A stretch of 64,000 bases of DNA from assembly GCF_000383975.1 (NCBI RefSeq), contig NZ_KB913017.1, forward strand, positions 3,572,265 to 3,636,264, in the 5' to 3' direction. The stretch is from Natronorubrum tibetense GA33 (GTDB lineage: Archaea; Halobacteriota; Halobacteria; Halobacteriales; Natrialbaceae). A program made the position numbers and the translations under genes. A model generated the notes under the pieces. That model did no database searches and was not told the origin of the DNA. It saw nothing but the letters and a program-made list of their open reading frames with translations. Every line of letters begins with the position of its first letter. The stretch's first letter is position 1. Shown one piece after another: positions 1 to 64,000 of this stretch.

Positions 1-1134
1 GTCCTGTAAAAACTCGCCGTCGGTGTCGTAGCCAGTGCCGGTCACCTCGTAGGTCTCTCGGTTGGCGACGATCCGCTGGACGGTCATCTCCTCCTCGGTG
101 AGCGTCCCGGTCTTGTCCGTACAGATGACGTCGACCGAGCCCAGCGCCTCGACGATCGGCAGTCTACGCACGAGCGCGTTCTGGTCGGCCATCCGACGCG
201 CCCCCAGCGCAAGCGAGAGCGTGACGACCGCGGGCAACCCCTCGGGGACCGCGGAGACGGCGATCCCGACCGCCGTCAGGAAGACCTGCAGCGGCGGCGT
301 GTCGCCGATTACCAGTTCGGTGATCGCGATGATCGAGACGATGCCGATCACACCCGCCGCGATGATCTTGCCCAGACGATCCATCTCGGCCTGGAACGGG
401 GTGTCGCGATCTTCGGCCTCCTCGAGCGCGGTCGCGATCTGGCCGATCTCGGACTCGGGACCGGTCTCGACGACGACCGCCGTCCCGGAGCCGCGCTCGA
501 CGACGGTATCCTTGTACAGCATGTTCTCGCGCTCGGCCAGCGAGGTTTCCTCGGCGACCTCGCCTACTTCCTTGGAGACGCCGACGCTCTCCCCCGTCAA
601 AGCCGCCTCGTCGACGCTCAGGTTGGACTCCTCGATGATCCGGGCGTCGGCGGGGACGATGTCGCCCGATTCGACGAAGATAATGTCACCGGGTACGACG
701 TTCGTCGCGTCGATCTCCGTCTTCTCGCCGCCGCGCCGAACGAGCGCGTACGTCGTCGACATCTCCTTCAGGGCCTGAATGCTCTGTTCGGCCCGGTAAT
801 CCTGAAGGAACCCAAAAACGGTGATGAAGACGACTACGGCCGCGATGACGCCCGCGTCGATCGTGTGACCGACGAACGCCATCACCGCCGCGGCGACGAT
901 AAGCACCCAGATCAGCGCCGGCTTGTACTGGTCGATGAAGATCTGTAGCGGAGAGATGCCCTCTGTCGCCTCGATTTCGTTCGGTCCTTCGCGTTCGAGA
1001 CGCGCCCGAGCGTCGTCCGACGACAACCCCTCGTCAGACGTCTCGAGTTCGTCATAGACGTCCTCGAGCGGCCTCGAGTGCCAGTCGTTCTCCGACGCGG
1101 GCTCGGTCCGCTCGTATTCTGCTGTCCGTGACAC
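1..1134 (-). CDS. P-type cation-transporting ATPase, N-terminal part (runs off window)
   Basis: This is a P2-type (Ca2+/Mg2+/H+-like) P-type ATPase that would pump cations across the cytoplasmic membrane using ATP. The first 378 residues are present and the C-terminus lies beyond base 1. An N-terminal cation-ATPase domain covers about residues 18-65, then two membrane segments, the actuator domain with a TGES motif near residue 172, two more membrane segments with a PEGLP motif, and the phosphorylation motif DKTGT with Asp340. The start is a GTG, and no in-frame start lies just upstream. A 10-bp palindrome, gacacgtgtc, overlaps the start codon. The PEGLP motif argues against a heavy-metal P1B pump; the exact ion cannot be told. 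Family assignment is secure. Confidence 0.93.
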
Positions 1135-1291
1135 GTGTCTATCGTTGGTGACAGTAGCGGAGTACTTAGTCGCAATCCCCGACGGCTGGGAATTGCCCGC
1201 AATTATTGCGACTCGTTCGGAGCTGGAAACGGAACCGTGTCGACCGAAAACCCGCTTTCGGTCGCTCCAATGAAAATCCCAACAGACCGAA

Positions 1292-1663
1292 TTAGCCGGT
1301 CGGGGAGAACGTGACCAACCAGCCGTCGTCGCCGCGTTGCTCGACGCCGACCGTCACCGTCTCCTCGAGTTCGACCTCGTCAGCGCCTCGCAGCTGCCCG
1401 GTGAGACGGACGCCCTCCTCGAACGTCGCGATGACGACTGTGTAGGGGGTCTCGTCGGCGTACGCCGGGATCGAACTGAAAATCGTCGTCGACGCCGTTA
1501 CCGACGCCGTCTCCGACAGCGGCCGTTCCTCGAGCGTTCGGGTACCACACTCCGGACAGACCGTCCGCGGCGGCAATGCCGTCGAGCCACACTCCTCGCA
1601 GGCGAGATAGATCGGGTCGCCGTCGTCGATTCCCTCGGCGAAGTCGATAAACCACGGCTGCAT
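1292..1663 (-). CDS. DUF35 OB-fold / zinc-ribbon acyl-CoA-associated protein
   Basis: This 123-residue protein has a rubredoxin-like zinc ribbon at its N-terminus (Cys22, 25, 36 and 39) followed by a small OB-fold, the DUF35 arrangement. In archaea DUF35 proteins bind CoA and act as scaffolds for thiolases and HMG-CoA synthase. The start ATG lies two bases after the stop of the thiolase gene, so the two are cotranscribed and very probably form a complex. A longer frame upstream exists but overlaps the thiolase, so the inner ATG was chosen. The family is clear; which CoA substrate is used is not shown by the sequence. Confidence 0.9.
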   Translation of the reverse strand: MQPWFIDFAEGIDDGDPIYLACEECGSTALPPRTVCPECGTRTLEERPLSETASVTASTTIFSSIPAYADETPYTVVIATFEEGVRLTGQLRGADEVELEETVTVGVEQRGDDGWLVTFSPTG

Positions 1664-1665
1664 GG

Positions 1666-2829
1666 TTACGCACCCCCCGTTCGCAGCACGTTGACGACGC
1701 AACTCGCCCCGCTGCCGCCGACCGTGTGCGTGAGCCCGACCGTCGGATCGTCCACCTGATTCGGATGGCGACCCTCGAGTTGCTTCGTGATCTCGACGAG
1801 CTGGGCGACACCGGTCGCCCCGACGGGGTGGCCCTTCGCCAGTAGCCCGCCCGAGGTGTTGACCGGAATGCGGCCGTCGACGGCCGTCTCGCCCTCGAGT
1901 GCGCCGCGGCTTCCCTCGCCGCGTTCGAAGAAGCCGAGCGATTCGATCGCCAGGATCTCGGCGATGGTAAAACAGTCGTGGAGTTCGACAACGTCGATGT
2001 CGTTGGGGCCGATTCCGGCGCGTTCGTAGGCGTCCTCGGCGGCCCGTTCAGCAGCCCGCGTTCGGGCGAGATCCGGCCGATCCTGTAACGCGAGCGAGTC
2101 GCTCGACTGGCCGCTGCCGGCGAACTCGACAGTCGTCTCGAGGCCGTGGTCGTCGGCGTAAGCCTTGCTCACGAGGACGGCCGCGCTCGCGCCGTCAGTG
2201 ATCGGACAGCAGTCCTGCAGATTGAGCGGCGTCGCGATCGGTGGCGACTCGAGGACGCTCTCGATGTCAGTTTCCTCCTGGCGCTGTGCGAGGGGGTTGG
2301 AGACGCCGTTCTCGTAGTTCTTCACCGCCACGGCGGCGAGATCCTCCTGTGTCACGTCGAACGCGTTCATGTACATCTGGGCCATCAGCGCGTAGATGCC
2401 GGGAAAGGTGAGTCCGGCCTCGTTCTCGTACTCGTTGTCTGCAGCGTTTGCGAGCGCGTCGGTGACCTCGCCAATGCCGCTTGCGGACATCATCTCGACG
2501 CCGCCGACGAGGGCAACGTCGGCGTCGCCGGCTTCGATCGCCTGTGCGCCCGATCTGGCGGCCGAACTTGCGGAGGCACACGCACTCTCAGTTCGCATGG
2601 AGGCAGCCTGCCGTGCGCCGAGGTAGTCCGCGAGCATCGCGCCGACGTGGGCCTGGTCGTCGGTGACATCGCCGATGAAGTTGCCGGCGTACAGTTCCTC
2701 GATGTCGTGAACCGGCAGCGATGCGTCCTCGAGGGCATCGAGTGCGGCGTCAGTGAACAACTCGCGTGTCGACGAATCGGGGTGTTTCCCGAACGGCGTG
2801 CTGGCGACGCCAGCGATCTGGACGGTCAT
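1666..2829 (-). CDS. Thiolase family protein (acetyl-CoA acetyltransferase / SCP2-type)
   Basis: This 387-residue thiolase-fold enzyme would condense or cleave acyl-CoAs in the cytoplasm. The nucleophilic cysteine is Cys84 in the context ESACASAS, the conserved HDCF histidine lies near residue 283, and the C-terminal GHPVGATG motif is near residue 340. Length and motifs fit the archaeal SCP2-like thiolases rather than the classical bacterial type. It is the first gene of a two-gene operon with the DUF35 protein just downstream. In archaea such pairs can feed acetoacetyl-CoA to HMG-CoA synthase, and an HMG-CoA synthase gene lies about 25 kb away in this window; a role in fatty-acid or side-chain degradation is equally possible. 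Confidence 0.93.
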   Translation of the reverse strand: MTVQIAGVASTPFGKHPDSSTRELFTDAALDALEDASLPVHDIEELYAGNFIGDVTDDQAHVGAMLADYLGARQAASMRTESACASASSAARSGAQAIEAGDADVALVGGVEMMSASGIGEVTDALANAADNEYENEAGLTFPGIYALMAQMYMNAFDVTQEDLAAVAVKNYENGVSNPLAQRQEETDIESVLESPPIATPLNLQDCCPITDGASAAVLVSKAYADDHGLETTVEFAGSGQSSDSLALQDRPDLARTRAAERAAEDAYERAGIGPNDIDVVELHDCFTIAEILAIESLGFFERGEGSRGALEGETAVDGRIPVNTSGGLLAKGHPVGATGVAQLVEITKQLEGRHPNQVDDPTVGLTHTVGGSGASCVVNVLRTGGA

Positions 2830-2965
2830 ACGCCGACCGCTACCACAATACGGCTCTTAATACCCCTAGTGATTGATATTCAAACACGACATACAGAGAA
2901 TAGGACATATCAATTGCTGGGACGACACAAACGGATTTGTAGGCCCTCAATGTAGGGAGCGTCGA

Positions 2966-3694
2966 ATGCTTGACAACAAGATCGCAATCGTCACCGGTGG
3001 CGCGGTCGGTATCGGTAAAGCAATCGCCGACCGATTTCTCGAGGACGGCGCAACCGCCGTCATCGCCGACATCGACGAGGAGACGGGCGCAGCGGTAGCC
3101 GACGACCTCGGCTGTCAGTTCGAACACTGCGACGTCCGCGAGTACGAACAGGTCGAGGCGCTCGTCGAGGGCACCGTCGAGGAGCACGGTCGCCTCGACG
3201 TGATCGTGAACAACGCCGGCGTCGCGAGCGTGACGTCGGTCGAGGAGATGGAACTCGAGGAGTGGGAGAACGTGATCGAGACAAACCTCGACGGCGTCAT
3301 GCACGGTACGAAGGCCGCGCTGCCACACCTCAAGGAGTCCGACGGTAGCGTGATCAATCTCGGCTCGATCTACGGACTCGTCGGCGGGCAGGGTGCCGCC
3401 TCCTACTCTGCCGCGAAGGGTGGCGTGATCAACTTCACCCAGCAGGTTGCGATCGACTACGCTGATCAGGGCGTCCGCGTTAACAGCATCTGTCCCGGCT
3501 TCGTCGAGACGCCGATGACCGAAGACCTGCTCGAGGACGAGCGTTTCTACAATTTCATGGAACAAAAAACGCCGATGGATCGCCACGGCCAACCCGAAGA
3601 GATTGCCCCGATGGCCGCGTTTTTGGCGTCCGACGAGGCGTCGTACATCACCGGGGCGAACATCCCGGTCGACGGCGGCTGGACGGCGTTCTGA
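2966..3694 (+). CDS. SDR family NAD(P)-dependent oxidoreductase
   Basis: This 242-residue short-chain dehydrogenase/reductase is complete. The Rossmann motif TGGAVGIG is at residues 10-17, the NNAG motif at 82-85, and the catalytic Ser134, Tyr147 and Lys151 are all present. Asp35 after the second strand favours NAD over NADP. The ATG was chosen because a GGGAG ribosome-binding-like sequence precedes it and the fold begins three residues later; the frame is open further upstream but that part is AT-rich and not protein-like. It is transcribed divergently from the thiolase operon, which hints at a shared role in acyl-CoA or 3-hydroxyacyl metabolism, but the substrate is unknown. Confidence 0.92.
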   Translation: MLDNKIAIVTGGAVGIGKAIADRFLEDGATAVIADIDEETGAAVADDLGCQFEHCDVREYEQVEALVEGTVEEHGRLDVIVNNAGVASVTSVEEMELEEWENVIETNLDGVMHGTKAALPHLKESDGSVINLGSIYGLVGGQGAASYSAAKGGVINFTQQVAIDYADQGVRVNSICPGFVETPMTEDLLEDERFYNFMEQKTPMDRHGQPEEIAPMAAFLASDEASYITGANIPVDGGWTAF

Positions 3695-3822
3695 CGGGGA
3701 GATTCCGCTCGATCGGTTCGCCGACACGGAAGACGTCGTGGTGCGGTTTCTCACCGGCGACTACGCGGATACACGACGAAGTCATCGGGCCCAACGGCGA
3801 CATAGAGTGGGAACCGGGTCCG

Positions 3823-4710
3823 TCACGCCGTCTCCGGCTCACCCCGGACCAGCGTCACCGTTCGCGGCGAGTCGCGCGCGACCCGTTCCGCGACGGAGCC
3901 GATCAACAGTCGGGCGGCCAGCGATCGGCCGTGGCTCCCCATGACGATCTGGTCGTAGCCTTCGTCGTCGGCGTAGTCGACGATTTCCGCGGCCGGCGTC
4001 CCGTAGGCGGTTGCCGTCTCGACATCGCCGCCGCGCTCCGCGGCGACCGCAGCGGCAGACTCGAGGATCTCCTCGGCGCGCGTCTCGTGGGCCGTGCGGA
4101 TCTCGTCGAGGTAGGTCCCCTCGACGTCCACGTGATCGTGATCGAATCCGAGATTGACCACGTTTAGCAGGGTGTGGGACGCGTCCGGAAACGTCTCGAT
4201 AGCGTACGCGGCCGCTGCCTCGGCCTGCTCGGAGCCGTCGACCGCGACGAGGACGCGACCCGGAAGGTCGCGTTCGCGGATCGCCGTCGGCGCTTCGGGA
4301 ACGATCGTCGTCGAAACGGGCGATCGGCGAACCACGGCCTCGCTGACGCGACCGAGGAAGGGGCTGGTGATCGGTGATTGGCCGTGGCTCCCCATTACGA
4401 GGTGGTCGACGTCCTCCTCGGACGCCACCGACAGGATCTCCGTGTGCGGCCGACCGGTTCGAAGTTCCGTCCTGATCTCGTGGCCGTGGTCGTCAGCCAG
4501 GTCCGTCGCCCGCTCGAGGAACCGCTCGCCGCGTTCCTCGGCGCGTTTCTCGGGTGGATCAGACTCACCGACGCTCGTGTAGTGGTCGTACGACGGATCG
4601 ACGACGTGTAACGCGGTGAGCGTCGCATTCGGGAACGATGTGAAACAGTACTCGAGGCCGGCGTAGGACTGCCCAGCCCCGTCGATCGGAACGAGGACGT
4701 GTCGTGACAT
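3823..4710 (-). CDS. Tandem universal stress protein (two UspA domains)
   Basis: This 295-residue protein holds two UspA domains, about residues 1-140 and 150-290. Each has the first-strand VLVPIDG/VLVAVDG start and the nucleotide-binding signature MGSHG followed by a glycine-rich stretch (near residues 105 and 250). The second domain keeps a clear G-x2-G-x9-G-[ST] pattern and probably binds ATP. In the first domain the last part reads GRVSE instead of GSVAE, so binding there may be altered. Usp proteins are cytoplasmic and help cells survive starvation, salt or oxidative stress. It opens an island of four Usp genes and is divergent from the next one. Confidence 0.93.
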   Translation of the reverse strand: MSRHVLVPIDGAGQSYAGLEYCFTSFPNATLTALHVVDPSYDHYTSVGESDPPEKRAEERGERFLERATDLADDHGHEIRTELRTGRPHTEILSVASEEDVDHLVMGSHGQSPITSPFLGRVSEAVVRRSPVSTTIVPEAPTAIRERDLPGRVLVAVDGSEQAEAAAAYAIETFPDASHTLLNVVNLGFDHDHVDVEGTYLDEIRTAHETRAEEILESAAAVAAERGGDVETATAYGTPAAEIVDYADDEGYDQIVMGSHGRSLAARLLIGSVAERVARDSPRTVTLVRGEPETA

Positions 4711-4862
4711 AGTGCGAGGGAAACCTCTACTCGACCGTAGGACGAGGACCTGCTTAAAGACGGACCTCGAGAGCGGTCGTCGCGAACCGACGGCGACAGC
4801 GCGACCGGCGATCGATGGAAGGACGCCGTGATATTATAGTCGGCGGCATCGTAGAACGACCC

Positions 4863-5288
4863 ATGAACGACCGAATTCTCGTTCCGTACGACGGGTCGCC
4901 GCCGTCCGAGAAGGCGCTCGAATACACCTTCGAGATGTTCACCGACCCGGAGGTCACCGCCCTCTACGTCGTCCCGACACCGGAAGGCTACTGGGCCGCG
5001 TTTGAGGACTCCGAAGACCGGATCCCGAACGTCGACGAGGCCCGCGAGCGCGGCCGCGAGATCCTCACCGAGGCCGAGTCGATCGCGAGCGACCACGACG
5101 CGACCCTCGACACCGAGGTCGTCCTCGGCAAGCCGAACCGGATCATCGTCGATCGGGCTGAACACGAGGACTACGACACGATCGTGATCGGGAGCCACGG
5201 CCGCGAGGGCGTCTCGCGGGTTCTGCTCGGGAGCGTCGCCGAGACCGTCGTCAGCCGAGCGCCTATCCCTGTCCTCGTTGTCCGATAA
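4863..5288 (+). CDS. Universal stress protein, single UspA domain
   Basis: This 141-residue single-domain Usp starts with the ILVPYDGS strand and ends with the ATP-binding signature GSHGREGVSRVLLGSVAETV, so it keeps the G-x2-G-x9-G-[ST] pattern. The internal ATG was chosen because the fold begins at residue 4; an in-frame ATG 48 bases upstream would add a non-conserved tail. It stands alone on the plus strand between two minus-strand Usp genes, so it has its own promoter. Role is inferred from the family: dimeric cytoplasmic stress protein, ligand probably ATP. Confidence 0.92.
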   Translation: MNDRILVPYDGSPPSEKALEYTFEMFTDPEVTALYVVPTPEGYWAAFEDSEDRIPNVDEARERGREILTEAESIASDHDATLDTEVVLGKPNRIIVDRAEHEDYDTIVIGSHGREGVSRVLLGSVAETVVSRAPIPVLVVR

Positions 5289-5471
5289 ATATCCGCAGTA
5301 GACCGCTTCGAACGGCGTTCGAAGACTGAAACCACTACGGAAGTCCCCGTCGCACCCGCTTCGGTCGCGTGCTTGCTTCGTCCGGGAGGGGTTGAACGGC
5401 GCGAACTGACGAACGAGTGGCACGCGCTGGCGATCGGCTGCGTCGCCACCGCGGGCAATCGTCCGGGTCTA

Positions 5472-5945
5472 TTACGCGAGACCTGCGTCGGCGTCTTCGT
5501 CGCGGACGACGGTAACGGTGACCGGCGCCCGACTAACGACCAGTTCGGCGGTGCTGCCGAGCAACAACCGCGTCTGTCCGGATCGCCCGTGGCTGCCCAT
5601 GACGATCGCGGCGATGTCGTGGTCTTCGGCGTAGTCGACGATCCGGCGGGCCGGGTCGCCGACCGCGGATTCCGTCGTGAGATCCGCGTCGTACTCGGCC
5701 GCGAGGTCGCGAACGTCCTCAAAAATCGCTTCTTCCATCTCCCCGGCGCGATCGTACCACGCCTCGGATCCGTGCGAAGGTTCTGTCCTGACGTCGACAT
5801 CCATGGGCGCGCTGTACCCCGGATCCGCCGGATCGATCACGTGAAGCGCGACGACGGAGACGTCGTCGTGGGCGTCGAACGCGTATTCGAGCGCACGTTC
5901 GGAAAGCGGTGAACCGTCGACTGGGACAAGTAGCTGGCGAGACAT
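5472..5945 (-). CDS. Universal stress protein, single UspA domain
   Basis: This 157-residue Usp begins LLVPVDGSPLSE and has the MGSHGRSGQTRLLLGSTAEL nucleotide-binding signature near residue 115. The middle insert, rich in Asp and Glu, is typical for halophilic members. It ends with a short acidic tail after the last strand. The gene is monocistronic and is separated from the plus-strand Usp by about 180 bases of convergent intergenic DNA in which I see no gene. Family assignment is secure; the specific stress is unknown. Confidence 0.92.
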   Translation of the reverse strand: MSRQLLVPVDGSPLSERALEYAFDAHDDVSVVALHVIDPADPGYSAPMDVDVRTEPSHGSEAWYDRAGEMEEAIFEDVRDLAAEYDADLTTESAVGDPARRIVDYAEDHDIAAIVMGSHGRSGQTRLLLGSTAELVVSRAPVTVTVVRDEDADAGLA

Positions 5946-6201
5946 CGACGGGACGTATGTCGTGGAGGCGGAAAGCTCTATCCGAGATCGTCGATTCGCG
6001 ATGGGAACGGCACATTCCGATTACAGTGGGGACCGAGGCCGGCGTCTGACCGGGATCCTCGAACACGACGCTTCCCAGCCCCACCTTTATTCCGGGGGAC
6101 GACGTACTCCGGGGCGAGTTGATCGCGCGAGAGACCGCTCGGCCCCGCGATGGGTCCGAAAAGTCCCGCGCCGGAACCGGCAGCGCCCCATCACCGTCAT
6201 C

Positions 6202-6591
6202 ATGAACTACAAAGACTTCGTCGGACAGGTCCAGCACAGACTCGAGTACGCACAGTTCGGACAGGCCGTCAGGGCAACGCGGGCCGTCCTGACCACGCTC
6301 GGCGAGCGCCTCCAGGAGGGCGAGGCGACGGACCTCGCCAGCCCGCTCCCGATGGAGATCGATCGCTACCTGACCGAGGCCGAACACGGCCAGCGCTTCG
6401 ACTACGGGGAGTTCCTGGACCGCGTCGCCGAACGCGGCGGCGTCGATCGAGCCGACGCGAACTACCACGCCCAGCAGATCGTCGCGCTCGTTGCCGAGGT
6501 CGTTCCTCCAGGAAACATCGACAAAGCGGACGCGCAACTGCCTGATGACTTCGATACGCTCTTCGAACTGATCGAGGCGGAAGCGGAGTGA
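6202..6591 (+). CDS. DUF2267 family protein
   Basis: This 129-residue protein matches DUF2267: an N-terminal MNYKDFVGQVQ segment, then an RATRAVLTTLGERL helix and an EATDLASPLP turn, followed by a second, more divergent helical repeat to residue about 125. No enzyme motif is seen and the protein should be soluble and helical. The frame is open for 80 codons further upstream, but the ATG at this position matches the family start. It is followed after nine bases by a methyltransferase gene on the same strand, so the two are likely cotranscribed. DUF2267 genes often sit near Usp and stress genes, as here; the molecular function is not known. Confidence 0.85.
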   Translation: MNYKDFVGQVQHRLEYAQFGQAVRATRAVLTTLGERLQEGEATDLASPLPMEIDRYLTEAEHGQRFDYGEFLDRVAERGGVDRADANYHAQQIVALVAEVVPPGNIDKADAQLPDDFDTLFELIEAEAE

Positions 6592-6600
6592 GTACGCGAC

Positions 6601-7344
6601 GTGACTGCCCTCGAGGACCCGCCGGAAGACGGCAGTGAGGTCTTCCCGAGGGAGCCGACCAACTGGAACGCGGCGGACGCGCCGCCGGGCCCGATCGCCA
6701 CCGTCCCGCGATCCAAGGCGGCCGCCAGCGAGTGGTACGACGCGCTCAGTGGGTGGTACGACGCGATCGCCGATCCGTTCGAGAGGTCGGCCCGGGCTAC
6801 GGGACTGGACGTGCTCGACGCCGCGCCGGGCGAGCGCGTCCTCGATGTCGGTTGCGGGACCGGAACCGCGCTCGTGTCGATCGCCAACAATGTCGGCCCG
6901 AATGGAACCGCCGTCGGGATCGACCTGGCGGACGGGATGTGTCGCGAATCGCGGCGGGCGCTCGCGGCAACCGGACTCGACCCGGGCATCGTGATCGCGG
7001 GCGACGCGGCGACGATGCCGGTCCGGACCGGCGCGTTCGACGCCCTGTTCGCGAGTTTCGTCCTCGAACTCTTCGACACGCCCGATATTCTGGACGTCCT
7101 CGCGGAGTGGCGACGCGTGCTCGCTCCGGACGGACGCCTCTGTGTCGTCTCACTGTCCCGGCGCGATGACGGGCCCGTCACGCGGCTCTATGAGTCGGTC
7201 CACGATCGGTTCCCGACGAAGGTCGACTGTCGACCGATCTACGTCCGTGACACGCTTCGCGAAGCGGGGTTTCGGATCGCCGAGACGCGCGACGAACGCG
7301 CCTGGCGGCTGCCGGTCGAAGTCGTCCTGTGTCGGCCGAACTGA
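6601..7344 (+). CDS. Class I SAM-dependent methyltransferase
   Basis: This 247-residue protein has the class I methyltransferase fold. Motif I, LDVGCGTGTA, lies near residues 81-90, the acidic residue ending strand 2 is in VGIDLAD, and the motif around residue 140 (GDAATMPV) is that of the UbiE/Methyltransf_11 group. The region after residue 170 has the hydrophobic FVLELFD and a short Leu-rich helix expected before strand 5. The start is a GTG nine bases after the DUF2267 stop, implying an operon. The substrate is unknown; a small molecule is likelier than RNA because no RNA-binding domain is attached. Confidence 0.88.
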   Translation: MTALEDPPEDGSEVFPREPTNWNAADAPPGPIATVPRSKAAASEWYDALSGWYDAIADPFERSARATGLDVLDAAPGERVLDVGCGTGTALVSIANNVGPNGTAVGIDLADGMCRESRRALAATGLDPGIVIAGDAATMPVRTGAFDALFASFVLELFDTPDILDVLAEWRRVLAPDGRLCVVSLSRRDDGPVTRLYESVHDRFPTKVDCRPIYVRDTLREAGFRIAETRDERAWRLPVEVVLCRPN

Positions 7345-7458
7345 GACGGACTACTGTAAGTCAGTGGCGGTACAACCGCGAGCGGTCCTGGGGTTGCACC
7401 GGTACATCGCTACAGCAGACCGTACGACGGATATCGCGGACCACCGTCGGCCGGGCGA

Positions 7459-7896
7459 TCAGCGAACGATCGTCACCGGCACCGGCGCCCGGCGAGCCAC
7501 CGTTTCGGCGACGCTCCCGAGCAGGACCCGCGAGACGCCTTTCCGACCGTGACTCCCGAGGACGACGTGATCGACGTCGTGCTCCTCGGCGTACTGGATG
7601 ATCGTCCGCGCCGGACGGCCCGTTTCGACGGCCGTTTCGAGGATCGTCTCCGCGTGCTCGCCTCGCTCCTCGAGTCGATCGCGCGCCTGCTCACAGAGCG
7701 TTTCGCCGCGTTCGAATGCGTGATCGAAGACCGTCCCATCGTAGTAGCCTCCTTCCGGCCCCGGGTAAACGCCTTCGGCGGGATCGACGACGTTGAGTAC
7801 CGAGATTCGATCCCCGGCGTGCTGGTCGAGCGCGTGATCGAAGGCAGTCCACGACGGATCGGATCCATCCAGCGGAACGAGTACGTGTTTCGTCAT
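7459..7896 (-). CDS. Universal stress protein, single UspA domain
   Basis: This 145-residue Usp starts MTKHVLVPLDGSDPS and ends with GSHGRKGVSRVLLGSVAETV followed by the last strand VTIV. The signature is complete, so ATP binding is expected. The ATG was chosen over an upstream in-frame start because it begins the first strand as in the other Usp copies. It is convergent with the methyltransferase gene. It is the fourth Usp gene within 4.1 kb, and its C-terminal half is very close to that of the plus-strand Usp of the same island, which suggests local duplication. Confidence 0.92.
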   Translation of the reverse strand: MTKHVLVPLDGSDPSWTAFDHALDQHAGDRISVLNVVDPAEGVYPGPEGGYYDGTVFDHAFERGETLCEQARDRLEERGEHAETILETAVETGRPARTIIQYAEEHDVDHVVLGSHGRKGVSRVLLGSVAETVARRAPVPVTIVR

Positions 7897-8029
7897 GTCG
7901 GAGGGGATGACCCGCACCGATAAAATACCACCCGTCGACTCGACACGGTGGAAAAAACGGCGGGCGCGAGAGACTGCGCAGGCGCTCTGGTGTGTCAGCT
8001 TCTTATCCGGCGGCGACGTCCGTTCGACC

Positions 8030-8473
8030 ATGGATCGAATCGAGTACGTCTACACGGTCGGCATAACCGACGATGAGGTCGAGTCCCGGCTCGAGGAAAC
8101 CGACACCAGCGTTCTCGGGCTCGCGTCCGCGGACGACGCCTACGCGATCCCAGTCGCACACCACTACGAGAACGGGCGGCTCTACCTCCGGCTGTCGAGC
8201 GAGTCAGAGGACACGAAGCTATCGTATATTGAGGACACCAACGCCGCATGCCTCACGCTATACGATGTCGACGAGGCCGGCGACTCCTGGAGCGTCATTG
8301 CGACCGGTCCGGTCCGAAAACTCACCGGCGACGAACGTGAGGCGTTCGATCCGACGGCGGTCAACCGATCGTTCCTCCAGCTCAGGGTCTTCGACGAGGA
8401 CATCGAGGCGATCGAGCTCGAGATCTACGAACTCGAGATTGAGACGCTCACCGGCCGAAAAACGGTGGAGTAG
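8030..8473 (+). CDS. Pyridoxamine 5'-phosphate oxidase-like FMN-binding protein
   Basis: This 147-residue protein fits the small flavin-binding split-barrel family. The central part reads YAIPVAHHYENGRLYLRLS, the strand-turn-strand that packs on FMN, followed by CLTLYDVDEAGDSWSVIATG, a second conserved strand. The ATG chosen gives an N-terminus that begins just before the first helix. Such haloarchaeal proteins may act as flavin reductases, haem or F420-related enzymes, or simply bind FMN; the sequence does not decide. It is separated from the divergent Usp gene by about 130 bases. Confidence 0.8.
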   Translation: MDRIEYVYTVGITDDEVESRLEETDTSVLGLASADDAYAIPVAHHYENGRLYLRLSSESEDTKLSYIEDTNAACLTLYDVDEAGDSWSVIATGPVRKLTGDEREAFDPTAVNRSFLQLRVFDEDIEAIELEIYELEIETLTGRKTVE

Positions 8474-8767
8474 CTCGATGAGGAAACGTCCTACGACGGT
8501 GGCGAGTGCCGCTGACAGCCTCGCGTTGGCCTCGTCGGTCGTAGCGAGTGCGTCGATCGTCTGCTCGTCGTGGACGTGGGTGGTGTCGGTCGGGACGGCG
8601 CACTCGACGGTCGGAATCCACGGGTTCTGGAGGTACTTCACGTCACCGCCGCTAGTCGCGCTTCGGCGGCAGATCCGATCCTCGAGGATGCTCTCCGCGA
8701 CGCGAGCCGTTACGTCAACGATCGGCATGTCGAGCCGTTCGCAGGTCCCGACTCGAGATAGTAGCCT
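8474..8767 (-). pseudogene. Unrecognised ORF fragment next to a decayed IS element
   Basis: On the minus strand the frame read from the IS630 transposase end toward the PPOX gene has strongly GC-rich third positions and an acidic, protein-like composition. The most convincing part follows an ATG at base 8728 and includes VAESILEDRI and IPTVECAVPTD. The frame stays open antisense into the PPOX gene until base 8258, which is probably chance. No known domain is recognised. The simplest reading is a remnant whose 5' end was displaced by the transposase insertion and whose 3' end was lost; a small intact gene starting at 8728 cannot be excluded. Confidence 0.3.
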
Positions 8768-9781
8768 TTAGAAATGATTGCTCACACCGAGGGTTTGGGA
8801 CTGGTCAAAAACGATGTCGATCGCTGTTGTGCGGTCCTCGAGTGAGTCGAAGAAGCGATTGCTGAGGGATGCTTGAAGGGTTCTCCAGCATTTTCGACCG
8901 GATTCGGCTGCGGCGAGTACGAAGGGAGCCTCACGAAGGCGAGGTTGTTACCGGCCGTCAAGTCCGTGACAGTCGACACCGGAAAGTCCGGCGCTCTATT
9001 CAATACAACGATCAGATATCTACAAACCCTTTCTATAATCTGAAAGTGATATGTCTGCGTAGTTGACGGTGCCGTGCTCCTCGAGTTGAGCGAAAAAGCG
9101 ATCACCGTTATCGGTGATTTCACCCAACAGAGACGTCAAGTCACGTCACCCGAAGAATTCGACAGACGGCCGCGTGCCGCGCGGAAACCACACGGCACGC
9201 GGTCAAACTTGGACAGGGTTCTTGTTTGGCCGACACAAACTACTGTGGCGCCCATTTCCCGCCGCTTTCTTTCAGTTCCTCACGAAACGTCTCCTGGTCG
9301 GGAGCATCAGACTCGGCGGCTGTACGGCGTGATTTTTCTTAGCGTAATCCCGCTTCCTTGAGAAACCTCCGGCAACTCGGGATCGAGTACTCGACATCGT
9401 ACGTCTCCGCCAGATACTGCTGGACGAGCGCCGGCGTGGACGCCGGCGCGTCGATCCCAATTTTCCCAGGAGATTCGCGGACGGTTTCTTCGAACGCTTT
9501 TTGCTTATTTTTTGAGAGCTTGCGATTTCTCTCAGATAGTTGAACATCAGTTATTGCCTGCTCAAGCGATTCGTCGGTGTCGAGTCGCTCGAGCCAGCTA
9601 TAGACCGTCCGTCGCTGAACGCCGTACCACTCGGCCAGTTCAGTCTGCGTAATACCGTTTTGTACGCTATTGCCGCTAATAGCCGTTGTGTCGACTTCTT
9701 TCGTTCAACGTTGTCGAGTGCATCTTGCAATTCCTCGACAGAGATCTCGTCGAGATGATCCACTACACCTGACCACAACAT
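8768..9781 (-). pseudogene. Decayed IS630-family transposase
   Basis: Pieces of an IS630-type DDE transposase can be read in shifting frames. The N-terminal helix-turn-helix part (VDHLDEISVEELQDAL) is open from about 9781, then one A is missing in an A run near 9662. The next frame gives TQTELAEWYGVQRRTVYSWL and IGIDAPASTPALVQQYL until an in-frame TAA at 9339-9341. Further on, PRAVWFPRGTRPSVEFFG and then LPSYSPQPNPVE and LSNRFFDSLEDRTTAID lie in other frames. The expected first catalytic Asp (CIDQT) reads CVGQT. Multiple frameshifts and stops mean it is inactive. No clear terminal repeats were identified. Confidence 0.88.
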
Positions 9782-9814
9782 ATGAGTAGAAAGTTCTAAC
9801 GGCCTCGTACCGAA

Positions 9815-9843
9815 TTTGCTGCTCGCGGATTGCTCGCAGCAAA
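9815..9843. repeat. Short inverted repeat TTTGCTGC/GCAGCAAA
   Basis: An 8-bp perfect inverted repeat (9815-9822 and 9836-9843) with AT-rich outer ends lies just beyond the tRNA-fragment copy. It resembles the other TTTGC...GCAAA hairpins seen at both tRNA loci and could be a transcription terminator for the minus-strand tRNA transcript. Confidence 0.5.
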
Positions 9844-9848
9844 ATTAG

Positions 9849-9975
9849 TGGGTTGGGGCAGATTTGAACCACGCCGAGACGTGCTCGCTCACGGCGCTTC
9901 GCGCCGTTCGCAATCGCGGTCGCGTTGCGACCGCGCTCTCGCTGCGTGCGTCTCGTCTAGTTCAAACTGCCGACC
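9849..9975 (-). repeat. Interrupted second copy of tRNA-Val 3' end (T-arm plus acceptor) with hairpin insert
   Basis: Bases 9849-9869 repeat exactly the last 21 bases of the tRNA-Val gene (acceptor strand and 3' side of the T-arm). Bases 9960-9975, read on the minus strand, give GGTCGGCAGTTTGAAC, whose GTCGGCAG equals the 5' side of the T-arm. Between them is a roughly 90-base hairpin-rich insert containing GAGACG/CGTCTC arms and the stem GGCGCTTCGCGCC-like core. The insert ends TTTGAAC...GTTCAAA are the T-loop sequence in inverted orientation. The same layout is seen downstream of tRNA-Glu at 44484-44549. Confidence 0.8.
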
Positions 9976-10030
9976 ATTTTTGACGACACGGACTCCTCGC
10001 TACGCTCGTCGTCATTGCGTCGTCAAAAAT
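9976..10030. repeat. Inverted repeat between tRNA-Val and its fragment copy
   Basis: A perfect 12-bp inverted repeat (9976-9987 atttttgacgac, and its complement at 10019-10030) abuts the 3' end of tRNA-Val. On the tRNA strand it would form a stem directly after the mature 3' end, so it may be a processing or termination signal. Confidence 0.7.
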
Positions 10031-10104
10031 GGGTTGGGGCAGATTTGAACTGCCGACTTCCTCCGTGTGAAGGAGGTATCATAACCGGACTAGATCACCA
10101 ACCC
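10030..10104 (-). tRNA. tRNA-Val (anticodon CAC)
   Basis: The minus strand folds as a complete tRNA. The acceptor stem GGGTTGG pairs with CCAACCC, the anticodon stem CCTCC/GGAGG holds the loop TTCACAC with anticodon CAC, and the T-arm is GGCAG/CTGCC around loop TTCAAAT. The discriminator base is A and CCA is not encoded. It reads GUG valine codons. Confidence 0.96.
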
Positions 10105-10144
10105 GCACGGAATCGTATCCGTGCGTATAACTTAAGACTTCCTT

Positions 10145-10423
10145 TCAGCGGTCGTCGGCTGAGTCGGCCGCGTCAGACCGCGAGAGCGTCGCTCGAGCGC
10201 TCCCCACGACCCCACGAGCCTGTCCTGCGGCGTTGCGCTCCAGATCGACCACGCCGTCTCGAACCGCCTCGAGGCGGTTCGGTTCGGGCTCCGGTTCGGA
10301 CTCGCGGCCGATCAGTTCGCGGACTCGCCTCGCGTAGGGCTCGACGGTTTCGCTGAGACCGAGTTTCGCGTGTTCGCCGGCGCGGCTGAGGTAGTAGCGG
10401 CTGTCGTCGAAATGCTTGTTCAT
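10145..10423 (-). CDS. Small conserved haloarchaeal protein of unknown function
   Basis: This 92-residue protein starts MNKHFDDSRYYLSRAGEHAK and is helical and acidic, with an alternating Glu-Pro stretch in the middle (about residues 42-48). No membrane segment, signal or metal motif is seen. The pattern of a tyrosine-containing first helix followed by a second helix ending GRES is one I have met in short haloarchaeal proteins, but I do not know a function. The ATG was chosen because the frame upstream loses protein-like composition. It lies about 40 bases upstream of tRNA-Val on the same strand. Confidence 0.7.
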   Translation of the reverse strand: MNKHFDDSRYYLSRAGEHAKLGLSETVEPYARRVRELIGRESEPEPEPNRLEAVRDGVVDLERNAAGQARGVVGSARATLSRSDAADSADDR

Positions 10424-10579
10424 GGGACCTTCTACCAAGGGGAGGACCCCATCCAATATAGCCCTTTCGTAGGCAACAGGATGGGGGCGGTACTGATCCC
10501 GACGCCGACGTTCGAGTCGATCTCGAGCCCAAGTCAGGCGGTTAGCGGTATCGATTTCGGTCGAGTAGCGGCAACTGAC

Positions 10580-11113
10580 TCAGTACTGGGGCGAGTCTTC
10601 CGGCTCGCCGTCGCGCTTGTTGACGACGCGACCGAACGTAAACAGGCCGTCCGAGAGCCGGTTCAGATACTGCACGGCTTGCTCGTTGATCTGCTCCTCG
10701 CTGGCGAGTGCGACGGCCCGGCGCTCGGCGCGCCGACAGACGGTTCTGGCGTGGTGGAGCGCTGCACCGTGTTCGCTGCCCGTCGGTAGGATAAAAGAGG
10801 TCAGTGGCTCGAGTTCTTCGTCGTACGCATCGATCCAGCCTTCGATGGTCTCGACGTGCTCGGCTCGCACTGCGGGATCGTCATCGTCGGGGTCGGGGTT
10901 CGCGAAGTCCGCCTGCACGACGTGGAGGTGGTTCTGGACCGTTCGCAACTGCTCGTCGACATCGTCGTAGCCGGTTGGTCGAATCGTTCCGATTAAGGCG
11001 TTGAGTTCGTCGACGGTCCCGTAGGCCTCGATGCGCGCGCTGGTCTTTGAGACGCGGGTCATATTCCGGAGATCGGTCTGTCCGTCGTCGCCGCGACCGG
11101 TGTAGATCGTCAT
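10580..11113 (-). CDS. Cob(I)yrinic acid a,c-diamide adenosyltransferase (PduO type)
   Basis: This 177-residue protein is a PduO-type ATP:cob(I)alamin adenosyltransferase, which transfers the adenosyl group of ATP to cob(I)alamin to make coenzyme B12. The N-terminal ATP-binding motif TGRGDDGQTDL is at residues 5-15, followed by RVSK and the EAYGTVDELNALIG helix. Toward the C-terminus it has the conserved arginine-rich helix CRRAERR and the YLNRLSDGLFTFGR motif. Length is normal for the family. It is monocistronic here; no other cobalamin genes are in the window. Confidence 0.95.
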   Translation of the reverse strand: MTIYTGRGDDGQTDLRNMTRVSKTSARIEAYGTVDELNALIGTIRPTGYDDVDEQLRTVQNHLHVVQADFANPDPDDDDPAVRAEHVETIEGWIDAYDEELEPLTSFILPTGSEHGAALHHARTVCRRAERRAVALASEEQINEQAVQYLNRLSDGLFTFGRVVNKRDGEPEDSPQY

Positions 11114-11570
11114 ACCTAATTCGACGGACGGTGGCTACTTAACTACTGACGCATCGGTGGGCGATCAGCTTGGAACACCCGACGGTCAGTACAGGCGAAC
11201 GATGTAACGCGACAGATTGTGATCTGACCGACCCCTGATAGAAATTGCATGCAGAGGATTGGTTCAGCGTTTTGGATTCGATCGTTTCAAGCTATTTGAT
11301 CGGTGTTTGAATGCTCTGATGGTTCTTTGAACGATCTCAATTATTTATCGGTAAGAAGATGCCGAAACCGATAGTCTGGTCCGGGAAACCTTCGAAAGTC
11401 CGTGCGTTGTTGCGAGGTCAGGACACGTGACTCCCCAATTCCCACCCATCCTGAATCGCAGCGATTCACTGAATGGAGCTCCTCCTCTTCTGTTGGGAAT
11501 AACACCATCAGGTTGAGTAGGTGAGATGAGTTTGAAACGGGAGCTACGTATCCTCACTCACGCCCATCTC
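11114..11570. other. Intergenic region without a convincing gene
   Basis: This 457-base stretch holds the promoter side of the adenosyltransferase gene and an AT-richer segment around 11220-11360. A 70-codon minus-strand frame at 11345-11557 is basic and serine/arginine-rich, unlike halophilic proteins, and is not accepted. An inverted repeat gaatcg-cag-cgattc lies at about 11453-11467. Confidence 0.6.
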
Positions 11571-11978
11571 TCACTCGTGGATGTCGTACGGCTCGACTAA
11601 CCGCAGGATTTGCTGTTCCAGTTCACCGCCAGTAAACTGGATATGACCCGTTTCAGTCTTGTGGTCGATTATCCGTGCCTCCTCGAGTTTTGGAAGATGG
11701 GTATGGCGAAGTGCGATCCGGACGCGTTGTCGGTGTTCGTCGGACGCCCAGTTCGCGTCTTCGTCCCGAACCCGGTCTGCAACGCGATCTACGAGCGCAT
11801 CGTATGTCAGTGTCCGTTCAGTTGCATCGTCCAACGCGTTGAGGATGGCGCGTCGGTGTTCGCTCGCTACTGCCGACAGAACCGTATCGGGGGAGATCGG
11901 TCTCTCACGCCCCGAAGAACCGGAACCCGCATCAATTGACTGGATATCACGTGTCCCCAACTTTCGACTCTTATCCAT
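11571..11978 (-). CDS. DUF7344-like small winged-helix regulator
   Basis: This roughly 135-residue protein has a single winged-helix region: LSAVASEHRRAILNALDD, then a helix pair ending VRIALRHTHLPKLEEARII, and the wing DHKTETGHIQFTGG. The order fits the haloarchaeal DUF7344 putative regulators that sit near sensors and chemotaxis-like genes. No sensor domain is attached. An alternative ATG seven codons upstream (base 11999) would add a Cys-rich MDLCCVC leader; the inner ATG is preferred. Function is inferred from the fold only. It heads away from the next regulator gene, with which it may form a regulatory cluster. Confidence 0.75.
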   Translation of the reverse strand: MDKSRKLGTRDIQSIDAGSGSSGRERPISPDTVLSAVASEHRRAILNALDDATERTLTYDALVDRVADRVRDEDANWASDEHRQRVRIALRHTHLPKLEEARIIDHKTETGHIQFTGGELEQQILRLVEPYDIHE

Positions 11979-12036
11979 ACACACACAACATAGGTCCAAC
12001 TATCTGGTCCTGCCCCATGGTGTATAATGGAACTAG

Positions 12037-12702
12037 TCAGTCCACGTGCGCCGCTGACTCGGGAGTAAGCAGTGCGTACCTCCCGAACGTACTAATGGCA
12101 CGACGCAGTCGCTCCGTCACTGCCTGATCGGAAATCCCGAGTTCGGCAGCTAACTCCGCGGTCGTACAGCCCCGTGGTATGTCGTAGTATCCCATTCGGA
12201 CGGCAAGCGTCAGCGCTTCTCGTTGGGGCTCACTCAAGCCGTACCACGGACCAGCCTCGGGGTCCGTTGGATTGTATATACGGGTTAGTTTCAGGGAAAT
12301 GTGTGCGTTCTCACAACAGTCTTGGCACTGACTCAATCCCTCGCGGTCTGAGAATCGTATCTCGAAATTCCACCCTTCCGGTGAGCCAGTCGCACTCAGT
12401 ATTTGTCCGTCGTGTTCCAAGATGCACTCAAATAGGTAGTCCTGGGTCGCATCCCAGTCCATCCTGAACAACGTCCGGTCGTCGAACACGTCCATCTCCG
12501 TGACGCTGTTGACAGCTGGATAGCGTTCGACGGTATCGAGAAAGCTGCCTTCGACCGGTTCGTAGACCCAGAAGAGCGGCACGGTCGCGTCCCCACTCGG
12601 AACGAGCGTTTCGAGTTCGATTGCCGACGCTTGCTCTAGACTGAGGATTTGTCCGAGTTCAAAGTCATCAGACGGGACACGAATCTCTGTTATCACACTC
12701 AT
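12037..12702 (-). CDS. HTH_10 (bacterioopsin-activator type) transcriptional regulator
   Basis: This 221-residue protein has an N-terminal alpha/beta sensing domain (about residues 1-150) and a C-terminal HTH_10 domain. The latter starts LSEPQREALTLAVRMGYYD and ends with the recognition helix around DQAVTERLRRA, the Bat-type arrangement. The start was placed at MSVITEIRVPS because this strand begins the sensing domain. Three cysteines (in CQDCCEN) lie between the two domains. It is divergent from a paralogue 190 bases away; the two share domain order and the PREALTLAxxxGY pattern, so they probably arose by duplication. The signal and targets are unknown. Confidence 0.85.
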   Translation of the reverse strand: MSVITEIRVPSDDFELGQILSLEQASAIELETLVPSGDATVPLFWVYEPVEGSFLDTVERYPAVNSVTEMDVFDDRTLFRMDWDATQDYLFECILEHDGQILSATGSPEGWNFEIRFSDREGLSQCQDCCENAHISLKLTRIYNPTDPEAGPWYGLSEPQREALTLAVRMGYYDIPRGCTTAELAAELGISDQAVTERLRRAISTFGRYALLTPESAAHVD

Positions 12703-12892
12703 GCTCGCTTGTGCGGCTAGATTGCCCGGTCGTACAAAAGGAGACGACATGGTGCACCATGGCTATCCGATACCAACCGGACTCCCCGCTTGCAGCACAC
12801 ATTATTCCGGCTATCAACGTTGCGTTGGCTCGTTTCGAAGCCATGATACACCACCCATGCTGGTTATTGGCCTGCCGAACGAACCCTTCCGC

Positions 12893-13537
12893 ATGGCGAC
12901 TGTAATGGAATTTACAAGTCCGGTAGCGGAGTTTCCGCTGGGGAGTGTGTTCGAGAATTTGCCGGGTGTGACCGTCGAACTGGAGCGATTGATTCCACAC
13001 GAGACGCTGATTATCCCGTATTTCTGGGTACGCGATGCAGAAACGGAGGACATCGAGGCTGCGTTCGAACAACACGCCGGCGTGAGCAACATCCGAATGG
13101 TCGATAGCGTCGAAGACGAATATCTCATGCGAGCCGAGTGGGAACAAGAGTACTTCGGCATCCTGAGTGCGCTTGCAGAGGCCAACGTCGTCGTGCTCTC
13201 CGGAATCGGTACGAAAGACGAGTGGCGATTCGAGGTGCGCGCCGAGAGTCAGGAGGCGATCGCAGATTTTCGAGAGTATTGCCAGGAGAACGACATTCCG
13301 ATAGCGATCACCGCCGTCCACGCCATGCTTCCGATCCAGGGAGAGGGCTACGAGTTGACCGAGACCCAACGCGAGGCGCTGATATTGGCCTACGAACGGG
13401 GCTACTTCGATAGCCCACGCGATGCGTCGCTGGAAGAGATCGCTGACGAGATCGGTATCACCCAGCAGTCACTATCCTCACGACTCCGACGTGGACATCG
13501 ACGCCTCATTGGAGCGACGCTTAGCAGTCAATCGTGA
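12893..13537 (+). CDS. HTH_10 (bacterioopsin-activator type) transcriptional regulator, paralogue
   Basis: This 214-residue protein has the same layout as the divergent neighbour: a sensing domain containing FWVRDAETEDIEAAFEQHAG and a C-terminal HTH_10 domain starting LTETQREALILAYERGYFD with the recognition helix ITQQSLSSRLRRG. The ATG at this position is followed 12 bases later by a second possible ATG (MEFTSPVAEF). The long open frame upstream was rejected because it reads through the divergent promoter region. The divergent paralogue pair and the shared 190-base intergenic region suggest cross-regulation. Targets are unknown; HalOD1 and DUF7344-like genes follow downstream. Confidence 0.85.
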   Translation: MATVMEFTSPVAEFPLGSVFENLPGVTVELERLIPHETLIIPYFWVRDAETEDIEAAFEQHAGVSNIRMVDSVEDEYLMRAEWEQEYFGILSALAEANVVVLSGIGTKDEWRFEVRAESQEAIADFREYCQENDIPIAITAVHAMLPIQGEGYELTETQREALILAYERGYFDSPRDASLEEIADEIGITQQSLSSRLRRGHRRLIGATLSSQS

Positions 13538-13620
13538 CGGCTCGGATAGCTGCTCCTTTTAAACCCCCTGTATTATCAGTATAGCTTTTGAACCGACACA
13601 GACGGCTAGAATCGGGCACG

Positions 13621-13971
13621 ATGGACACGAAGGTATCTGGGGTTGGAGTCGAAGCGGTCGAATACGTTCAGAAATCTGGGACTGTTCGCACCCGATTTGA
13701 TCAGGAGAAGACACCCGCGAGCATGGCTGTTATCGCAACGCTGGCGGACCTACTGGGGACTGACCCGGTCGAACTCGACCCGCTCTATTCTACTATTGAC
13801 CCCGACGACGTAGATGCGCTCGTCCGCGTTCGAAACGGGACGAACGGAGATTCCCACGTCACGTTCACACACGAGGAGCACGCGATAACCGTACACAGCT
13901 ACGGTGTGCTTACCATCACACCAGAACACGAACCCACAGCGGAGACATACGGGAGGGGCACGGGAAGATGA
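13621..13971 (+). CDS. HalOD1 output-domain protein
   Basis: This 116-residue protein contains the HalOD1 domain, recognisable from MAVIATLADLLGTDPVEL followed by DPLYSTIDPDDVDALV. HalOD1 is a haloarchaeal domain found alone or as the output of response regulators; its molecular function is not established. Here it stands alone. Its stop overlaps the start of the next small gene by four bases (ATGA), so the two are translationally coupled. The start was set at the ATG giving MDTKVSG; eleven further codons are open upstream but are arginine-rich and unlikely. Confidence 0.82.
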   Translation: MDTKVSGVGVEAVEYVQKSGTVRTRFDQEKTPASMAVIATLADLLGTDPVELDPLYSTIDPDDVDALVRVRNGTNGDSHVTFTHEEHAITVHSYGVLTITPEHEPTAETYGRGTGR

Positions 13972-14153
13972 CTTCTGAGGAGACCGCGCTTACGTCGAAG
14001 GAGGAATTAAACGCGGAGCTGAAAGCCCTCCTTCGCAGGGCCTACGAGAGTGGGCTCAATGTGGAAGGTGGATTCGAATGTCGGAACGGAGTCGAACATC
14101 CCGACTGGGACGTGATCGTCACGGAAGTCGAAAAGAACGAGCGCGCGGAGTGA
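13968..14153 (+). CDS. Small acidic protein of unknown function
   Basis: This 61-residue protein overlaps the HalOD1 gene by ATGA, which fixes its start. It has one clear amphipathic helix (KEELNAELKALLRRAYES) and a short C-terminal strand WDVIVTEVEKNE. The motif of a helix followed by GVEHPDWDVIV is reminiscent of small haloarchaeal partner proteins encoded with HalOD1. No catalytic residues or metal ligands are visible apart from a single cysteine. A role as a partner of the HalOD1 protein is inferred from coupling alone. Confidence 0.72.
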   Translation: MTSEETALTSKEELNAELKALLRRAYESGLNVEGGFECRNGVEHPDWDVIVTEVEKNERAE

Positions 14154-14174
14154 CCGAGGACGAGGGTACCAGTC

Positions 14175-14498
14175 GTGACAGATAACAGGGCTGTGAGGGA
14201 GAAACGCTGTGACGATGATCGTATCGAACGTGTGCTCTCAGCGCAACAGTGGCGAGTATTACGCGCGCTACTGGACGAACGTTCGGTGTCTGCAGATCCG
14301 ATTCTTCGAAAGGCAGAGATGCTCGACTCCGGCGAGTATCTCACGATCTGTTACGAACTCCATCACGTTCTACTCCCCGAATTAGCGGATATGGGAGTTG
14401 TCGAGTTCGACAGGTTCGAAGACGAGGTGCGGCGAGGACAGAGATTTGACGAGGTGCGTCGGTCCCTCGAACAGATCGCTGACGATCATGACAAGTAA
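14175..14498 (+). CDS. Small DUF7344-like winged-helix protein
   Basis: This 107-residue protein starts at a GTG 21 bases after the previous gene and is probably in the same transcript. It has a winged-helix pattern: VLSAQQWRVLRALLDERSV, a helix YLTICYELHHVLLPELADMG, and a short wing VVEFDRF. This matches the DUF7344 layout. It has no sensor domain. Together with the two preceding genes it makes a three-gene set of small regulators. Function is inferred from the fold. Confidence 0.7.
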   Translation: MTDNRAVREKRCDDDRIERVLSAQQWRVLRALLDERSVSADPILRKAEMLDSGEYLTICYELHHVLLPELADMGVVEFDRFEDEVRRGQRFDEVRRSLEQIADDHDK

Positions 14499-14798
14499 CC
14501 TGGAACTGCAATCGCTTCGCTGCTGGATGTGTGCCCTGAGGCTTGCACGACGCTACGAACAGTATCCATAGCTGGTAGGAATCTCGGCGGCCAGTCCACA
14601 CGTGAACTGAACAGATCGTGCGGGGCGTACTACTTACTGTCGCCACCGCCGCAGTCGACGGTACAGCGGCCATACGATCAGGACCCATGCGCCGGGCGAC
14701 CAGTTCACGAACTAACCGCTGCTACCTTACCAGTGAGCGACTCAGTCCCAGCGGCGGCGACCGGTACGTTAAACAGGCGCCGCGCCAAACGCCCGCGT
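14499..14798. other. Intergenic region without a convincing gene
   Basis: This 300-base stretch contains only the promoter side of the small zinc-ribbon gene and no frame with halophilic composition. The open plus-strand frames crossing it are rich in Arg, Ser and Cys and are not accepted. Confidence 0.6.
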
Positions 14799-14975
14799 AT
14801 GGCCATGGAACTCGATCACGAGTGTCCGGACTGCGGCGAGGAGCGGACCTTCTATCGCGCGGCGAGCACCACGCTCCACCTCGGCGAGAAGGTCAAGTGG
14901 CACTGCCCCGACTGCGACTACGGCTTCGTCCGAATCGGCGACAACGGCACCGCCGTCGACTCGAGTGCGACATAA
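14799..14975 (+). CDS. Small zinc-ribbon protein
   Basis: This 58-residue protein has two CPDC knuckles (Cys11/14 and Cys40/43), forming a compact zinc ribbon, with the conserved stretch RTFYRAASTTLHLGEKVKWH between them. The same short protein is widespread in haloarchaea; its function is not known, but zinc ribbons of this type often bind nucleic acid or act in protein complexes. ATG at 14799 is used; a second ATG two codons later is possible. It is convergent with the CBS-domain gene. Confidence 0.85.
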   Translation: MAMELDHECPDCGEERTFYRAASTTLHLGEKVKWHCPDCDYGFVRIGDNGTAVDSSAT

Positions 14976-14995
14976 CGACCAACTCCCCTCCGATT

Positions 14996-15451
14996 TTAGT
15001 ACGGGCGATCGCCGTCGCTTCGTGGCAGTCGCTCGTAGGCCGGCGACACCGACCGAATAATGTTCGCGATCTGCTGGAGTTCCATCCCCAGAAGGACGAC
15101 GATATCGCTCAGCGAGACGATGCCGACGAGGTCGCCGTCCTCGACGACGGGAACCCGTCGAACGCCCTTGCGTGACATTTTCTCGAGGAGATCGTAGATC
15201 CCCGCGTCGGCGGCGACCGTCAGCAGGTCGCCGGAGACGATCTCGCTCACTGGCGTCGAGTTCGTCGCCCCGTCTCCCTCGAGGACCTCGAAGGCGAGGT
15301 CACGGTCGGAGACCAGCCCGATCGGCTCTCCTTCGGCGACGACGATGACGCTGCCGACGCGTTTCGTCCGCATCGTCTGGACGATGTCGGACAGCGTGGC
15401 TTCCGGTTCGACGGTGACGACGGTCTGCCGTGCGATATCGATCACTGCCAT
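14996..15451 (-). CDS. CBS-domain pair protein
   Basis: This 151-residue protein is a tandem CBS-domain (Bateman) module. The first CBS repeat covers about residues 8-58 with RVGSVIVVAEGEPIGLVSDRD, and the second about residues 70-122 with GVRRVPVVEDGDLVGIVSLSD. Such stand-alone modules bind adenine nucleotides and regulate a partner protein. The ATG was chosen because conserved CBS sequence begins a few residues later; the frame stays open far upstream only antisense to the NAD kinase gene. It is divergent from that gene with about 150 bases between, so the two may share a control region. Confidence 0.9.
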   Translation of the reverse strand: MAVIDIARQTVVTVEPEATLSDIVQTMRTKRVGSVIVVAEGEPIGLVSDRDLAFEVLEGDGATNSTPVSEIVSGDLLTVAADAGIYDLLEKMSRKGVRRVPVVEDGDLVGIVSLSDIVVLLGMELQQIANIIRSVSPAYERLPRSDGDRPY

Positions 15452-15604
15452 AGATGGTCCATCATCGCCGACCGGGACAAACGTTGTGCTGCGTACGGAT
15501 CGACGCTCGTTACCGGTCTTCCCCGTCGAAACCATCGACCACACGGTATCTGCAGTCGAGAGCGCATACAAGATTACTTCTGCCGAGGAGTTCGTGGGAT
15601 ACGT

Positions 15605-17326
15605 ATGCAAGGACGCAGGCTCGCCACGACGGACGAGATCATCGCGATCGTTAGTCCGGACAGCGACGAAGCGCTCGAGTCGCTCACCGAGTGGACCGAG
15701 GATCGGGGGCTCGAGTTGGCGACCGTCGCCGTGGGGGACGACATCGGCGACGTCTACGACGAGAGTCGAGCGACGCTGGGCGTGACGCTCGGCGGCGACG
15801 GAACCTTTCTGGAGGGGGTCAAGACGTTCAGCCCGCGGAACATCCCACAGTTGGGCGTCAACACGGGGACGCTCGCGTTTCTGGCTCGCGTCGAGCCCGA
15901 AGATCTCGGGGACGCACTCGACGAGACGCTCCGCGGGCGGGCGTCGGTCGACAGCCGCCAGCAGGTTCACGTCGAGGCACCGGGCGTCGACGCGACCGGA
16001 ATCAACGACCTCATGGTTCAGCAGGTGCCCCCGGAGAACCCCATCGACCGAAAGGTGACGCGACTGGACGTCTATGCGGACGACGAGTACGTCGGCGAGT
16101 TCGAGGGGACGGGACTGGCCGTCTCGACGCCGACCGGTTCGACCGGTATCTCGCTGTCAGCCAACGGGCCGGTCCACTACCCCGTCAACAACCACACCCT
16201 CCAGATCGTCCCGCTGCACACGCACAAACTCGGCGTTCGGCCGATCGTCGTTTCCCCGGAGACCGAGCTCCGGATCGTCACGCAGGAGCAGGCGAGTCTG
16301 CTAGTCGACGGCGGCCGGGCCCACACCGTCCTCACCGAGGGCGATGAGATTACGGCCACCGGGGCCGATAAACTGGCCCACGTCGTCCGAACCAGTTACG
16401 ACGATCACTTCTTCACCGCGATCACGAAGAAACTCGGCTGGGACGTTCGGGACGCCGAAGTGCCGGCGGCGAAGCGTCGCGAGCCGCTGTCCGCCGCGTC
16501 GAAGAAGTCGATAACTGCCGACGAGGAGACGGATACCGTCGAGCGTGCGCTGACGGTCGCGACGGAGGCCGCGAAGGCGGCCGGAGAGCCGTTGCGCGAA
16601 CTCCACGGACAGGTGGAGTCCATCGACATCAAGACTGACAAGTCCGATATCGTTACCGAGGCTGATCATCAGGCTGATCGGATCATCACGACCGTTATTC
16701 GAAACGAGTTCCCCGACCACGCGGTCTTCTCGGAGGAGGGGGCCCGTCAGCGAGGCGCAGACAGCGACTACACCTGGGTGATCGACCCGCTCGACGGGAC
16801 CGGCAACTTCGCCCACGGCAACCCCAACTACTCGATCTCGGTCGCCCTCGTCGAGGACGGCAAGCCGGTGATGGGCGTCGTTTACGTCCCCGAAACCGAC
16901 GAGCTGTTCTCCGGTATCGCCGGGAAGGGCGTCTGGCGAGACGGCGACCCGATCGGGACGACCGACCGGGACCAACTCGACGAGAGCATGCTGATCTCCG
17001 GCTACGATCCCGACGGCACCTTCCTCTCGCACTTCTACCAGGAATCCCGCGGCGTCCGCCGCCTCGGCTCGGCCGCGCTCAATCTGTGTTACCTCGCCAG
17101 TGGCAGCGCGGACGCCGTCTGGGAGCACGACACCTACCCCTGGGACATCGCGGCTGGGCTCGTCATCGCCCGCGAAGCTGGCGCGACGGTCACCGATCAG
17201 GCGGGCGATCCCTACGAGTTCAATTTCGATACCGAGGACCGTGCGGCGCTGCTCGGCTCGAACGGCTCGCTTCATTCAGCACTGCTCGAGCACTTAGAGG
17301 AAAGTGTCACGACGCCGTCGCGGTAG
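15605..17326 (+). CDS. Bifunctional NAD kinase / inositol-monophosphatase-family (NADP phosphatase) fusion
   Basis: This 573-residue protein joins two enzymes. Residues 1-285 are an NAD kinase with the GGDGT motif at 63-67, the NTGTLAFLA segment and the TPTGSTGISLSANGP motif. Residues 310-570 are an IMPase-fold phosphatase with SEEGAR, the metal motif DPLDGTGNF starting at Asp394, and WDIAAG near the C-terminus. In Methanocaldococcus a similar fusion both makes NADP from NAD and removes the phosphate again, so NADP level control is the likely role. Both active sites look intact. It is a single gene with its own promoter. Confidence 0.93.
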   Translation: MQGRRLATTDEIIAIVSPDSDEALESLTEWTEDRGLELATVAVGDDIGDVYDESRATLGVTLGGDGTFLEGVKTFSPRNIPQLGVNTGTLAFLARVEPEDLGDALDETLRGRASVDSRQQVHVEAPGVDATGINDLMVQQVPPENPIDRKVTRLDVYADDEYVGEFEGTGLAVSTPTGSTGISLSANGPVHYPVNNHTLQIVPLHTHKLGVRPIVVSPETELRIVTQEQASLLVDGGRAHTVLTEGDEITATGADKLAHVVRTSYDDHFFTAITKKLGWDVRDAEVPAAKRREPLSAASKKSITADEETDTVERALTVATEAAKAAGEPLRELHGQVESIDIKTDKSDIVTEADHQADRIITTVIRNEFPDHAVFSEEGARQRGADSDYTWVIDPLDGTGNFAHGNPNYSISVALVEDGKPVMGVVYVPETDELFSGIAGKGVWRDGDPIGTTDRDQLDESMLISGYDPDGTFLSHFYQESRGVRRLGSAALNLCYLASGSADAVWEHDTYPWDIAAGLVIAREAGATVTDQAGDPYEFNFDTEDRAALLGSNGSLHSALLEHLEESVTTPSR

Positions 17327-17352
17327 CTCGCCCGGAAAACGGGCGGCGGTGA

Positions 17353-18558
17353 CTACTCGAGCGAGATCACGTTCGACTCGAGGTCGCGCGGATAGTAGGT
17401 CAGCCACTCGATGCCGTCGTCGGTGACGGCGATCGTGTCCGAGTGGCGGTAGCCGTACGTGTCGGTGTAGAGCCCCGGTTCGATCGTCCAGACGTGTCCG
17501 GGTTGCATCACGGTGTCCTCGGCGTCGTAGCTCGTGTACTCGCTCTCGCAGCGACTGCCCCAGCCACGGTCGATGTACGGCGGTTCGTGGCCATCGAGTC
17601 CGATGTTGTGCCCGACGTGGTGCTGAGCGAGGTCCGAGACCCCCTGCTCCTCGAAGTACTCCTGGACCGCTCGGTCGACGTCGGCGATCGGAACGCCCGG
17701 GCCGAGCGCCTCGATCGCGATCGTTTGTGCTTCGAGCATGAGTTCGAAGTAGTGAACCTGTTCGTCGCTCGGTTCGCCGAGGAACATCGTCCGCTCGAGT
17801 TCGGAGTAGTAACCGTCGACGGTCGCCGTCGCACCCGTGATCAGGACGTCGCCGGCCTCGAGCCGGCGATTCGCGGTGTGGCCGTGGGGGAGTCGCGTCT
17901 GCTCGCCCGTGATGTACCCTGCGTGAACCGGTCCGTTGCCGCGGGTACGCGGTACGTATCGATCGCCGAGCGTATCCAGCATCGCTCGCGACGCGTCCAT
18001 CGATGCCCGCTGGCTCACCGTCACCGGATGGGCGCCGGGTTCGGTGTACTCCGCGAGATAGCGGTGACCCAGGTTCGCCCACGTCGCGGACTCGCGGATC
18101 AGGTCGACCTCCGCGTCCGACTTCTCCCAGCGCAGTCGCGGGACCCACGACTGCGTGTCGACATTGACGTGGTCGGTGAGTGGCGGCCCCTCGTAGCCCA
18201 TCGTCCCGGGTGCGCCCTCGGCGTCCGCCGCGACGCGCTCCGCGTCGAGTCCGGAAAGCATCTCGACTGCCACCGCGATCGGTCGGCCGCCCGGATAGTC
18301 GCGGTAGTGGTGTACCGCGTCGATCCGCGGGTTCGGCTCGACGCGCTCGACCTCGAGTCGGGGCACGACGATCTCGGTTCGATCACGGGTTACGGCCAGG
18401 ACGACGGGGCGCTCCGTCTGGATGTGGTCGAAGCCAGTCAGGTACTCGATGCTCGTCGCGCCGAACCAGACGCCTGCGTCCGCGTCCGTGTCTGCTATCT
18501 CGTTGCGAATGCGCTCGAGTCGTTCGTCGTACTCCGAATCTGGGAGTGCTGTAGCCAT
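17353..18558 (-). CDS. M24-fold hydrolase, creatinase-like (metal ligands not conserved)
   Basis: This 401-residue protein has the two-domain creatinase/prolidase layout: an N-terminal domain to about residue 150 and the pita-bread fold after it. Of the five metal ligands of aminopeptidase P, only the His in HHVGHNIG (about 317) and Glu360 in IEPGLY remain. The first Asp is Ile in ITGA (240-243), the second is Glu253 in SELERT, and the last Glu is Ser373 in YRHSD. The LERT segment and the changed sites resemble creatinase, a metal-free member. It is therefore probably a C-N hydrolase or similar enzyme rather than a peptidase; the substrate is unknown. Confidence 0.85.
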   Translation of the reverse strand: MATALPDSEYDERLERIRNEIADTDADAGVWFGATSIEYLTGFDHIQTERPVVLAVTRDRTEIVVPRLEVERVEPNPRIDAVHHYRDYPGGRPIAVAVEMLSGLDAERVAADAEGAPGTMGYEGPPLTDHVNVDTQSWVPRLRWEKSDAEVDLIRESATWANLGHRYLAEYTEPGAHPVTVSQRASMDASRAMLDTLGDRYVPRTRGNGPVHAGYITGEQTRLPHGHTANRRLEAGDVLITGATATVDGYYSELERTMFLGEPSDEQVHYFELMLEAQTIAIEALGPGVPIADVDRAVQEYFEEQGVSDLAQHHVGHNIGLDGHEPPYIDRGWGSRCESEYTSYDAEDTVMQPGHVWTIEPGLYTDTYGYRHSDTIAVTDDGIEWLTYYPRDLESNVISLE

Positions 18559-18790
18559 AGGAATACCTTCATACGTTCCCTCAAAAGGATTCAGGTGGTC
18601 CGTGCCTCTCGCTCGAGGATCGATGGGGGGTAACGCGAGTTACGGCAGACGATTTGCCAGTAGTATCTATCCATATTTCGTCGAGTGAGTGAACCGTTCG
18701 ACTTCTCCGTTTCGAAAAAGTAGCGAAGAACCTCCTGATCAGCAGGACCTCTTCAACGGTATCTCAGGGGGAAATCCGATCCGACTTCTG

Positions 18791-20338
18791 CTATTCGTCC
18801 TCGAGGGCCTGCCACGACAGCCGCGGATTCCGCGCGGCGCTGGTCTGGTCGATCCGGCGAGCCGTGGTGCGGCCGGGAGCCGCTTCGAGCGTCTCGTCGT
18901 CTTCCGCCGCGACGGCGTTGAATGCGGCGGCGAGCCGATCGAGCGTTCCCTCGCTCTCGACCTCCGTGGGTTCGGTCATCAGCGCCTCGGAGACGATCTC
19001 GGGCCACTTGGTCGTCGGCGGGTGGACGCCGTAGTCGAGCATTCGCTTGGCGACATCCGCGGCGTCCTGGTCGCCCGCGCTGGCGACAAACTCGTGGTGG
19101 AACGGCTCGTAGGGGATGTCGTACTCGAGTTGACTCGCAAGGTAGTTCGCGTTGAGCACCGCCTTGGCGCTGGCGTCCGAGAGGCCCGCATCACCCAGCC
19201 GAGCGATGTAGGCGAACGTCTTGACGAGAACGAGCCAGTTGCCCTGGTAGCCGTGTACGTGGCCGATCGTGTGTTCCGGGTCGAACAGTTCGTAGGTCGA
19301 CTCCCCGCTCTTGCTCTCGCCGCCTTCCCGTACTCGAGGTGCCGGGAGGAACGGAGCGAGTTCGTCGACGACACCGACCGGTCCCGCGCCCGGCCCGCCG
19401 CCGCCGTGGGGTGTCGCGAACGTCTTGTGGACGTTGTAGTGCATCACGTCGAAGCCCATATCACCCGGCCGCGCACGGCCGAGTAGGGCGTTCAAGTTCG
19501 CTCCGTCGTAGTAGAGCAGGCCGCCCACGTCGTGGACCATCTCGGAAATCTGTTCAATATCGCGCTCGAACAGCCCGAGCGTGTTCGGATTCGTCAGCAT
19601 GAGCGCGGCCGTCTGCTCCGAGAGCGCGGCCTCGAGCGCCTCGAGGTCGACCCGGCCCGTGTCGTCGCTCGGGAGCGAAACGACGTCGTAGCCGCCCAAC
19701 GCAGCGGTCGCGAAGTTCGTTCCGTGGGCGCTTTCGGGAACGATGACCTCGTTGCGGTGGTCCTCACCGTTGTGCTCGTGGTAGGCCGCGGCGACGCGGA
19801 TGCCGACGAACTCGCCGGCCGCGCCGGCTGGCGGCTGGAGCGTCACCGCGTCCATCCCGCCGATTCGACCGAGGTAGTCCTGGAGCCGATACAGTAGCTC
19901 GAGAGTGCCCTGCAGTGAGCGTTCCGAGCGATCGGGGTGGACGGCCGCTTTCGGCAGCGCCGCGACGTCCTCGGTGAACTTCGGGTTGTACTTCATCGTA
20001 CACGATCCCAGCGGATAGGGCCCGCTGTCGATCCCGTAGATCATCTGCGAGAGTCGCGTGTAGTGGCGAGCCAGTTCGGGTTCGGAGAGTTCGGGTAACT
20101 CGAGGGAGTCTCGCGTGAGGTGGTCAGGGAGGGGCGAGTCGTCGCCGACGCCGCCATTGCCGCCGTCCGTCCCGTCACCCTCAGCGCCGATCTCGACGCG
20201 CGTCAGGTCCTTCTCCGAGAGCAGCGGCTCGTACTGACCGTCCTCGACGTACCGAGCCTGATCGTAGCGGACCTGCTCGGCTCGAGGGTCGACATCGGTG
20301 CCGTTGCTCCCGTCAGTCTCATCGGAACGCTCGCTCAT
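18791..20338 (-). CDS. gcvPB: Glycine dehydrogenase (decarboxylating) subunit 2, P-protein C-terminal half
   Basis: This 515-residue protein is the PLP-bearing subunit of the two-subunit archaeal P-protein, which decarboxylates glycine in the glycine cleavage system. The PLP lysine is Lys305 in [16 protein letters not shown], and the DGANLNAL segment just before it contacts the cofactor. An acidic, Gly/Asp-rich insert near residues 50-68 is a halophilic feature. Its ATG overlaps the stop of gcvPA by four bases (ATGA), so the two subunits are coupled. The long open frame upstream of this ATG is antisense-free but overlaps gcvPA and is rejected. Confidence 0.96.
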
Positions 20339-21672
20339 CGCGACACCTCCTCGAACGCCGCGACGAACCGATCGATCCGCTCGTCGGGGACGCCCGCGAC
20401 ACAGACCTGAATCAGGTGTTCGCCGATCACGTGGACCGCGAAGCCGCGTTGCTCGAGGTCTTCGGCGATCGCGGCCGCTGGCTGGTCGACGCGGGCGACG
20501 AACTCGCGGATGTGGTGTCGGTCGTGGATCGGCGCTTTGACGCCGACGAGGTCGTCGAGTCGCGTCGCAAGATCCGAAGCACGGGTGACGCCGCGTTCGG
20601 CGAGGTCGACCATGCCGTTCGGCCCCAGGGAGGCGGCGTGCATCGCGGTTCGAAGCGCGACCCACGCCTGATTCGTACAGATGTTGCTCGTGGCTCGCTC
20701 TCGGCGGATGTGCTGTTCGCGAGTCTGTAGCGTGAGGGTGTACGCCCGGCGATCGGTCGCGTCTTCACTTGCGCCGACCAGCCGGCCGGGTACCTGTCGG
20801 AGGTAGTCCTCGCTCGTCGCGAACAGCCCGAGTCCCATTCCGTAGCTCGTGGGCAGGCCGAGGACGCTGGCGTCGCCGACGACGACGTCGGCGCCGACGT
20901 CCGCCGGCCGTTGGAGTACGGAGAGCGCGACCGGATCCGAGCCGAGGACGAACAGCGCGTCGTGGTCCGCGGCGAGGTCGCCGATCGCCGTCAGACTCTC
21001 TTCGATCGTTCCCCGAACCGTCGGGTTCTCCGCGTAGACCATGAGGCTCTCCTCGTCGACCCGTTCCTCGAGGGCGGCGAGGTCGACGTTTCCGTCGTCG
21101 GTCGGATACTCCTCGACGACGAGGTCTGTCCCGGCAACGTAGTTCTCGAGCGTCGACCGTCGACCCTCCCGAAGGAGGTCGGGAACGAGCACGCGATGGC
21201 CGCTCGTGTCCCGGACGCGTTCGGCCAGCGTGGCAGCCTCGCCGAGCGCCGTCGCGGCGTCGTACATCGAGCAGTTGGCGATCTCGAGGCCCGTCAGTTC
21301 GACCAGCAGCGACTGGTACTCGAACAGCACCTGCAGGAACCCCTGAGACACTTCGGGCTGGTACTGCGTGTAGGAGGTGAGAAACTCCGAGCGGTCGGCG
21401 AGGTGGTCGACCAGTGACGGCACGTAGTAGCCGTAATGGCCCCGACCCAGCAGCTCCGTCAGGTCGGTGTTTCGGCCCAAAATCGACCGAACCAGCCGTC
21501 TCGTCTCGCGTTCAGAACGCGCGTCGATACCGAACGTCCCATCGAACTGGACGGGCGCCGGGATGTCGAAGAGGTCGGCTTCGGTCTCAGCGCCGACGGC
21601 CTCGAGCATCCGCGAGCGTTCCGCGTCCGTGTGGGGAGCGTACGGACTCCCCGTGGCGTGTGATCCGTGCAT
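20335..21672 (-). CDS. gcvPA: Glycine dehydrogenase (decarboxylating) subunit 1, P-protein N-terminal half
   Basis: This 445-residue protein is the non-PLP subunit of the two-subunit P-protein. It starts [15 protein letters not shown], a typical archaeal GcvPA start, and contains the conserved [15 protein letters not shown] segment, the [17 protein letters not shown] helix and the [15 protein letters not shown] segment. It pairs with GcvPB to form the active alpha2beta2 enzyme. No gcvT, gcvH or lpdA gene flanks the pair; in many haloarchaea gcvT and gcvH lie directly upstream, but here an AI-2E family gene follows after 180 bases. The start was chosen by homology; the open frame continues 43 codons upstream. 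Confidence 0.96.
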
Positions 21673-21853
21673 AGTTAGTAGCGGTCCCGGTCGAACGTCG
21701 CGGCCCGTTCCCGGCGTGGCCCGCCCCGTGCGATTCGAGACATGATACCAGCCAGTAGCGGTCACGGGGTAATGAACGCACCTCTTCGATTCCGAGAACA
21801 TGTCGTTGAAACTGATTTATCACGCCAACCGAATACGGATCAGCGACGAACCG

Positions 21854-23122
21854 CTACCCGCCCGAGTCGGTCGCGCTATCGGCTCCGCCGTTCGGTCCGT
21901 CAGCAGTTTCATCGGTCGGTTCGTCAGCGGTCCGGTCGGTCGATTCGTCGCCGGTGTCGACTGGCGTCTTCCGAGCACCGTCGCCCTCCTCGTCCGAATC
22001 GTCGTCTGCGCCGGTCCGAATACCGGATTCTTCCTCCGTGTCGACGGCAGGATCCTCGGTCTCCTCGGTCTCCTCGAGGCCCGGTTCCGCGCCCGCCGCC
22101 GCCGCTCGCTCTCGAGCGAATGCGTCGAGCGTGACCTTCGCGCCGCCGAGGACGACGGGGCCGACGAAGAGGCCGACCGCGCCGAAGACGACGATACCGC
22201 CGAAGATACCGACGACGATGATGGCGGAGTTGAGCGCGCTCGTCCGGCCGATGAGCGCCGGGCGGAGGTAGGTGTCGGAGGCGCTGACGATCGAGCCGTA
22301 GACGACGAGCGCGACCGCACCGACGGGATCGCCTGCGACGAGCAGATAGAGCGAGACCGGAACCCAGACGCCGAACGCCCCGATCAGCGGGAGGAGCGCG
22401 AGGACGAACGTCGCGACCGTGAGCAAGACGACGGCGGGCACGCCGAGAATGGCTAGTCCGATACCCAGTGCGACCGCTTGAATCGCCGCGACGATGACGT
22501 TGCCGACAACCGAGGCCCACATGAGCTGGTCTAGATCGGCGAGGAGTTCCCGCTGAATGTCGTCGTCGATCGGGAGGACGTGACGGGTCCAGACGATGAG
22601 CCGATCGCCGTCTCGCAACAGCGCAAAGAGGACGAACACCGTGACGGTGAGCCCGATGAGCAGCCCCGGCAGTCCGCTAACGAGTTCGATTCCGCTCGTC
22701 GCGAGTCCCTGTGCCGCCGTTCCGATCGGCTCCTGATACGTCTCGAACAGTTCGACGAGATCGTCCGGCTGACCGACCACCTCGAGTCGCCGCTCCACAT
22801 CGGCCATTCCGAGCGTCCCATCCTGGACGGCTGTGAGCAGTTCGATGGCCTCCCGAAGTGCGACCGCGAGAACGTACAGCATCGGCAGCAGGATCGCGAG
22901 GATGGCGACGACGACGAGCGTGAGCGCCGCGGTCATCGAGCTGACGGTGCGCTCGAGGCGGCGCTGGGCCGGCATGAGGATATACGCGAGCACGACGCCG
23001 AGTAGGACGTACTGCAGATACGGCAAGAGAATTAGGGTCGCGAGGATGGCACTCACGAGCGCGAGTAGGGCCAATCCGGTCCGTTCGGAGAGCCACTCCG
23101 GTCGGCTGGATCGATCGGGCAT
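21854..23122 (-). CDS. AI-2E (PerM) family transporter
   Basis: This 422-residue membrane protein has the AI-2E/PerM fold: two N-terminal membrane helices (about residues 14-55), a third after 60, a soluble segment with ELLTAVQDG, and a group of hydrophobic segments from 155 to 345 including the conserved PLIGAFGVWVPVSLYLL and the VGPVVLGGA end. An acidic, Asp/Glu/Thr-rich tail of about 75 residues follows and is probably disordered in the cytoplasm. Family members include the Na+/H+ antiporter UPF0118 group and possible autoinducer exporters; no substrate can be assigned. ATG at MPDRSS was chosen six codons inside a longer frame. Confidence 0.9.
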   Translation of the reverse strand: MPDRSSRPEWLSERTGLALLALVSAILATLILLPYLQYVLLGVVLAYILMPAQRRLERTVSSMTAALTLVVVAILAILLPMLYVLAVALREAIELLTAVQDGTLGMADVERRLEVVGQPDDLVELFETYQEPIGTAAQGLATSGIELVSGLPGLLIGLTVTVFVLFALLRDGDRLIVWTRHVLPIDDDIQRELLADLDQLMWASVVGNVIVAAIQAVALGIGLAILGVPAVVLLTVATFVLALLPLIGAFGVWVPVSLYLLVAGDPVGAVALVVYGSIVSASDTYLRPALIGRTSALNSAIIVVGIFGGIVVFGAVGLFVGPVVLGGAKVTLDAFARERAAAAGAEPGLEETEETEDPAVDTEEESGIRTGADDDSDEEGDGARKTPVDTGDESTDRTADEPTDETADGPNGGADSATDSGG

Positions 23123-23184
23123 AGCCTCTCCTACGTCCACCTAACGGATTATTGCACTGGAAGGTTCTCGCTCTCCGTAGCCGA

Positions 23185-25650
23185 CTACGCCTCGTCGTCG
23201 AGCAGCGACCGAGAGGAGTTCGTCACGACCAGCAGGCTGCTGATTCCCATCGCGACCGCGGCGAACAGCGGGTTGAGCAGTCCCGTTACGGCGAGCGGGA
23301 TCGCGATGCCGTTGTAACAGAACGCCCATCCGATGTTCCCCTTCACGCGCCGATCGGTCGCTCGAGCGAGGTCGAAGACGGTGTCGACGGACGATAGATC
23401 GTCGTCGACGAGGGCGACGTCCGCCGCGTCGGCCGCCATCGCGGTACCCCCGCCGAGCGCGATGCCGAGGTCGGCGGCCGCGAGTGCTGGCGCGTCGTTG
23501 GTTCCGTCGCCGATCATGACGGTCTGGCCCCTCTGTTTGAGCCGTTCGACGGTCTCGGCTTTCCCCTCCGGCGGGACGCCCGCGAATACGCGGTCGACCG
23601 CGTCGTGCTCGCGGAACCGAGTCGCTGCACGTGCGTCGTCGCCGGTGAGGACGACGACCTCGGCCCCGTTCTCGGAGATCGCCGTCAGCGTCTCGGTCCA
23701 TCCCTCCCGCAGGTCGTCGCCGACGACGACGACGCCTTCCGCGGAACCTTCGCGGCCGACGGCGACCGGAACGCGCCCGGTTTCGCGGCTCTCGGCGATT
23801 TGGTGCTCGATCGTGTCCGGAACCGTCCAGCCCCGATCGCGGAACAGGTCCGGGTGGCCGACGACGATCTCGTCACCGTCGACGACGCCGGAGACGCCGT
23901 TTCGATGGCTCTCGAAGGACTCGACGCGTTCGGTAGCGTCGTCGTCGCTATCGGCCCCACTGGGCTCGGAGTCGGTCGACGCGATCGCGTCTCCTTCGAC
24001 GGCACCGCCGTCAGCGACCGGTTCCTCGGCGGCGATCGCCTCACCGATCGGGTGGGCCGACTGGCGCTCGAGCGTCGCCGCCCGCTCGAGGAGGTCGGCG
24101 TCGCAGTCGGCGTCGACGACCGTCATGTCGCCGGTGGTCAGCGTCCCGGTCTTATCGAAGACGACGGTGTCGGCGTCGCGCAGCCGTTCGAAGACGCTGT
24201 CGTCGAAGACAACGATCGATCGCTCGAGCGCGTCACGGATACCCGCGGCGACGGCCAGCGGCGTCGCCAGCCCGAGCGCACAGGGACAGGAGACGATCAG
24301 GACGGTGAGTCCAATGAGGAGGGCGGCGGCGAGCCCGGACCCCAGGAGGAGGTAGACGATCGTGACGACCGTCGCAAGGACGAGTACGAGCGGGACGAAG
24401 ATCGTCGCCAGCTTGTCCGCGAGCTTCTGGATACCGTGGGTCCCGCTCTGGAGGTCCCAGACGAGTTCGCTGATGCGATCCACGGTGCTCGTGGCGTCCT
24501 CGCCGACGCGGATCGTAAGGGTGCCGTCCGAGACCGTCGAGCCGCCGATAACTGCGTTGCCGCCGACTTTGGTGACGGGCAGGGACTCACCGGTGACGAC
24601 CGCCTCGTCGACCGCGGCCTCACCGTCGACGACCGTGCCGTCGATCGGAATCCGTTCGCCCGCGCGGACGACAACGCGCTCGTCCGGTTCGAGGTCGTCG
24701 ACCGCGACGTCCTCCGTCTCGCCGCTCTCGAGGAGTCGTCTGGCTTCGTCCACCTGCACGGCCGTCAGGTCCGAGAGGCGCTCGGTCGCCTTCCGCTTGA
24801 TTTCGGACTCGTAGTAGCCGCCGACGGAGACGATGACGATGATCGCGACCGTCACGTCGTAGTAGATGTGCGGGCCGCCGACGGCGATCGAGAGCGTGCT
24901 GTAGAGGTAGGCGCTGACGGCCGCGATTGCGACGAGCAGGTCCATGTTCGGCGAGCGCGTCTTCACGGCGACGTAGGCCCCCTGCAGGATCGGTTTGCCG
25001 GTCACGCCGAGGACGATCGTCGTGAGCGCGGCGATCATGAGGTAAAACGGCGTCGCGAGGTCGCTGGCCAGCGCCTGCGTGAAGAACTCCGTCGTTCGTT
25101 CGTCGTAGAACAGCCCGCCGAAGTAGGTGGGATAGATGATGAGCAGGTACTGCAGCATCACCGACATCCCCATGAGCACGCCGACTGCGATCCGTCCCAT
25201 CGCCCAGTTGTCGGCCCGGCGACGGCTAATCGCGTCCTCGCGGTCGTACGCGCTGTAACCGAGCTGGCTAATTTCGGCTTTCAGCTCCTCGACGGAGGCG
25301 GCCGCGGGGTCGTGGTCGATCCGCACCGTGTCGGTAACGTAACTGGAACTGACCGAACTCACGCCGTCGGCCTCGCCCGCGACCGACTCGATGAACGCCT
25401 CACAGGTCGCACAGTACATGCCGTCGACCTCGAGGAACGTCGTCTCGTGACCGTCGGGAACGACTCGCGTCTCCTCCTCGTCGGATTCGTTTCGTGCGTC
25501 GCGGACGTCGTCGGCATCGACCGCCTCGATGTCGCCGAGCGCGTCGTACACCTCGCGACAGCCCGCACAGCAGAACGCGTTACCGTCGGCCGTCACGCCG
25601 CTGTCTTCGACGGGCAGTTCACACAGCGTACAGGCGTTTCGACTCGACAT
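23185..25650 (-). CDS. Copper-type P1B ATPase with N-terminal Cys-rich domain (CcoI/FixI-like)
   Basis: This 821-residue heavy-metal pump has an N-terminal Cys cluster (Cys7, 10, 27, 28, 31) of the PF12156 type, then an HMA domain with the copper motif CATC at 80-83. The transmembrane metal site is CPC at 455-457, and the phosphorylation motif DKTGT lies near 497. A Ser/Asp-rich linker interrupts the nucleotide-binding domain near 530-570. The N-terminal Cys cluster plus HMA is characteristic of CcoI/FixI pumps, which supply copper to cytochrome oxidase assembly, rather than detoxifying CopA. The SafE-like gene immediately upstream supports this. Confidence 0.92.
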   Translation of the reverse strand: MSSRNACTLCELPVEDSGVTADGNAFCCAGCREVYDALGDIEAVDADDVRDARNESDEEETRVVPDGHETTFLEVDGMYCATCEAFIESVAGEADGVSSVSSSYVTDTVRIDHDPAAASVEELKAEISQLGYSAYDREDAISRRRADNWAMGRIAVGVLMGMSVMLQYLLIIYPTYFGGLFYDERTTEFFTQALASDLATPFYLMIAALTTIVLGVTGKPILQGAYVAVKTRSPNMDLLVAIAAVSAYLYSTLSIAVGGPHIYYDVTVAIIVIVSVGGYYESEIKRKATERLSDLTAVQVDEARRLLESGETEDVAVDDLEPDERVVVRAGERIPIDGTVVDGEAAVDEAVVTGESLPVTKVGGNAVIGGSTVSDGTLTIRVGEDATSTVDRISELVWDLQSGTHGIQKLADKLATIFVPLVLVLATVVTIVYLLLGSGLAAALLIGLTVLIVSCPCALGLATPLAVAAGIRDALERSIVVFDDSVFERLRDADTVVFDKTGTLTTGDMTVVDADCDADLLERAATLERQSAHPIGEAIAAEEPVADGGAVEGDAIASTDSEPSGADSDDDATERVESFESHRNGVSGVVDGDEIVVGHPDLFRDRGWTVPDTIEHQIAESRETGRVPVAVGREGSAEGVVVVGDDLREGWTETLTAISENGAEVVVLTGDDARAATRFREHDAVDRVFAGVPPEGKAETVERLKQRGQTVMIGDGTNDAPALAAADLGIALGGGTAMAADAADVALVDDDLSSVDTVFDLARATDRRVKGNIGWAFCYNGIAIPLAVTGLLNPLFAAVAMGISSLLVVTNSSRSLLDDEA

Positions 25651-25668
25651 TGGTGATCGTGGTGGTAG

Positions 25669-26487
25669 TCAGTGGTGGTCGTGTCCGCCGGTTCCGAGTC
25701 CGTCGTAGAACGGCAGTTCGGGGTGTGGAACGTGGATTCCAAAGCTCATCAGCCCGTGGGCGAACAGGACGTAGCCCAGCGCGACGAACGCGATTCCGAG
25801 CAGCCGGTGGACCCGTCGGCGGTGGGCCACGTCGACCGAGTCGATGATCGTCCCGTAGGCGAAGACGGCCGGCACCGTCCCGATCCCGAGCGCGGCGAGC
25901 GCGAGCGCCCCGCTGATCGGCGAGCCGGTCGCGAACGCGTAGAGAAAGGCCGGGTAGAGGATCGGACAGGGGAGCAGTCCGTGCACCGCGCCGAGACCGA
26001 CGATGCCGGGGCCGTTCGCGAGTCGGTCGACGCGCCCGGCGAGCCAGCCGGTGAGTCGCTCGAGCCCGGGAAACGAGATCCCGCCGGTCGTCCGCCCCAG
26101 CGCGTAGTAGACGCCCGTCGCGATGACGAACGCGCCGACGAGGAGCCCGACCGCGCCGCGGGCGACGTCGACGGCCGGCGTCAACTCGGCGGTCGTGACG
26201 AACAACAGCCCGCCGAGCGCGCCGAAAAAGGCACCCAGAAGGGTGTAGCTCGCCGTCCGCCCGAGGTTGAACAGCGCGTGCTGGCGAACCTCGTAAGTGG
26301 AGAGATGGCCCGTGCGTCCGGCGCTCGAGGCGTTCGCGGTCGTGCCGCCGTCAGTCGCGGCACCGTCCATCCGACTCGCGTAGACGGTCACGAGCGGGCC
26401 GCACATCCCGATACAGTGGGCTCCCGCGAGTAGCCCGATGAGCAAGAACAGCGCGACGTCGACGCCGAGGAACGTGAACGGGTCCAT
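25669..26487 (-). CDS. SafE/DsbD-like transmembrane protein (PF13386)
   Basis: This 272-residue protein has about six membrane helices with the motif HCIGMCGPLV near residues 25-34, whose two cysteines mark the PF13386 DsbD-like family. A second helix contains LVGAFVIATGVYYALG, and LLPCPILYP near residue 168 gives a further conserved CP pair region. The gene is 18 bases upstream of the copper ATPase and on the same strand, so they form an operon. In bacteria related proteins accompany CcoI/FixI and help copper insertion into haem-copper oxidases. The C-terminus carries a His-rich end (GGHDHH) that may bind copper. Confidence 0.88.
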   Translation of the reverse strand: MDPFTFLGVDVALFLLIGLLAGAHCIGMCGPLVTVYASRMDGAATDGGTTANASSAGRTGHLSTYEVRQHALFNLGRTASYTLLGAFFGALGGLLFVTTAELTPAVDVARGAVGLLVGAFVIATGVYYALGRTTGGISFPGLERLTGWLAGRVDRLANGPGIVGLGAVHGLLPCPILYPAFLYAFATGSPISGALALAALGIGTVPAVFAYGTIIDSVDVAHRRRVHRLLGIAFVALGYVLFAHGLMSFGIHVPHPELPFYDGLGTGGHDHH

Positions 26488-26686
26488 ATATTAATTCTCG
26501 AAGTGATCGTTGGTCGACCTAGTCAGCCAACGGTGTAGTGCGTTTCGCTCGCGGAACGGTTTTCGAGAATCGTACCTCGAAGCGCGTCGATCGTAAGGAA
26601 CGCACCGATGCGCTTGAGGGGGCCCTACGGGTCGGCCGTGCCTGCGGCGACATTCGACTGCGAGCGACGGGATTCTGAGCCCGCTA

Positions 26687-27682
26687 CTATCGCTCCCGCT
26701 CGAGCGCCGCCAGCGACTCGAGCCGATCCGCCGTCGGCGGGTGCGTCCCGAACAGCCAGCGCTGGAGGCGGTGCAGCCGCGTTCGAAGCCACCAGTACGA
26801 CGGCTCGATGTCGCCCTCGGGGCCGAGCATGACCTTCTCGAGTTCCCGCGGCTCGAGGGGCAAGATGGATAGCGAGGAGACCCCCGACACCTCGCGGAGA
26901 TCCTGCTTCGGCGTGTCGGTGATCTCCGCATCTAACCGGCGGAGCGCGCTGGCCAACGTCGCCGGCGAGCCGGTCACTTCCGCGGCGGTCCGATCGGCCG
27001 CGCGCTCTCTGACCCGGGAGAGGCGAGCCGTGATCGCGCTGCCGATGATCCAAACGACTGCCGCGACGAGCCCGATAATAGGCGCCACGAACGGAACCAC
27101 CGCGGCGACGATCGATTCCGAACTGGGCTCGTCTATCCGTTCGAGTCGCGACCCCAAGCCGTCGGCGAGCACGACGGGCAGCGAGACGACCGTCATCACC
27201 ATCGCGTCGCGGTTCTTCACGTGAGCGAGTTCGTGGGCGATCACCGCCTCGAGTTCGTCAGCGTCGAGCGCCCGGATCGTTCCGAGCGAGAGTACCAGGT
27301 GGACGTTTTCCGGCCGGAAGCCGACCGCCAGCGCCTCCGGCGCGTTCCGCTCGGAGACGGCGATCGTCGGCACGGGGACGTCCAGTTGCGCGGCGACGCG
27401 CGTCGTTACGTCGTACAGGTGCGGCGCCGACTCGCGGTCCACTGGATGGGCGTCCGAGAGTCGTTCGATCGTCTCGAGGTGTCTGTACTCGAGGTAGGCG
27501 ATCGTCAGCAGGGTGACCGTTGTGGCGACGAACGCCCCGTGCGCCGCGGGTCGAATACCAAACACCACGAGCATGCCGTAGAAGACGACCCATACGCCCG
27601 CGAGCAGACCGATCGTGACGAGTACGAGTGCGAGGACGGCGGCAACCATGCCGACGTAGAGGCGGATCGATGGGGAGGGCAT
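26687..27682 (-). CDS. htpX: HtpX-like M48 zinc metalloprotease
   Basis: This 331-residue membrane protease has two N-terminal membrane helices (about residues 6-60), then the M48 domain with the zinc motif HELAH at 150-154, followed by further membrane segments near 165-225 and a conserved RERAADRTAAE helix that holds the third ligand. HtpX-type proteases degrade misfolded membrane proteins in the cytoplasmic membrane. All catalytic residues are present. ATG at MPSPSIRLY was chosen; nine codons more are open upstream. The gene is monocistronic, with about 200 bases of apparently empty DNA on each side. Confidence 0.93.
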   Translation of the reverse strand: MPSPSIRLYVGMVAAVLALVLVTIGLLAGVWVVFYGMLVVFGIRPAAHGAFVATTVTLLTIAYLEYRHLETIERLSDAHPVDRESAPHLYDVTTRVAAQLDVPVPTIAVSERNAPEALAVGFRPENVHLVLSLGTIRALDADELEAVIAHELAHVKNRDAMVMTVVSLPVVLADGLGSRLERIDEPSSESIVAAVVPFVAPIIGLVAAVVWIIGSAITARLSRVRERAADRTAAEVTGSPATLASALRRLDAEITDTPKQDLREVSGVSSLSILPLEPRELEKVMLGPEGDIEPSYWWLRTRLHRLQRWLFGTHPPTADRLESLAALERER

Positions 27683-27864
27683 CGTCACACCATTCGGATA
27701 ACGGGTCAAAAATATTGACTAAACATGGCGGCAGCGAGACGACGCAGGAGGACGTGTTCAGGGCAGGCGGAGGCGTGCACTCACCGCGAGCGACCGAAGG
27801 AGCGAGCGGGCCGACGACCGGCCCGCAGGGGAGGGAAGAGTGCTTTTTCTCAACGTTTTGCCGA

Positions 27865-27887
27865 GTGCGGTCGCGGAGCGACCGCAC
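27865..27887 (-). terminator. Perfect hairpin downstream of HMG-CoA synthase
   Basis: A 10-bp perfect stem (GTGCGGTCGC with complementary arm) and a 3-base loop lie 17 bases after the HMG-CoA synthase stop. Outer flanks ttttgc (27856-27861) and gcaaaa (27893-27898) extend the pairing. It may end the minus-strand transcript or protect its 3' end. Confidence 0.5.
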
Positions 27888-27903
27888 GCAGAGCAAAAGG
27901 TTG

Positions 27904-29241
27904 CTATTCGACGTACCGGTACTTCCGCTCGCCCATTCGCCCCCAGCCGTCGAAGACGAACTCCGACTCGGGAGCCGTGAACTCCTCGACGTCGACGTCC
28001 ATGTCGTGATTGTGGACGTCGTGGATCTCTTCGTAATCGTCCCAACTCATGTCGTAGCGGGCGTCGAGCTGTTCGTCGATGTTTAGCGCCTCGATTTCGT
28101 CCTTCCAGCCGTCCTGGATCGTCTCCGCGTGGCCCTCCGCCTGCGCGCCGGAGCCGTAGGAGCCGACGAGGAGCTTGCTCCCCGCGAGGTCGAGGTCGTT
28201 CTCGAGGCCGTGTTTCAGCGCGCTCACGCGGGCGACGTGGACGGAGCCGGTGTACCAGTTGCCGACCTCCCGAGAGAGGGTGAGGGTCGGATCGATCGTC
28301 GCCTCGTACCACTCCTGGTAGGTCTCGGTGTCCTTGAGGGCATCCATATACTCCCGCAGCGCGTCGTGGAACGCCTCGTCGTCGTCGAACGCTTCGGCGC
28401 GGGGCTGGCGACCGATCTCCTCGGCCAGCTCATCTTCGATGCTAGTGTCGCGAATCATATGCCGGTAGACCAGCATTCCGGCCTTGCGGACCATCCCCGG
28501 GAACGGGGTGTGGAACGGGATGTAGGCGAACTGATCGGGATGGGTTTCGCCGGCGACGCTCTCGAAGTCCTCGAGCGCCTCGCGCATGCGGGCGAGGTAC
28601 ACCTGCACGGAGCGTTTGCCGTCGACGGACGGGAACTGCTGGTTTGGTTTGAGGAAATCCGTCTCGTCGGCCGAGCCGTAGCCCTGCTCGGTCGAGAGTT
28701 CGACCAGATCGGGGTCCTCGCTGATGAGCATCGCGACGGCACCCGCACCCTGGGTCGCCTCGCCGGCGTCGCCGCGGGCGTACAGCGCCGTGTCGGTCGC
28801 AATCACCAGCGCCGAACGACCGCGATTTCGGCCGGCCTGGATCCAGTTGAACGCGTCGTCGAGACTCTGGGTGCCCGCGATACAGGCGAACTTTCGTTCG
28901 CCCTTGTTCGCGTGGTGGAAGTCATCGCCGTAGACCTGCTCGAGACAGCCAGCGACGTACGTCGAAACCGGCTTCGAGTTGTCGAACGCGCTCTCGGTCG
29001 CGACATCGATTCGACCGATATCGTCGGGCTCGAGGCCCTTGCGTTCCATCAGCCGGTGGGCGGCGTTTGCCCCCATCGTGACGATGTCTTCGTAGCTGTC
29101 GGGGAACGAGCTTGCGTTGAGACCGAGTCCCTTCGTGTACTTCTCGGGGTCCTCGCCCTTCTCGGGCGCGAACGTCCCGGGTAAGTCGAGTTTGAGATTC
29201 CCGGTCCAGATTTCGATGGCGTCGATACCGACTGCAGTCAT
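27904..29241 (-). CDS. Hydroxymethylglutaryl-CoA synthase
   Basis: This 445-residue enzyme condenses acetyl-CoA with acetoacetyl-CoA to HMG-CoA, the entry to the mevalonate route for archaeal isoprenoid lipids. Catalytic Glu83 is in VATESAFDNSKP and the nucleophile Cys120 in KFACIAGTQS. A histidine-containing segment near residues 230-240 (IPFHTPFPGM) and the GSYGSGAQAE segment near 385 match the family. The length, and insertions rich in Asp/Glu, fit the haloarchaeal form. ATG at MTAVGIDAIEIW was chosen because the frame upstream loses similarity. It is monocistronic and ends at a strong hairpin. Confidence 0.96.
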   Translation of the reverse strand: MTAVGIDAIEIWTGNLKLDLPGTFAPEKGEDPEKYTKGLGLNASSFPDSYEDIVTMGANAAHRLMERKGLEPDDIGRIDVATESAFDNSKPVSTYVAGCLEQVYGDDFHHANKGERKFACIAGTQSLDDAFNWIQAGRNRGRSALVIATDTALYARGDAGEATQGAGAVAMLISEDPDLVELSTEQGYGSADETDFLKPNQQFPSVDGKRSVQVYLARMREALEDFESVAGETHPDQFAYIPFHTPFPGMVRKAGMLVYRHMIRDTSIEDELAEEIGRQPRAEAFDDDEAFHDALREYMDALKDTETYQEWYEATIDPTLTLSREVGNWYTGSVHVARVSALKHGLENDLDLAGSKLLVGSYGSGAQAEGHAETIQDGWKDEIEALNIDEQLDARYDMSWDDYEEIHDVHNHDMDVDVEEFTAPESEFVFDGWGRMGERKYRYVE

Positions 29242-29341
29242 GCATCGAGAATGTGGGCCGAGATACAAGATATTGTCGTTCGATGTTTCGACGTCTGTCG
29301 AACCCGCCACCGCGGTCCGCGAACGGTTCGTACAGATCCGA

Positions 29342-29719
29342 TTAGCCGGCGTACTCGAGCGTCTCCGTTCGGGTGGCCTCGCTTTCGCCGTCCCAGACGG
29401 TGACGGCGACCGTGTACGTCTGTGCATTGGGATTTCCAGTGTCCCTGAGTTCGGTCTCCCCGCTCGCGGTCGTCCCGGAAACGTCGACGCTGAGCGTCTC
29501 CGGTTCGGCATCGATAGTGATTGCCTCGCTGTCCGACGGGGCGCTGAGCCACTCGCTGGCAGTCACTGTAATCGTCCGATCACCTGCATCACCGGGAGTA
29601 GTCCCCCAGGCGAGCGTCACTTCGCCGTCCTCGTCGACGGCCACCTCATCGACGACAGTGGCGTTGACCTCGAGTGAGACATCCGCTCCCAACGTATCAA
29701 ACCCGTGAATGGTCTCCAT
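29342..29719 (-). CDS. Hypothetical protein, possible beta-sandwich domain
   Basis: This 125-residue protein has alternating hydrophobic residues typical of a beta-sandwich: VTLAWGTTPGDAGDRTITVTAS near the middle and YTVAVTVWDGESEATRTETL at the end. That resembles Ig-like or CARDB-type extracellular modules, but no signal peptide or lipobox precedes it, so if it is exported the signal is missing. The first ATG in the halophilic part was used. I do not recognise a family; no enzyme motif is present. It lies between HMG-CoA synthase and a divergent membrane protein gene. Confidence 0.6.
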   Translation of the reverse strand: METIHGFDTLGADVSLEVNATVVDEVAVDEDGEVTLAWGTTPGDAGDRTITVTASEWLSAPSDSEAITIDAEPETLSVDVSGTTASGETELRDTGNPNAQTYTVAVTVWDGESEATRTETLEYAG

Positions 29720-29865
29720 AGCGTAACCGTGTACTGGCCGCCACACGACGTGTCGCGTGCGAGCCAGCTACCGTTGGCGGCGTCTCCGTCGCCGAATCAT
29801 CGAGCGAGCGACACGCGCCGAAGGCAGTGGCTTACTATGTGCTGGCTCGGGCTACCAGCAGTCGA

Positions 29866-30621
29866 ATGAGACCCGCGGAAGAGCGGTTCACGAGGCACCT
29901 GGTCGAGGGCGAATCGGTGCAACAGCTCGCTTCCGGGACGCTGCTCGAGGATGCCGTTCGGGGCACCGCAGCGGTCGGTGCGACCGACCGACGGATACTG
30001 TGCGTTTCGAAGACGGGTGAGTTCGTCGACGTCAGCTACGACTACATCTGTTCGATCGAAAGCCAACGGCGAACCAGAACGGAGTATCGGTCCAGTGATG
30101 AGAACGACCGGCTGCTCCCCCTTCTGGGCGGACTCCTCGGTGTGGGCGTACTCGCCGTCATCGTCGCCGCCAACGTCCCTCTCGATGCGTTCGGCGCTTC
30201 TTTTACGGTCGGTCTCGCGGCCGCGACGGTCGTCGTCGCGAGCGCCGTCGAATACGTCCGCGTACAATCCTCCATCAGCCGAGCGTACGCGCCGGTGTTC
30301 GTCGGTGCCGGCGTACTCACACTCCTCGCGCTCGTCGGTGTCGCACTCTTCGCACCGAGCGTGTACGTTCCGCTGTATCTGCTCGTGACGCTCGGCGGGG
30401 GCGGGCTGGTGGCCTACGCCGCCCGTCACCGGGAGCACCTCAGCGGTCCTGGGCTCGAGCGCCATCCCGAGACCCACCTCAGCATCAACACGATCGACGG
30501 CGAGACGATACGGATCGCAATCGACGCGGAGACCGATTTCGACCGCGAGCTCAGCGCGTGCGTCCACCGGTACGAGGATTCGATCGTCGATCGAGCCGTC
30601 GCTGGAACGGTAATAGAGTGA
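29866..30621 (+). CDS. Membrane protein of unknown function with PH-like flanks
   Basis: This 251-residue protein has an N-terminal soluble part containing ATDRRILCVSK and VDVSYDYICSIESQR, a pattern seen in small bacterial PH-like domains, then about four membrane helices between residues 80 and 185, and a C-terminal soluble part with HLSINTIDGETIRIAID. Such proteins may sit at the membrane with a regulatory domain in the cytoplasm. The ATG at MRPAEER is preferred to a GTG 39 bases upstream, because PH-like sequence begins soon after. The function is unknown. It is transcribed toward the BCCT gene. Confidence 0.72.
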   Translation: MRPAEERFTRHLVEGESVQQLASGTLLEDAVRGTAAVGATDRRILCVSKTGEFVDVSYDYICSIESQRRTRTEYRSSDENDRLLPLLGGLLGVGVLAVIVAANVPLDAFGASFTVGLAAATVVVASAVEYVRVQSSISRAYAPVFVGAGVLTLLALVGVALFAPSVYVPLYLLVTLGGGGLVAYAARHREHLSGPGLERHPETHLSINTIDGETIRIAIDAETDFDRELSACVHRYEDSIVDRAVAGTVIE

Positions 30622-30790
30622 GTCCAATTTGGGATTCGGCACCGTCGAGAGCCCGGAATGCGCCGCCAGAACGGGTGGCGGTAGCTATGGCTTACAGCGC
30701 TGACGTGTGTTCGCCCTCGAGATAGTCGGCGATTACGGACCGACCGAGAGGGGGCGAGCGATGCTCGGCTGCCGGTAACGTCCTCGGCGG

Positions 30791-32431
30791 TCAGTCGCTG
30801 TCGCTCTCCACAGTGGGTTCGGAGTCGCTCGAGGCCATCTCGCCGGAGCTCGGAACGTCGACTTCGTCCTCGTCGCGCAGGAACAACGACCGCTGGGTGC
30901 CGAACGCGAGCGCCATCGAGGCGACGGCGATCAGGGTGATGACGGAGAACGGACCACCGGTGATGATCGCGGCTGCCTGCAGCGCTTCGACGCCGCCGGT
31001 AACGATCAGCAGGGAGGCGAGGGCACCGATGAGAAAGCCCCAGATGACGCGGTTGACCGTCGACGGTCGCTGTGCGCCGCCCGTCGTGAGCATTCCGAGC
31101 GCGAGCGTCGACGAGTCCGCGGACGTGATGAGAAACAGCAACACGAGCAGGAGGAACAGCGCGGTCAACAGCCACCCGAGCGGCAGGGCCTCGAAGAGCG
31201 GATAGCCGGCACCGGCTTCGTCGAACGTCGCGATCGCCGAGATGACGTCGGCCTGGCCGTCGTTCTGCAGGTAGATCGCCGTCCCACCCATCGTCGCGAA
31301 CCACGGGATCGTGATGCCCGTCGACGCGAGGACGCCGGTGACGGCGACCTGCCGGACGGTTCGGCCCCGCGAGATTCGGGCGATAAACAGCCCGACGAAC
31401 GGCGTCCACGAGAACCACCAGGCCCAGTAGAAGATCGTCCAATCGCCGACCCAGCCAGAGACGCCGCCGTTCCCCGTCTGGGCGGTGCCGGTGTAGAAAC
31501 TCATCTGGATGAACTGGCTGATGTAGGTGCCGAGCGCTTCGGTGCCGATCGCCGTGATGTAGTTCGTCGGCCCGAGCAGGAACGTCACGACCGTCAGCAG
31601 TCCGAACAGTGAGAGATTGACGTACGAAATCCGGCGAATACCCTTCTGCACCCCGAGTGCGACGGATGCCGTGAACGCGACGGTCATCCCGGTGATGATG
31701 AGAACCGTCCCCAGATCACCGACGGAAACGCCTGTGGTCCACTCGATGCCGACCAGGAACTGACTGCCGACCAGTCCGAGGGTCGTGGCGACCCCGCCGA
31801 TCGTCGCAAACACCGCCAGAATGTCGACGGCTTTCGCGAGCGGCCCGTCGAGGTTGTCGATCCCGATCCACGGCGCGAGCACCGTCGAGATCCGCATCGG
31901 TGCGTCGTACTTGTACGCGCAGTAGGCGATCGGCAGGGCGACGACGACGTACGCCGTCCACGCCGAGACGCCCCAGTGGAAGAACGTATACTGGATCGCC
32001 CCGACGGCAGCCTCGGAGGACTGCGGATCCGCACCGATAAACGGCGAGACGTCGTCGTAGTGCGAAACCGCTTCCGCCGGCCCCCAGAAGACGATGCCGG
32101 CGGCGATCCCGGCCGAGTACAACATGGCGAAGTACGAGAGGAAGGCGAACTCCGGCTCTTCGTCCTCCTCACCGAGTTTGATGTTTCCCCAGGGGCCGAA
32201 GATGAGGAAGATGACGAACGCGACGAGAAAGAACATCACGATCAGATACCACCAGCCGAACCCGGTCCAGATGACCTGGTTCGCGCTGTCCATGTACCCC
32301 GTCGCCGCGTCCGGCGCGACGACGAACGCGATCACCGCAGCCACTGCGATCGTAAACCCGACGCCGAACACGACGGTGTCGAGTTCCTCGAAGAAGCCAT
32401 CCGCTGGACGTTGTCGATCTGAGTCAGTCAT
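30791..32431 (-). CDS. BCCT family compatible-solute transporter
   Basis: This 546-residue, twelve-helix transporter belongs to the betaine/choline/carnitine family, which brings in glycine betaine or choline as osmoprotectants. The family signature around residues 328-345 reads GDWTIFYWAWWFSWTPFVG, including the Trp-box that binds the quaternary amine. Both termini are acidic and cytoplasmic; the C-terminal tail contains DEDEVDVPSS, and its length allows an osmosensory role. Na+ or H+ coupling cannot be decided from the sequence. It is monocistronic; the 300 bases upstream hold no gene. Confidence 0.95.
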   Translation of the reverse strand: MTDSDRQRPADGFFEELDTVVFGVGFTIAVAAVIAFVVAPDAATGYMDSANQVIWTGFGWWYLIVMFFLVAFVIFLIFGPWGNIKLGEEDEEPEFAFLSYFAMLYSAGIAAGIVFWGPAEAVSHYDDVSPFIGADPQSSEAAVGAIQYTFFHWGVSAWTAYVVVALPIAYCAYKYDAPMRISTVLAPWIGIDNLDGPLAKAVDILAVFATIGGVATTLGLVGSQFLVGIEWTTGVSVGDLGTVLIITGMTVAFTASVALGVQKGIRRISYVNLSLFGLLTVVTFLLGPTNYITAIGTEALGTYISQFIQMSFYTGTAQTGNGGVSGWVGDWTIFYWAWWFSWTPFVGLFIARISRGRTVRQVAVTGVLASTGITIPWFATMGGTAIYLQNDGQADVISAIATFDEAGAGYPLFEALPLGWLLTALFLLLVLLFLITSADSSTLALGMLTTGGAQRPSTVNRVIWGFLIGALASLLIVTGGVEALQAAAIITGGPFSVITLIAVASMALAFGTQRSLFLRDEDEVDVPSSGEMASSDSEPTVESDSD

Positions 32432-32734
32432 TGGGTAGCGGGAGTGTGACGTCGCTGTGCGTGTTGGACGGGTCGATTAGCGAGCGTCTCGAGTAATCGA
32501 AGACCGAGTACCGATAAGTGCGCTGGGCTTGCACCGACGAGCCGATATCAGTGTCGTGAATTGATTTCGGGGGTTCAGACCACGGAGGCAGTGTAGACGA
32601 GTTCCATCGGTCAGGACGGCCAGCACGATGGGGGCCGAACGAGACTCTGGTCGGTCCGCACGCTATCTGCCGATATCGAACGCATTAGGGAGAGCAGTCG
32701 CGTTTCGGAACGCTACTCGAATTTGCGCCGGCGC
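32432..32734. other. Intergenic region upstream of the BCCT gene
   Basis: These 303 bases hold no frame with halophilic composition. They contain the promoter of the minus-strand BCCT gene and the end of the next minus-strand gene. No convincing TATA box or repeat could be assigned. Confidence 0.6.
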
Positions 32735-33319
32735 TCAGTCGCTGATAAACTTGTTGTCCCGCCAGTTGACGCCGCTCTGGCCCGAGGCGTTCTCCCCGGG
32801 GCCTTCGACGACTTCGATGTCGGCCGGGCGGGGTTCGCCCTCGACGATTCGGGTCGCCTCGAGGTCGCCGTCGCGCTCCGAGATCGCGGTCAGCGTCCCC
32901 TTCTCTGCGGCCTCGGCGATCCCGCAGAGGACGAGGAACATCTGGTACTGCAACAGCGAGTTCTGGAGAACCGTCTCGCGGTCGCCCTTGAACGCCGCGA
33001 ACTCGACGAGTTCGGACTCGATCTCCTCTTCTTCCTCCTCGTCCCAGCTAAAGGACTTCTGTCGTCGTTCGTCCGGATCTTCCTCGTAAACCCGGTTTTC
33101 GGTGACGCTGGCTTTTAACTGGGCTGTCGGGGTGTACTTGCTGACGGACTCGTCCTCGGCGACGGCCTTGAGAATGAGCGTGTTGTTTCGCCGCGTTATC
33201 TCCACGTCGGTGACGCCGTCCGGATACGTGGCCTCGTCGATGTGTTCGCGAAGCTCTTCGAGGGGCAGTTCGAGGGTCGAGTGCAGCCGATATACGTGTC
33301 TGGATTCCTCTGTTGACAT
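32735..33319 (-). CDS. Conserved haloarchaeal protein of unknown function
   Basis: This 194-residue soluble protein is acidic and has no membrane segment or signal. It begins MSTEESRHVYRLHSTLELP, followed by two beta strands (TDVEITRRNNTLILKAVAED), a highly acidic run of Asp and Glu near residue 93-101, and a helix LLQYQMFLVLCGIAEAAEKG. The C-terminus WRDNKFISD is short and exposed. The pattern suggests a conserved small alpha/beta protein of haloarchaea, but I do not know its function. The gene has its own promoter upstream of the start and is followed by a glutaredoxin gene further upstream on the same strand. Confidence 0.75.
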   Translation of the reverse strand: MSTEESRHVYRLHSTLELPLEELREHIDEATYPDGVTDVEITRRNNTLILKAVAEDESVSKYTPTAQLKASVTENRVYEEDPDERRQKSFSWDEEEEEEIESELVEFAAFKGDRETVLQNSLLQYQMFLVLCGIAEAAEKGTLTAISERDGDLEATRIVEGEPRPADIEVVEGPGENASGQSGVNWRDNKFISD

Positions 33320-33440
33320 AGTGGGATGGTCTGCGGCGATAGTCGCTGGTGGCTAGTACGGGTGCGTGACTTATATGACCTGCTATTGAATACGTGGTCG
33401 ATTCGGCCGGATGAATTTAATCGGCAGTTCCCCGCTTGGA

Positions 33441-33794
33441 TTACGCCGTCTCGAGCGTCTCGGCCAGTTCGCCGCGTTCGTCGAGTTCCTCGAGCACGTC
33501 CGAGCCGCCGACGAACTCGCCGTCGACGAACGTCTGGGGGATCGTCTCCCAGCCGCTGTGACGGTTGAGGGCGGTGCGGTACTCGTCGAGCGAGTCGAGG
33601 ACGTCGACGACTTCGACCTCGTCGCGGTGCTGGGAGATGAGTCCGAGCGCCTTGCGGGAGTAGCCACACTGGGGCATCAGCTCGGTCCCCTTCATGAAGA
33701 GGACAACCTCGTTGTCGGCGATGAGTTCGTCGACCTGTTCGTCGACTTCGTCCTGATCGAGACCTTGATTCGGTGGGAAGTCCATACTCGACAT
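33441..33794 (-). CDS. Monothiol glutaredoxin
   Basis: This 117-residue protein is a Grx4-like monothiol glutaredoxin with the active motif CGYS (Cys43). It has the GSH-contact segment TIPQTFVDGEFVGGSDVLEEL near residues 85-105 with the conserved WETIPQ and GG. The family carries Fe-S clusters and delivers them to target proteins. The N-terminal 18 residues are acidic and probably unstructured; a second ATG three codons inside is possible. Haloarchaea use gamma-glutamylcysteine rather than glutathione, so this would be the natural thiol partner. Confidence 0.9.
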   Translation of the reverse strand: MSSMDFPPNQGLDQDEVDEQVDELIADNEVVLFMKGTELMPQCGYSRKALGLISQHRDEVEVVDVLDSLDEYRTALNRHSGWETIPQTFVDGEFVGGSDVLEELDERGELAETLETA

Positions 33795-34032
33795 ATGTCG
33801 GCGAAGGGGGATAGACCTTGCGTCATCACCGCTGGACGACCGGTGGCACGGACGAAACGACCCCGACTCATACGGTTTGCTGTACCGATGTACCGGTAGG
33901 ACTGCAGGACGGACCGCAGCCCCATCGGAACTGACTCACAGCAGATATAGTAACAACTGAAACGATTTACACACTGATTGTACAGCTGTCGTGCGATCAG
34001 GTGTGCAGTGACGTTCAGTGGCTACTATAGTA

Positions 34033-35364
34033 TCAGGCTGGATCAAGGCGGACGATCCGGTCGTCGTCCTCGAGCGGAAACTCGTCGCCCGCTCGACCGT
34101 CTCGATTGGACGTGAGCAGGTAGAGCGAACCGTCAGGACCGGGTTCGATGTGTCGAAGTCGACCGAACTCGCCCTCGAAGAGCGTGTGAGCCGTGGCTTC
34201 GAATCTATCGTCGAGCCAGTCGTCGTCGTAGTGGGTTCCGGTATCGTCGGTGACGGACGCGCCGTCGCCCTCCGCCACTCCCGGCGTCAGCGCTACGGCA
34301 TACAGCGCGTTCGACGCGAGTCCGGCGACGAAGACGTGGTTCGTCCACGCCTCGATCGTCTCGTCGTCGTAGAACGCGAGTCCGGACGGTGCCCACGTCG
34401 TCTGGGGGCCGGTGTTGATCACCGGCGGCGTCGCCTCGTCGTATTCGTCGTACCCGTCGTACTCCGGATCGTCGGGACCGCCGCGGACGAGATCCCAGCC
34501 GTAATTACCGCCGGGTCGGAGGAGCGACACCTCGTCTCGAGCGGCCGGGCCGTGTTCGGCGAGTACCGGCCTCCCCTGCGGGGTGAAGTCGATTCCCTGC
34601 GGGTTTCGGTGGCCGAGCGTATACGTCCGCGGGTCGCCATCGGTGCCCCAGTCGACGGGCTCGGAAACGGGGTCGCCATCGGGCGTCACTCGGAGCACTG
34701 CGCCGGCGCGGGAGCCGGGGTCCTGCGTGAGGGCGGGGTCCTCGGCGTCGCCCGTCAAAACCCAGAGATCGCCGTCGGGACCGAACGCGATCCGGCCACC
34801 GTTGTGGGTCGTCGCGCCCGGAATACCGTCGAGGACGGTCTCGAGTTCGTCGGTCTCCAGATCGTAGCGAACGACCCGGTTTTCGGTCCCGTCGTCGTCG
34901 ATAGTGTAGTAGACGAACAGCTCGGCGGCGTCCGGATAGTTGGGATGGACGGCGATTCCGAGCGTGCCACCCTCGCCGGGGGACGCCCGATCCGGGAGGT
35001 CCTCGCCCTCGAGGATCGTCTCGCCGTCGTCGGGACCGAGCGGGATTTCGTCGGTTTCGGCGAGTTCGTCCGCGTCGAACCGTCGCACGCCGCCGTCGCG
35101 CTCGGTGAGGAAGGCGTCGTCGTCCGCGAACGTGAGGTCCCACGGGATCTCGAGGTCGGCGACGACCGTCGTCGCGTCGACGTCGTCCTCGGTGGGCCTG
35201 GCGTCCGCCGGACGCCAGTCTGGTTCGGACCAGTCGTCGTCCGGTGTCGCTTCGGGCGTGGCGAGTTCCAGACCGTCGGAGTCGACACCCGTGAGACAGC
35301 CGGCCAGCGGGACGAGCGAGGTACCAGTTACCGCGAGCACGCGTCGCCGTGTCGGGGGCGTCAT
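34033..35364 (-). CDS. PQQ-dependent sugar dehydrogenase, Tat lipoprotein
   Basis: This 443-residue secreted protein begins with a Tat-type signal (TRRRVLAVTG) and a lipobox LAGC, so it should be anchored on the outside of the membrane. The rest is a six-bladed propeller of the glucose/sorbosone dehydrogenase type. Recognisable parts are IPWDLTFADDDAFLTERDGGVR, the GGTLGIAVHPNY segment, THNGGRIAFGPDG, and GHRNPQGI with the catalytic-region HRNPQ. Soluble PQQ enzymes of this family oxidise aldoses. The Asp/Glu-rich linker after the lipobox is typical of halophiles. ATG at MTPPTRRR was chosen to start the signal. Confidence 0.93.
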   Translation of the reverse strand: MTPPTRRRVLAVTGTSLVPLAGCLTGVDSDGLELATPEATPDDDWSEPDWRPADARPTEDDVDATTVVADLEIPWDLTFADDDAFLTERDGGVRRFDADELAETDEIPLGPDDGETILEGEDLPDRASPGEGGTLGIAVHPNYPDAAELFVYYTIDDDGTENRVVRYDLETDELETVLDGIPGATTHNGGRIAFGPDGDLWVLTGDAEDPALTQDPGSRAGAVLRVTPDGDPVSEPVDWGTDGDPRTYTLGHRNPQGIDFTPQGRPVLAEHGPAARDEVSLLRPGGNYGWDLVRGGPDDPEYDGYDEYDEATPPVINTGPQTTWAPSGLAFYDDETIEAWTNHVFVAGLASNALYAVALTPGVAEGDGASVTDDTGTHYDDDWLDDRFEATAHTLFEGEFGRLRHIEPGPDGSLYLLTSNRDGRAGDEFPLEDDDRIVRLDPA

Positions 35365-35410
35365 ACTCGACACGAGGGAGCCGAGACGTGTGAACCCTGT
35401 GGTAAATCGC

Positions 35411-35557
35411 CTCGGGGTCAAGTGGTTCGAGAGACGGCTTCTCTCGTCATCAAGCGAGACCTTCGGTCTCGCGGACATCGCGGAGCTTCGCTCCGCTCAG
35501 TCACGGAAGATCGAAGATCTTCCGAACGACCCCGAGGCTTTCGCGTGGACTCCCGTT
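35411..35557 (-). ncRNA. Candidate TnpB guide (omega) RNA scaffold region
   Basis: Directly after the tnpB stop lie four consecutive perfect hairpins with 3-5 base loops: 35505-35523, 35480-35496, 35454-35472 and 35428-35446 in transcript order. They are flanked by CTCGGGGTC inverted arms. TnpB proteins use an RNA from the element's right end, with the guide taken from flanking DNA. Sense-overlapping RNAs at tnpB 3' ends are known in Halobacterium. The position and dense stems fit this; the exact 3' end, and therefore the guide, cannot be fixed. Confidence 0.6.
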
Positions 35558-36775
35558 CTATGCCTCAGTAGAGGCAGGGGGTACGTACTCCCCGCTCACG
35601 TTCAGCGTCCCGCGATTCAAGCGCACATCTACGGGTGCGCCTCCATCGCCTGCGTTTTGCCTGCGACGGAGATACTGCAAACCGATATTCTTGGAAGCGT
35701 TGTAGTCGGCGTGGTTCTCATACCCGCACTGCTGACACTCGAACGATTCGACCGACCGATTGGCGTCGTGGGTAAACCCACACGTCGAGCAACGCTTTGA
35801 CGTGTTGCGCGGGTCAACCTGTACGGCCTCGATGCCATGTTCTTCGGCCTTGTATTCGACGTACTCGTAGAGGCGTCGGAACGCCCAGACGTGTTGCCAC
35901 GTAGCCTCGGGAATATTCTCCCGAATGTGGGTCAAGTCCTCGAACACGATATGCGAACAGTCGTTCTCGACGGCCTCCTCGATGATCTCGTTCGCCACCG
36001 TGTGCAGGTATATTTCGAAGCGCCCGTACTCTTTCTGTCCGACTAACTCGATATTCTCGTGGGCGTGGCGAGAACCACACTGTTGAAGCGAACCACGACG
36101 CTTCTCGTACTCTCGCCGCCAGTGGTTGAACTCATCTGCCGACCAGAATAGCCCTGTCGAAGCAACGGCAAGATTGTTCACGCCTAAATCCACCCCAAGG
36201 ACTGTTCTGTGCTTGGACTCGGATTCAGACGATTCCTCGTCCGCTTCGACTTTCCGCATCGAAGCGTGGAGATACCAGTCACCATCACGGTACTGTAAGT
36301 GGGCCATCCGAAACTCGAAATCCTCGTCGGAGACGTACTTTGTCGGCGGTATCTCCGAGTCGTCGGGGAGGATGTAGTCACACTCGACGCGCCCATCTAC
36401 GGTCGAAAGAGAAACGTGGTCCCGGTGGAAGGTCGCACTCCGCTTGTCGTAGACCGCGCTATCGGCAGAAAAGTGCGGCTGCGATGTGTTCTCACCACGT
36501 TTGAGCCGTTCGACTCCGCTTTTGATGGCTTCAACCGCCCTGCGAATCCCTTTCTGGACGAGATTCGCGGTCAGGTCGGTTTCGTCGCGGAGTTGGTCGT
36601 AGAGGGCACGTTCGGCTTTGGCTTTTGAGGTGACGTGGTATCCGTCGTCGTCGTGCCAGCACCACTCGCTTGCGGTGTTGGCGCAGTGTTTGAATTGCTC
36701 GACAGTCTCTCGAAGGGAGTCGTCTGCTCCTTCAGGAGTATCGAGCTTGATGACGGCGGTACGACGGTATTCCAC
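35558..36775 (-). CDS. tnpB: TnpB RNA-guided nuclease of an IS1341-type element
   Basis: This 405-residue protein has an N-terminal OrfB_IS605 region and a RuvC-like nuclease split over Asp196 in GVDLGVNNLAV, Glu279 in FEDLTHI and Asp357 in HADYNASKN. The zinc ribbon uses Cys329, 332, 347 and 350. All catalytic and metal residues are present and the frame is uninterrupted, so it looks active. The start is GTG, about 30 bases below a TATA-like CGTATAAGTA. TnpB cuts DNA at sites matched by the element's RNA, keeping the element in place after copying. Its codon use is less GC-rich than that of its neighbours, consistent with transfer. Confidence 0.95.
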   Translation of the reverse strand: MEYRRTAVIKLDTPEGADDSLRETVEQFKHCANTASEWCWHDDDGYHVTSKAKAERALYDQLRDETDLTANLVQKGIRRAVEAIKSGVERLKRGENTSQPHFSADSAVYDKRSATFHRDHVSLSTVDGRVECDYILPDDSEIPPTKYVSDEDFEFRMAHLQYRDGDWYLHASMRKVEADEESSESESKHRTVLGVDLGVNNLAVASTGLFWSADEFNHWRREYEKRRGSLQQCGSRHAHENIELVGQKEYGRFEIYLHTVANEIIEEAVENDCSHIVFEDLTHIRENIPEATWQHVWAFRRLYEYVEYKAEEHGIEAVQVDPRNTSKRCSTCGFTHDANRSVESFECQQCGYENHADYNASKNIGLQYLRRRQNAGDGGAPVDVRLNRGTLNVSGEYVPPASTEA

Positions 36776-36801
36776 TGTATTTTCACATATACAGCCTATG
36801 T

Positions 36802-36811
36802 TACTTATACG
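36802..36811 (-). promoter_or_regulatory. TATA-like box of tnpB
   Basis: CGTATAAGTA on the minus strand ends 27 bases before the tnpB GTG. The spacing fits a leaderless or very short 5' leader transcript, as is common in haloarchaea. Confidence 0.6.
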
Positions 36812-36954
36812 TTGGGGGGTCGGTCAGCCATTGTAACGTGGTTTGTCTCATCAAGTGTCGGCTTCCTCCCCGACCTCAAGGCTCGGGGCATCCGCCTCGT
36901 ACCGCCTGTGAACTCGAGTCGATCCAAACCGATACCGAGGAGTGCGAAAAGGGG

Positions 36955-37422
36955 TCAGTCCGCGGCCGTCGCGGGCGAGTCGCCCTCGGCGCGCGCCGAA
37001 CGCCAGTAGCCCTGGACGTACGCGCCGACGAACATCCCGGCGATCCCGTAGAGGATGAAAACGTTCCCGACGCCGAGGCTGGCGTAGGCCGCACCGGGAC
37101 AAATTCCCGAGAGTCCCCAGCCGACGCCGAAGATACCGCCGCCGATGACGACGTTTTTGTCGAGCGTCTTGAGTCGACGGCCGTAGATCGCCCCCGTCAA
37201 CGGTGCTTCGCTACGGAACTGCGTCACGCCGAAGAAGGTGATTCCGGTCACGACGGCCGCGCCGAACATGACGAACAGCAGCCCGAAGTCTTCGAACTGC
37301 AGGAAGTTCAGGACGACCTCTGGCTGGGCCATGTGACTGAACCCGAGTCCGAAGCCGAAGATCAGTCCGCCGACGAACACCAGCGGCAGGAACAGCGGGT
37401 GTTGCTCGTGTTCGGCTGCCAT
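36955..37422 (-). CDS. YeeE/YedE sulfur transport protein, C-terminal half
   Basis: This 155-residue protein has about four membrane helices and the motif WGLSGICPGAAYASLG near residue 103-118, whose cysteine matches the conserved YeeE/YedE sulfur-transfer site. Related TsuA proteins take up thiosulfate through stacked cysteines. Here the protein is split: the ATG directly follows the stop of the other half, with no gap, so both are made from one transcript and should assemble together. An acidic cytoplasmic tail ends the chain. Substrate is inferred from the family: thiosulfate or another reduced sulfur compound. Confidence 0.87.
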   Translation of the reverse strand: MAAEHEQHPLFLPLVFVGGLIFGFGLGFSHMAQPEVVLNFLQFEDFGLLFVMFGAAVVTGITFFGVTQFRSEAPLTGAIYGRRLKTLDKNVVIGGGIFGVGWGLSGICPGAAYASLGVGNVFILYGIAGMFVGAYVQGYWRSARAEGDSPATAAD

Positions 37423-37977
37423 CTACGGACTCACCCCTGTTGCTGCCACCAACTGAGCGACTCCGATCGCTACCAGCAGGAACGTTGCGACGCCGACGAA
37501 CGACGCGCCCGAGGCCGAGCCGACGCCACAGACACCGTGACCGGAAGTACAGCCCTTGCCGAGTCGTGTTCCGATACCGATGAGGATGCCGCCGAGGAAC
37601 AGCCGCCAGGGCTGGACCTCCGTTAGCCAGATCGTCACGCCACCCACTTCCCGGAGTTCGCCGGTGGCCGCACCCGGCTGGAGTCCGCTCGAGAGGAGCC
37701 CGGACTGGAAGGTCAGCGCGTAGACCGCCGCGCCGGCGACGATCCCCAGCGTGAAGACGACGCGCCAATCTCGCGACGCGTGATACCGGTCGAACCGGGC
37801 GAGACTCGAGCCGTAGGAGAGCGTCGACTCGAGGAACGTACTCGCGCCGGCGGGAATGCCGGTGCCGAGGTAGATCACGGCGACCCCGAGACCGACGAGC
37901 AGGCCGCCGATCACGTAGTGGCTGATCCCGTTGGGGAACAGCTCCGCGAACATGGCGACGATAAGCGTTGCAGTCAT
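37423..37977 (-). CDS. YeeE/YedE sulfur transport protein, N-terminal half
   Basis: This 184-residue membrane protein has about five helices and the conserved segment GTRLGKGCTSGHGVCGVG near residues 140-157 with two cysteines. It is the first half of a two-gene YeeE/YedE transporter; the second starts directly at its stop. The ILIGIGTR motif is the typical helix before the Cys loop. The family moves thiosulfate or sulfide-derived sulfur into cells. In many haloarchaea the pair lies near a persulfide dioxygenase or rhodanese gene, but none is visible here. The start ATG is preceded by no obvious Shine-Dalgarno. Confidence 0.87.
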   Translation of the reverse strand: MTATLIVAMFAELFPNGISHYVIGGLLVGLGVAVIYLGTGIPAGASTFLESTLSYGSSLARFDRYHASRDWRVVFTLGIVAGAAVYALTFQSGLLSSGLQPGAATGELREVGGVTIWLTEVQPWRLFLGGILIGIGTRLGKGCTSGHGVCGVGSASGASFVGVATFLLVAIGVAQLVAATGVSP

Positions 37978-38135
37978 CGTTCTTCGGAAGGGAGTGCTGG
38001 GGTATCAAAGCTACCGACGCGGGGAAAATTGTGCACATCTCGGAGCGTTCCGTGGGAAGCTCGAAGCGGTCGGCGGCTGGTTTCGTTCGAAGCGACCGAC
38101 GAGTTAGCGTCGTTCGAAACGGCCGGCGTCCGGGA

Positions 38136-38600
38136 TTAGCTCCCCTTCCCCCCGACCGGTAGTTTGGCGACCGAGAGCCAGAAATCCGTGTACACTTCGA
38201 TGGTGTCCATGAACTCCCCCGGCTCGACCGCCTTATGGAGACAGGCGTTGGCGTGTCTCTCGTAGGATCGGGCGACGTCGCCGTCGTCTTTCGAGCCGGT
38301 CAGGACGGTGACGGGAATGTGCTTGAGATCGGGATCGCCTTTCACCTTCGTCAGCACTGTCTCGCCGCTCGTCCGCGGAATGTTCCAGTCGAGTAACACC
38401 AGATCCGGTCTCGGCGCGGCCGCGTGATTGCCGCGCCGATAGAGGAAGTCCATCGCCTCGTCGCCGTCGGAGACGACGTGCAGCCGTTTTGGGTTCGGAC
38501 AGTCACGAAGCGCTTCCTCGACGAGCCGTGCATCTCCCGGGTTGTCCTCGATCAACAACAGCTCTGCTGGCCGCGTCGGATGCGAGGACGAGTCGCTCAT
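38136..38600 (-). CDS. Response regulator (stand-alone receiver, Rcp1-like)
   Basis: This 154-residue protein is a single receiver domain. The acidic pocket is Glu18-Asp19, the phosphoacceptor is Asp71 in LVLLDWNIPRTSG, and the switch residues are the Thr of VTVLTGSKD and the Lys in CLHKAVEP. It has the extended form of phytochrome-type regulators such as Rcp1, in which the residues DGDEAMDFLYRRGNH precede the third strand. No output domain is attached, so it signals by protein contact. No kinase is adjacent. ATG at MSDSSSHPTRP was chosen; the frame upstream is Cys/Arg-rich and not protein-like. Confidence 0.92.
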   Translation of the reverse strand: MSDSSSHPTRPAELLLIEDNPGDARLVEEALRDCPNPKRLHVVSDGDEAMDFLYRRGNHAAAPRPDLVLLDWNIPRTSGETVLTKVKGDPDLKHIPVTVLTGSKDDGDVARSYERHANACLHKAVEPGEFMDTIEVYTDFWLSVAKLPVGGKGS

Positions 38601-38841
38601 ACCCCGGCCATTCGATCCGACGACGGATGAAGGCACTGCCTGAACGCAGTGACTGTCTCCGATGCCGCACCGATCGTCGCCGCAACTGTTCACCGAGTAC
38701 GGAGCGTCGGATCGGAAAAATCGCACGCCCGTGCCGAGACGGTCGGTCCTTCGAGACGGGGCGTACGCAAGCAGTGGTGTAGTCCAAGGATTTTAGGTGT
38801 GCCACCTATGTCCGTGTGACCTGTGGGTGACGGTAGTAGAG

Positions 38842-39195
38842 ATGGATCAGCGGGATGCGTTTCGAGTGCTCGCAAGTGCAGACCGGCAGTTCGTGCTCCA
38901 CGAATTGGTCGACCGGGACAAATCGATATCCGTCGACGCGCTCTCGCAGGCGGTTGCCGCGCGACGACACCGCGTTCCGACCGAGGCGGTGAGCGACGCA
39001 CAGGCCGACCGAGCACAGGTCCGACTGGTCCACCTCCATTTCCCCCAGTTGATGGAACGGAACATCATCACCGTCGACTGGACCGACGACGAAGTCTCAC
39101 TGGCCGATACCGGGCACGTCGACGTGTTGCTCGAGGCCGCCGAGGAACTCGAGCCGTGGCCGCCGAACGATATGCCGGGGAAGTTCTCCTGGTAG
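38842..39195 (+). CDS. DUF7344-like small winged-helix protein
   Basis: This 117-residue protein has the DUF7344 pattern: DAFRVLASADRQFVLHELVD, a second helix pair ending VRLVHLHFPQLMERNIITVDW, and a short wing with VSLADTGHVDVLLEAAEEL. The conserved HLHFPQLMERNII recognition helix is close to that of other haloarchaeal regulators. The ATG giving MDQRDAF is used; a GTG five codons upstream is possible. It stands alone near a divergent response regulator gene, with which it may act. Function is inferred from the family. Confidence 0.8.
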   Translation: MDQRDAFRVLASADRQFVLHELVDRDKSISVDALSQAVAARRHRVPTEAVSDAQADRAQVRLVHLHFPQLMERNIITVDWTDDEVSLADTGHVDVLLEAAEELEPWPPNDMPGKFSW

Positions 39196-39244
39196 CCCCG
39201 ATATCGGTCGTCGATTCGGACAGATCTGCGAGAACGGAGAGAGC

Positions 39245-40042
39245 TCAGTCTGCGGCCGGTGACGGCGTCAGTACGTCGACCTTCTCCGCGGCGTAGCCGA
39301 AGACGTTTCGATAGCCGTTCGGTGACATGAGCACCGGATAGAACGGCTCCTGTGCGACCTGCGTATCGCCGTCGGCGGCCGCGAAGGGGTCGCCGGGCTC
39401 GACTTCGGCGAAGTTCTCGACGAAGACCTCGTAGGTGTCGGCTCGCTCCTTCCGAATGACATCGGTGAGCCGATAGACCGGCAGATCCCGGGCGACCGTA
39501 TCGCCGGGTAACGCGCCGACGGCCGTCAGGAACGCTCGCGTCAAACGATCGGCGTTTTGGGCGGCCGTCTCGGTGCCCTGCAGTCCGCACTCGACTTCGA
39601 TCGTGTCGACCTCGGAGAAGAGCCGTCCCTCCGCGAAGTTACTCGTCTCGACCATCGTAGCCACTGGGAGCTGTGGAACCAGTTCCGTCGCCGTCTCGCT
39701 GAGCTCGTTGACGATCGCGAACGGCTCGGCGTGGCTCTGCGTGGAGTGCATCGAGAACGACAGACAGCCCTCGAGCTCCTCGATGAGTTCGTGTGCGAGT
39801 CGGCCTTCGTGAGTCTTTGCGTGTGAATCGCCCGGGAATGCGCGGTTGAGATCCTCGTCGACGAACCGTACCTGTCGCTCGAGCGCCGCCTCGTTGACGA
39901 CGACGAGCTTGACGGGCCGTTCGACGGTCGGACGTTCGTCGAGCAGCCGTTTGACGGCGCGGACGCCACAAGGTTCGTCCCCGTGGACGCCCGCGACGAC
40001 GGCGATCTCCGGCGTTCCCGACCCGAGCTGTGCAACTCTCAT
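39245..40042 (-). CDS. M14-family zinc deacylase (AstE/aspartoacylase-like)
   Basis: This 265-residue enzyme fits the succinylglutamate desuccinylase/aspartoacylase group. The zinc ligands are His20 and Glu23 in GVHGDE and His99 in FSMHSTQSH, and the general base is the Glu of the TIEVECGLQG segment near 152. The RAFPGD segment near residue 67 is also conserved. It should hydrolyse an N-acyl amino acid or related amide in the cytoplasm; the substrate is not known. The C-terminal 60 residues form a small beta domain typical of this group. The start is an ATG near a short 5' leader. Confidence 0.9.
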   Translation of the reverse strand: MRVAQLGSGTPEIAVVAGVHGDEPCGVRAVKRLLDERPTVERPVKLVVVNEAALERQVRFVDEDLNRAFPGDSHAKTHEGRLAHELIEELEGCLSFSMHSTQSHAEPFAIVNELSETATELVPQLPVATMVETSNFAEGRLFSEVDTIEVECGLQGTETAAQNADRLTRAFLTAVGALPGDTVARDLPVYRLTDVIRKERADTYEVFVENFAEVEPGDPFAAADGDTQVAQEPFYPVLMSPNGYRNVFGYAAEKVDVLTPSPAAD

Positions 40043-40183
40043 TGTCCAGTAATTGGTCTCGGTGGCAAAAGGCGATTCGGTCTCTCACGCACGCGAGAAT
40101 TCAGCGAGGCGGACACGTCGCCGTTTGTCACGGTACGGTGTGGCATCGACGCGGCTGATCCGCTCACGAGTACCGTCGACCTG

Positions 40184-40675
40184 TCACTCCTCGAGCCCGT
40201 CGAGGTACTCGAAGTCGACCTCCCGAGCGGTCGGTCGCTCGCCGTCGATGGGAATTCGCCACTCGTCGATCCGGCTCGGTTCCTCGAGCGCGTTCGTCAG
40301 CGTCGTTCGGACCTCGAGGAGGTCCACGCCGTAGTAGTCTCGTGGAACGCCCTGGAGGTACTGGAGTGCGGTTCGAAAGAGCGACCGCATCCCGTCGTCG
40401 TCCGTGAAATCGGCGCGTTTGTACGTGCCGGCGGCGACCTGGACCATCCCGTGGAGGAACGCACTCTCCTCGGTGCCGCGGCCGTAGTTGTACCACTCGA
40501 GTTCGAAGCAGTCGTGGCTCTCGTGGTAGGCTCCGGCGTTGAACAGCCGGACGCCGTGGACGGTCGCCCGACGGAGCGTCGCGTGTTCCCAGCGGCCGTC
40601 GGCAGCGCGCCAGCCCGTCGGTGCGGTCCCTCCGGTCGGTGGGGGAACCGACGGGTCACTGGTGTGGTCGTCCAT
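40184..40675 (-). CDS. DUF309 family protein
   Basis: This 163-residue protein matches DUF309, a small helical family. Key segments are [23 protein letters not shown], with the His/Glu cluster typical of the family, and [20 protein letters not shown]. The N-terminal 25 residues are Pro/Thr-rich and probably disordered. An upstream GTG two codons earlier is possible, but the ATG is preferred. DUF309 has the look of a metal- or ligand-binding helical bundle; no function is established. It is divergent from a short zinc-ribbon gene with about 130 bases between. Confidence 0.87.
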
Positions 40676-40770
40676 ACACACCGTTGGCCGAGGCCGCGGG
40701 TAATTCCATCGCCACGAACCCTCAGCGACGTGTCGAACGCATATAATGTCGCCAGTGGAATAGCCAAGCG

Positions 40771-40777
40771 TTTATTT
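40771..40777 (+). promoter_or_regulatory. TATA-like box of small zinc-ribbon gene
   Basis: TTTATTT ends 25 bases before the ATG of the 42-residue zinc-ribbon gene, the spacing expected for a leaderless haloarchaeal transcript. Confidence 0.5.
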
Positions 40778-40802
40778 CGGTTTAATTCCTTCGCAGCGCT
40801 AG

Positions 40803-40931
40803 ATGAGATACCCTATCGGGAGTTGTCGGGACTGCGGGGAGCGTCTGTACGAGCACATCGAGGGCGATTACCAGTGTCTGAACTGTAACCGACGGTACGA
40901 ATCGACCGAGTTCGAAATGCGAGCAGCCTAA
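40803..40931 (+). CDS. 42-residue zinc-ribbon protein
   Basis: This short gene gives MRYPIGSCRDCGERLYEHI... and has two knuckles, CRDCG (Cys8/11) and CLNCN (Cys25/28), followed by RRYESTEFEMRAA. The spacing between pairs and the aromatic residues around them are right for a compact zinc ribbon. It is below usual length cut-offs and would be missed by most gene callers. Third-position GC is moderate but the TATA-like box 26 bases upstream and the complete zinc site support a real gene. Many haloarchaea have similarly short zinc-ribbon proteins of unknown role, possibly nucleic-acid binding. Confidence 0.7.
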   Translation: MRYPIGSCRDCGERLYEHIEGDYQCLNCNRRYESTEFEMRAA

Positions 40932-41311
40932 CCCCCCGACGCTGCCGAACCGGAGGATCGAACGAGCGATCAGCGATGGGAACGCGGTGGACAGCCGTCG
41001 AGGGCATCTTTTTGGCGTACCGGGAGACCGTATCGTCGACGATTTCGAGACGAACTGCACGAACGAGTCGGTACAGTGCCGAGCGCGCTCGCGGACGTGG
41101 TTGTTTCGCTCGAGGCGGCGAGTCCTCGAGTGACTCGGTCGATCGAGCCTCCAGTTACCACCGAGCGAATAAACGGATGTCAGTTACGGACAGCGTGCCG
41201 ACTGTAGTTTTGCTACCGAATACGTTCGCGTGCGAAACCAATATTAGTTATATTCTGGGCAAACAGGAACCTAAGGTGGTTATATGTGTGGTCGCGTGCG
41301 AATAGCATCGT
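40932..41311. other. Intergenic region upstream of the wtp operon
   Basis: This 380-base stretch has no convincing frame. Its second half (41220-41311) is AT-rich and holds the promoter and repeat motif of the tungstate operon. A plus-strand 109-codon frame at 40976-41305 is Arg/Ser-rich and is not accepted. Confidence 0.6.
41225..41302 (+). promoter_or_regulatory. wtp promoter with repeated TCGCGTGCGAA motif (candidate operator)
   Basis: The motif TTCGCGTGCGAA at 41225-41236 (an imperfect palindrome) recurs as TCGCGTGCGAA at 41292-41302. A TATA-like TTATAT (41280-41285) lies between the two copies, about 27 bases before the wtpA ATG, so the second copy covers the expected transcription start. 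A repressor bound there would block transcription. Identity of the regulator is unknown. Confidence 0.55.
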
Positions 41312-42259
41312 ATGAACACCGCTGGCGACCGCAGTGGACCCCGGGTGAGTCGCCGTTCGGTACTCGCGACGACCGGGTCACTCGCCGGTCTCGGTATCGC
41401 GGGCTGTCTCAGCGACACCTCTTCAGTACGAGTGCTGTCGGCCGGGAGCCTCGCTCACACCTTCGAGGACCACGTCGGGCCAGCGTTCAGGGAGGAAACC
41501 GGAACCGAGGTTCACGGCGAGTACTACGGTGCGAACGCGGTGATGCGGATGGTCGAAGACCGGACCAAACATCCCGACGTCGTCGTCAGCGCCGATGCGA
41601 CGCTGCTTCGGGACCGGTTATACGGGGAATTCACCGACTGGGACGTCGAATTCGCGACCAACAGTCTCGGGCTCGGATACAACGAGGACACCGAATTCGG
41701 AGAGCAACTCGAGGACGGCGAGCCGTGGTACGAACTGGCTCGAGAAACCGACGACGGTGACCTCGCCATCGGTGACCCGAACCTCGATCCGCTGGGGTAT
41801 CGCGCCGTGCAGGCGTTTTCGCTCGCAGCCGAGGAATACGGACTCGAGGGGTTTCGCGAGGCGATGCTCGAGAGGGTCTACGAGGAGCCAGAAGAGCCCC
41901 AGATCATGGCTGGGGTCGAAAGCGGTAGCCGCGCTGGTGCAATCATCTACCGAAATATGGCGGTCGATCACGACATGCCGTTCCTCGAGTTTCCGGCCGA
42001 GTACAACTTCGCGGAGCCGGAACTCGCCGACCGTTACGCAACGGTCGAGTTCACGACCGACGAGGAAGGGTACACCGCCGAGGGCCGCCCGATACTCTAC
42101 AACGCGACGGTCACCGACGACGCCGACGACCCCGACGCGGGCCACGAGGTCGTCCAGTTTCTGGTCAATAACCCGGGCCTGCTCGAGGAGGCGGGGCTGA
42201 CGGTCGGATCGAGCGTCCCCACCCCGAACGGTGCGGTTCCGGAGGCGGTCGACGTATGA
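41312..42259 (+). CDS. wtpA: Tungstate/molybdate ABC transporter, substrate-binding lipoprotein (WtpA-like)
   Basis: This 315-residue protein has a Tat signal (SRRSVLATTG near residues 13-22) and a lipobox with Cys32, so it is anchored outside the membrane. The mature part begins VRVLSAGSLAHTFEDHVGPAF, the anion-binding loop of ModA/WtpA-type proteins. The YYGANAVMRMVED and SRAGAIIYRNMAVDH segments are typical of the WtpA group, which binds tungstate and molybdate with an octahedral site. Its stop overlaps wtpB by ATGA. Whether tungstate or molybdate is preferred cannot be told. Confidence 0.9.
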   Translation: MNTAGDRSGPRVSRRSVLATTGSLAGLGIAGCLSDTSSVRVLSAGSLAHTFEDHVGPAFREETGTEVHGEYYGANAVMRMVEDRTKHPDVVVSADATLLRDRLYGEFTDWDVEFATNSLGLGYNEDTEFGEQLEDGEPWYELARETDDGDLAIGDPNLDPLGYRAVQAFSLAAEEYGLEGFREAMLERVYEEPEEPQIMAGVESGSRAGAIIYRNMAVDHDMPFLEFPAEYNFAEPELADRYATVEFTTDEEGYTAEGRPILYNATVTDDADDPDAGHEVVQFLVNNPGLLEEAGLTVGSSVPTPNGAVPEAVDV

Positions 42260-43071
42260 GTCGCTCCGAAACGGCTCGTCTCCGGCGAATTCGAACGCCG
42301 GAGCTACTCGTTCCGGCGGCGCTCGGCGGACTCATCCTCGTCTACTTCGCGCTCCCGTTCGCCACCTTCCTCTCTCGAACGGGGACGGCGGACGTCGTCG
42401 CCGGCCTGTCCACCCCCGAGGCGCAGGTCGCGATTCGCAACTCGCTGCTCACCGCACCGGTTTCGACCGCGATCGCAACAGTTCTCGGCGTGCCGCTCGC
42501 GTACGTCCTCGCCCGGACGTCGTTCCCCGGAAAGCGTCTCGTCGAGGCGCTGGTGATCCTCCCGCTCATCGTCCCGCCCGTCGTCGGCGGCGCGATGATC
42601 ATCACTGCCGTCGGGCGATTTACGCCGATTGGCTCCGCCGCGACCGCCGCGGGCGTCCCGCTCACCGACAGCTTGGTGGGGGTCATCCTCGCCCAGACGT
42701 TCGTCGCCGCGCCGTTCGTCATCATCACGGCTCGAGCCGGGTTCGGCGCCGTTGACGAACGCCTCGAGCAGGCCTCCCGGTCGCTCGGCTACGGCCCGCT
42801 CGAGACCTTCTGGAACGTTTCGCTTCCGCTGGCTCGCGGCGCGATCCTCGCCGGGATCAGCCTGACGTTCGCTCGAGCGATCGGCGAGTTCGGCGCGACG
42901 ATGATGGTCGCCTACAACCCGCGGACGATGCCGACGCGCATCTGGGTCGACTTCATCACCGGCGGGATCGACGCGATTGCCCCGCTCGCGCTCGCCCTGT
43001 TCGCGATCACGCTCGTCGTTCTCGCGGCCGTCCAGCGGTTCGGACGAGTTCCGACGGTGATCGATCGATGA
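42256..43071 (+). CDS. wtpB: Tungstate/molybdate ABC transporter, permease (WtpB-like)
   Basis: This 271-residue permease has about six membrane helices, with the binding-protein-dependent signature near residues 145-195: QTFVAAPFVIITARAGFGAVDERLEQASRSLG, including the EAA-type loop that docks the ATPase. The C-terminal part (PLALALFAITLVVL) is the last helix. It overlaps wtpA and wtpC each by four bases, so the three are a tightly coupled operon. ATP hydrolysis in WtpC drives oxyanion entry through this channel. Confidence 0.92.
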   Translation: MSRSETARLRRIRTPELLVPAALGGLILVYFALPFATFLSRTGTADVVAGLSTPEAQVAIRNSLLTAPVSTAIATVLGVPLAYVLARTSFPGKRLVEALVILPLIVPPVVGGAMIITAVGRFTPIGSAATAAGVPLTDSLVGVILAQTFVAAPFVIITARAGFGAVDERLEQASRSLGYGPLETFWNVSLPLARGAILAGISLTFARAIGEFGATMMVAYNPRTMPTRIWVDFITGGIDAIAPLALALFAITLVVLAAVQRFGRVPTVIDR

Positions 43072-44171
43072 TGCTCGAACTCGATTCGCTCACGCACCGA
43101 TACGGGACCGAATCCGCCGTCGACGACGCCTCGTTCGGCGTCGGTGAGGGGGAACTCGTCGCGCTACTCGGCCCAAGCGGGTGTGGCAAGACGACGATCG
43201 TACAGGCGGTCGCCGGTCACGTCCGTCCGACCGCGGGCCGGGTAAAACTCCGCGGCGCAGATGTTACCGACTCTCCGCCCGAATCCCGGGGGATAAGCGT
43301 CGTCTTTCAGCAGTCGACGCTCTACCCCCACATGACCGTTGCCGAGAACGTCGCCTACGGCCTCAAAGCGCGCGGCGTCGAATCGAACCGACGGGCCGAT
43401 GTCGTCAGCGAGTATCTCGAACTGGTCGACCTTCGAGAGCAGCGCGACGCCTATCCGTCGGAACTGAGCGGCGGCCAGCGTCGCCGCGTCGAACTGGCTC
43501 GAGCGGTTGCTCCGGAGCCGGACGTACTCCTGCTCGACGAACCGCTCTCGGCTCTCGACCGATCCCTGCGCGAACGCCTCCGGGACGAAATCGCCCGCAT
43601 TCAACGCGAAACCGGCGTCACGACGCTGTTCGTCACGCACGACCAGGAGGAGGCGATGGCCCTCGCTGACCGACTCGTCGTGATGGACGACGGCAGCGTC
43701 GCCGGCACCGGGGAGCCGCGGCCGCTCTACGAGTCCCCTCCGACGCCGTTCGTGGCGTCCTTCCTCGGTCGGTCGAACGAGCTCTCGGCGACCGTCACCC
43801 GCCAGGCGCCACTGACGCTCACAGTCGGCGGCCAGGAGGTCGTGCTGTCCGACTCGCGAGCCGACGTTTCGACCGGTTCCGCCGTCTCGTGTCACGTGCG
43901 GCCGGAAAATCTCACGCTGGGCAGTGTCAGCACGCTTAGTTCGGACGCCCCGGCGGTGTCGGTGCCGGGAACGGTGACCCGCGTCGCCGATATGGGTCGG
44001 CGCTACGACGTGACCGTCCGACTCGAAAGCGAGGAAGCGGTTATTGTCGAGCGGACCGAGATGCCGCCAGCGACGGGCGAGTCGGTTTCGGTGGGACTGC
44101 TCGAGGCGGACCTGACGATATTCGGTGCCGGCCGGAGCGACCGTCTCGGTGTCGACGTCTCGAGCACCTGA
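43068..44171 (+). CDS. wtpC: Tungstate/molybdate ABC transporter, ATPase (WtpC-like)
   Basis: This 367-residue ATPase has Walker A GPSGCGKTT (35-43), the signature LSGGQRRRVELARA near 133, Walker B VLLLDEPLSALD near 154, and the H-loop HDQEEAMAL. The C-terminal 130 residues form an OB/TOBE-like domain, recognisable from CHVRPENLTLG, that in molybdate ATPases senses the oxyanion and slows transport. The C-terminus is DVSST. It ends the operon. All catalytic motifs are intact. Confidence 0.94.
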   Translation: MMLELDSLTHRYGTESAVDDASFGVGEGELVALLGPSGCGKTTIVQAVAGHVRPTAGRVKLRGADVTDSPPESRGISVVFQQSTLYPHMTVAENVAYGLKARGVESNRRADVVSEYLELVDLREQRDAYPSELSGGQRRRVELARAVAPEPDVLLLDEPLSALDRSLRERLRDEIARIQRETGVTTLFVTHDQEEAMALADRLVVMDDGSVAGTGEPRPLYESPPTPFVASFLGRSNELSATVTRQAPLTLTVGGQEVVLSDSRADVSTGSAVSCHVRPENLTLGSVSTLSSDAPAVSVPGTVTRVADMGRRYDVTVRLESEEAVIVERTEMPPATGESVSVGLLEADLTIFGAGRSDRLGVDVSST

Positions 44172-44243
44172 ATCCACAATCGGCAACGGGGTTATCGATC
44201 GAGAGAACTCTCTGAAAGTGTGAAACTGACGGCTCTCGGAGTC

Positions 44244-44351
44244 CTACGATCCGACCAGGAGATCATCGTCATCGTCGTCCTCGCCGTCTTCGGTCTCCTC
44301 GATCGCCTCCTCGACCTCGTCCTGTGTTGCCTCCTCGAGTTCGTCCCTCAT
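44244..44351 (-). CDS. 35-residue acidic microprotein (candidate)
   Basis: This tiny gene gives MRDELEEATQDEVEEAIEET followed by a run of aspartates and LLVGS. Composition is extremely acidic and helical, like other short haloarchaeal proteins. A TATA-like GATAATATCC lies 24-33 bases upstream of the ATG, the correct place for a leaderless start. Its codons are GC-ending at most positions. No other family feature is visible, so the function is unknown. A plus-strand frame over the same bases is hydrophobic and Arg/Ser-rich and was rejected. It lies between the wtp operon and tRNA-Glu. Confidence 0.45.
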   Translation of the reverse strand: MRDELEEATQDEVEEAIEETEDGEDDDDDDLLVGS

Positions 44352-44483
44352 TCTAGTGCTAGATACGAGTACGAGGATATTATCACCGGTGAGCGTTTTC
44401 ACAATCAGATAATATCATACACGACAGCTCTCGCACAACAGATCGTCCCCTCGACTCGGCGTTGTAACGTTTTGATGAAAAAG

Positions 44484-44549
44484 TGCCCCGTCAGGGATTT
44501 GAACCACGCGAAACGCTCGCTTCGCTCTCGTTTCTCTAATTCAAATCCC
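44484..44549 (-). repeat. Interrupted second copy of tRNA-Glu 3' end with hairpin insert
   Basis: Bases 44484-44504 repeat the last 21 bases of tRNA-Glu with one mismatch (tgccccgtc versus tgctccgtc). Bases 44539-44549, read on the minus strand, give GGGATTTGAAT, the T-stem plus an inverted T-loop. The insert between has GAAACG/CGTTTC arms and a GAGCGAAGCG core. The junctions TTTGAATTAGA and CGCGTGGTTCAAATC closely match those of the tRNA-Val copy at 9849-9975, which has TTTGAACTAGA and CGGCGTGGTTCAAATC. Confidence 0.8.
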
Positions 44550-44559
44550 TTCCGTCCGC

Positions 44560-44584
44560 TTTTTGCTCACTACGTTCGCAAAAA
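44560..44584. repeat. Inverted repeat between tRNA-Glu and its fragment copy
   Basis: The arms tttttgc (44560-44566) and gcaaaaa (44578-44584) pair perfectly and abut the 3' end of tRNA-Glu. Position and AT-ended arms match the inverted repeat found next to tRNA-Val, so a common termination or processing role is likely. Confidence 0.65.
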
Positions 44585-44659
44585 TGCTCCGTCAGGGATT
44601 TGAACCCTGGTCATCGGCTCGAAAGGCCGAAATGATTGGCCGGACTACACCAACGGAGC
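44585..44659 (-). tRNA. tRNA-Glu (anticodon TTC)
   Basis: The minus strand folds as a complete tRNA. The acceptor GCTCCGT pairs with ACGGAGC, the anticodon stem TCGGC/GCCGA holds the loop CTTTCGA with anticodon TTC, and the T-arm is AGGG/CCCT around TTCAAAT. The discriminator is A and CCA is not encoded. It reads GAA and, by wobble, GAG codons. Confidence 0.95.
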
Positions 44660-44717
44660 GTTCACTTCGTTCACGCGCCGAGCCTCGACGGACTTCGTCC
44701 GTCTCGCCAACGGAGCG
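44650..44717 (-). repeat. Second copy of tRNA-Glu 5' end plus hairpins upstream of the tRNA
   Basis: The 11-base sequence ccaacggagcg at 44650-44660, the 5' end of tRNA-Glu, recurs at 44707-44717. On the minus strand the upstream copy is followed by two small hairpins, GACGGAC-GAA-GTCCGTC and GTGAAC-GAA-GTGAAC-like, before the real tRNA begins. With the downstream copy this means both ends of the tRNA gene have partial duplicates separated by hairpins. Confidence 0.65.
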
Positions 44718-44887
44718 TGTTTCGCTCTGCAATCAGTCATTGCCGAGGCCTAGTAAAAAGCGTTCCGTTCCGAGTCGACGGTGGCACACGCTGACGCACC
44801 TGAACGTCACGCACAATACACACTCCCGCGTTCACCGCTTCCGCCGCCATCTCAACGTTTTTGAAGCCCCGTGACAACCTATCCCGC

Positions 44888-45625
44888 ATGAAATACGTCC
44901 GATTCCGTGACCCGGCCGGTGCCGTCCGACGCGGCGAGTTCGAGAGCGGTCACGTTCACTTCGCGAACGAGAGCTACGACCTCGAGGACGACGCCATTGA
45001 CATCCTGCCGCCGAGTGACCCATCGAAGATCGTCTGTATCGGTCGCAACTACGCCGACCACGCCGACGAGATGGGGTCTGATCTGCCGGATCGCCCCCTG
45101 CTCTTTTTGAAACCACCGAACGCGGTCGCCGGTCACGGCGACACCATCACCGCACCCGCCGGAAAAGAACGGATCGACTACGAGGCAGAACTCGGCGTCG
45201 TCATCGGCGAACAGTGTCGCCACGTCCCCGAAGCCGACGCGATGGACGTCATCGAGGGCTTTACCTGCGTTAATGATATCTCGAACCGCGACGACCAGGA
45301 GAAAGAACAGAACTGGATCCGCGGAAAGGCGTTCGACGGTGCCGCGCCGATCGGCCCGCTGCTCGCGACGCCCGACGAGGTACCCGACGACGCGAGCGTC
45401 CAGTCCCGCGTCAACGGCGACCTGAAACAGGACGGGTCGCGCGAGCAACTCATCTTCCCCATTCCGAAGCTCATCGCCGAGATCACGACGTACATGACCC
45501 TCGAGCCGGGCGACGTGATCGCTACCGGCACGCCGGAAGGCGTCGGTCCGCTCTCCGACGGTGACGAGGTCGAAATCGAGGTCGAAGGCGTCGGAACGCT
45601 GTCGCACTCGATCCGCCGCCCCTGA
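44888..45625 (+). CDS. Fumarylacetoacetate hydrolase (FAH) family protein
   Basis: This 245-residue enzyme has the FAH fold. The metal site is Glu99 and Glu101 in DYEAELGVVIG and Asp130 in CVNDISNRD; the catalytic lysine region GKAFDGAAPIGP and the final GDVIATGTPEGVG motif are present. Family members cleave or decarboxylate beta-diketo acids (oxaloacetate, acylpyruvates, catechol-ring products). Haloarchaeal genomes often carry one as an acylpyruvase or oxaloacetate tautomerase. No pathway genes flank it. ATG at MKYVRFRD was chosen because the family begins there. Confidence 0.92.
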   Translation: MKYVRFRDPAGAVRRGEFESGHVHFANESYDLEDDAIDILPPSDPSKIVCIGRNYADHADEMGSDLPDRPLLFLKPPNAVAGHGDTITAPAGKERIDYEAELGVVIGEQCRHVPEADAMDVIEGFTCVNDISNRDDQEKEQNWIRGKAFDGAAPIGPLLATPDEVPDDASVQSRVNGDLKQDGSREQLIFPIPKLIAEITTYMTLEPGDVIATGTPEGVGPLSDGDEVEIEVEGVGTLSHSIRRP

Positions 45626-45712
45626 GCGGCCCGTTTCCGACACGACGGTCAGTCGGCCTCTGCACCGACTCGAACCGAACCGTTTTCGCCCCGCTCGAGT
45701 GAAGACAGTCGT

Positions 45713-46423
45713 ATGACCGTTCGATTCGGTGCGGTGACCGTCGACTGGATCGGTCTCGCGACGATTCGCCTCGAGGGCCAGACGGGGGCCGTCATCTACA
45801 CGGATCCCGGGCCGGAGGCGTACGGCGTCCTCGACGGCCTCGAGCCGCGGGACGGCGATCTGATTCTCGTCAGTCACGACCACCACTACGATCCCGACTC
45901 GATCCGGCGGGTGGCTCACGAGGACGCTATCGTCGTCGTCCACGAATCGATCGACGCCCGCGAGATCGATCGGGAGGTCGAACAGCCCGAGAGTCTGCCC
46001 TACGAGGTCGAACGCGTTCGCGCCGACGAGTCGTTCGTTCTGGGACCGCTCGATCTGTTCACTACGCCGGCGTACAACGATCCGGCGGGCCCGCACGTCG
46101 ACGAGGCGGGAACGCCGTACCACCCCGAAGGGCGAGGCTGTGGCTTCGCGGTCACTGTCGACGGCGTCTCGGCGTTCTGGCCCGGCGACACCGACGTACT
46201 CCCGTTCCACGAGGAGTTAGACGTCGATCTCTTCTGCCCGCCAATCGGCGGCACGTTCACCATGGATCGCCACGAAGCCGCCGATCTGGCGGACCGAATC
46301 CGGCCGGATCTCGTCCTGCCGGTCCACTACGACACCTTCGAAGCGATCGAAATCGACGCGGACGCGTTCGTCGTCGACGTCGCGAACCGGGGCGTCCCGG
46401 TGGTTCTCGACGAACAGAACTAA
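45713..46423 (+). CDS. MBL-fold metal-dependent hydrolase (UlaG-like)
   Basis: This 236-residue protein belongs to the metallo-beta-lactamase fold group related to UlaG. The metal motif SHDHHYD at 54-60 is the HxHxxD variant, further ligands lie in WPGDTDVL (near 162) and the C-terminal VLPVHYDTF (near 203-211). The first residues give a strand pair IGLATIRLEG and GAVIYTDPGP. Such proteins hydrolyse lactones or act on RNA precursors; the small size and absence of extra domains favour a lactonase-like role, but the substrate is unknown. It is monocistronic. Confidence 0.9.
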   Translation: MTVRFGAVTVDWIGLATIRLEGQTGAVIYTDPGPEAYGVLDGLEPRDGDLILVSHDHHYDPDSIRRVAHEDAIVVVHESIDAREIDREVEQPESLPYEVERVRADESFVLGPLDLFTTPAYNDPAGPHVDEAGTPYHPEGRGCGFAVTVDGVSAFWPGDTDVLPFHEELDVDLFCPPIGGTFTMDRHEAADLADRIRPDLVLPVHYDTFEAIEIDADAFVVDVANRGVPVVLDEQN

Positions 46424-46577
46424 CCAGTCTTACACATTTGGGGACGAATCCGTGGACATAAGTTGACGGTTGGCCACTCTCACGCATCTCCCATGCATAC
46501 TGGTACCACTCCGACATCTTTCGGAGGCGACCGCGTGAACAGTCGTCCGAGACGGACTCTCCCGGATTCACGAACGG

Positions 46578-47948
46578 GTGACCGACGTGGCCAATAGCGC
46601 GGCCGATGAGAGCGGCCCACAGGATTCCGAACTTACCTACCCATCGTCCGACTGGCGCGGGTTCTTCGAGAATCACTTCGGACCGTCGATGCTCTGGGCG
46701 CTGATCAGCATCGGCGGGAGCCACATCGTCCTCGCACCGACCCTCGGCGGAACGTTCGGGCTCGTTGCAATCTGGATGTTCGGTCTCATCTACGTCGCCA
46801 AGTACGGCGCCTGGGAACTCGGCATTCGCTACAACTACGGGGTCGGAGCGAACCCCATCGAAGCGTACGGCGATCTCCCCGGGCCGAAAAACTGGGCCCT
46901 CTGGCTGACGATCCTCGTGTTCACCGTCATGTACACGTTCATTACGGCCAGCGTCGGGATGAGCACCGCCGCGTTCGTCGCCGCACTCACGCCCGGCTGG
47001 CTCACCGCCGCCTGGGCGTACGTAATCTTCATCGGCGCCGCCGGTGCCCTGGTGATCACGTCGCGATACTCCGTCCTCGAGAAAGCCCTGATCGGCTTCA
47101 CGATCGCGGTGGGCGTCCTCGTTCTCCTCGGGGCGCTCGTCGGGCCGCCCTCCCCGGAACTGATCGCCGACACGGCGTTCGCGGTGCCGGACCTCACCGG
47201 CCCGGCGTTCGTCGCGCTGTTCGCCGCCGCAGCGGGCTTCGCACCGACCGGCTTCAGCACCAGTATCCTGATCGGGAGCTGGAGTATGGCCAAAGGGGAA
47301 GGCGCCAGTGAACTCCGCGAGAAGGGGCTGGATCCGGACGATCCCGCCAATCACGACTACATCCGCGCGTGGATCAAAACCGGTCGACGGGACTTCAACG
47401 TCGGCTACGTCTTCAGCTTCGTCCTGATCGCGGCGATGGTTATTCTGGCGACGAACGTGCTCTATCCGAACCCGCCGACGGACGCCAACCTCGCCTTCGC
47501 CATCGGATCGATTCTGAGCGACTCGTTCGGGGAGTGGTCGTACTACGCCATGCTGATCGGTGCGTTCGCGGCGCTGTATTCGACGGTCATCACGCTCCTC
47601 GACGGTGCCGCCCGTGCGACCGGGGATATCCTCCCGATGGCACTCGAGGACGAGAGCATCGACAGTGAGCGGGTGCGAAAGCTCGTCGTCGTCGGCGTCG
47701 TCGTCGTCAGCAGCGCGATGGTCGTCGCGCTCGGGGATGTCCCGGTGACCCTGTTGCTCTACGTCGCCGCAATCCTCGCGGTCACGGAGATCTTCTTCTA
47801 CCCGGCGAACTGGTACGTCGTCGAGAAGCACCTGCCCGAGCCGTTCCGCCCGTCTCGAGCCTGGCACGTCTACTACGTCGTGAGTCTCGTGCTCGTCCTC
47901 GTCTTCGGTGCGATGGGGGCCGCACTCCGACTCGGGTTCATCGGCTGA
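46578..47948 (+). CDS. NRAMP-like transporter without the usual metal-binding motif
   Basis: This 456-residue protein has eleven or so membrane helices and aligns with NRAMP (SLC11) transporters from TM1 on. In canonical members TM1 carries DPGN and TM6 a metal-binding MPHN-like motif. Here TM1 reads SIGGSHIVLAP and TM6 reads AGFAPTGFSTS, so the Asp, Asn and Met ligands are gone. It may carry a different substrate, as other divergent NRAMP relatives do. The GTG start gives an acidic cytoplasmic tail. Transport is inferred; the ion is not. Confidence 0.8.
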   Translation: MTDVANSAADESGPQDSELTYPSSDWRGFFENHFGPSMLWALISIGGSHIVLAPTLGGTFGLVAIWMFGLIYVAKYGAWELGIRYNYGVGANPIEAYGDLPGPKNWALWLTILVFTVMYTFITASVGMSTAAFVAALTPGWLTAAWAYVIFIGAAGALVITSRYSVLEKALIGFTIAVGVLVLLGALVGPPSPELIADTAFAVPDLTGPAFVALFAAAAGFAPTGFSTSILIGSWSMAKGEGASELREKGLDPDDPANHDYIRAWIKTGRRDFNVGYVFSFVLIAAMVILATNVLYPNPPTDANLAFAIGSILSDSFGEWSYYAMLIGAFAALYSTVITLLDGAARATGDILPMALEDESIDSERVRKLVVVGVVVVSSAMVVALGDVPVTLLLYVAAILAVTEIFFYPANWYVVEKHLPEPFRPSRAWHVYYVVSLVLVLVFGAMGAALRLGFIG

Positions 47949-48078
47949 GACGCCGTTCGGAACCACCAGCCGTCGGGGTGAGATACAGTGATTCAAGAAA
48001 CCCATTCGAGCGGGGCTGAACTGGTTGGTTTTCCGACCGGACCAAAGCGTTACTGTCACCGCTGACGACTCCACGCCT

Positions 48079-49050
48079 ATGAGCAGCGACCGTCGGTCGA
48101 ATCGAGACGGGGGTGGGCCGCCGTACTGTTCGAACTGTGGCACCGGTCTCGAGCCCTTGACGAACTACTGTCCGAACTGCGGGGTGGCGAACAGTCGTTC
48201 GACCGGCCGATCGAGTCCCGAGTCGTCGACCACGCGAGGACGATCGGGTCTCGGTATCAGCACAGACAGGGACTCGAGCGACGGGGTGACGGATCGCGAG
48301 GCCCTCGAACACCGGATCGCGACGGCGCTGCAGGACGGCTGGAAACTCGAGCACGACTTCGGAGATCACGCCGTGATGGTGAAACGGTCGTTCGGCAGCA
48401 GGGACGAGCACCTGGTGGTCGCGCTGATCACCGTCTGGTTCACGATGGGAATCGGGAACGCACTCTACGGCGCGTACCGGTACGTCGGCGACGCCGAGCG
48501 GATGGTGTTGCGAACCGACCACGTCGAGAGCAGCGACGCCGATCAGGAGTCCACCGGATCGGCACTCCTCTGGCGGGCGACAGCCGCGGTCTGCTGGCTC
48601 GCGGCCGCAATCGTCGCCGTGATCGGCCTACAGGTCGTCACGGCAGCCGCGAGCCTACCGCTGTTCCTCCTCGCGTTCGTCTTCGCGGCGATGGGTGTGA
48701 GCGCACTGCCGTCGGTCCGACGACGACTCGAGGATCGACACTCGGTGACGGCCAACGGCCGGATCCGATCGGTCGACGAACGCACCGTCGTCGCCTACGA
48801 CAGACCGTGTGCCGCGTGTGCCGATCCCGTTGGTCGGGGCCTCGAGCGAATCTACCGAAAGGAGTTCTGCCTGCTCGGCGTCCCGCTGACGGCCTCCGAG
48901 GGGCGCAACTACTACTGCAAGCGGTGTGCGACGGCCGAATTCCAGACCTCCCGCGGGAACGATCAGCAGGCAACGAAGTCGTCGTCCGGCCCGGTAGCGG
49001 ACCGGAGTGTGGAGTCGCCAGAAACGGATCGGGAACCGGATCACGCCTGA
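48079..49050 (+). CDS. Zinc-ribbon membrane protein of unknown function
   Basis: This 323-residue protein starts with a double zinc-ribbon knuckle (CSNCG and CPNCG, Cys16-34), followed by a Ser/Asp-rich linker, an amphipathic segment DGWKLEHDFGDHAVMVKRSFG, and about three membrane helices between residues 115 and 210. A second Cys set (CAACA near 250, and CKRCA near 285) forms another zinc site in the C-terminal soluble part. The N-terminal ribbon resembles zf-ribbon/zinc-finger regulators on membrane proteins. No family with known function is recognised. It is convergent with top6A. Confidence 0.72.
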   Translation: MSSDRRSNRDGGGPPYCSNCGTGLEPLTNYCPNCGVANSRSTGRSSPESSTTRGRSGLGISTDRDSSDGVTDREALEHRIATALQDGWKLEHDFGDHAVMVKRSFGSRDEHLVVALITVWFTMGIGNALYGAYRYVGDAERMVLRTDHVESSDADQESTGSALLWRATAAVCWLAAAIVAVIGLQVVTAAASLPLFLLAFVFAAMGVSALPSVRRRLEDRHSVTANGRIRSVDERTVVAYDRPCAACADPVGRGLERIYRKEFCLLGVPLTASEGRNYYCKRCATAEFQTSRGNDQQATKSSSGPVADRSVESPETDREPDHA

Positions 49051-49145
49051 ACGGTGCTGTACGCTCTGGCCGTCGCTATCAAGGATCGGTCCCAGCGGGA
49101 CGCCACGCTCGTCTACCCGTTCCGAAACGTCGGTTCGACGGCCGT

Positions 49146-50237
49146 CTACAGCACACCCATCGCGTCCAGCCGTTCCGGCAGATAGGTGTCCGTCACGAAG
49201 TCGAGACCGCGCGCTGCGAGCGACTGCTGTTCGGACTTCTTGCCGATCTCGAGCTGTAACTCGATCTGTTCCTCCCAGTAGTCGGTCTGGAAACGCGGGT
49301 CCTCGAGTTCGCTCTCGAGGGCGTTGATGTCCGAATCCGAGAGGGGATCGGTGGGAAGTTCGTACTCGACGATGTCGGCGGGCTGAATGCCGATGTACTG
49401 AGCCTCCGGAGTAGCGAGGTACTCCGAGAGGTGGGCCGATTTGATCGAGCCGTAGGCGACCGAGCCGTAGATGCGGTACGACCACGGGTCACCGTCGGCG
49501 AAGACCGTGACGGGGAGTTCGAGTTCGTCGTGGAGCCGTTTGATGATCCGCCGGGTCGCCCGAGCGGGCTGGCCCTTCAGGTGGACAATCAAGGCGTTGT
49601 ACTCCTCGTCGAAGCCGTTCTCGACGAGTCGGTCGCGCATACCACCGGTCTCCACCGCGAGGATGAAGTCGGCGTCGGAGCTCAGAAACTCGATCGTGTC
49701 GGGGTTGTTCGGGATCTGGTAGCCGCCCTCGCCGACGTCTTTCTGACAGTGAATCTCGCGCTCGCCGCGACGGGTCTGCTCGCGCAGGTGGAGCGGGCCC
49801 ATAATCGTCGCCCCTGACTCCTCCGGGCGCATGTGGAAGTCCTCGCGGGTGACTCCCGAGACGATTTCTAAGTCCTCGATCAGGCCGTTGGACTCGTCCT
49901 GATCGTTGAACTGGGCTTCCTTGTTGTCCCAGCTTTCTGAAAGGTAGTAGAGTTCACGCAGGGTCGACGACCGATCCTGCTCGAGTTGCTCCGCGAGGAA
50001 TTCGATGGTGTAGACGGCTTTCAGGAGCTTTCGGGCCCCGCGGACGGAGTTCGCCGAGCGCGTCGACTCGCGGTCGCCGTACACCCAGACATCCATCTCC
50101 TCGCTGTACTCGATGTTGTTCTTCGTCCGCGTCGGGACGGACATGTGGGGGATCTCGCCCAGTTCGAACTGATCGTAAAACTGCGCCGCGAGATCGATCA
50201 ACTGTTCTCGTGCCTGCTGGTCGTTGTCTGCGCTCAT
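49146..50237 (-). CDS. top6A: DNA topoisomerase VI subunit A
   Basis: This 363-residue protein is the cutting subunit of topoisomerase VI, a Spo11 relative that relaxes and decatenates DNA by passing one double helix through another. The active tyrosine is Tyr98 in LRELYYLSE. The Toprim metal site comprises the Glu of FILAVETGG near 193 and the DGDPW segment near 247, both intact. Length is normal. Its ATG overlaps the stop of top6B by ATGA, so the subunits are coupled. It ends in convergent orientation to the zinc-ribbon gene. Confidence 0.97.
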
Positions 50238-52735
50238 TGGTCTGTGACGGTGAGTTTCTCGGTTTCGACACCCTTCACGTCGAGATCGAACACGGCGTCG
50301 TCGGCCACCTCGTACTCGAGTGCGGCGTCGTCACCGCTCGAGACGTCCGGTTCCCACTTGACGAACCACTCGCCGTCCATCTCGACGACGGTGGCGTCGT
50401 CGGGGAGGCTGGTCGGCTCCGCCGAGACGATATCGGTGATCTCGAGGGACTCGCTGGTGTTGGAGTTGTTCTCGACCGTAACTGTAACGGCCTGACTGGT
50501 TCCGTTCTCCTCGAGCGATCGCTCGACGAGGACGTTGTTCATGATGCGGGCGATGGCGTCGTCGATGTCGGGTTCGTCGCGGCCGGTCACCTCGGCGACT
50601 TTCGTGGCCATCTCCGGGAGGATCTTCCCGAGGACGTTCTGTTTCTTCCGGCGCTGTTGCATCGAGCGGCGCTTGTTCAGGTAGCTCTTGAGTTCGCGTG
50701 CGGCCTCCCGGATCGCGAGTTCGATTTCGTCTTCGATTTCGGGGACGTTCGCGACGGCGTCCTTCGATTCACTGGTGAAGGGGACGTTCGTCGAGGCGAC
50801 GTGGACCATGATGACGGCTGGGCCGTTTGGCAGGCCGGAGCCGCCGGGCTGGTCGAGCCCGTAGTTGCGCCAGCCGATCGATTTGACCACGTCGGTCGTG
50901 GCACACGCGCCGCGCTGATAGACCAACGGGACGCGGTTGGCAAAGCGCATGACATCGGCGCTTCCCTCTGCCGGAAGGTCGCCGCCGTAGGCGATGCCGG
51001 CCTCGACGATGAACGGATCGCCGCCGTGGACCTCGGCGTCTCGAGTCGCCGAGGAGTAGAAATCGGCTTCGAACTCCTTTTCGAGCCCGGCCGAGATCAG
51101 CTCCTCGGTGATGGGGGCGAGACACCGCGTTGGCGGCGCCATAATGTCGGTCTCGCGCATCCCGTCGACGAGGTTGCTGGCGGCGTCGCGGTCGCCTTTG
51201 AACTCGCGAACGAGCGGCGGGTCGTCCGGGACGGTTGCCATAACCCCCCAGACGGCCTCGAGGACGTTCTCCCGGGCGGTGTCGCCGAACGAAACGTCGT
51301 CGTACTCCTCGGTGAGGTCCGCCGCACGGTCGACGAACGAGCGAAGTTGTTTGTGGGTGAGTCGATGGCGGGCAAGCTCGTCTTCGTCTCCCGTCTCGTA
51401 TTCGTCCTCGAACTTGGCCGCGAGGCGCTCGGCGAACGCGTGGATCACCTCGTCGTCCTTGCGCGTACTCGTCGCGTCGTCGGCGAGGGCGTAGAGGTCC
51501 GCAACGAGCCGGGTCTCGGCGTCGACATCGTCCTCGTCGAAGTCGACCGCTTCGTCACCGTCCGCCGGTTCGTCCGCTTCGGGCGCGTCGATCAACGCGC
51601 GCCAGACCACGTCGACCGCGTTCTCACGGACGGTGTCACCGAACGTCGTCCCGTGTTCGGACTCGACGTCGTCGGCGGCCGAATCGACGACGGCGAGGAG
51701 CTCGTGGTGGGCGATTCGGTCGCGGTCGTCGACCGCATCGACGATGGCGTCGGCGAAGGCGTCCGTCGCGTCGGCGCCCTTGTTCACGGTCGCATCCGTG
51801 ATCGCCGCGTGGAGGTCGATCTCTTCGTGGCTCGCGGGCGGTCGCCAGCGCATCTCGCGACCGTAGTGGCGGTCGCGGAACTCGTCGATGATCGATTCGG
51901 CGCTCTTCTTGCCCACGCGCGTGAACTCCTCCTGAAGGAACCCCGAGACCGTCTGGGAGTCCGTCGCCGACAGCATCTTCATCACGGTGCCGAGTTCGAC
52001 GCCGTGGGGGTGTGGGCGGATCTCCTCGGTCTCCTCGGGCAACTGGTCCGTCGCCCGTTCGAACTTGAAGTGTTCCTGCGGCTCGCGCAACTCGAGGCGT
52101 GCGTGGGGGTTGACGACCGCCGTGTGCTTGATGTAGTCGTGAAGCTGGCTGCGGGCGCGCATGTTCGCCTCCATCTCGAGGACGATGCGCGTCCCGTGGG
52201 GACGATCCCACGTGGTCGTCTCCTCGACGCTGATTTCGGGTTCGTTTTCGTCGGTGTCGACGATAAGTTCGAAGTACTCGGCCTCGCTTGCACCCTGGGT
52301 TCGACTGGTGATCTTCGCGGGCTTCCCGCTCGTGAGCTGTGCGTAGAGAACTGCAGCAGAGATCCCGATCCCCTGCTGCCCGCGGGACTGTTCGCGGGCG
52401 TGGAATCGAGAGCCGTAGAGCAGTTTCCCGAAGACCTTCGGGAGCGTTTCCTTCGTCAATCCCGGTCCGTTGTCCTCGACGATCAACCGATAGTAGTCGC
52501 CCGCTTCCTCGATCTCGACGTAGATATCCGGTAGAATGCCCGCCTCCTCGGCGGCGTCCAGAGCGTTGTCGACGGCCTCCTTGACGGCCGTGACGAGCCC
52601 TCGAGCCCCGCTGTCGAAGCCGAGCATGTGCTTGTTCTTCTCGAAGAACTCCGCGATCGAGATCGCCTGCTGGCTCTCGGCCAACTCCTCGGCGATCCCC
52701 GCCTCGTCCTCGAGTGTCGACTGAAACGACGTCAT
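50234..52735 (-). CDS. top6B: DNA topoisomerase VI subunit B
   Basis: This 833-residue protein is the ATP-binding subunit of topoisomerase VI. The GHKL nucleotide site shows EAVDNALDA at 53-61, the DNGPGLT segment near 84-90 and the GQQGIGISA lid near 120. The middle has the H2TH region and the transducer domain. It is about 300 residues longer than the crenarchaeal form, mainly through acidic insertions between about 285 and 450 and a C-terminal Ig-like part near 740-833; both are usual for haloarchaea. It opens the top6BA operon. Confidence 0.97.
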
Positions 52736-52824
52736 TGTCCCTCCATACTAACGGCGGGGCTAAAAGGTGTGTGTTACCGGAGTGAAAGTGATGTGGGCCT
52801 AGCTCACGTTGACTTCCCGGCCTC

Positions 52825-53733
52825 CTACGGGTACACTATGGACGGCTCGCCGTTGTGATCGCCCTTTTCGTTTCCGAAGTCATATCCGTCCTCGAACGTC
52901 GAATAGCCGGCATCGTCGAATAAGTCCAGCATCCGTCCTTCGGGGTCGGCTCGAGAGACGATACTGTGGGGAATTTCATCGTCCTCGTGGACCTCCATAC
53001 CGATTCGGTCGTCCACGAACTCCCATATCTTGGCGTGGTCACCGCCGTTTGGTCGATACCGACTTGTCCCGTAACTCGTCGGACTTTCGAACGAATCCGT
53101 TCGATGGTTGTATCCCCATCGGCGGTATTCGTGACCTTGACGCCAGTCGAGTGAAGTCCATCCATCGTCGTCAAGTACGTCCGTTACTTCGGAAATTCCG
53201 CTGAGGTTCTCGAACGTGACATTGATCGGATTTTTCTTCTCGTAAGCCCAACCGCTTCAGGTAGCACTTCTGGAGTACGTCCAGACCGGGTATGACCAGT
53301 AGTGTTCTTCTGGATCTTCGTCATGCGCGCCAATCCCGCCAGGGCTTTCCTCGCGTTCCGCTCGACGGGTTCGATGATATTCCTGCCACTCCTCCTCGTA
53401 AGCGATCTCCGTCTCCCACCGCTCAGTCGTGACATCAGTCCCGCGTTCTGGTAGCGTATCTTCTTCCTCGAACGACGAGCGATTGTATTCGATCTCCTCG
53501 GTTAACGTCGCCGAATCAAGGTCCAATCGATGAACGAGGTCCTCGCTCGTTTTTCGGATTTCGACCGTTATCACGTCTGGATCGTATGTAACCTTCGTTC
53601 GTTTTCGTCCACGAACGGTAAAATCCTCTTCAGTGGAAGTTTCTTCGGTCGCCCCGACGCCACTTGCCGCACCAATTATACTCGCCGATCCAGATATCTG
53701 AATGAATTTCCTTCTTGTATAGTTTCTATCCAT
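52825..53733 (-). pseudogene. Secreted Tat protein of unknown function interrupted by an in-frame TGA
   Basis: One frame runs from the ATG at 53733 to the TAG at 52825, 303 codons, broken only by a TGA at 53257-53259. The first part begins with a Tat signal (YTRRKFIQISGSASIIG) and ends WTYSRSAT; after the TGA the same frame continues SGWAYEKKNPINVTFENL and then WTSLDWRQGHEYRRW, so both parts belong to one protein. The first 159 codons alone would make a shortened secreted protein. GC content is lower than in neighbouring genes, and the upstream 53740-53830 is very AT-rich, suggesting recent transfer. A simple nonsense mutation is likeliest. Confidence 0.78.
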
Positions 53734-53827
53734 ACAAACAGATATAATTATATGCTATCATTAAATATTTCTATTTTAACCAATAGCACCATTACATACA
53801 AGTCACTGGAGATGGAATCAACATACA

Positions 53828-54175
53828 ATGAGTACTAGCCCGGAAAATCAGTCGCTCCTCACCACGTTACTGTCTGTCCTTCGACCTTCACGGCCCGTCG
53901 GGGTGGTATTCGTGGTTCTCGTTCTACTCGTCCTCCAGCACTTTTTTCGACGAGTGATTGCCGGATATACGACGACGTGGTTCGAAACCGGCCTTCCCTT
54001 CAGACTGTTAGATAGGGTGATGGAAATCGTTCTCGCACCCGTCCAGTCGACCGTAAACGTCTTGTACGATCCCTGGTCTCCTGATTGGGCTTTTTTCTTG
54101 GTCGCCTTCGTGTACTTCTGCGCGCTCGCGATCGTAATCGGGACCGCATACGAACACATCGCTCACGGCGTGTAG
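53828..54175 (+). CDS. Small membrane protein, two helices
   Basis: This 115-residue protein has two strong membrane helices, VGVVFVVLVLLVLQHFF (about residues 24-40) and WAFFLVAFVYFCALAIVIG (about 87-105), with a hydrophilic loop containing WFETGLPFRLLDRVMEIVLAPV. Its N-terminus is short and its C-terminus HIAHGV. Third positions are GC-rich, consistent with a real gene, but I recognise no family. It lies in an AT-rich stretch divergent from the broken secreted-protein gene, suggesting a shared island. A role as a small membrane adaptor is only a guess. Confidence 0.6.
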   Translation: MSTSPENQSLLTTLLSVLRPSRPVGVVFVVLVLLVLQHFFRRVIAGYTTTWFETGLPFRLLDRVMEIVLAPVQSTVNVLYDPWSPDWAFFLVAFVYFCALAIVIGTAYEHIAHGV

Positions 54176-54461
54176 TCGGGATGTACGCCAGCGGTGAATC
54201 ACCGAGGTAATTCCATCCGAGTCCACGACCGAATATACCGAAGGCAACGAATCTATGTTGATACGAGCGTTGACCGAACCGGAAATCTTCCATGCGGTGT
54301 CGGTGGCCCGCTGATCGACGCTGTGGCGAACGCGACTTCCCACACCGCGTTGCCGCTGCCGGGGTTGGATAGGGTGTGCCTCCGACGGTCTGCTGTAGCG
54401 CGCTACTGGGCAACCGCGAGATGTGTCAAGTTGCGCCGACACTGTCGCTCAGCAGTCCGTG

Positions 54462-55460
54462 TCACTCCTCGAGGGGTGGCCAGTACCACGCGTCGGCTCG
54501 GACGACGCCGAGCAGCTTCCGCCGCCGGTCCGTCAGCTCTTCGAGGCTCTCGCTGAACTCGTCGTCAGCCAGCGGAATGTCGTCCTCGCGGAGGCGGTCG
54601 AGATTCGGCGCTCGCGGCACGTCGTCCGCGGGCTCGATGAACGCCGTGCCGAGCGTGTCGAGATAGCTGTCGACGCTCGAGCGGGCGTTTTCGACCAGCG
54701 TTGGATTCGGCTGGGCGTCCTCGTCGACGCCGTGTCGGAAGATGGTCAGGGCTTCGTCGAAGATGGGGACGGCCATCGCCGAGGCCCGCGTGGCCTGTTC
54801 GCTGTGGTAGTAGTGGAGGATCGGGTAGGCCTTGTGCTGGTCTGCGAGCAGAGAGAGCTGGGTCGAAAGCGACTCGAGGGGGAGATCGAGCCCCTCGAAC
54901 TCCTCGCCCTCGCCGGCCCAGCCCGCGCGGACGAAGGCCTCGCTGCGTTCGCCCAGTCCGGTGACGTCGCTGGCGAACGAGCGTTTCTCCGAAACGGCTC
55001 CGAGGACGGTGAGGACGTAGGAGACGCCTAGCGTCACGAACGCCATCCCCGTCGCGGTCGTAAAGGAACTCGCGATTTCCCAGGTGCCGGTCGTTGGGGA
55101 GTAGTCGCCGTTCCCGTTCGTGAACATGGTGTAGGCGACGTAGTAGAATCGGCCGGACCAGTCGGCGTACTCCCCAGTCTGCGGACTGACGAGGGCCGTC
55201 TGGTCTCCGGCGAAGAGAAGAGTCCAGCCCAGCCACAACAGTGCGATCCACATGGCAAGCGTGAGCGCGAGAATAAGCGGCCCGGCGAGGCTCAACGCGC
55301 GCGGGTGATCACTGACCGTCCGGAGGCCGCGCCAGGTCCAACTGGTCATCCGTCCCGAGAGCGGACCCGACCCCCCGTCGACCCAGAGCGTCGTCCAGAG
55401 AATGTCGACGATCACGGCGGTGAGTACGACGATACCGGCGGCCAAATACAGCGGTCTCAT
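54462..55460 (-). CDS. Two-TM ion channel family protein with unusual filter
   Basis: This 332-residue protein has a first membrane helix (about residues 4-26), a pair of pore-flanking helices (about 58-84 and 128-155) and a re-entrant segment YYVAYTMFTNGNGDYSP between them. The filter position, normally TxGYGD in potassium channels, reads TNGNGD (114-119). The C-terminal 170 residues are soluble and helical with an acidic end. It is thus a channel-fold protein whose selectivity may not be potassium. No RCK domain is attached. It is divergent from the large sensor kinase gene. Confidence 0.8.
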   Translation of the reverse strand: MRPLYLAAGIVVLTAVIVDILWTTLWVDGGSGPLSGRMTSWTWRGLRTVSDHPRALSLAGPLILALTLAMWIALLWLGWTLLFAGDQTALVSPQTGEYADWSGRFYYVAYTMFTNGNGDYSPTTGTWEIASSFTTATGMAFVTLGVSYVLTVLGAVSEKRSFASDVTGLGERSEAFVRAGWAGEGEEFEGLDLPLESLSTQLSLLADQHKAYPILHYYHSEQATRASAMAVPIFDEALTIFRHGVDEDAQPNPTLVENARSSVDSYLDTLGTAFIEPADDVPRAPNLDRLREDDIPLADDEFSESLEELTDRRRKLLGVVRADAWYWPPLEE

Positions 55461-55622
55461 TTTGGACGAACTACAGGACCGAACTTCGTCAACGATGGCC
55501 CGGTCACTGACGCGGCTTTTTCAGTACCGACGAAGCCGACGGTGACGCCTCGTGAGTCGCCGTCTGGAAAAGCCGTTTCGGTGCGCCAGAGGGTTTATAC
55601 TATTCACGACACACCAACGACT

Positions 55623-58600
55623 ATGAGTACACGAACGGGTGCCACCGACGGATCCTTCTGGGGGGAGGTCGACGACGACCTGGCACTCACTCGGTATCGG
55701 GCACTCGTCGAAACGATCGACGACGGTCTCTACCAGCTCGACGCCGACGGGCGGTTCGTCGCGGTCAACGACGAACTCGTTGCTGTGACGGGGTACGCTC
55801 GAGACGAACTCGTCGGCGAGCACGTCTCCCTCCTGCTCGGCGATTCGACTATCGACGCGATCGAACGTGAAATCGCGAATCGACTGCGGTCGGACGACGA
55901 CGCTGCGACCTTCGAACTCGAGGTTCAAACGGCCGACGGTGAGACACTTCCCTGCGAACTGCGGATCAATCCGATCGTAGAGGACGGCGAGTTTCGGGGC
56001 ACGATCGGCGTCGCCCGCGATCGATCGAGGCCAACCCGGACGTTGCACGCGACCGACGCGGAGCGATCCGCACCGGCGGATATCGCGGACACCTCCTCCG
56101 AGTCGATCACGACCATTCTCGACGATGCCAACATCGGCGTCGTCGTGCTCGACGACGGCTTCGACATCGCCTGGATCGACGAGACGATCGAGGACATCTT
56201 CGGTCTCGAGCGCGAGTCGATCGTCGGCCGGGACAATCGAAGGGTGCTCGAAGACGCCCTCTCGGAGTTGGTCGCCGAACCCGATTCGTTCGCGGAGACC
56301 GTCCTGGCCACGTACGACGAGGGCAGCTATACCGACGGCCTCGAGTGTCGAATCACCGGAACCGCAGACGACGATTTCGAGGAGCGGTGGCTCGAGTACC
56401 AGAGCGAACCGATCGAGTCGGGCGAGTACGCCGGCGGTCGGGTGGAGATCTACTACGACATTAGCGATCGGAAGCGGTCGGAAGGTGTCCTGCGGGAGAA
56501 CCAGGCGGTGTTTCACTCGCTAGTCGACGCCGTCGAGGAGTACGCGATCTTCCGGTTGGATCCGGAGGGGCACATCACCAGTTGGAACGAAGGCGCAACG
56601 CAAATCAAGGGCTACGACCGCGAGGAGATCCTCGGCGAACACATCTCGAGGTTCTACACGGACGCGGATCGGGATGCGAACGTTCCGAAACGAAATCTCG
56701 AGGCGGCCACCGAGAACGGCTCCGTCGAGGACGAAGGGTGGCGGGTTCGAGAAGACGGGACGCAGTTCTGGGCGAACGTGACGATCACACGAATTCGAGA
56801 CGAGGACGGGACCCATCAGGGGTTTTTGAAAGTAACTCGCGACATGACCGATCGGTGGCAGTTCGAACGAGAGCTCGAAACCGAACTCCAGCGGATGCTC
56901 AGCCGGATCTCCGACGCGTTCTACGCCGTCGACGACGAGTTTCGGTTTACCCACGTCAACGACCGCGCCGAGGAGCTCCTCCAGCACTCCGAGGAGGAGT
57001 TACTCGGCGAGCAACTCTGGGACGTCTTCCCCGACCTCGTCGAGATCGACGAGGTCTGGGACGCCTTCCATACGGCACTGGACACGCAGGAGCCGACCAG
57101 CTACGAACTCTACTACGACACGCTCGACTTCTGGGTCGAGGCGAACCTCTACCCCTCCGAAACCGGTATTTCGGTCTACTTCCGCGACATTACCGAACGG
57201 AAAGAACGCCAGCAGGCCCTAGAGGAGTCCGAACAGCGCTATCGGACCCTCGCCGAATACTTCCCGAACGGACTCGTCACGCTGTTCGACCACAATCTCG
57301 AGTACACGCTCGCTGCTGGTCAGGGCTTCGATCGGATCCCCGTGGACCCCGATTATCTCGAAGGAGAGACCGTCTACGAGGCGTGGCCGGACGGGACGAG
57401 CGACGAACTCGAGCCCGTGTTTCTGGCCGCGCTCGAGGGCGAGGAGCGATCGATCGAAATTTCCTACGCCGACCAGGAGTGGGTCATTCACGCGGTGCCG
57501 ATCACCGACGAGCGCGGTGCTGTCATCACTGGGATGACGATGGCCCAGGACATCACCGAGCAAAAGGAACGCGAGCAGTATCTCGAGGACGCCAAAGCGC
57601 AACTCGAGGCGGCGACCGAGGCCGGTGCCGTCGGGACCTGGGAGTGGCAGATTCCCGAGGATCAGTTCGTCACGGGTCGATCGTTCGCCAAGAAGTTCGG
57701 CGTCGATCCGGATGCAGCCCGCGAGGGCGTTCCGCTCGATCGAATCATGTCGTCGATCCACGAGGCGGACCGCGACCGCGTCGAGCGGCGAATCGAAGCT
57801 GTCCTCGAGTCGGGCGGTGAGTACGAGGAGGAGTACCGCGTCTGGAACGCCGACGGCGAACTCCGGTGGGTCGTCGCCCGCGGGCACGTCGAATACGACG
57901 AGAACGGAACTCCCGAGACGTTCCCCGGTGCGCTCACCGACATCACGGAGCGAAAGCGAACCGAACTGGAACTCCAGCGGAACAAAGAACAGCTCCAGTC
58001 CCTGTTCGAGATCCTCCCCGTCGGGGCCATCGTTGCGGAGCAAAACGGCGGTATCGTCGAGGCGAATAGGGCCGCCAAGGAGATCTGGGGTGTCGACGCG
58101 CTCGACGCCGACTCGTTCGACGACTACGATCAGTTCCCGGTCAGGCGGGCCGACACGGGCGAGTCGCTTGAGCGCGACGAGTGGACGATCGCTCGCGTGC
58201 TACAGGGCGAGGAGGTGACCGAGCCCGGAACCTTCGAAATCGATTCGAGAGACGGCGAACAACGTATTCTCAGCGTCAGAGGGATGCCGATCAGAGACGC
58301 ACGCGGTGACGTGACGCGTGCCGTGATCACGCTCAGCGACATTACCGAACGCACGGAGTACCAGCGCCGACTCGAGGAGACGATCGCCCAACTGGAGGAG
58401 TCAAACGAACGGCTCGAACACTTCGCGTACGCCGCCAGCCACGATCTGCAGGAGCCGCTGCGAATGGTCTCGAGCTATCTCCGACTCGTCGAGGACCGGT
58501 ACGGGGACCAACTCGACGAGGACGGCGAGGAGTTCCTCGAGTTCGCGGTCGACGGCGCCGATCGCATGCGCGAGATGATCGAGGGGTTGCTCGCCTACTC

Positions 58601-59081
58601 CCGCGTGGAGACCCGCGGCGATCCGCTCGAGCCGACCGATCTCGACGCGGTGTTCGAGGATGTCGTGGCAGATCTCCAGCTTCAGATCGAGGAGTCGGAC
58701 GCCGAGATTACAATCGACGAACTCCCGCGCGTCGAGGGTGACGCGAGTCAGTTACGGCAGGTGTTCCAGAATCTCCTGACGAACGCGATCACGTACAGCG
58801 GGGAGGAGCCGCCACGGATTCACATCGAAGCCGAGCGACGGGACCGGAACTGGGTCGTGTCGGTCCACGATGAGGGGATCGGCATCGAGGCCGAGGATCA
58901 AGAGCGCGTGTTCGAGGTCTTCCAGCGACTCCACAGTCGCGGCAAACACTCCGGGACGGGGATTGGACTCGCGCTCTGTCAGCGAATCATCGAACGCCAC
59001 GGCGGTGATATCTGGCTCGACTCCGAACCGGGCGAGGGGACGACGTTTTCGTTTACCCTGTCGGCGGCCGAACGTCAGTGA
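55623..59081 (+). CDS. Multi-PAS sensor histidine kinase (seven PAS domains)
   Basis: This 1152-residue cytoplasmic kinase has seven PAS/PAC domains, about residues 27-140, 161-285, 297-420, 424-540, 538-650, 660-780 and 789-905. Next comes a HisKA domain with the phosphorylated His940 in AASHDLQEPLRMV, and an HATPase from about 1030 to the end with NLLTNAITYS and a GTGIGLALCQRI box. No membrane segment is seen, so it senses inside the cell, e.g. redox or small ligands. No receiver is fused and none is adjacent, so the partner is unknown. The open frame upstream was rejected because the chosen ATG follows an AT-rich leader. Confidence 0.94.
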   Translation: MSTRTGATDGSFWGEVDDDLALTRYRALVETIDDGLYQLDADGRFVAVNDELVAVTGYARDELVGEHVSLLLGDSTIDAIEREIANRLRSDDDAATFELEVQTADGETLPCELRINPIVEDGEFRGTIGVARDRSRPTRTLHATDAERSAPADIADTSSESITTILDDANIGVVVLDDGFDIAWIDETIEDIFGLERESIVGRDNRRVLEDALSELVAEPDSFAETVLATYDEGSYTDGLECRITGTADDDFEERWLEYQSEPIESGEYAGGRVEIYYDISDRKRSEGVLRENQAVFHSLVDAVEEYAIFRLDPEGHITSWNEGATQIKGYDREEILGEHISRFYTDADRDANVPKRNLEAATENGSVEDEGWRVREDGTQFWANVTITRIRDEDGTHQGFLKVTRDMTDRWQFERELETELQRMLSRISDAFYAVDDEFRFTHVNDRAEELLQHSEEELLGEQLWDVFPDLVEIDEVWDAFHTALDTQEPTSYELYYDTLDFWVEANLYPSETGISVYFRDITERKERQQALEESEQRYRTLAEYFPNGLVTLFDHNLEYTLAAGQGFDRIPVDPDYLEGETVYEAWPDGTSDELEPVFLAALEGEERSIEISYADQEWVIHAVPITDERGAVITGMTMAQDITEQKEREQYLEDAKAQLEAATEAGAVGTWEWQIPEDQFVTGRSFAKKFGVDPDAAREGVPLDRIMSSIHEADRDRVERRIEAVLESGGEYEEEYRVWNADGELRWVVARGHVEYDENGTPETFPGALTDITERKRTELELQRNKEQLQSLFEILPVGAIVAEQNGGIVEANRAAKEIWGVDALDADSFDDYDQFPVRRADTGESLERDEWTIARVLQGEEVTEPGTFEIDSRDGEQRILSVRGMPIRDARGDVTRAVITLSDITERTEYQRRLEETIAQLEESNERLEHFAYAASHDLQEPLRMVSSYLRLVEDRYGDQLDEDGEEFLEFAVDGADRMREMIEGLLAYSRVETRGDPLEPTDLDAVFEDVVADLQLQIEESDAEITIDELPRVEGDASQLRQVFQNLLTNAITYSGEEPPRIHIEAERRDRNWVVSVHDEGIGIEAEDQERVFEVFQRLHSRGKHSGTGIGLALCQRIIERHGGDIWLDSEPGEGTTFSFTLSAAERQ

Positions 59082-59184
59082 GATACGTCGGGTCAGCGAC
59101 TGTCGAACAGCGTCTAACAGGAGTGTCACGGCGCTGTTCGACAGTCTGACACTACACGTTTCTTGCGCACCGATCGATCACCGT

Positions 59185-59613
59185 TCAGTCGATCGCTACG
59201 AGAAAGTCGCCAAACGGTTCGGCAAGTTCGTCGATCCACTCGCCGTCCTTCTTGGGCACGAACCGGACCACGATCGTGTCTCGCTCGTCTCCGCTGCGTG
59301 CCCTCTCGAGGCGCTGGATGCGCTGCGTCCGCTTCCAGCTCCCCGTGATTTCGACGCGTCCGTATTCGGCGTGGTCGTGCGTCTCTCCGTCCTCGATGAG
59401 TCGGTCATCGGCTGACCCGTACTGCTGTTTCCTGTCAGTGATAGGGGCTGTTACTGACCTGTGCGGTTTCCGTTCCCTGCCTGCAACGGTATAGGCGCAC
59501 TCGCCTCCACTTTGGCGGTAGTCACACGAGTTCGGGTCGGCGTTCGCGATTCGCCGACCGTCGCACTCGTGGGGCGATATGTCCCGTTCTCGAGCACTCC
59601 CGGCTACCGGTCG
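59185..59613 (-). pseudogene. Cys/His-rich ORF without a start codon
   Basis: A minus-strand frame of 142 codons from 59613 to the TGA at 59185 is protein-like throughout but contains no ATG or GTG near its 5' end. It includes HECDGRRIANADPNSCDYRQ and GGECAYTVAGRER, then AEYGRVEITGSWKRTQRIQR and DTIVVRFVPKKDGEW. The Cys and His spacing suggests a zinc site. Just upstream a different frame, [20 protein letters not shown] ending with a TAG at 59604-59606, is also protein-like, so one frameshift may have split a longer gene. No family is recognised. Confidence 0.45.
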
Positions 59614-59644
59614 TCAGCGACGGTTTCCGAAAACACCGTCGTGA

Positions 59645-61792
<2,148 letters not shown>

Positions 61793-61810
61793 ACGAGGTG
61801 ACGTAACTAC

Positions 61811-64000
61811 ATGAGTTCAGACGTACCCGATCCGACTGACGTAGAGGCACGGGCGGTCGAAAACGTCCGCATCGAAGACGAGATGGAGCAGAGCTACATC
61901 GACTACGCGATGTCCGTCATCGCGGGCCGAGCCCTCCCGGACGTCCGGGACGGCCTGAAGCCGGTTCATCGGCGCATCCTGTATGCGATGCACGAGATGG
62001 GCGTCTCGTCGGGCAGCAGCCACCGCAAGTCCTCCTCGATCGTCGGGGAGACGATGGGTGATTACCACCCCCACGGTGACAGCGCGATCTACGACACCCT
62101 GGTCCGACTGGCCCAGGACTTCTCGATGCGCTATCCCCTCGTAGACGGGCAGGGGAACTTCGGCTCGATGGACGGCGATCCCGCCGCAGCGCCTCGATAC
62201 ACTGAGGCGCGGATGGCCCCCGTCGCCGAAGAGTTGCTCGAGGACATCGACAAGGACACGGTCGACTTCTCGGCGAACTACGACGACCGCCTGCAGGAAC
62301 CCGACGTGTTGCCGGCTGCCTTCCCGAACCTGCTGGTCAACGGCTCCTCGGGGATCGCGGTCGGGATGTCGACGAACATCCCGCCGCACAATCTTGGCGA
62401 GGTGATCGACGCGACGATCGAGTTGATCGACAACCCCGACGCGACGGTGGAGGACCTGATGGAGCACGTCAAGGGTCCCGACTTCCCGACCGGCGCGAAC
62501 ATCGTCGGACGGGACGCCATCTACTCGGCGTACAAGACCGGCCGCGGACGCGTTCGGGTCCGCGCCGAGTTTGAGGTCGAGGAGTGGAAAAAAGACCGCG
62601 AACGGATCGTCATCACCGAACTTCCCTATCAGGCGAACAAGGCCCGAATGGTCGAGCGCATCGCCGAGGACGTCAACGAGGGCCTGATCGAGGGGGTCTC
62701 GGACCTGCGCGACGAGTCCGACCGCGACGGCGTCCGCGTCGTCGTCGAGTGTAAACGCGGCGCGAACGTCGAGGTCGTCAAAAACCGACTGCTCGAGAAC
62801 CATCTCGAGAAAACGTTCGGCGTCATCAACCTCGCGCTGGTCGACGGCCAGCCCCAGGTGCTCTCGCTTCGAGAGACGCTCGAGGAGTACGTCGCCCACC
62901 GACGCGAGGTCGTCCGCCGCCGTAGCGAGTACGATCTCGAGGAAGCCGAAGACCGCGCCCACATCTTAGAAGGCCGGCTGACGGCCGTCGAGAACGCCGA
63001 CGACGTGGTCGAACTGATCCGCAACAGCGAGGACCGCTCCGCTGCAAGAGAGGCCTTACAGGAGGCGTACGACTTCTCGGAGGCCCAGTCCGAGCATATC
63101 GTCCGGATGCAACTCGGCAGCCTCACTTCGATGGAGACCGCCGAGATCGAAGACGAGTACGAGGAGGTCCAGGCCGAAATCGAACGCCTGACGAGTATCC
63201 TCGAGAGCGAGCAGGAACTGCTCGGCGTCATCAAGGACGAACTCCGCGAGATCAAAGACGAGTATGCCGATGACCGTCGTACCTCGATCGTCGAGGACCA
63301 GGGGACGGTCACCCACGAGGACCTCATCCCGGAGGAGGAGGTCTTCGTCGTCATGACCGAAGACGACTACGTCAAGCGGATGCCAATCGAGAACTTCGAT
63401 CCCCAGGGCCGGGGCGGCAAGGGGATCATCGGCGCGGACGTCAAGGACGACGACCGCGTCACGACGGTGTTCCGGGCGAACACCCACGACTACCTGCTCT
63501 GTTTCACCAATCAGGGCAAAGTCTACCAGCTCAAGACCTACGAGATCCCCGAGATGGGCCGCACCGCTCGAGGGAAATCGGCGGTCAACATCCTCGATCT
63601 CGACCCCGGCGAAGATATCACGGCGATCGTCGACACCGACGCCTTCGGCGAGGACGAGTACGTAACCATGGCGACCCGCCACGGGTACGTCAAGCGAACC
63701 ACCGGCGACGACTTCGAGAACATCCGGACGACCGGGATTATCGCGGCCGACTTAGAGGAGGGCGACGAACTGGTCGACGTCGAAGTCACCGACGGCTCGC
63801 AGGATCTGGTCATCGCGACGGAAGGCGGGATGACGATCCGGTTCGACGAGAGCGAAGTCCGCTCGATGGGACGAAACGCCCGCGGGGTCAATGGGATCAA
63901 ACTGCAAGAGGACGACGCGGTCGCCGGACTGGTCGCGACCGACGAAGAGGACGGACAGGCGCTGTTGACCGTCACCCGAAACGGGTACGGGAAACGGACT
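61811..64000 (+). CDS. gyrA: DNA gyrase subunit A, partial (runs off window)
   Basis: This is the cutting subunit of DNA gyrase; 730 codons are present and the end lies beyond the window. The active tyrosine is Tyr130 in APRYTEARM. The winged-helix region [14 protein letters not shown] has Ser91 and the acidic Asp of the quinolone-binding site in their usual form. The C-terminal pinwheel begins after residue 510, with the GyrA box read as QGRGGKG near 530, slightly different from the bacterial QRRGGKG. A GAGGTGA ribosome-binding sequence (61795-61801) ends nine bases before the ATG, so gyrA is translated from the gyrB transcript. Confidence 0.97.

Follow-up and report, generated by a model that had tools for sequence, protein, structure and literature searches.

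Results

Organization of the tRNA-Glu and tRNA-Val loci

The window analysed in this study is a stretch of 64,000 nucleotides from the 4.9-Mb genome of Natronorubrum tibetense GA33 (G000:C1:3572265-3636264). Two tRNA genes lie in it, those for Val(cac) and Glu(ttc). Both are encoded on the minus strand, as are all window features described below. The tRNA-Glu(ttc) gene was located at 44585-44659 using ARAGORN and Rfam RF00005. Its 3' end, nt 53-73 (GTTCAAATCCCTGACGGAGCA, 44585-44605), recurs at 44484-44504 with 20 of 21 positions identical, as the earlier note on this DNA had reported. Read in tRNA orientation, the tRNA is followed by hairpin A (T run first), a short spacer, hairpin B and the intact 21-nt copy of the tRNA 3' end. 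Hairpin A (44560-44584) directly adjoins the tRNA and has a perfect terminal stem, TTTTTGC-GAACGTAGTGA-GCAAAAA, together with a tandem G.A loop motif. Hairpin B (44494-44549) consists of arm GGGATTTGAA, TTAGA, the stem GAAACG/CGTTTC, GCGTGG and arm TTCAAATCCC, the second arm being inside the duplicated target. The single-stranded DNA fold of the complete hairpin B (44490-44556) gave z = -5.2 and its match to covariance model R1 (see below) E = 1.2e-9, while hairpin A with a truncated part of the unit folded no better than shuffles (z = -0.66).

The tRNA-Val(cac) gene, the second target in the window, was located at 10030-10104 by the same two programs. It is followed by hairpin A (9977-10029), by a spacer and a hairpin B with an enlarged terminal stem (9870-9976), by a 21-bp copy identical to the tRNA-Val 3' end (9849-9869) and by the start of an older unit, CTAATTTTGCTGCGAGC... 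(9811-9848). Hairpin A is the AT-ended inverted repeat that had been noticed directly behind both tRNAs, and the junctions TTTGAAYTAGA and GCGTGGTTCAAATC are indeed near-identical at the two loci. The earlier reading of a tRNA copy split by a hairpin was rejected, as the 21-nt copy is intact and what was taken for its second half (44540-44549) is the start of the copy in reverse complement, namely the inverted arm that forms the outer stem of hairpin B.

The repeat of the tRNA-Glu 5' end described earlier is also real: ACGCTCCGTTGG (12 nt) lies at 44650-44661 and 44708-44719, 58 bp apart. Among congeners, the leader hairpin between the two copies (44650-44719) is present with eroded repeats in G200, G296 and G295 and absent from G189, G297, G293 and G232. 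It may be a different insertion or reflect a deletion-prone leader, and it is a matter separate from the 3' units, and a weaker one.

Empty and occupied tRNA sites in close relatives

The closest relative, G189, provides the empty state at tRNA-Val. There CTAATTTTGCTGCGAGC... directly follows the tRNA, whereas in GA33 it follows the 21-nt copy of the unit, and the 181 bp extra in GA33 correspond to a 160-bp body plus a perfect 21-bp duplication. At tRNA-Met, 114 bp extra relative to G189 adjoin the tRNA and include a 21-bp duplication, and an older unit is common to both genomes. At tRNA-Glu, G200 is occupied and G296 is empty with the same flank; no unit is present in G294, G297, G217 and G293, and the unit of the window is shared with G189. 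Relatives without a unit show the exact empty site, not the unrelated sequence expected if the likeness of the two loci were a coincidence of composition. Together with the intergenic site L068 described below, tRNA-Val and tRNA-Met give a target-site duplication of 18-21 bp in the comparison of empty and occupied sites. These empty states could also result from precise deletion between direct repeats, which is known from Haloquadratum (PMC3119063).

The units form one family across Halobacteriales

The units are one family, and the phenomenon spans the order Halobacteriales. In GA33, CGTGGTTCRAAYC has 19 exact matches, which mostly lie 80-300 bp behind a tRNA gene and in several cases stand in tandem. 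Both comparisons suggested in the earlier note, a genome-wide search for tRNA 3'-end copies and a covariance model of the hairpin, gave positive results. With at most 5 mismatches in 20 allowed within 800 bp of the tRNA, copies of the gene's own tail were found behind at least 24 of 45 tRNA genes in GA33 and behind 27 of 43 in G189. Across all fetched haloarchaeal loci, a set that is enriched for unit carriers and in which many loci are non-independent because they come from related genomes, 236 downstream copies were counted over 211 tRNA genes against 3 for a reversed query, which excludes chance for the 3' copies. The covariance model R1, built on hairpin B, matched 52 of 53 genomes from Halobacteriales, against none of 242 from other Halobacteriota. 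It matched 36 places in GA33 at E < 1, most of them beside tRNAs, and each of its 29 best hits with loci returned from other genomes immediately follows a tRNA encoded on the same strand. A short pattern occurred in 279 of 293 Halobacteriales genomes, part of its matches being ordinary tRNA or RNase P T-stems, and the reversed pattern gave almost nothing. The same units were found in Natrinema, Halovivax, Halopiger and Natribaculum.

Unit bodies measure about 70-160 bp (median 103; 5-95% range 69-156 nt). A pattern scan over genome contigs also returned many bacterial matches, which were put down to chance, and a motif scan for hairpin A in viral contigs gave 9 matches, all apparently chance within coding sequence, and no unit. 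No earlier description of these units was found in the open-access literature searched.

Structure of the two hairpins

The two ends of a unit are different hairpins, the T-rich hairpin A (54% T in the first 6 nt) and the ...GCGTG end of hairpin B, so that palindromes are subterminal at both ends; no terminal repeat common to the two ends was found. The outer stem R''/R' of hairpin B consists of RTTYGAA/TTCRAAY plus T-stem bases, the arms reading RTTYGAAC/GTTCRAAY. Inside it follow an unpaired spacer (CTAGA/GCGTG), a 6-8 bp stem that covaries throughout, a small asymmetric loop (CAGC/GAC) and a variable terminal stem. In an alignment of 33 hairpin B sequences, 92.4% of cells were paired, two-sided changes occupied 93 cells against 32 in shuffles, and the covariation score was 0.48 versus 0.19, with every slid version of the alignment far worse; since the sequences were picked partly for pairability, these counts lean towards structure. 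The diversity of the inner stem (stem 1) is nevertheless genuine covariation.

The inner arm R'' tracks the local copy of the target: its 12-mer match was 9.58, against 8.51 +/- 0.06 when copies were shuffled among the 219 bodies, and for the three outermost arm positions against the tRNA the smaller 33-sequence alignment gave p = 0.07. The tandem G.A motif in the loop of hairpin A (GCGAAC...GTGAGC) was present in 107 of 224 bodies against 0.2 in shuffles.

Polarity and turnover of unit arrays

Units stack in tandem, and the copy adjoining the tRNA is usually the best preserved. Of the 34 informative arrays with at least two units, 29 had fewer mismatches in the tRNA-proximal copy than in the farthest one and 5 had more (p = 4e-5). 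The earlier note had proposed either a recurring element that carries the local tRNA sequence or homogenisation by gene conversion. The first part stands, as the copy is the target-site duplication that insertion produces. As the main cause, gene conversion was discarded because farther copies are more diverged and a non-tRNA site carries a duplication of its own native sequence (see below); it is also unneeded.

Turnover between close relatives is fast. The regions upstream of tRNAs are mostly 90-100% identical between GA33 and G189, yet the first unit was the same at only 6 of the 21 tRNAs occupied in both genomes and different at 15, and a further 9 tRNAs were occupied in only one of the two. 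This bears on a reading of the units as a host RNA element for processing, termination or regulation behind tRNAs, kept by selection and copied by tandem duplication or gene conversion. In favour of it, the unit lies in the path of tRNA transcription, has a T-rich start and is conserved in structure. The rapid gain, loss and replacement just described, the many tRNAs that have no unit, and the insertions found outside tRNAs, between genes and at the end of one, make it highly improbable.

Several arrays have additional contents. At tRNA-Arg(tct) (L061, G000:C1:1777300-1783000), about 4.5 kb present in GA33 and absent in G189 hold a BCCT transporter, a universal stress protein (Usp) and at least 4 further units ending in the tRNA-Arg tail, as if the genes were cargo sitting within the array. 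A long array with at least 5 tail copies, and with secondary acceptor-end copies within units, follows tRNA-Arg(gcg) (L062, G000:C1:1930500-1936000). Comparison of GA33 with G189 often showed a conserved hairpin A next to a replaced hairpin B core, as at tRNA-Phe, Arg(tct) and Val(tac); the loci compared (GA33/G189) were L015/L153, L001/L143, L018/L157 and L028/L167, and the pattern at tRNA-Met looks like two tandem units fused by deletion. In G295 (L177, about 2860-3000), a second tRNA-Glu-like gene has its T-arm interrupted by a hairpin B; it lies about 1.2 kb from the intact tRNA-Glu, and the stretch between may hold a methyltransferase-like gene. At L185 (G000:C1:3243473) and at L193 in G189, a tRNA-Glu-like 3' half is followed by units without a recognisable complete tRNA, and these loci are probably decayed or interrupted tRNA-Glu copies.

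Insertion sites outside tRNA genes

One clean insertion outside tRNA genes was found within a non-exhaustive set of non-tRNA sites. This site, L068, lies between a gene end and a membrane protease gene. The sequence CAG|TTCGAACCGAAGCCGGCC is single in G189, and in GA33 the 18-mer flanks the unit on both sides. Among the ten congeneric genomes, the 18-mer occurs twice in GA33 (138 bp apart), once in G189 and in 0 of the 8 others. The inner arm of the unit, GAGATTCGAA, agrees with the site in TTCGAA only. The element was thus brought in from another place, and its duplication arose at L068 itself. At L068, where the rarity of the unit is the one argument for it, insertion is more parsimonious than deletion.

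A second, recurrent non-tRNA site (L388 in G189, and L397) is the 3' end of a gene that ends in YRFEPV*. It has one unit in GA33 and three in tandem in G189, where a paralogue has one as well; the other congeners have no unit there. The gene encodes a conserved protein, and the first unit supplies its TGA stop. The duplication measures about 14 at L067, 18-19 at L068 and 20-21 at tRNAs, a variation in length that is unusual for one transposase.

These sites bear on the possibility that the units are attachment-site scars. A tyrosine integrase would cross over in the T-loop, a tRNA 3' end carried by the element (the attP identity block) would restore the gene, and the units would be minimal or decayed integrative elements. 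Crossover in the T-loop is typical of such integrases, the identity block in tRNAs ends exactly at the discriminator base, and at L067 the units restore the end of the reading frame including the stop, with arms that match the site. The integrases of SNJ2, pR1SE and HSTV2 are, like the units, restricted to Halobacteria (PMC8371274). At tRNA sites an element-carried block and a native duplication look alike, and the two are told apart at L068 only. There the flanks are both native non-tRNA sequence of 18-19 bp found nowhere else in the ten congeneric genomes, which counts against scars because an element-borne block does not predict it, and the mismatched arms indicate an element not adapted to the site. 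Moreover, neither the units nor the stretches between them showed an integrase gene, and bodies of 70-160 nt cannot encode one. We therefore regard attachment-site scars as unlikely.

The duplication at L068 also weighs on an integron-like process, in which an integrase of the integron type would recombine hairpin B, as a folded single-strand attC-like site, at G|TT, and the T-loop would serve as attI. The layout bears a striking resemblance, with R''/R' arms, an unpaired spacer, a stem, an internal loop and a variable terminal stem; the junction falls at G|TTCRAAY, the arrays are polar, and the genes at tRNA-Arg(tct), absent in G189, lie between units as cargo would. Conservative insertion of a cassette gives no duplication, however, and was disfavoured on this ground. 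In addition, the arms read GTTCRAAY instead of GTTRRRY, the units are without genes, and no integrase was present among the open reading frames of L061, the locus inspected. Such a process is very unlikely.

Discussion

In this study, we showed that a family of small hairpin units is found precisely inserted at GTTCRAAY, nearly always in the tRNA T-loop, with 18-21 bp of target on both sides, and that the units stack with a polarity. Since the duplicated target in a tRNA is nt 53-73, the tRNA stays complete. The feature behind tRNA-Glu is probably one copy of a group of small, gene-less, non-autonomous mobile hairpin elements of Halobacteriales that target tRNA T-loops.

The order of strand events can be proposed as follows. 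The right end (hairpin B, ...GCGTG) would be joined to one strand at G|TTC within the GTTCRAAY motif of the T-loop, and the left end (hairpin A) to the opposite strand about 20 nt further downstream, so that gap filling would leave the duplication. Covariation in its stems and the agreement of its inner arm with the local target suggest that hairpin B may be the folded right end that is recognised as a single strand. In a tRNA the left junction would be the discriminator base, and the duplication would rebuild the gene, with the old terminator alone displaced. New units would enter at the intact tRNA, the newest adjoining it, and repeat-mediated deletion between copies may also remove or fuse units. 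Mobilisation would occur in trans by a haloarchaeal recombinase or transposase. No mobilising enzyme or autonomous relative of the units was found in this analysis; by distribution or substrate only, the Halobacteria-restricted tyrosine recombinases (SNJ2, pR1SE, HSTV2) and Y1 transposases are candidates.

A Cas1 or casposase-type integrase, acting as in casposons and CRISPR adaptation, would also explain long duplications, a tRNA 3'-end target and growth next to a leader, and the A. boonei casposase reads TCAAATC in its recognition of the T-loop (PMC6614799). Cas1 (PF01867) is absent from GA33, G189 and G200 and was present in only 23 of 61 genomes of the family, while the units are near universal, and it was rejected as the present mobiliser since it is missing from genomes with recent insertions. 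The 14-15 bp that the casposase duplicates lie downstream of the T-loop, whereas the T-loop itself is duplicated at the units, and the units are without terminal inverted repeats. This origin is extremely improbable.

Beyond the elements themselves, it is possible, and we propose it tentatively, that the units belong to an undescribed order-wide DNA-integration system of haloarchaea, in which an enzyme would read a folded single-strand hairpin and insert at tRNA T-loops with a duplication of about 20 bp, building polar arrays able to hold cargo. Mobile DNA of archaea classically docks at tRNA genes, and a near-universal miniature family stacks there with the tRNA unbroken. The units explain many stray tRNA 3' fragments that annotators have taken for prophage scars, their arrays form a dated insertion record, and they point to an enzyme that integrates DNA with an exceptionally long stagger. 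As they unite polar arrays with attC-like hairpins and a duplicated target, the units offer a direct test bed for array evolution.

Comparison with known systems

Integron cassette arrays have a folded irregular attC hairpin at the unit end, a junction at G|TT and polar tandem growth; their cassettes carry genes, have GTTRRRY arms and are inserted conservatively, without duplication, by the integrase IntI. The arms of the present units (RTTYGAAC/GTTCRAAY) do not follow the integron consensus RYYYAAC/GTTRRRY. The rtT repeats of E. coli tyrT are likewise tandem and non-coding and lie behind a tRNA, each with a piece of its 3' end. They are set apart by their description as 178-bp repeats at a single locus, without a dispersed mobile family.

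Integrative elements with a tyrosine integrase share with the units the tRNA 3'-end copy, the T-loop site and a tRNA left intact after insertion, and differ in their kilobase size, integrase gene, element-carried identity block and lack of tandem hairpin units (PMC8371274). With regard to attL/attR, the units have no integrase gene inside, and L068, the only site informative on this point, shows a native duplication in place of an element-carried block. Casposons are similar in their tRNA 3'-end target, T-loop recognition and long target duplication, and their CRISPR relative grows on the leader-proximal side; they are large and gene-bearing, have terminal inverted repeats, make a 14-15 bp duplication beside the T-loop without including it, and need Cas1 (PMC6614799, PMC6977970). 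The palindrome that lies behind Methanopyrus kandleri tRNAs differs from the units in being a short motif with no copies of the tRNA (PMC5217627).

Among miniature elements, SMR-A of Haloquadratum walsbyi comes close, being about 110 bp, non-coding, hairpin-forming and haloarchaeal, with mobilisation likewise unexplained (PMC3119063). SMR-A inserts into palindromes, has terminal inverted repeats, makes no target duplication and hits PATE/IS605 ends; the PATEs of the same species also make no target duplication, and neither has been described at tRNA genes (PMC3119063). Like PATEs and IS200-IS605 elements, the units have palindromes at both ends, but they duplicate their target, as seen at L068. 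Like MITEs, which are transposon derivatives mobilised in trans, they are short, non-coding and flanked by a target-site duplication, but their two different ends do not form the terminal inverted repeats that a MITE shares with a transposon. The polar arrays resemble those of integrons or CRISPR with no shared enzyme, and if the integration system proposed here exists, it would represent a third polar-array architecture besides these two.
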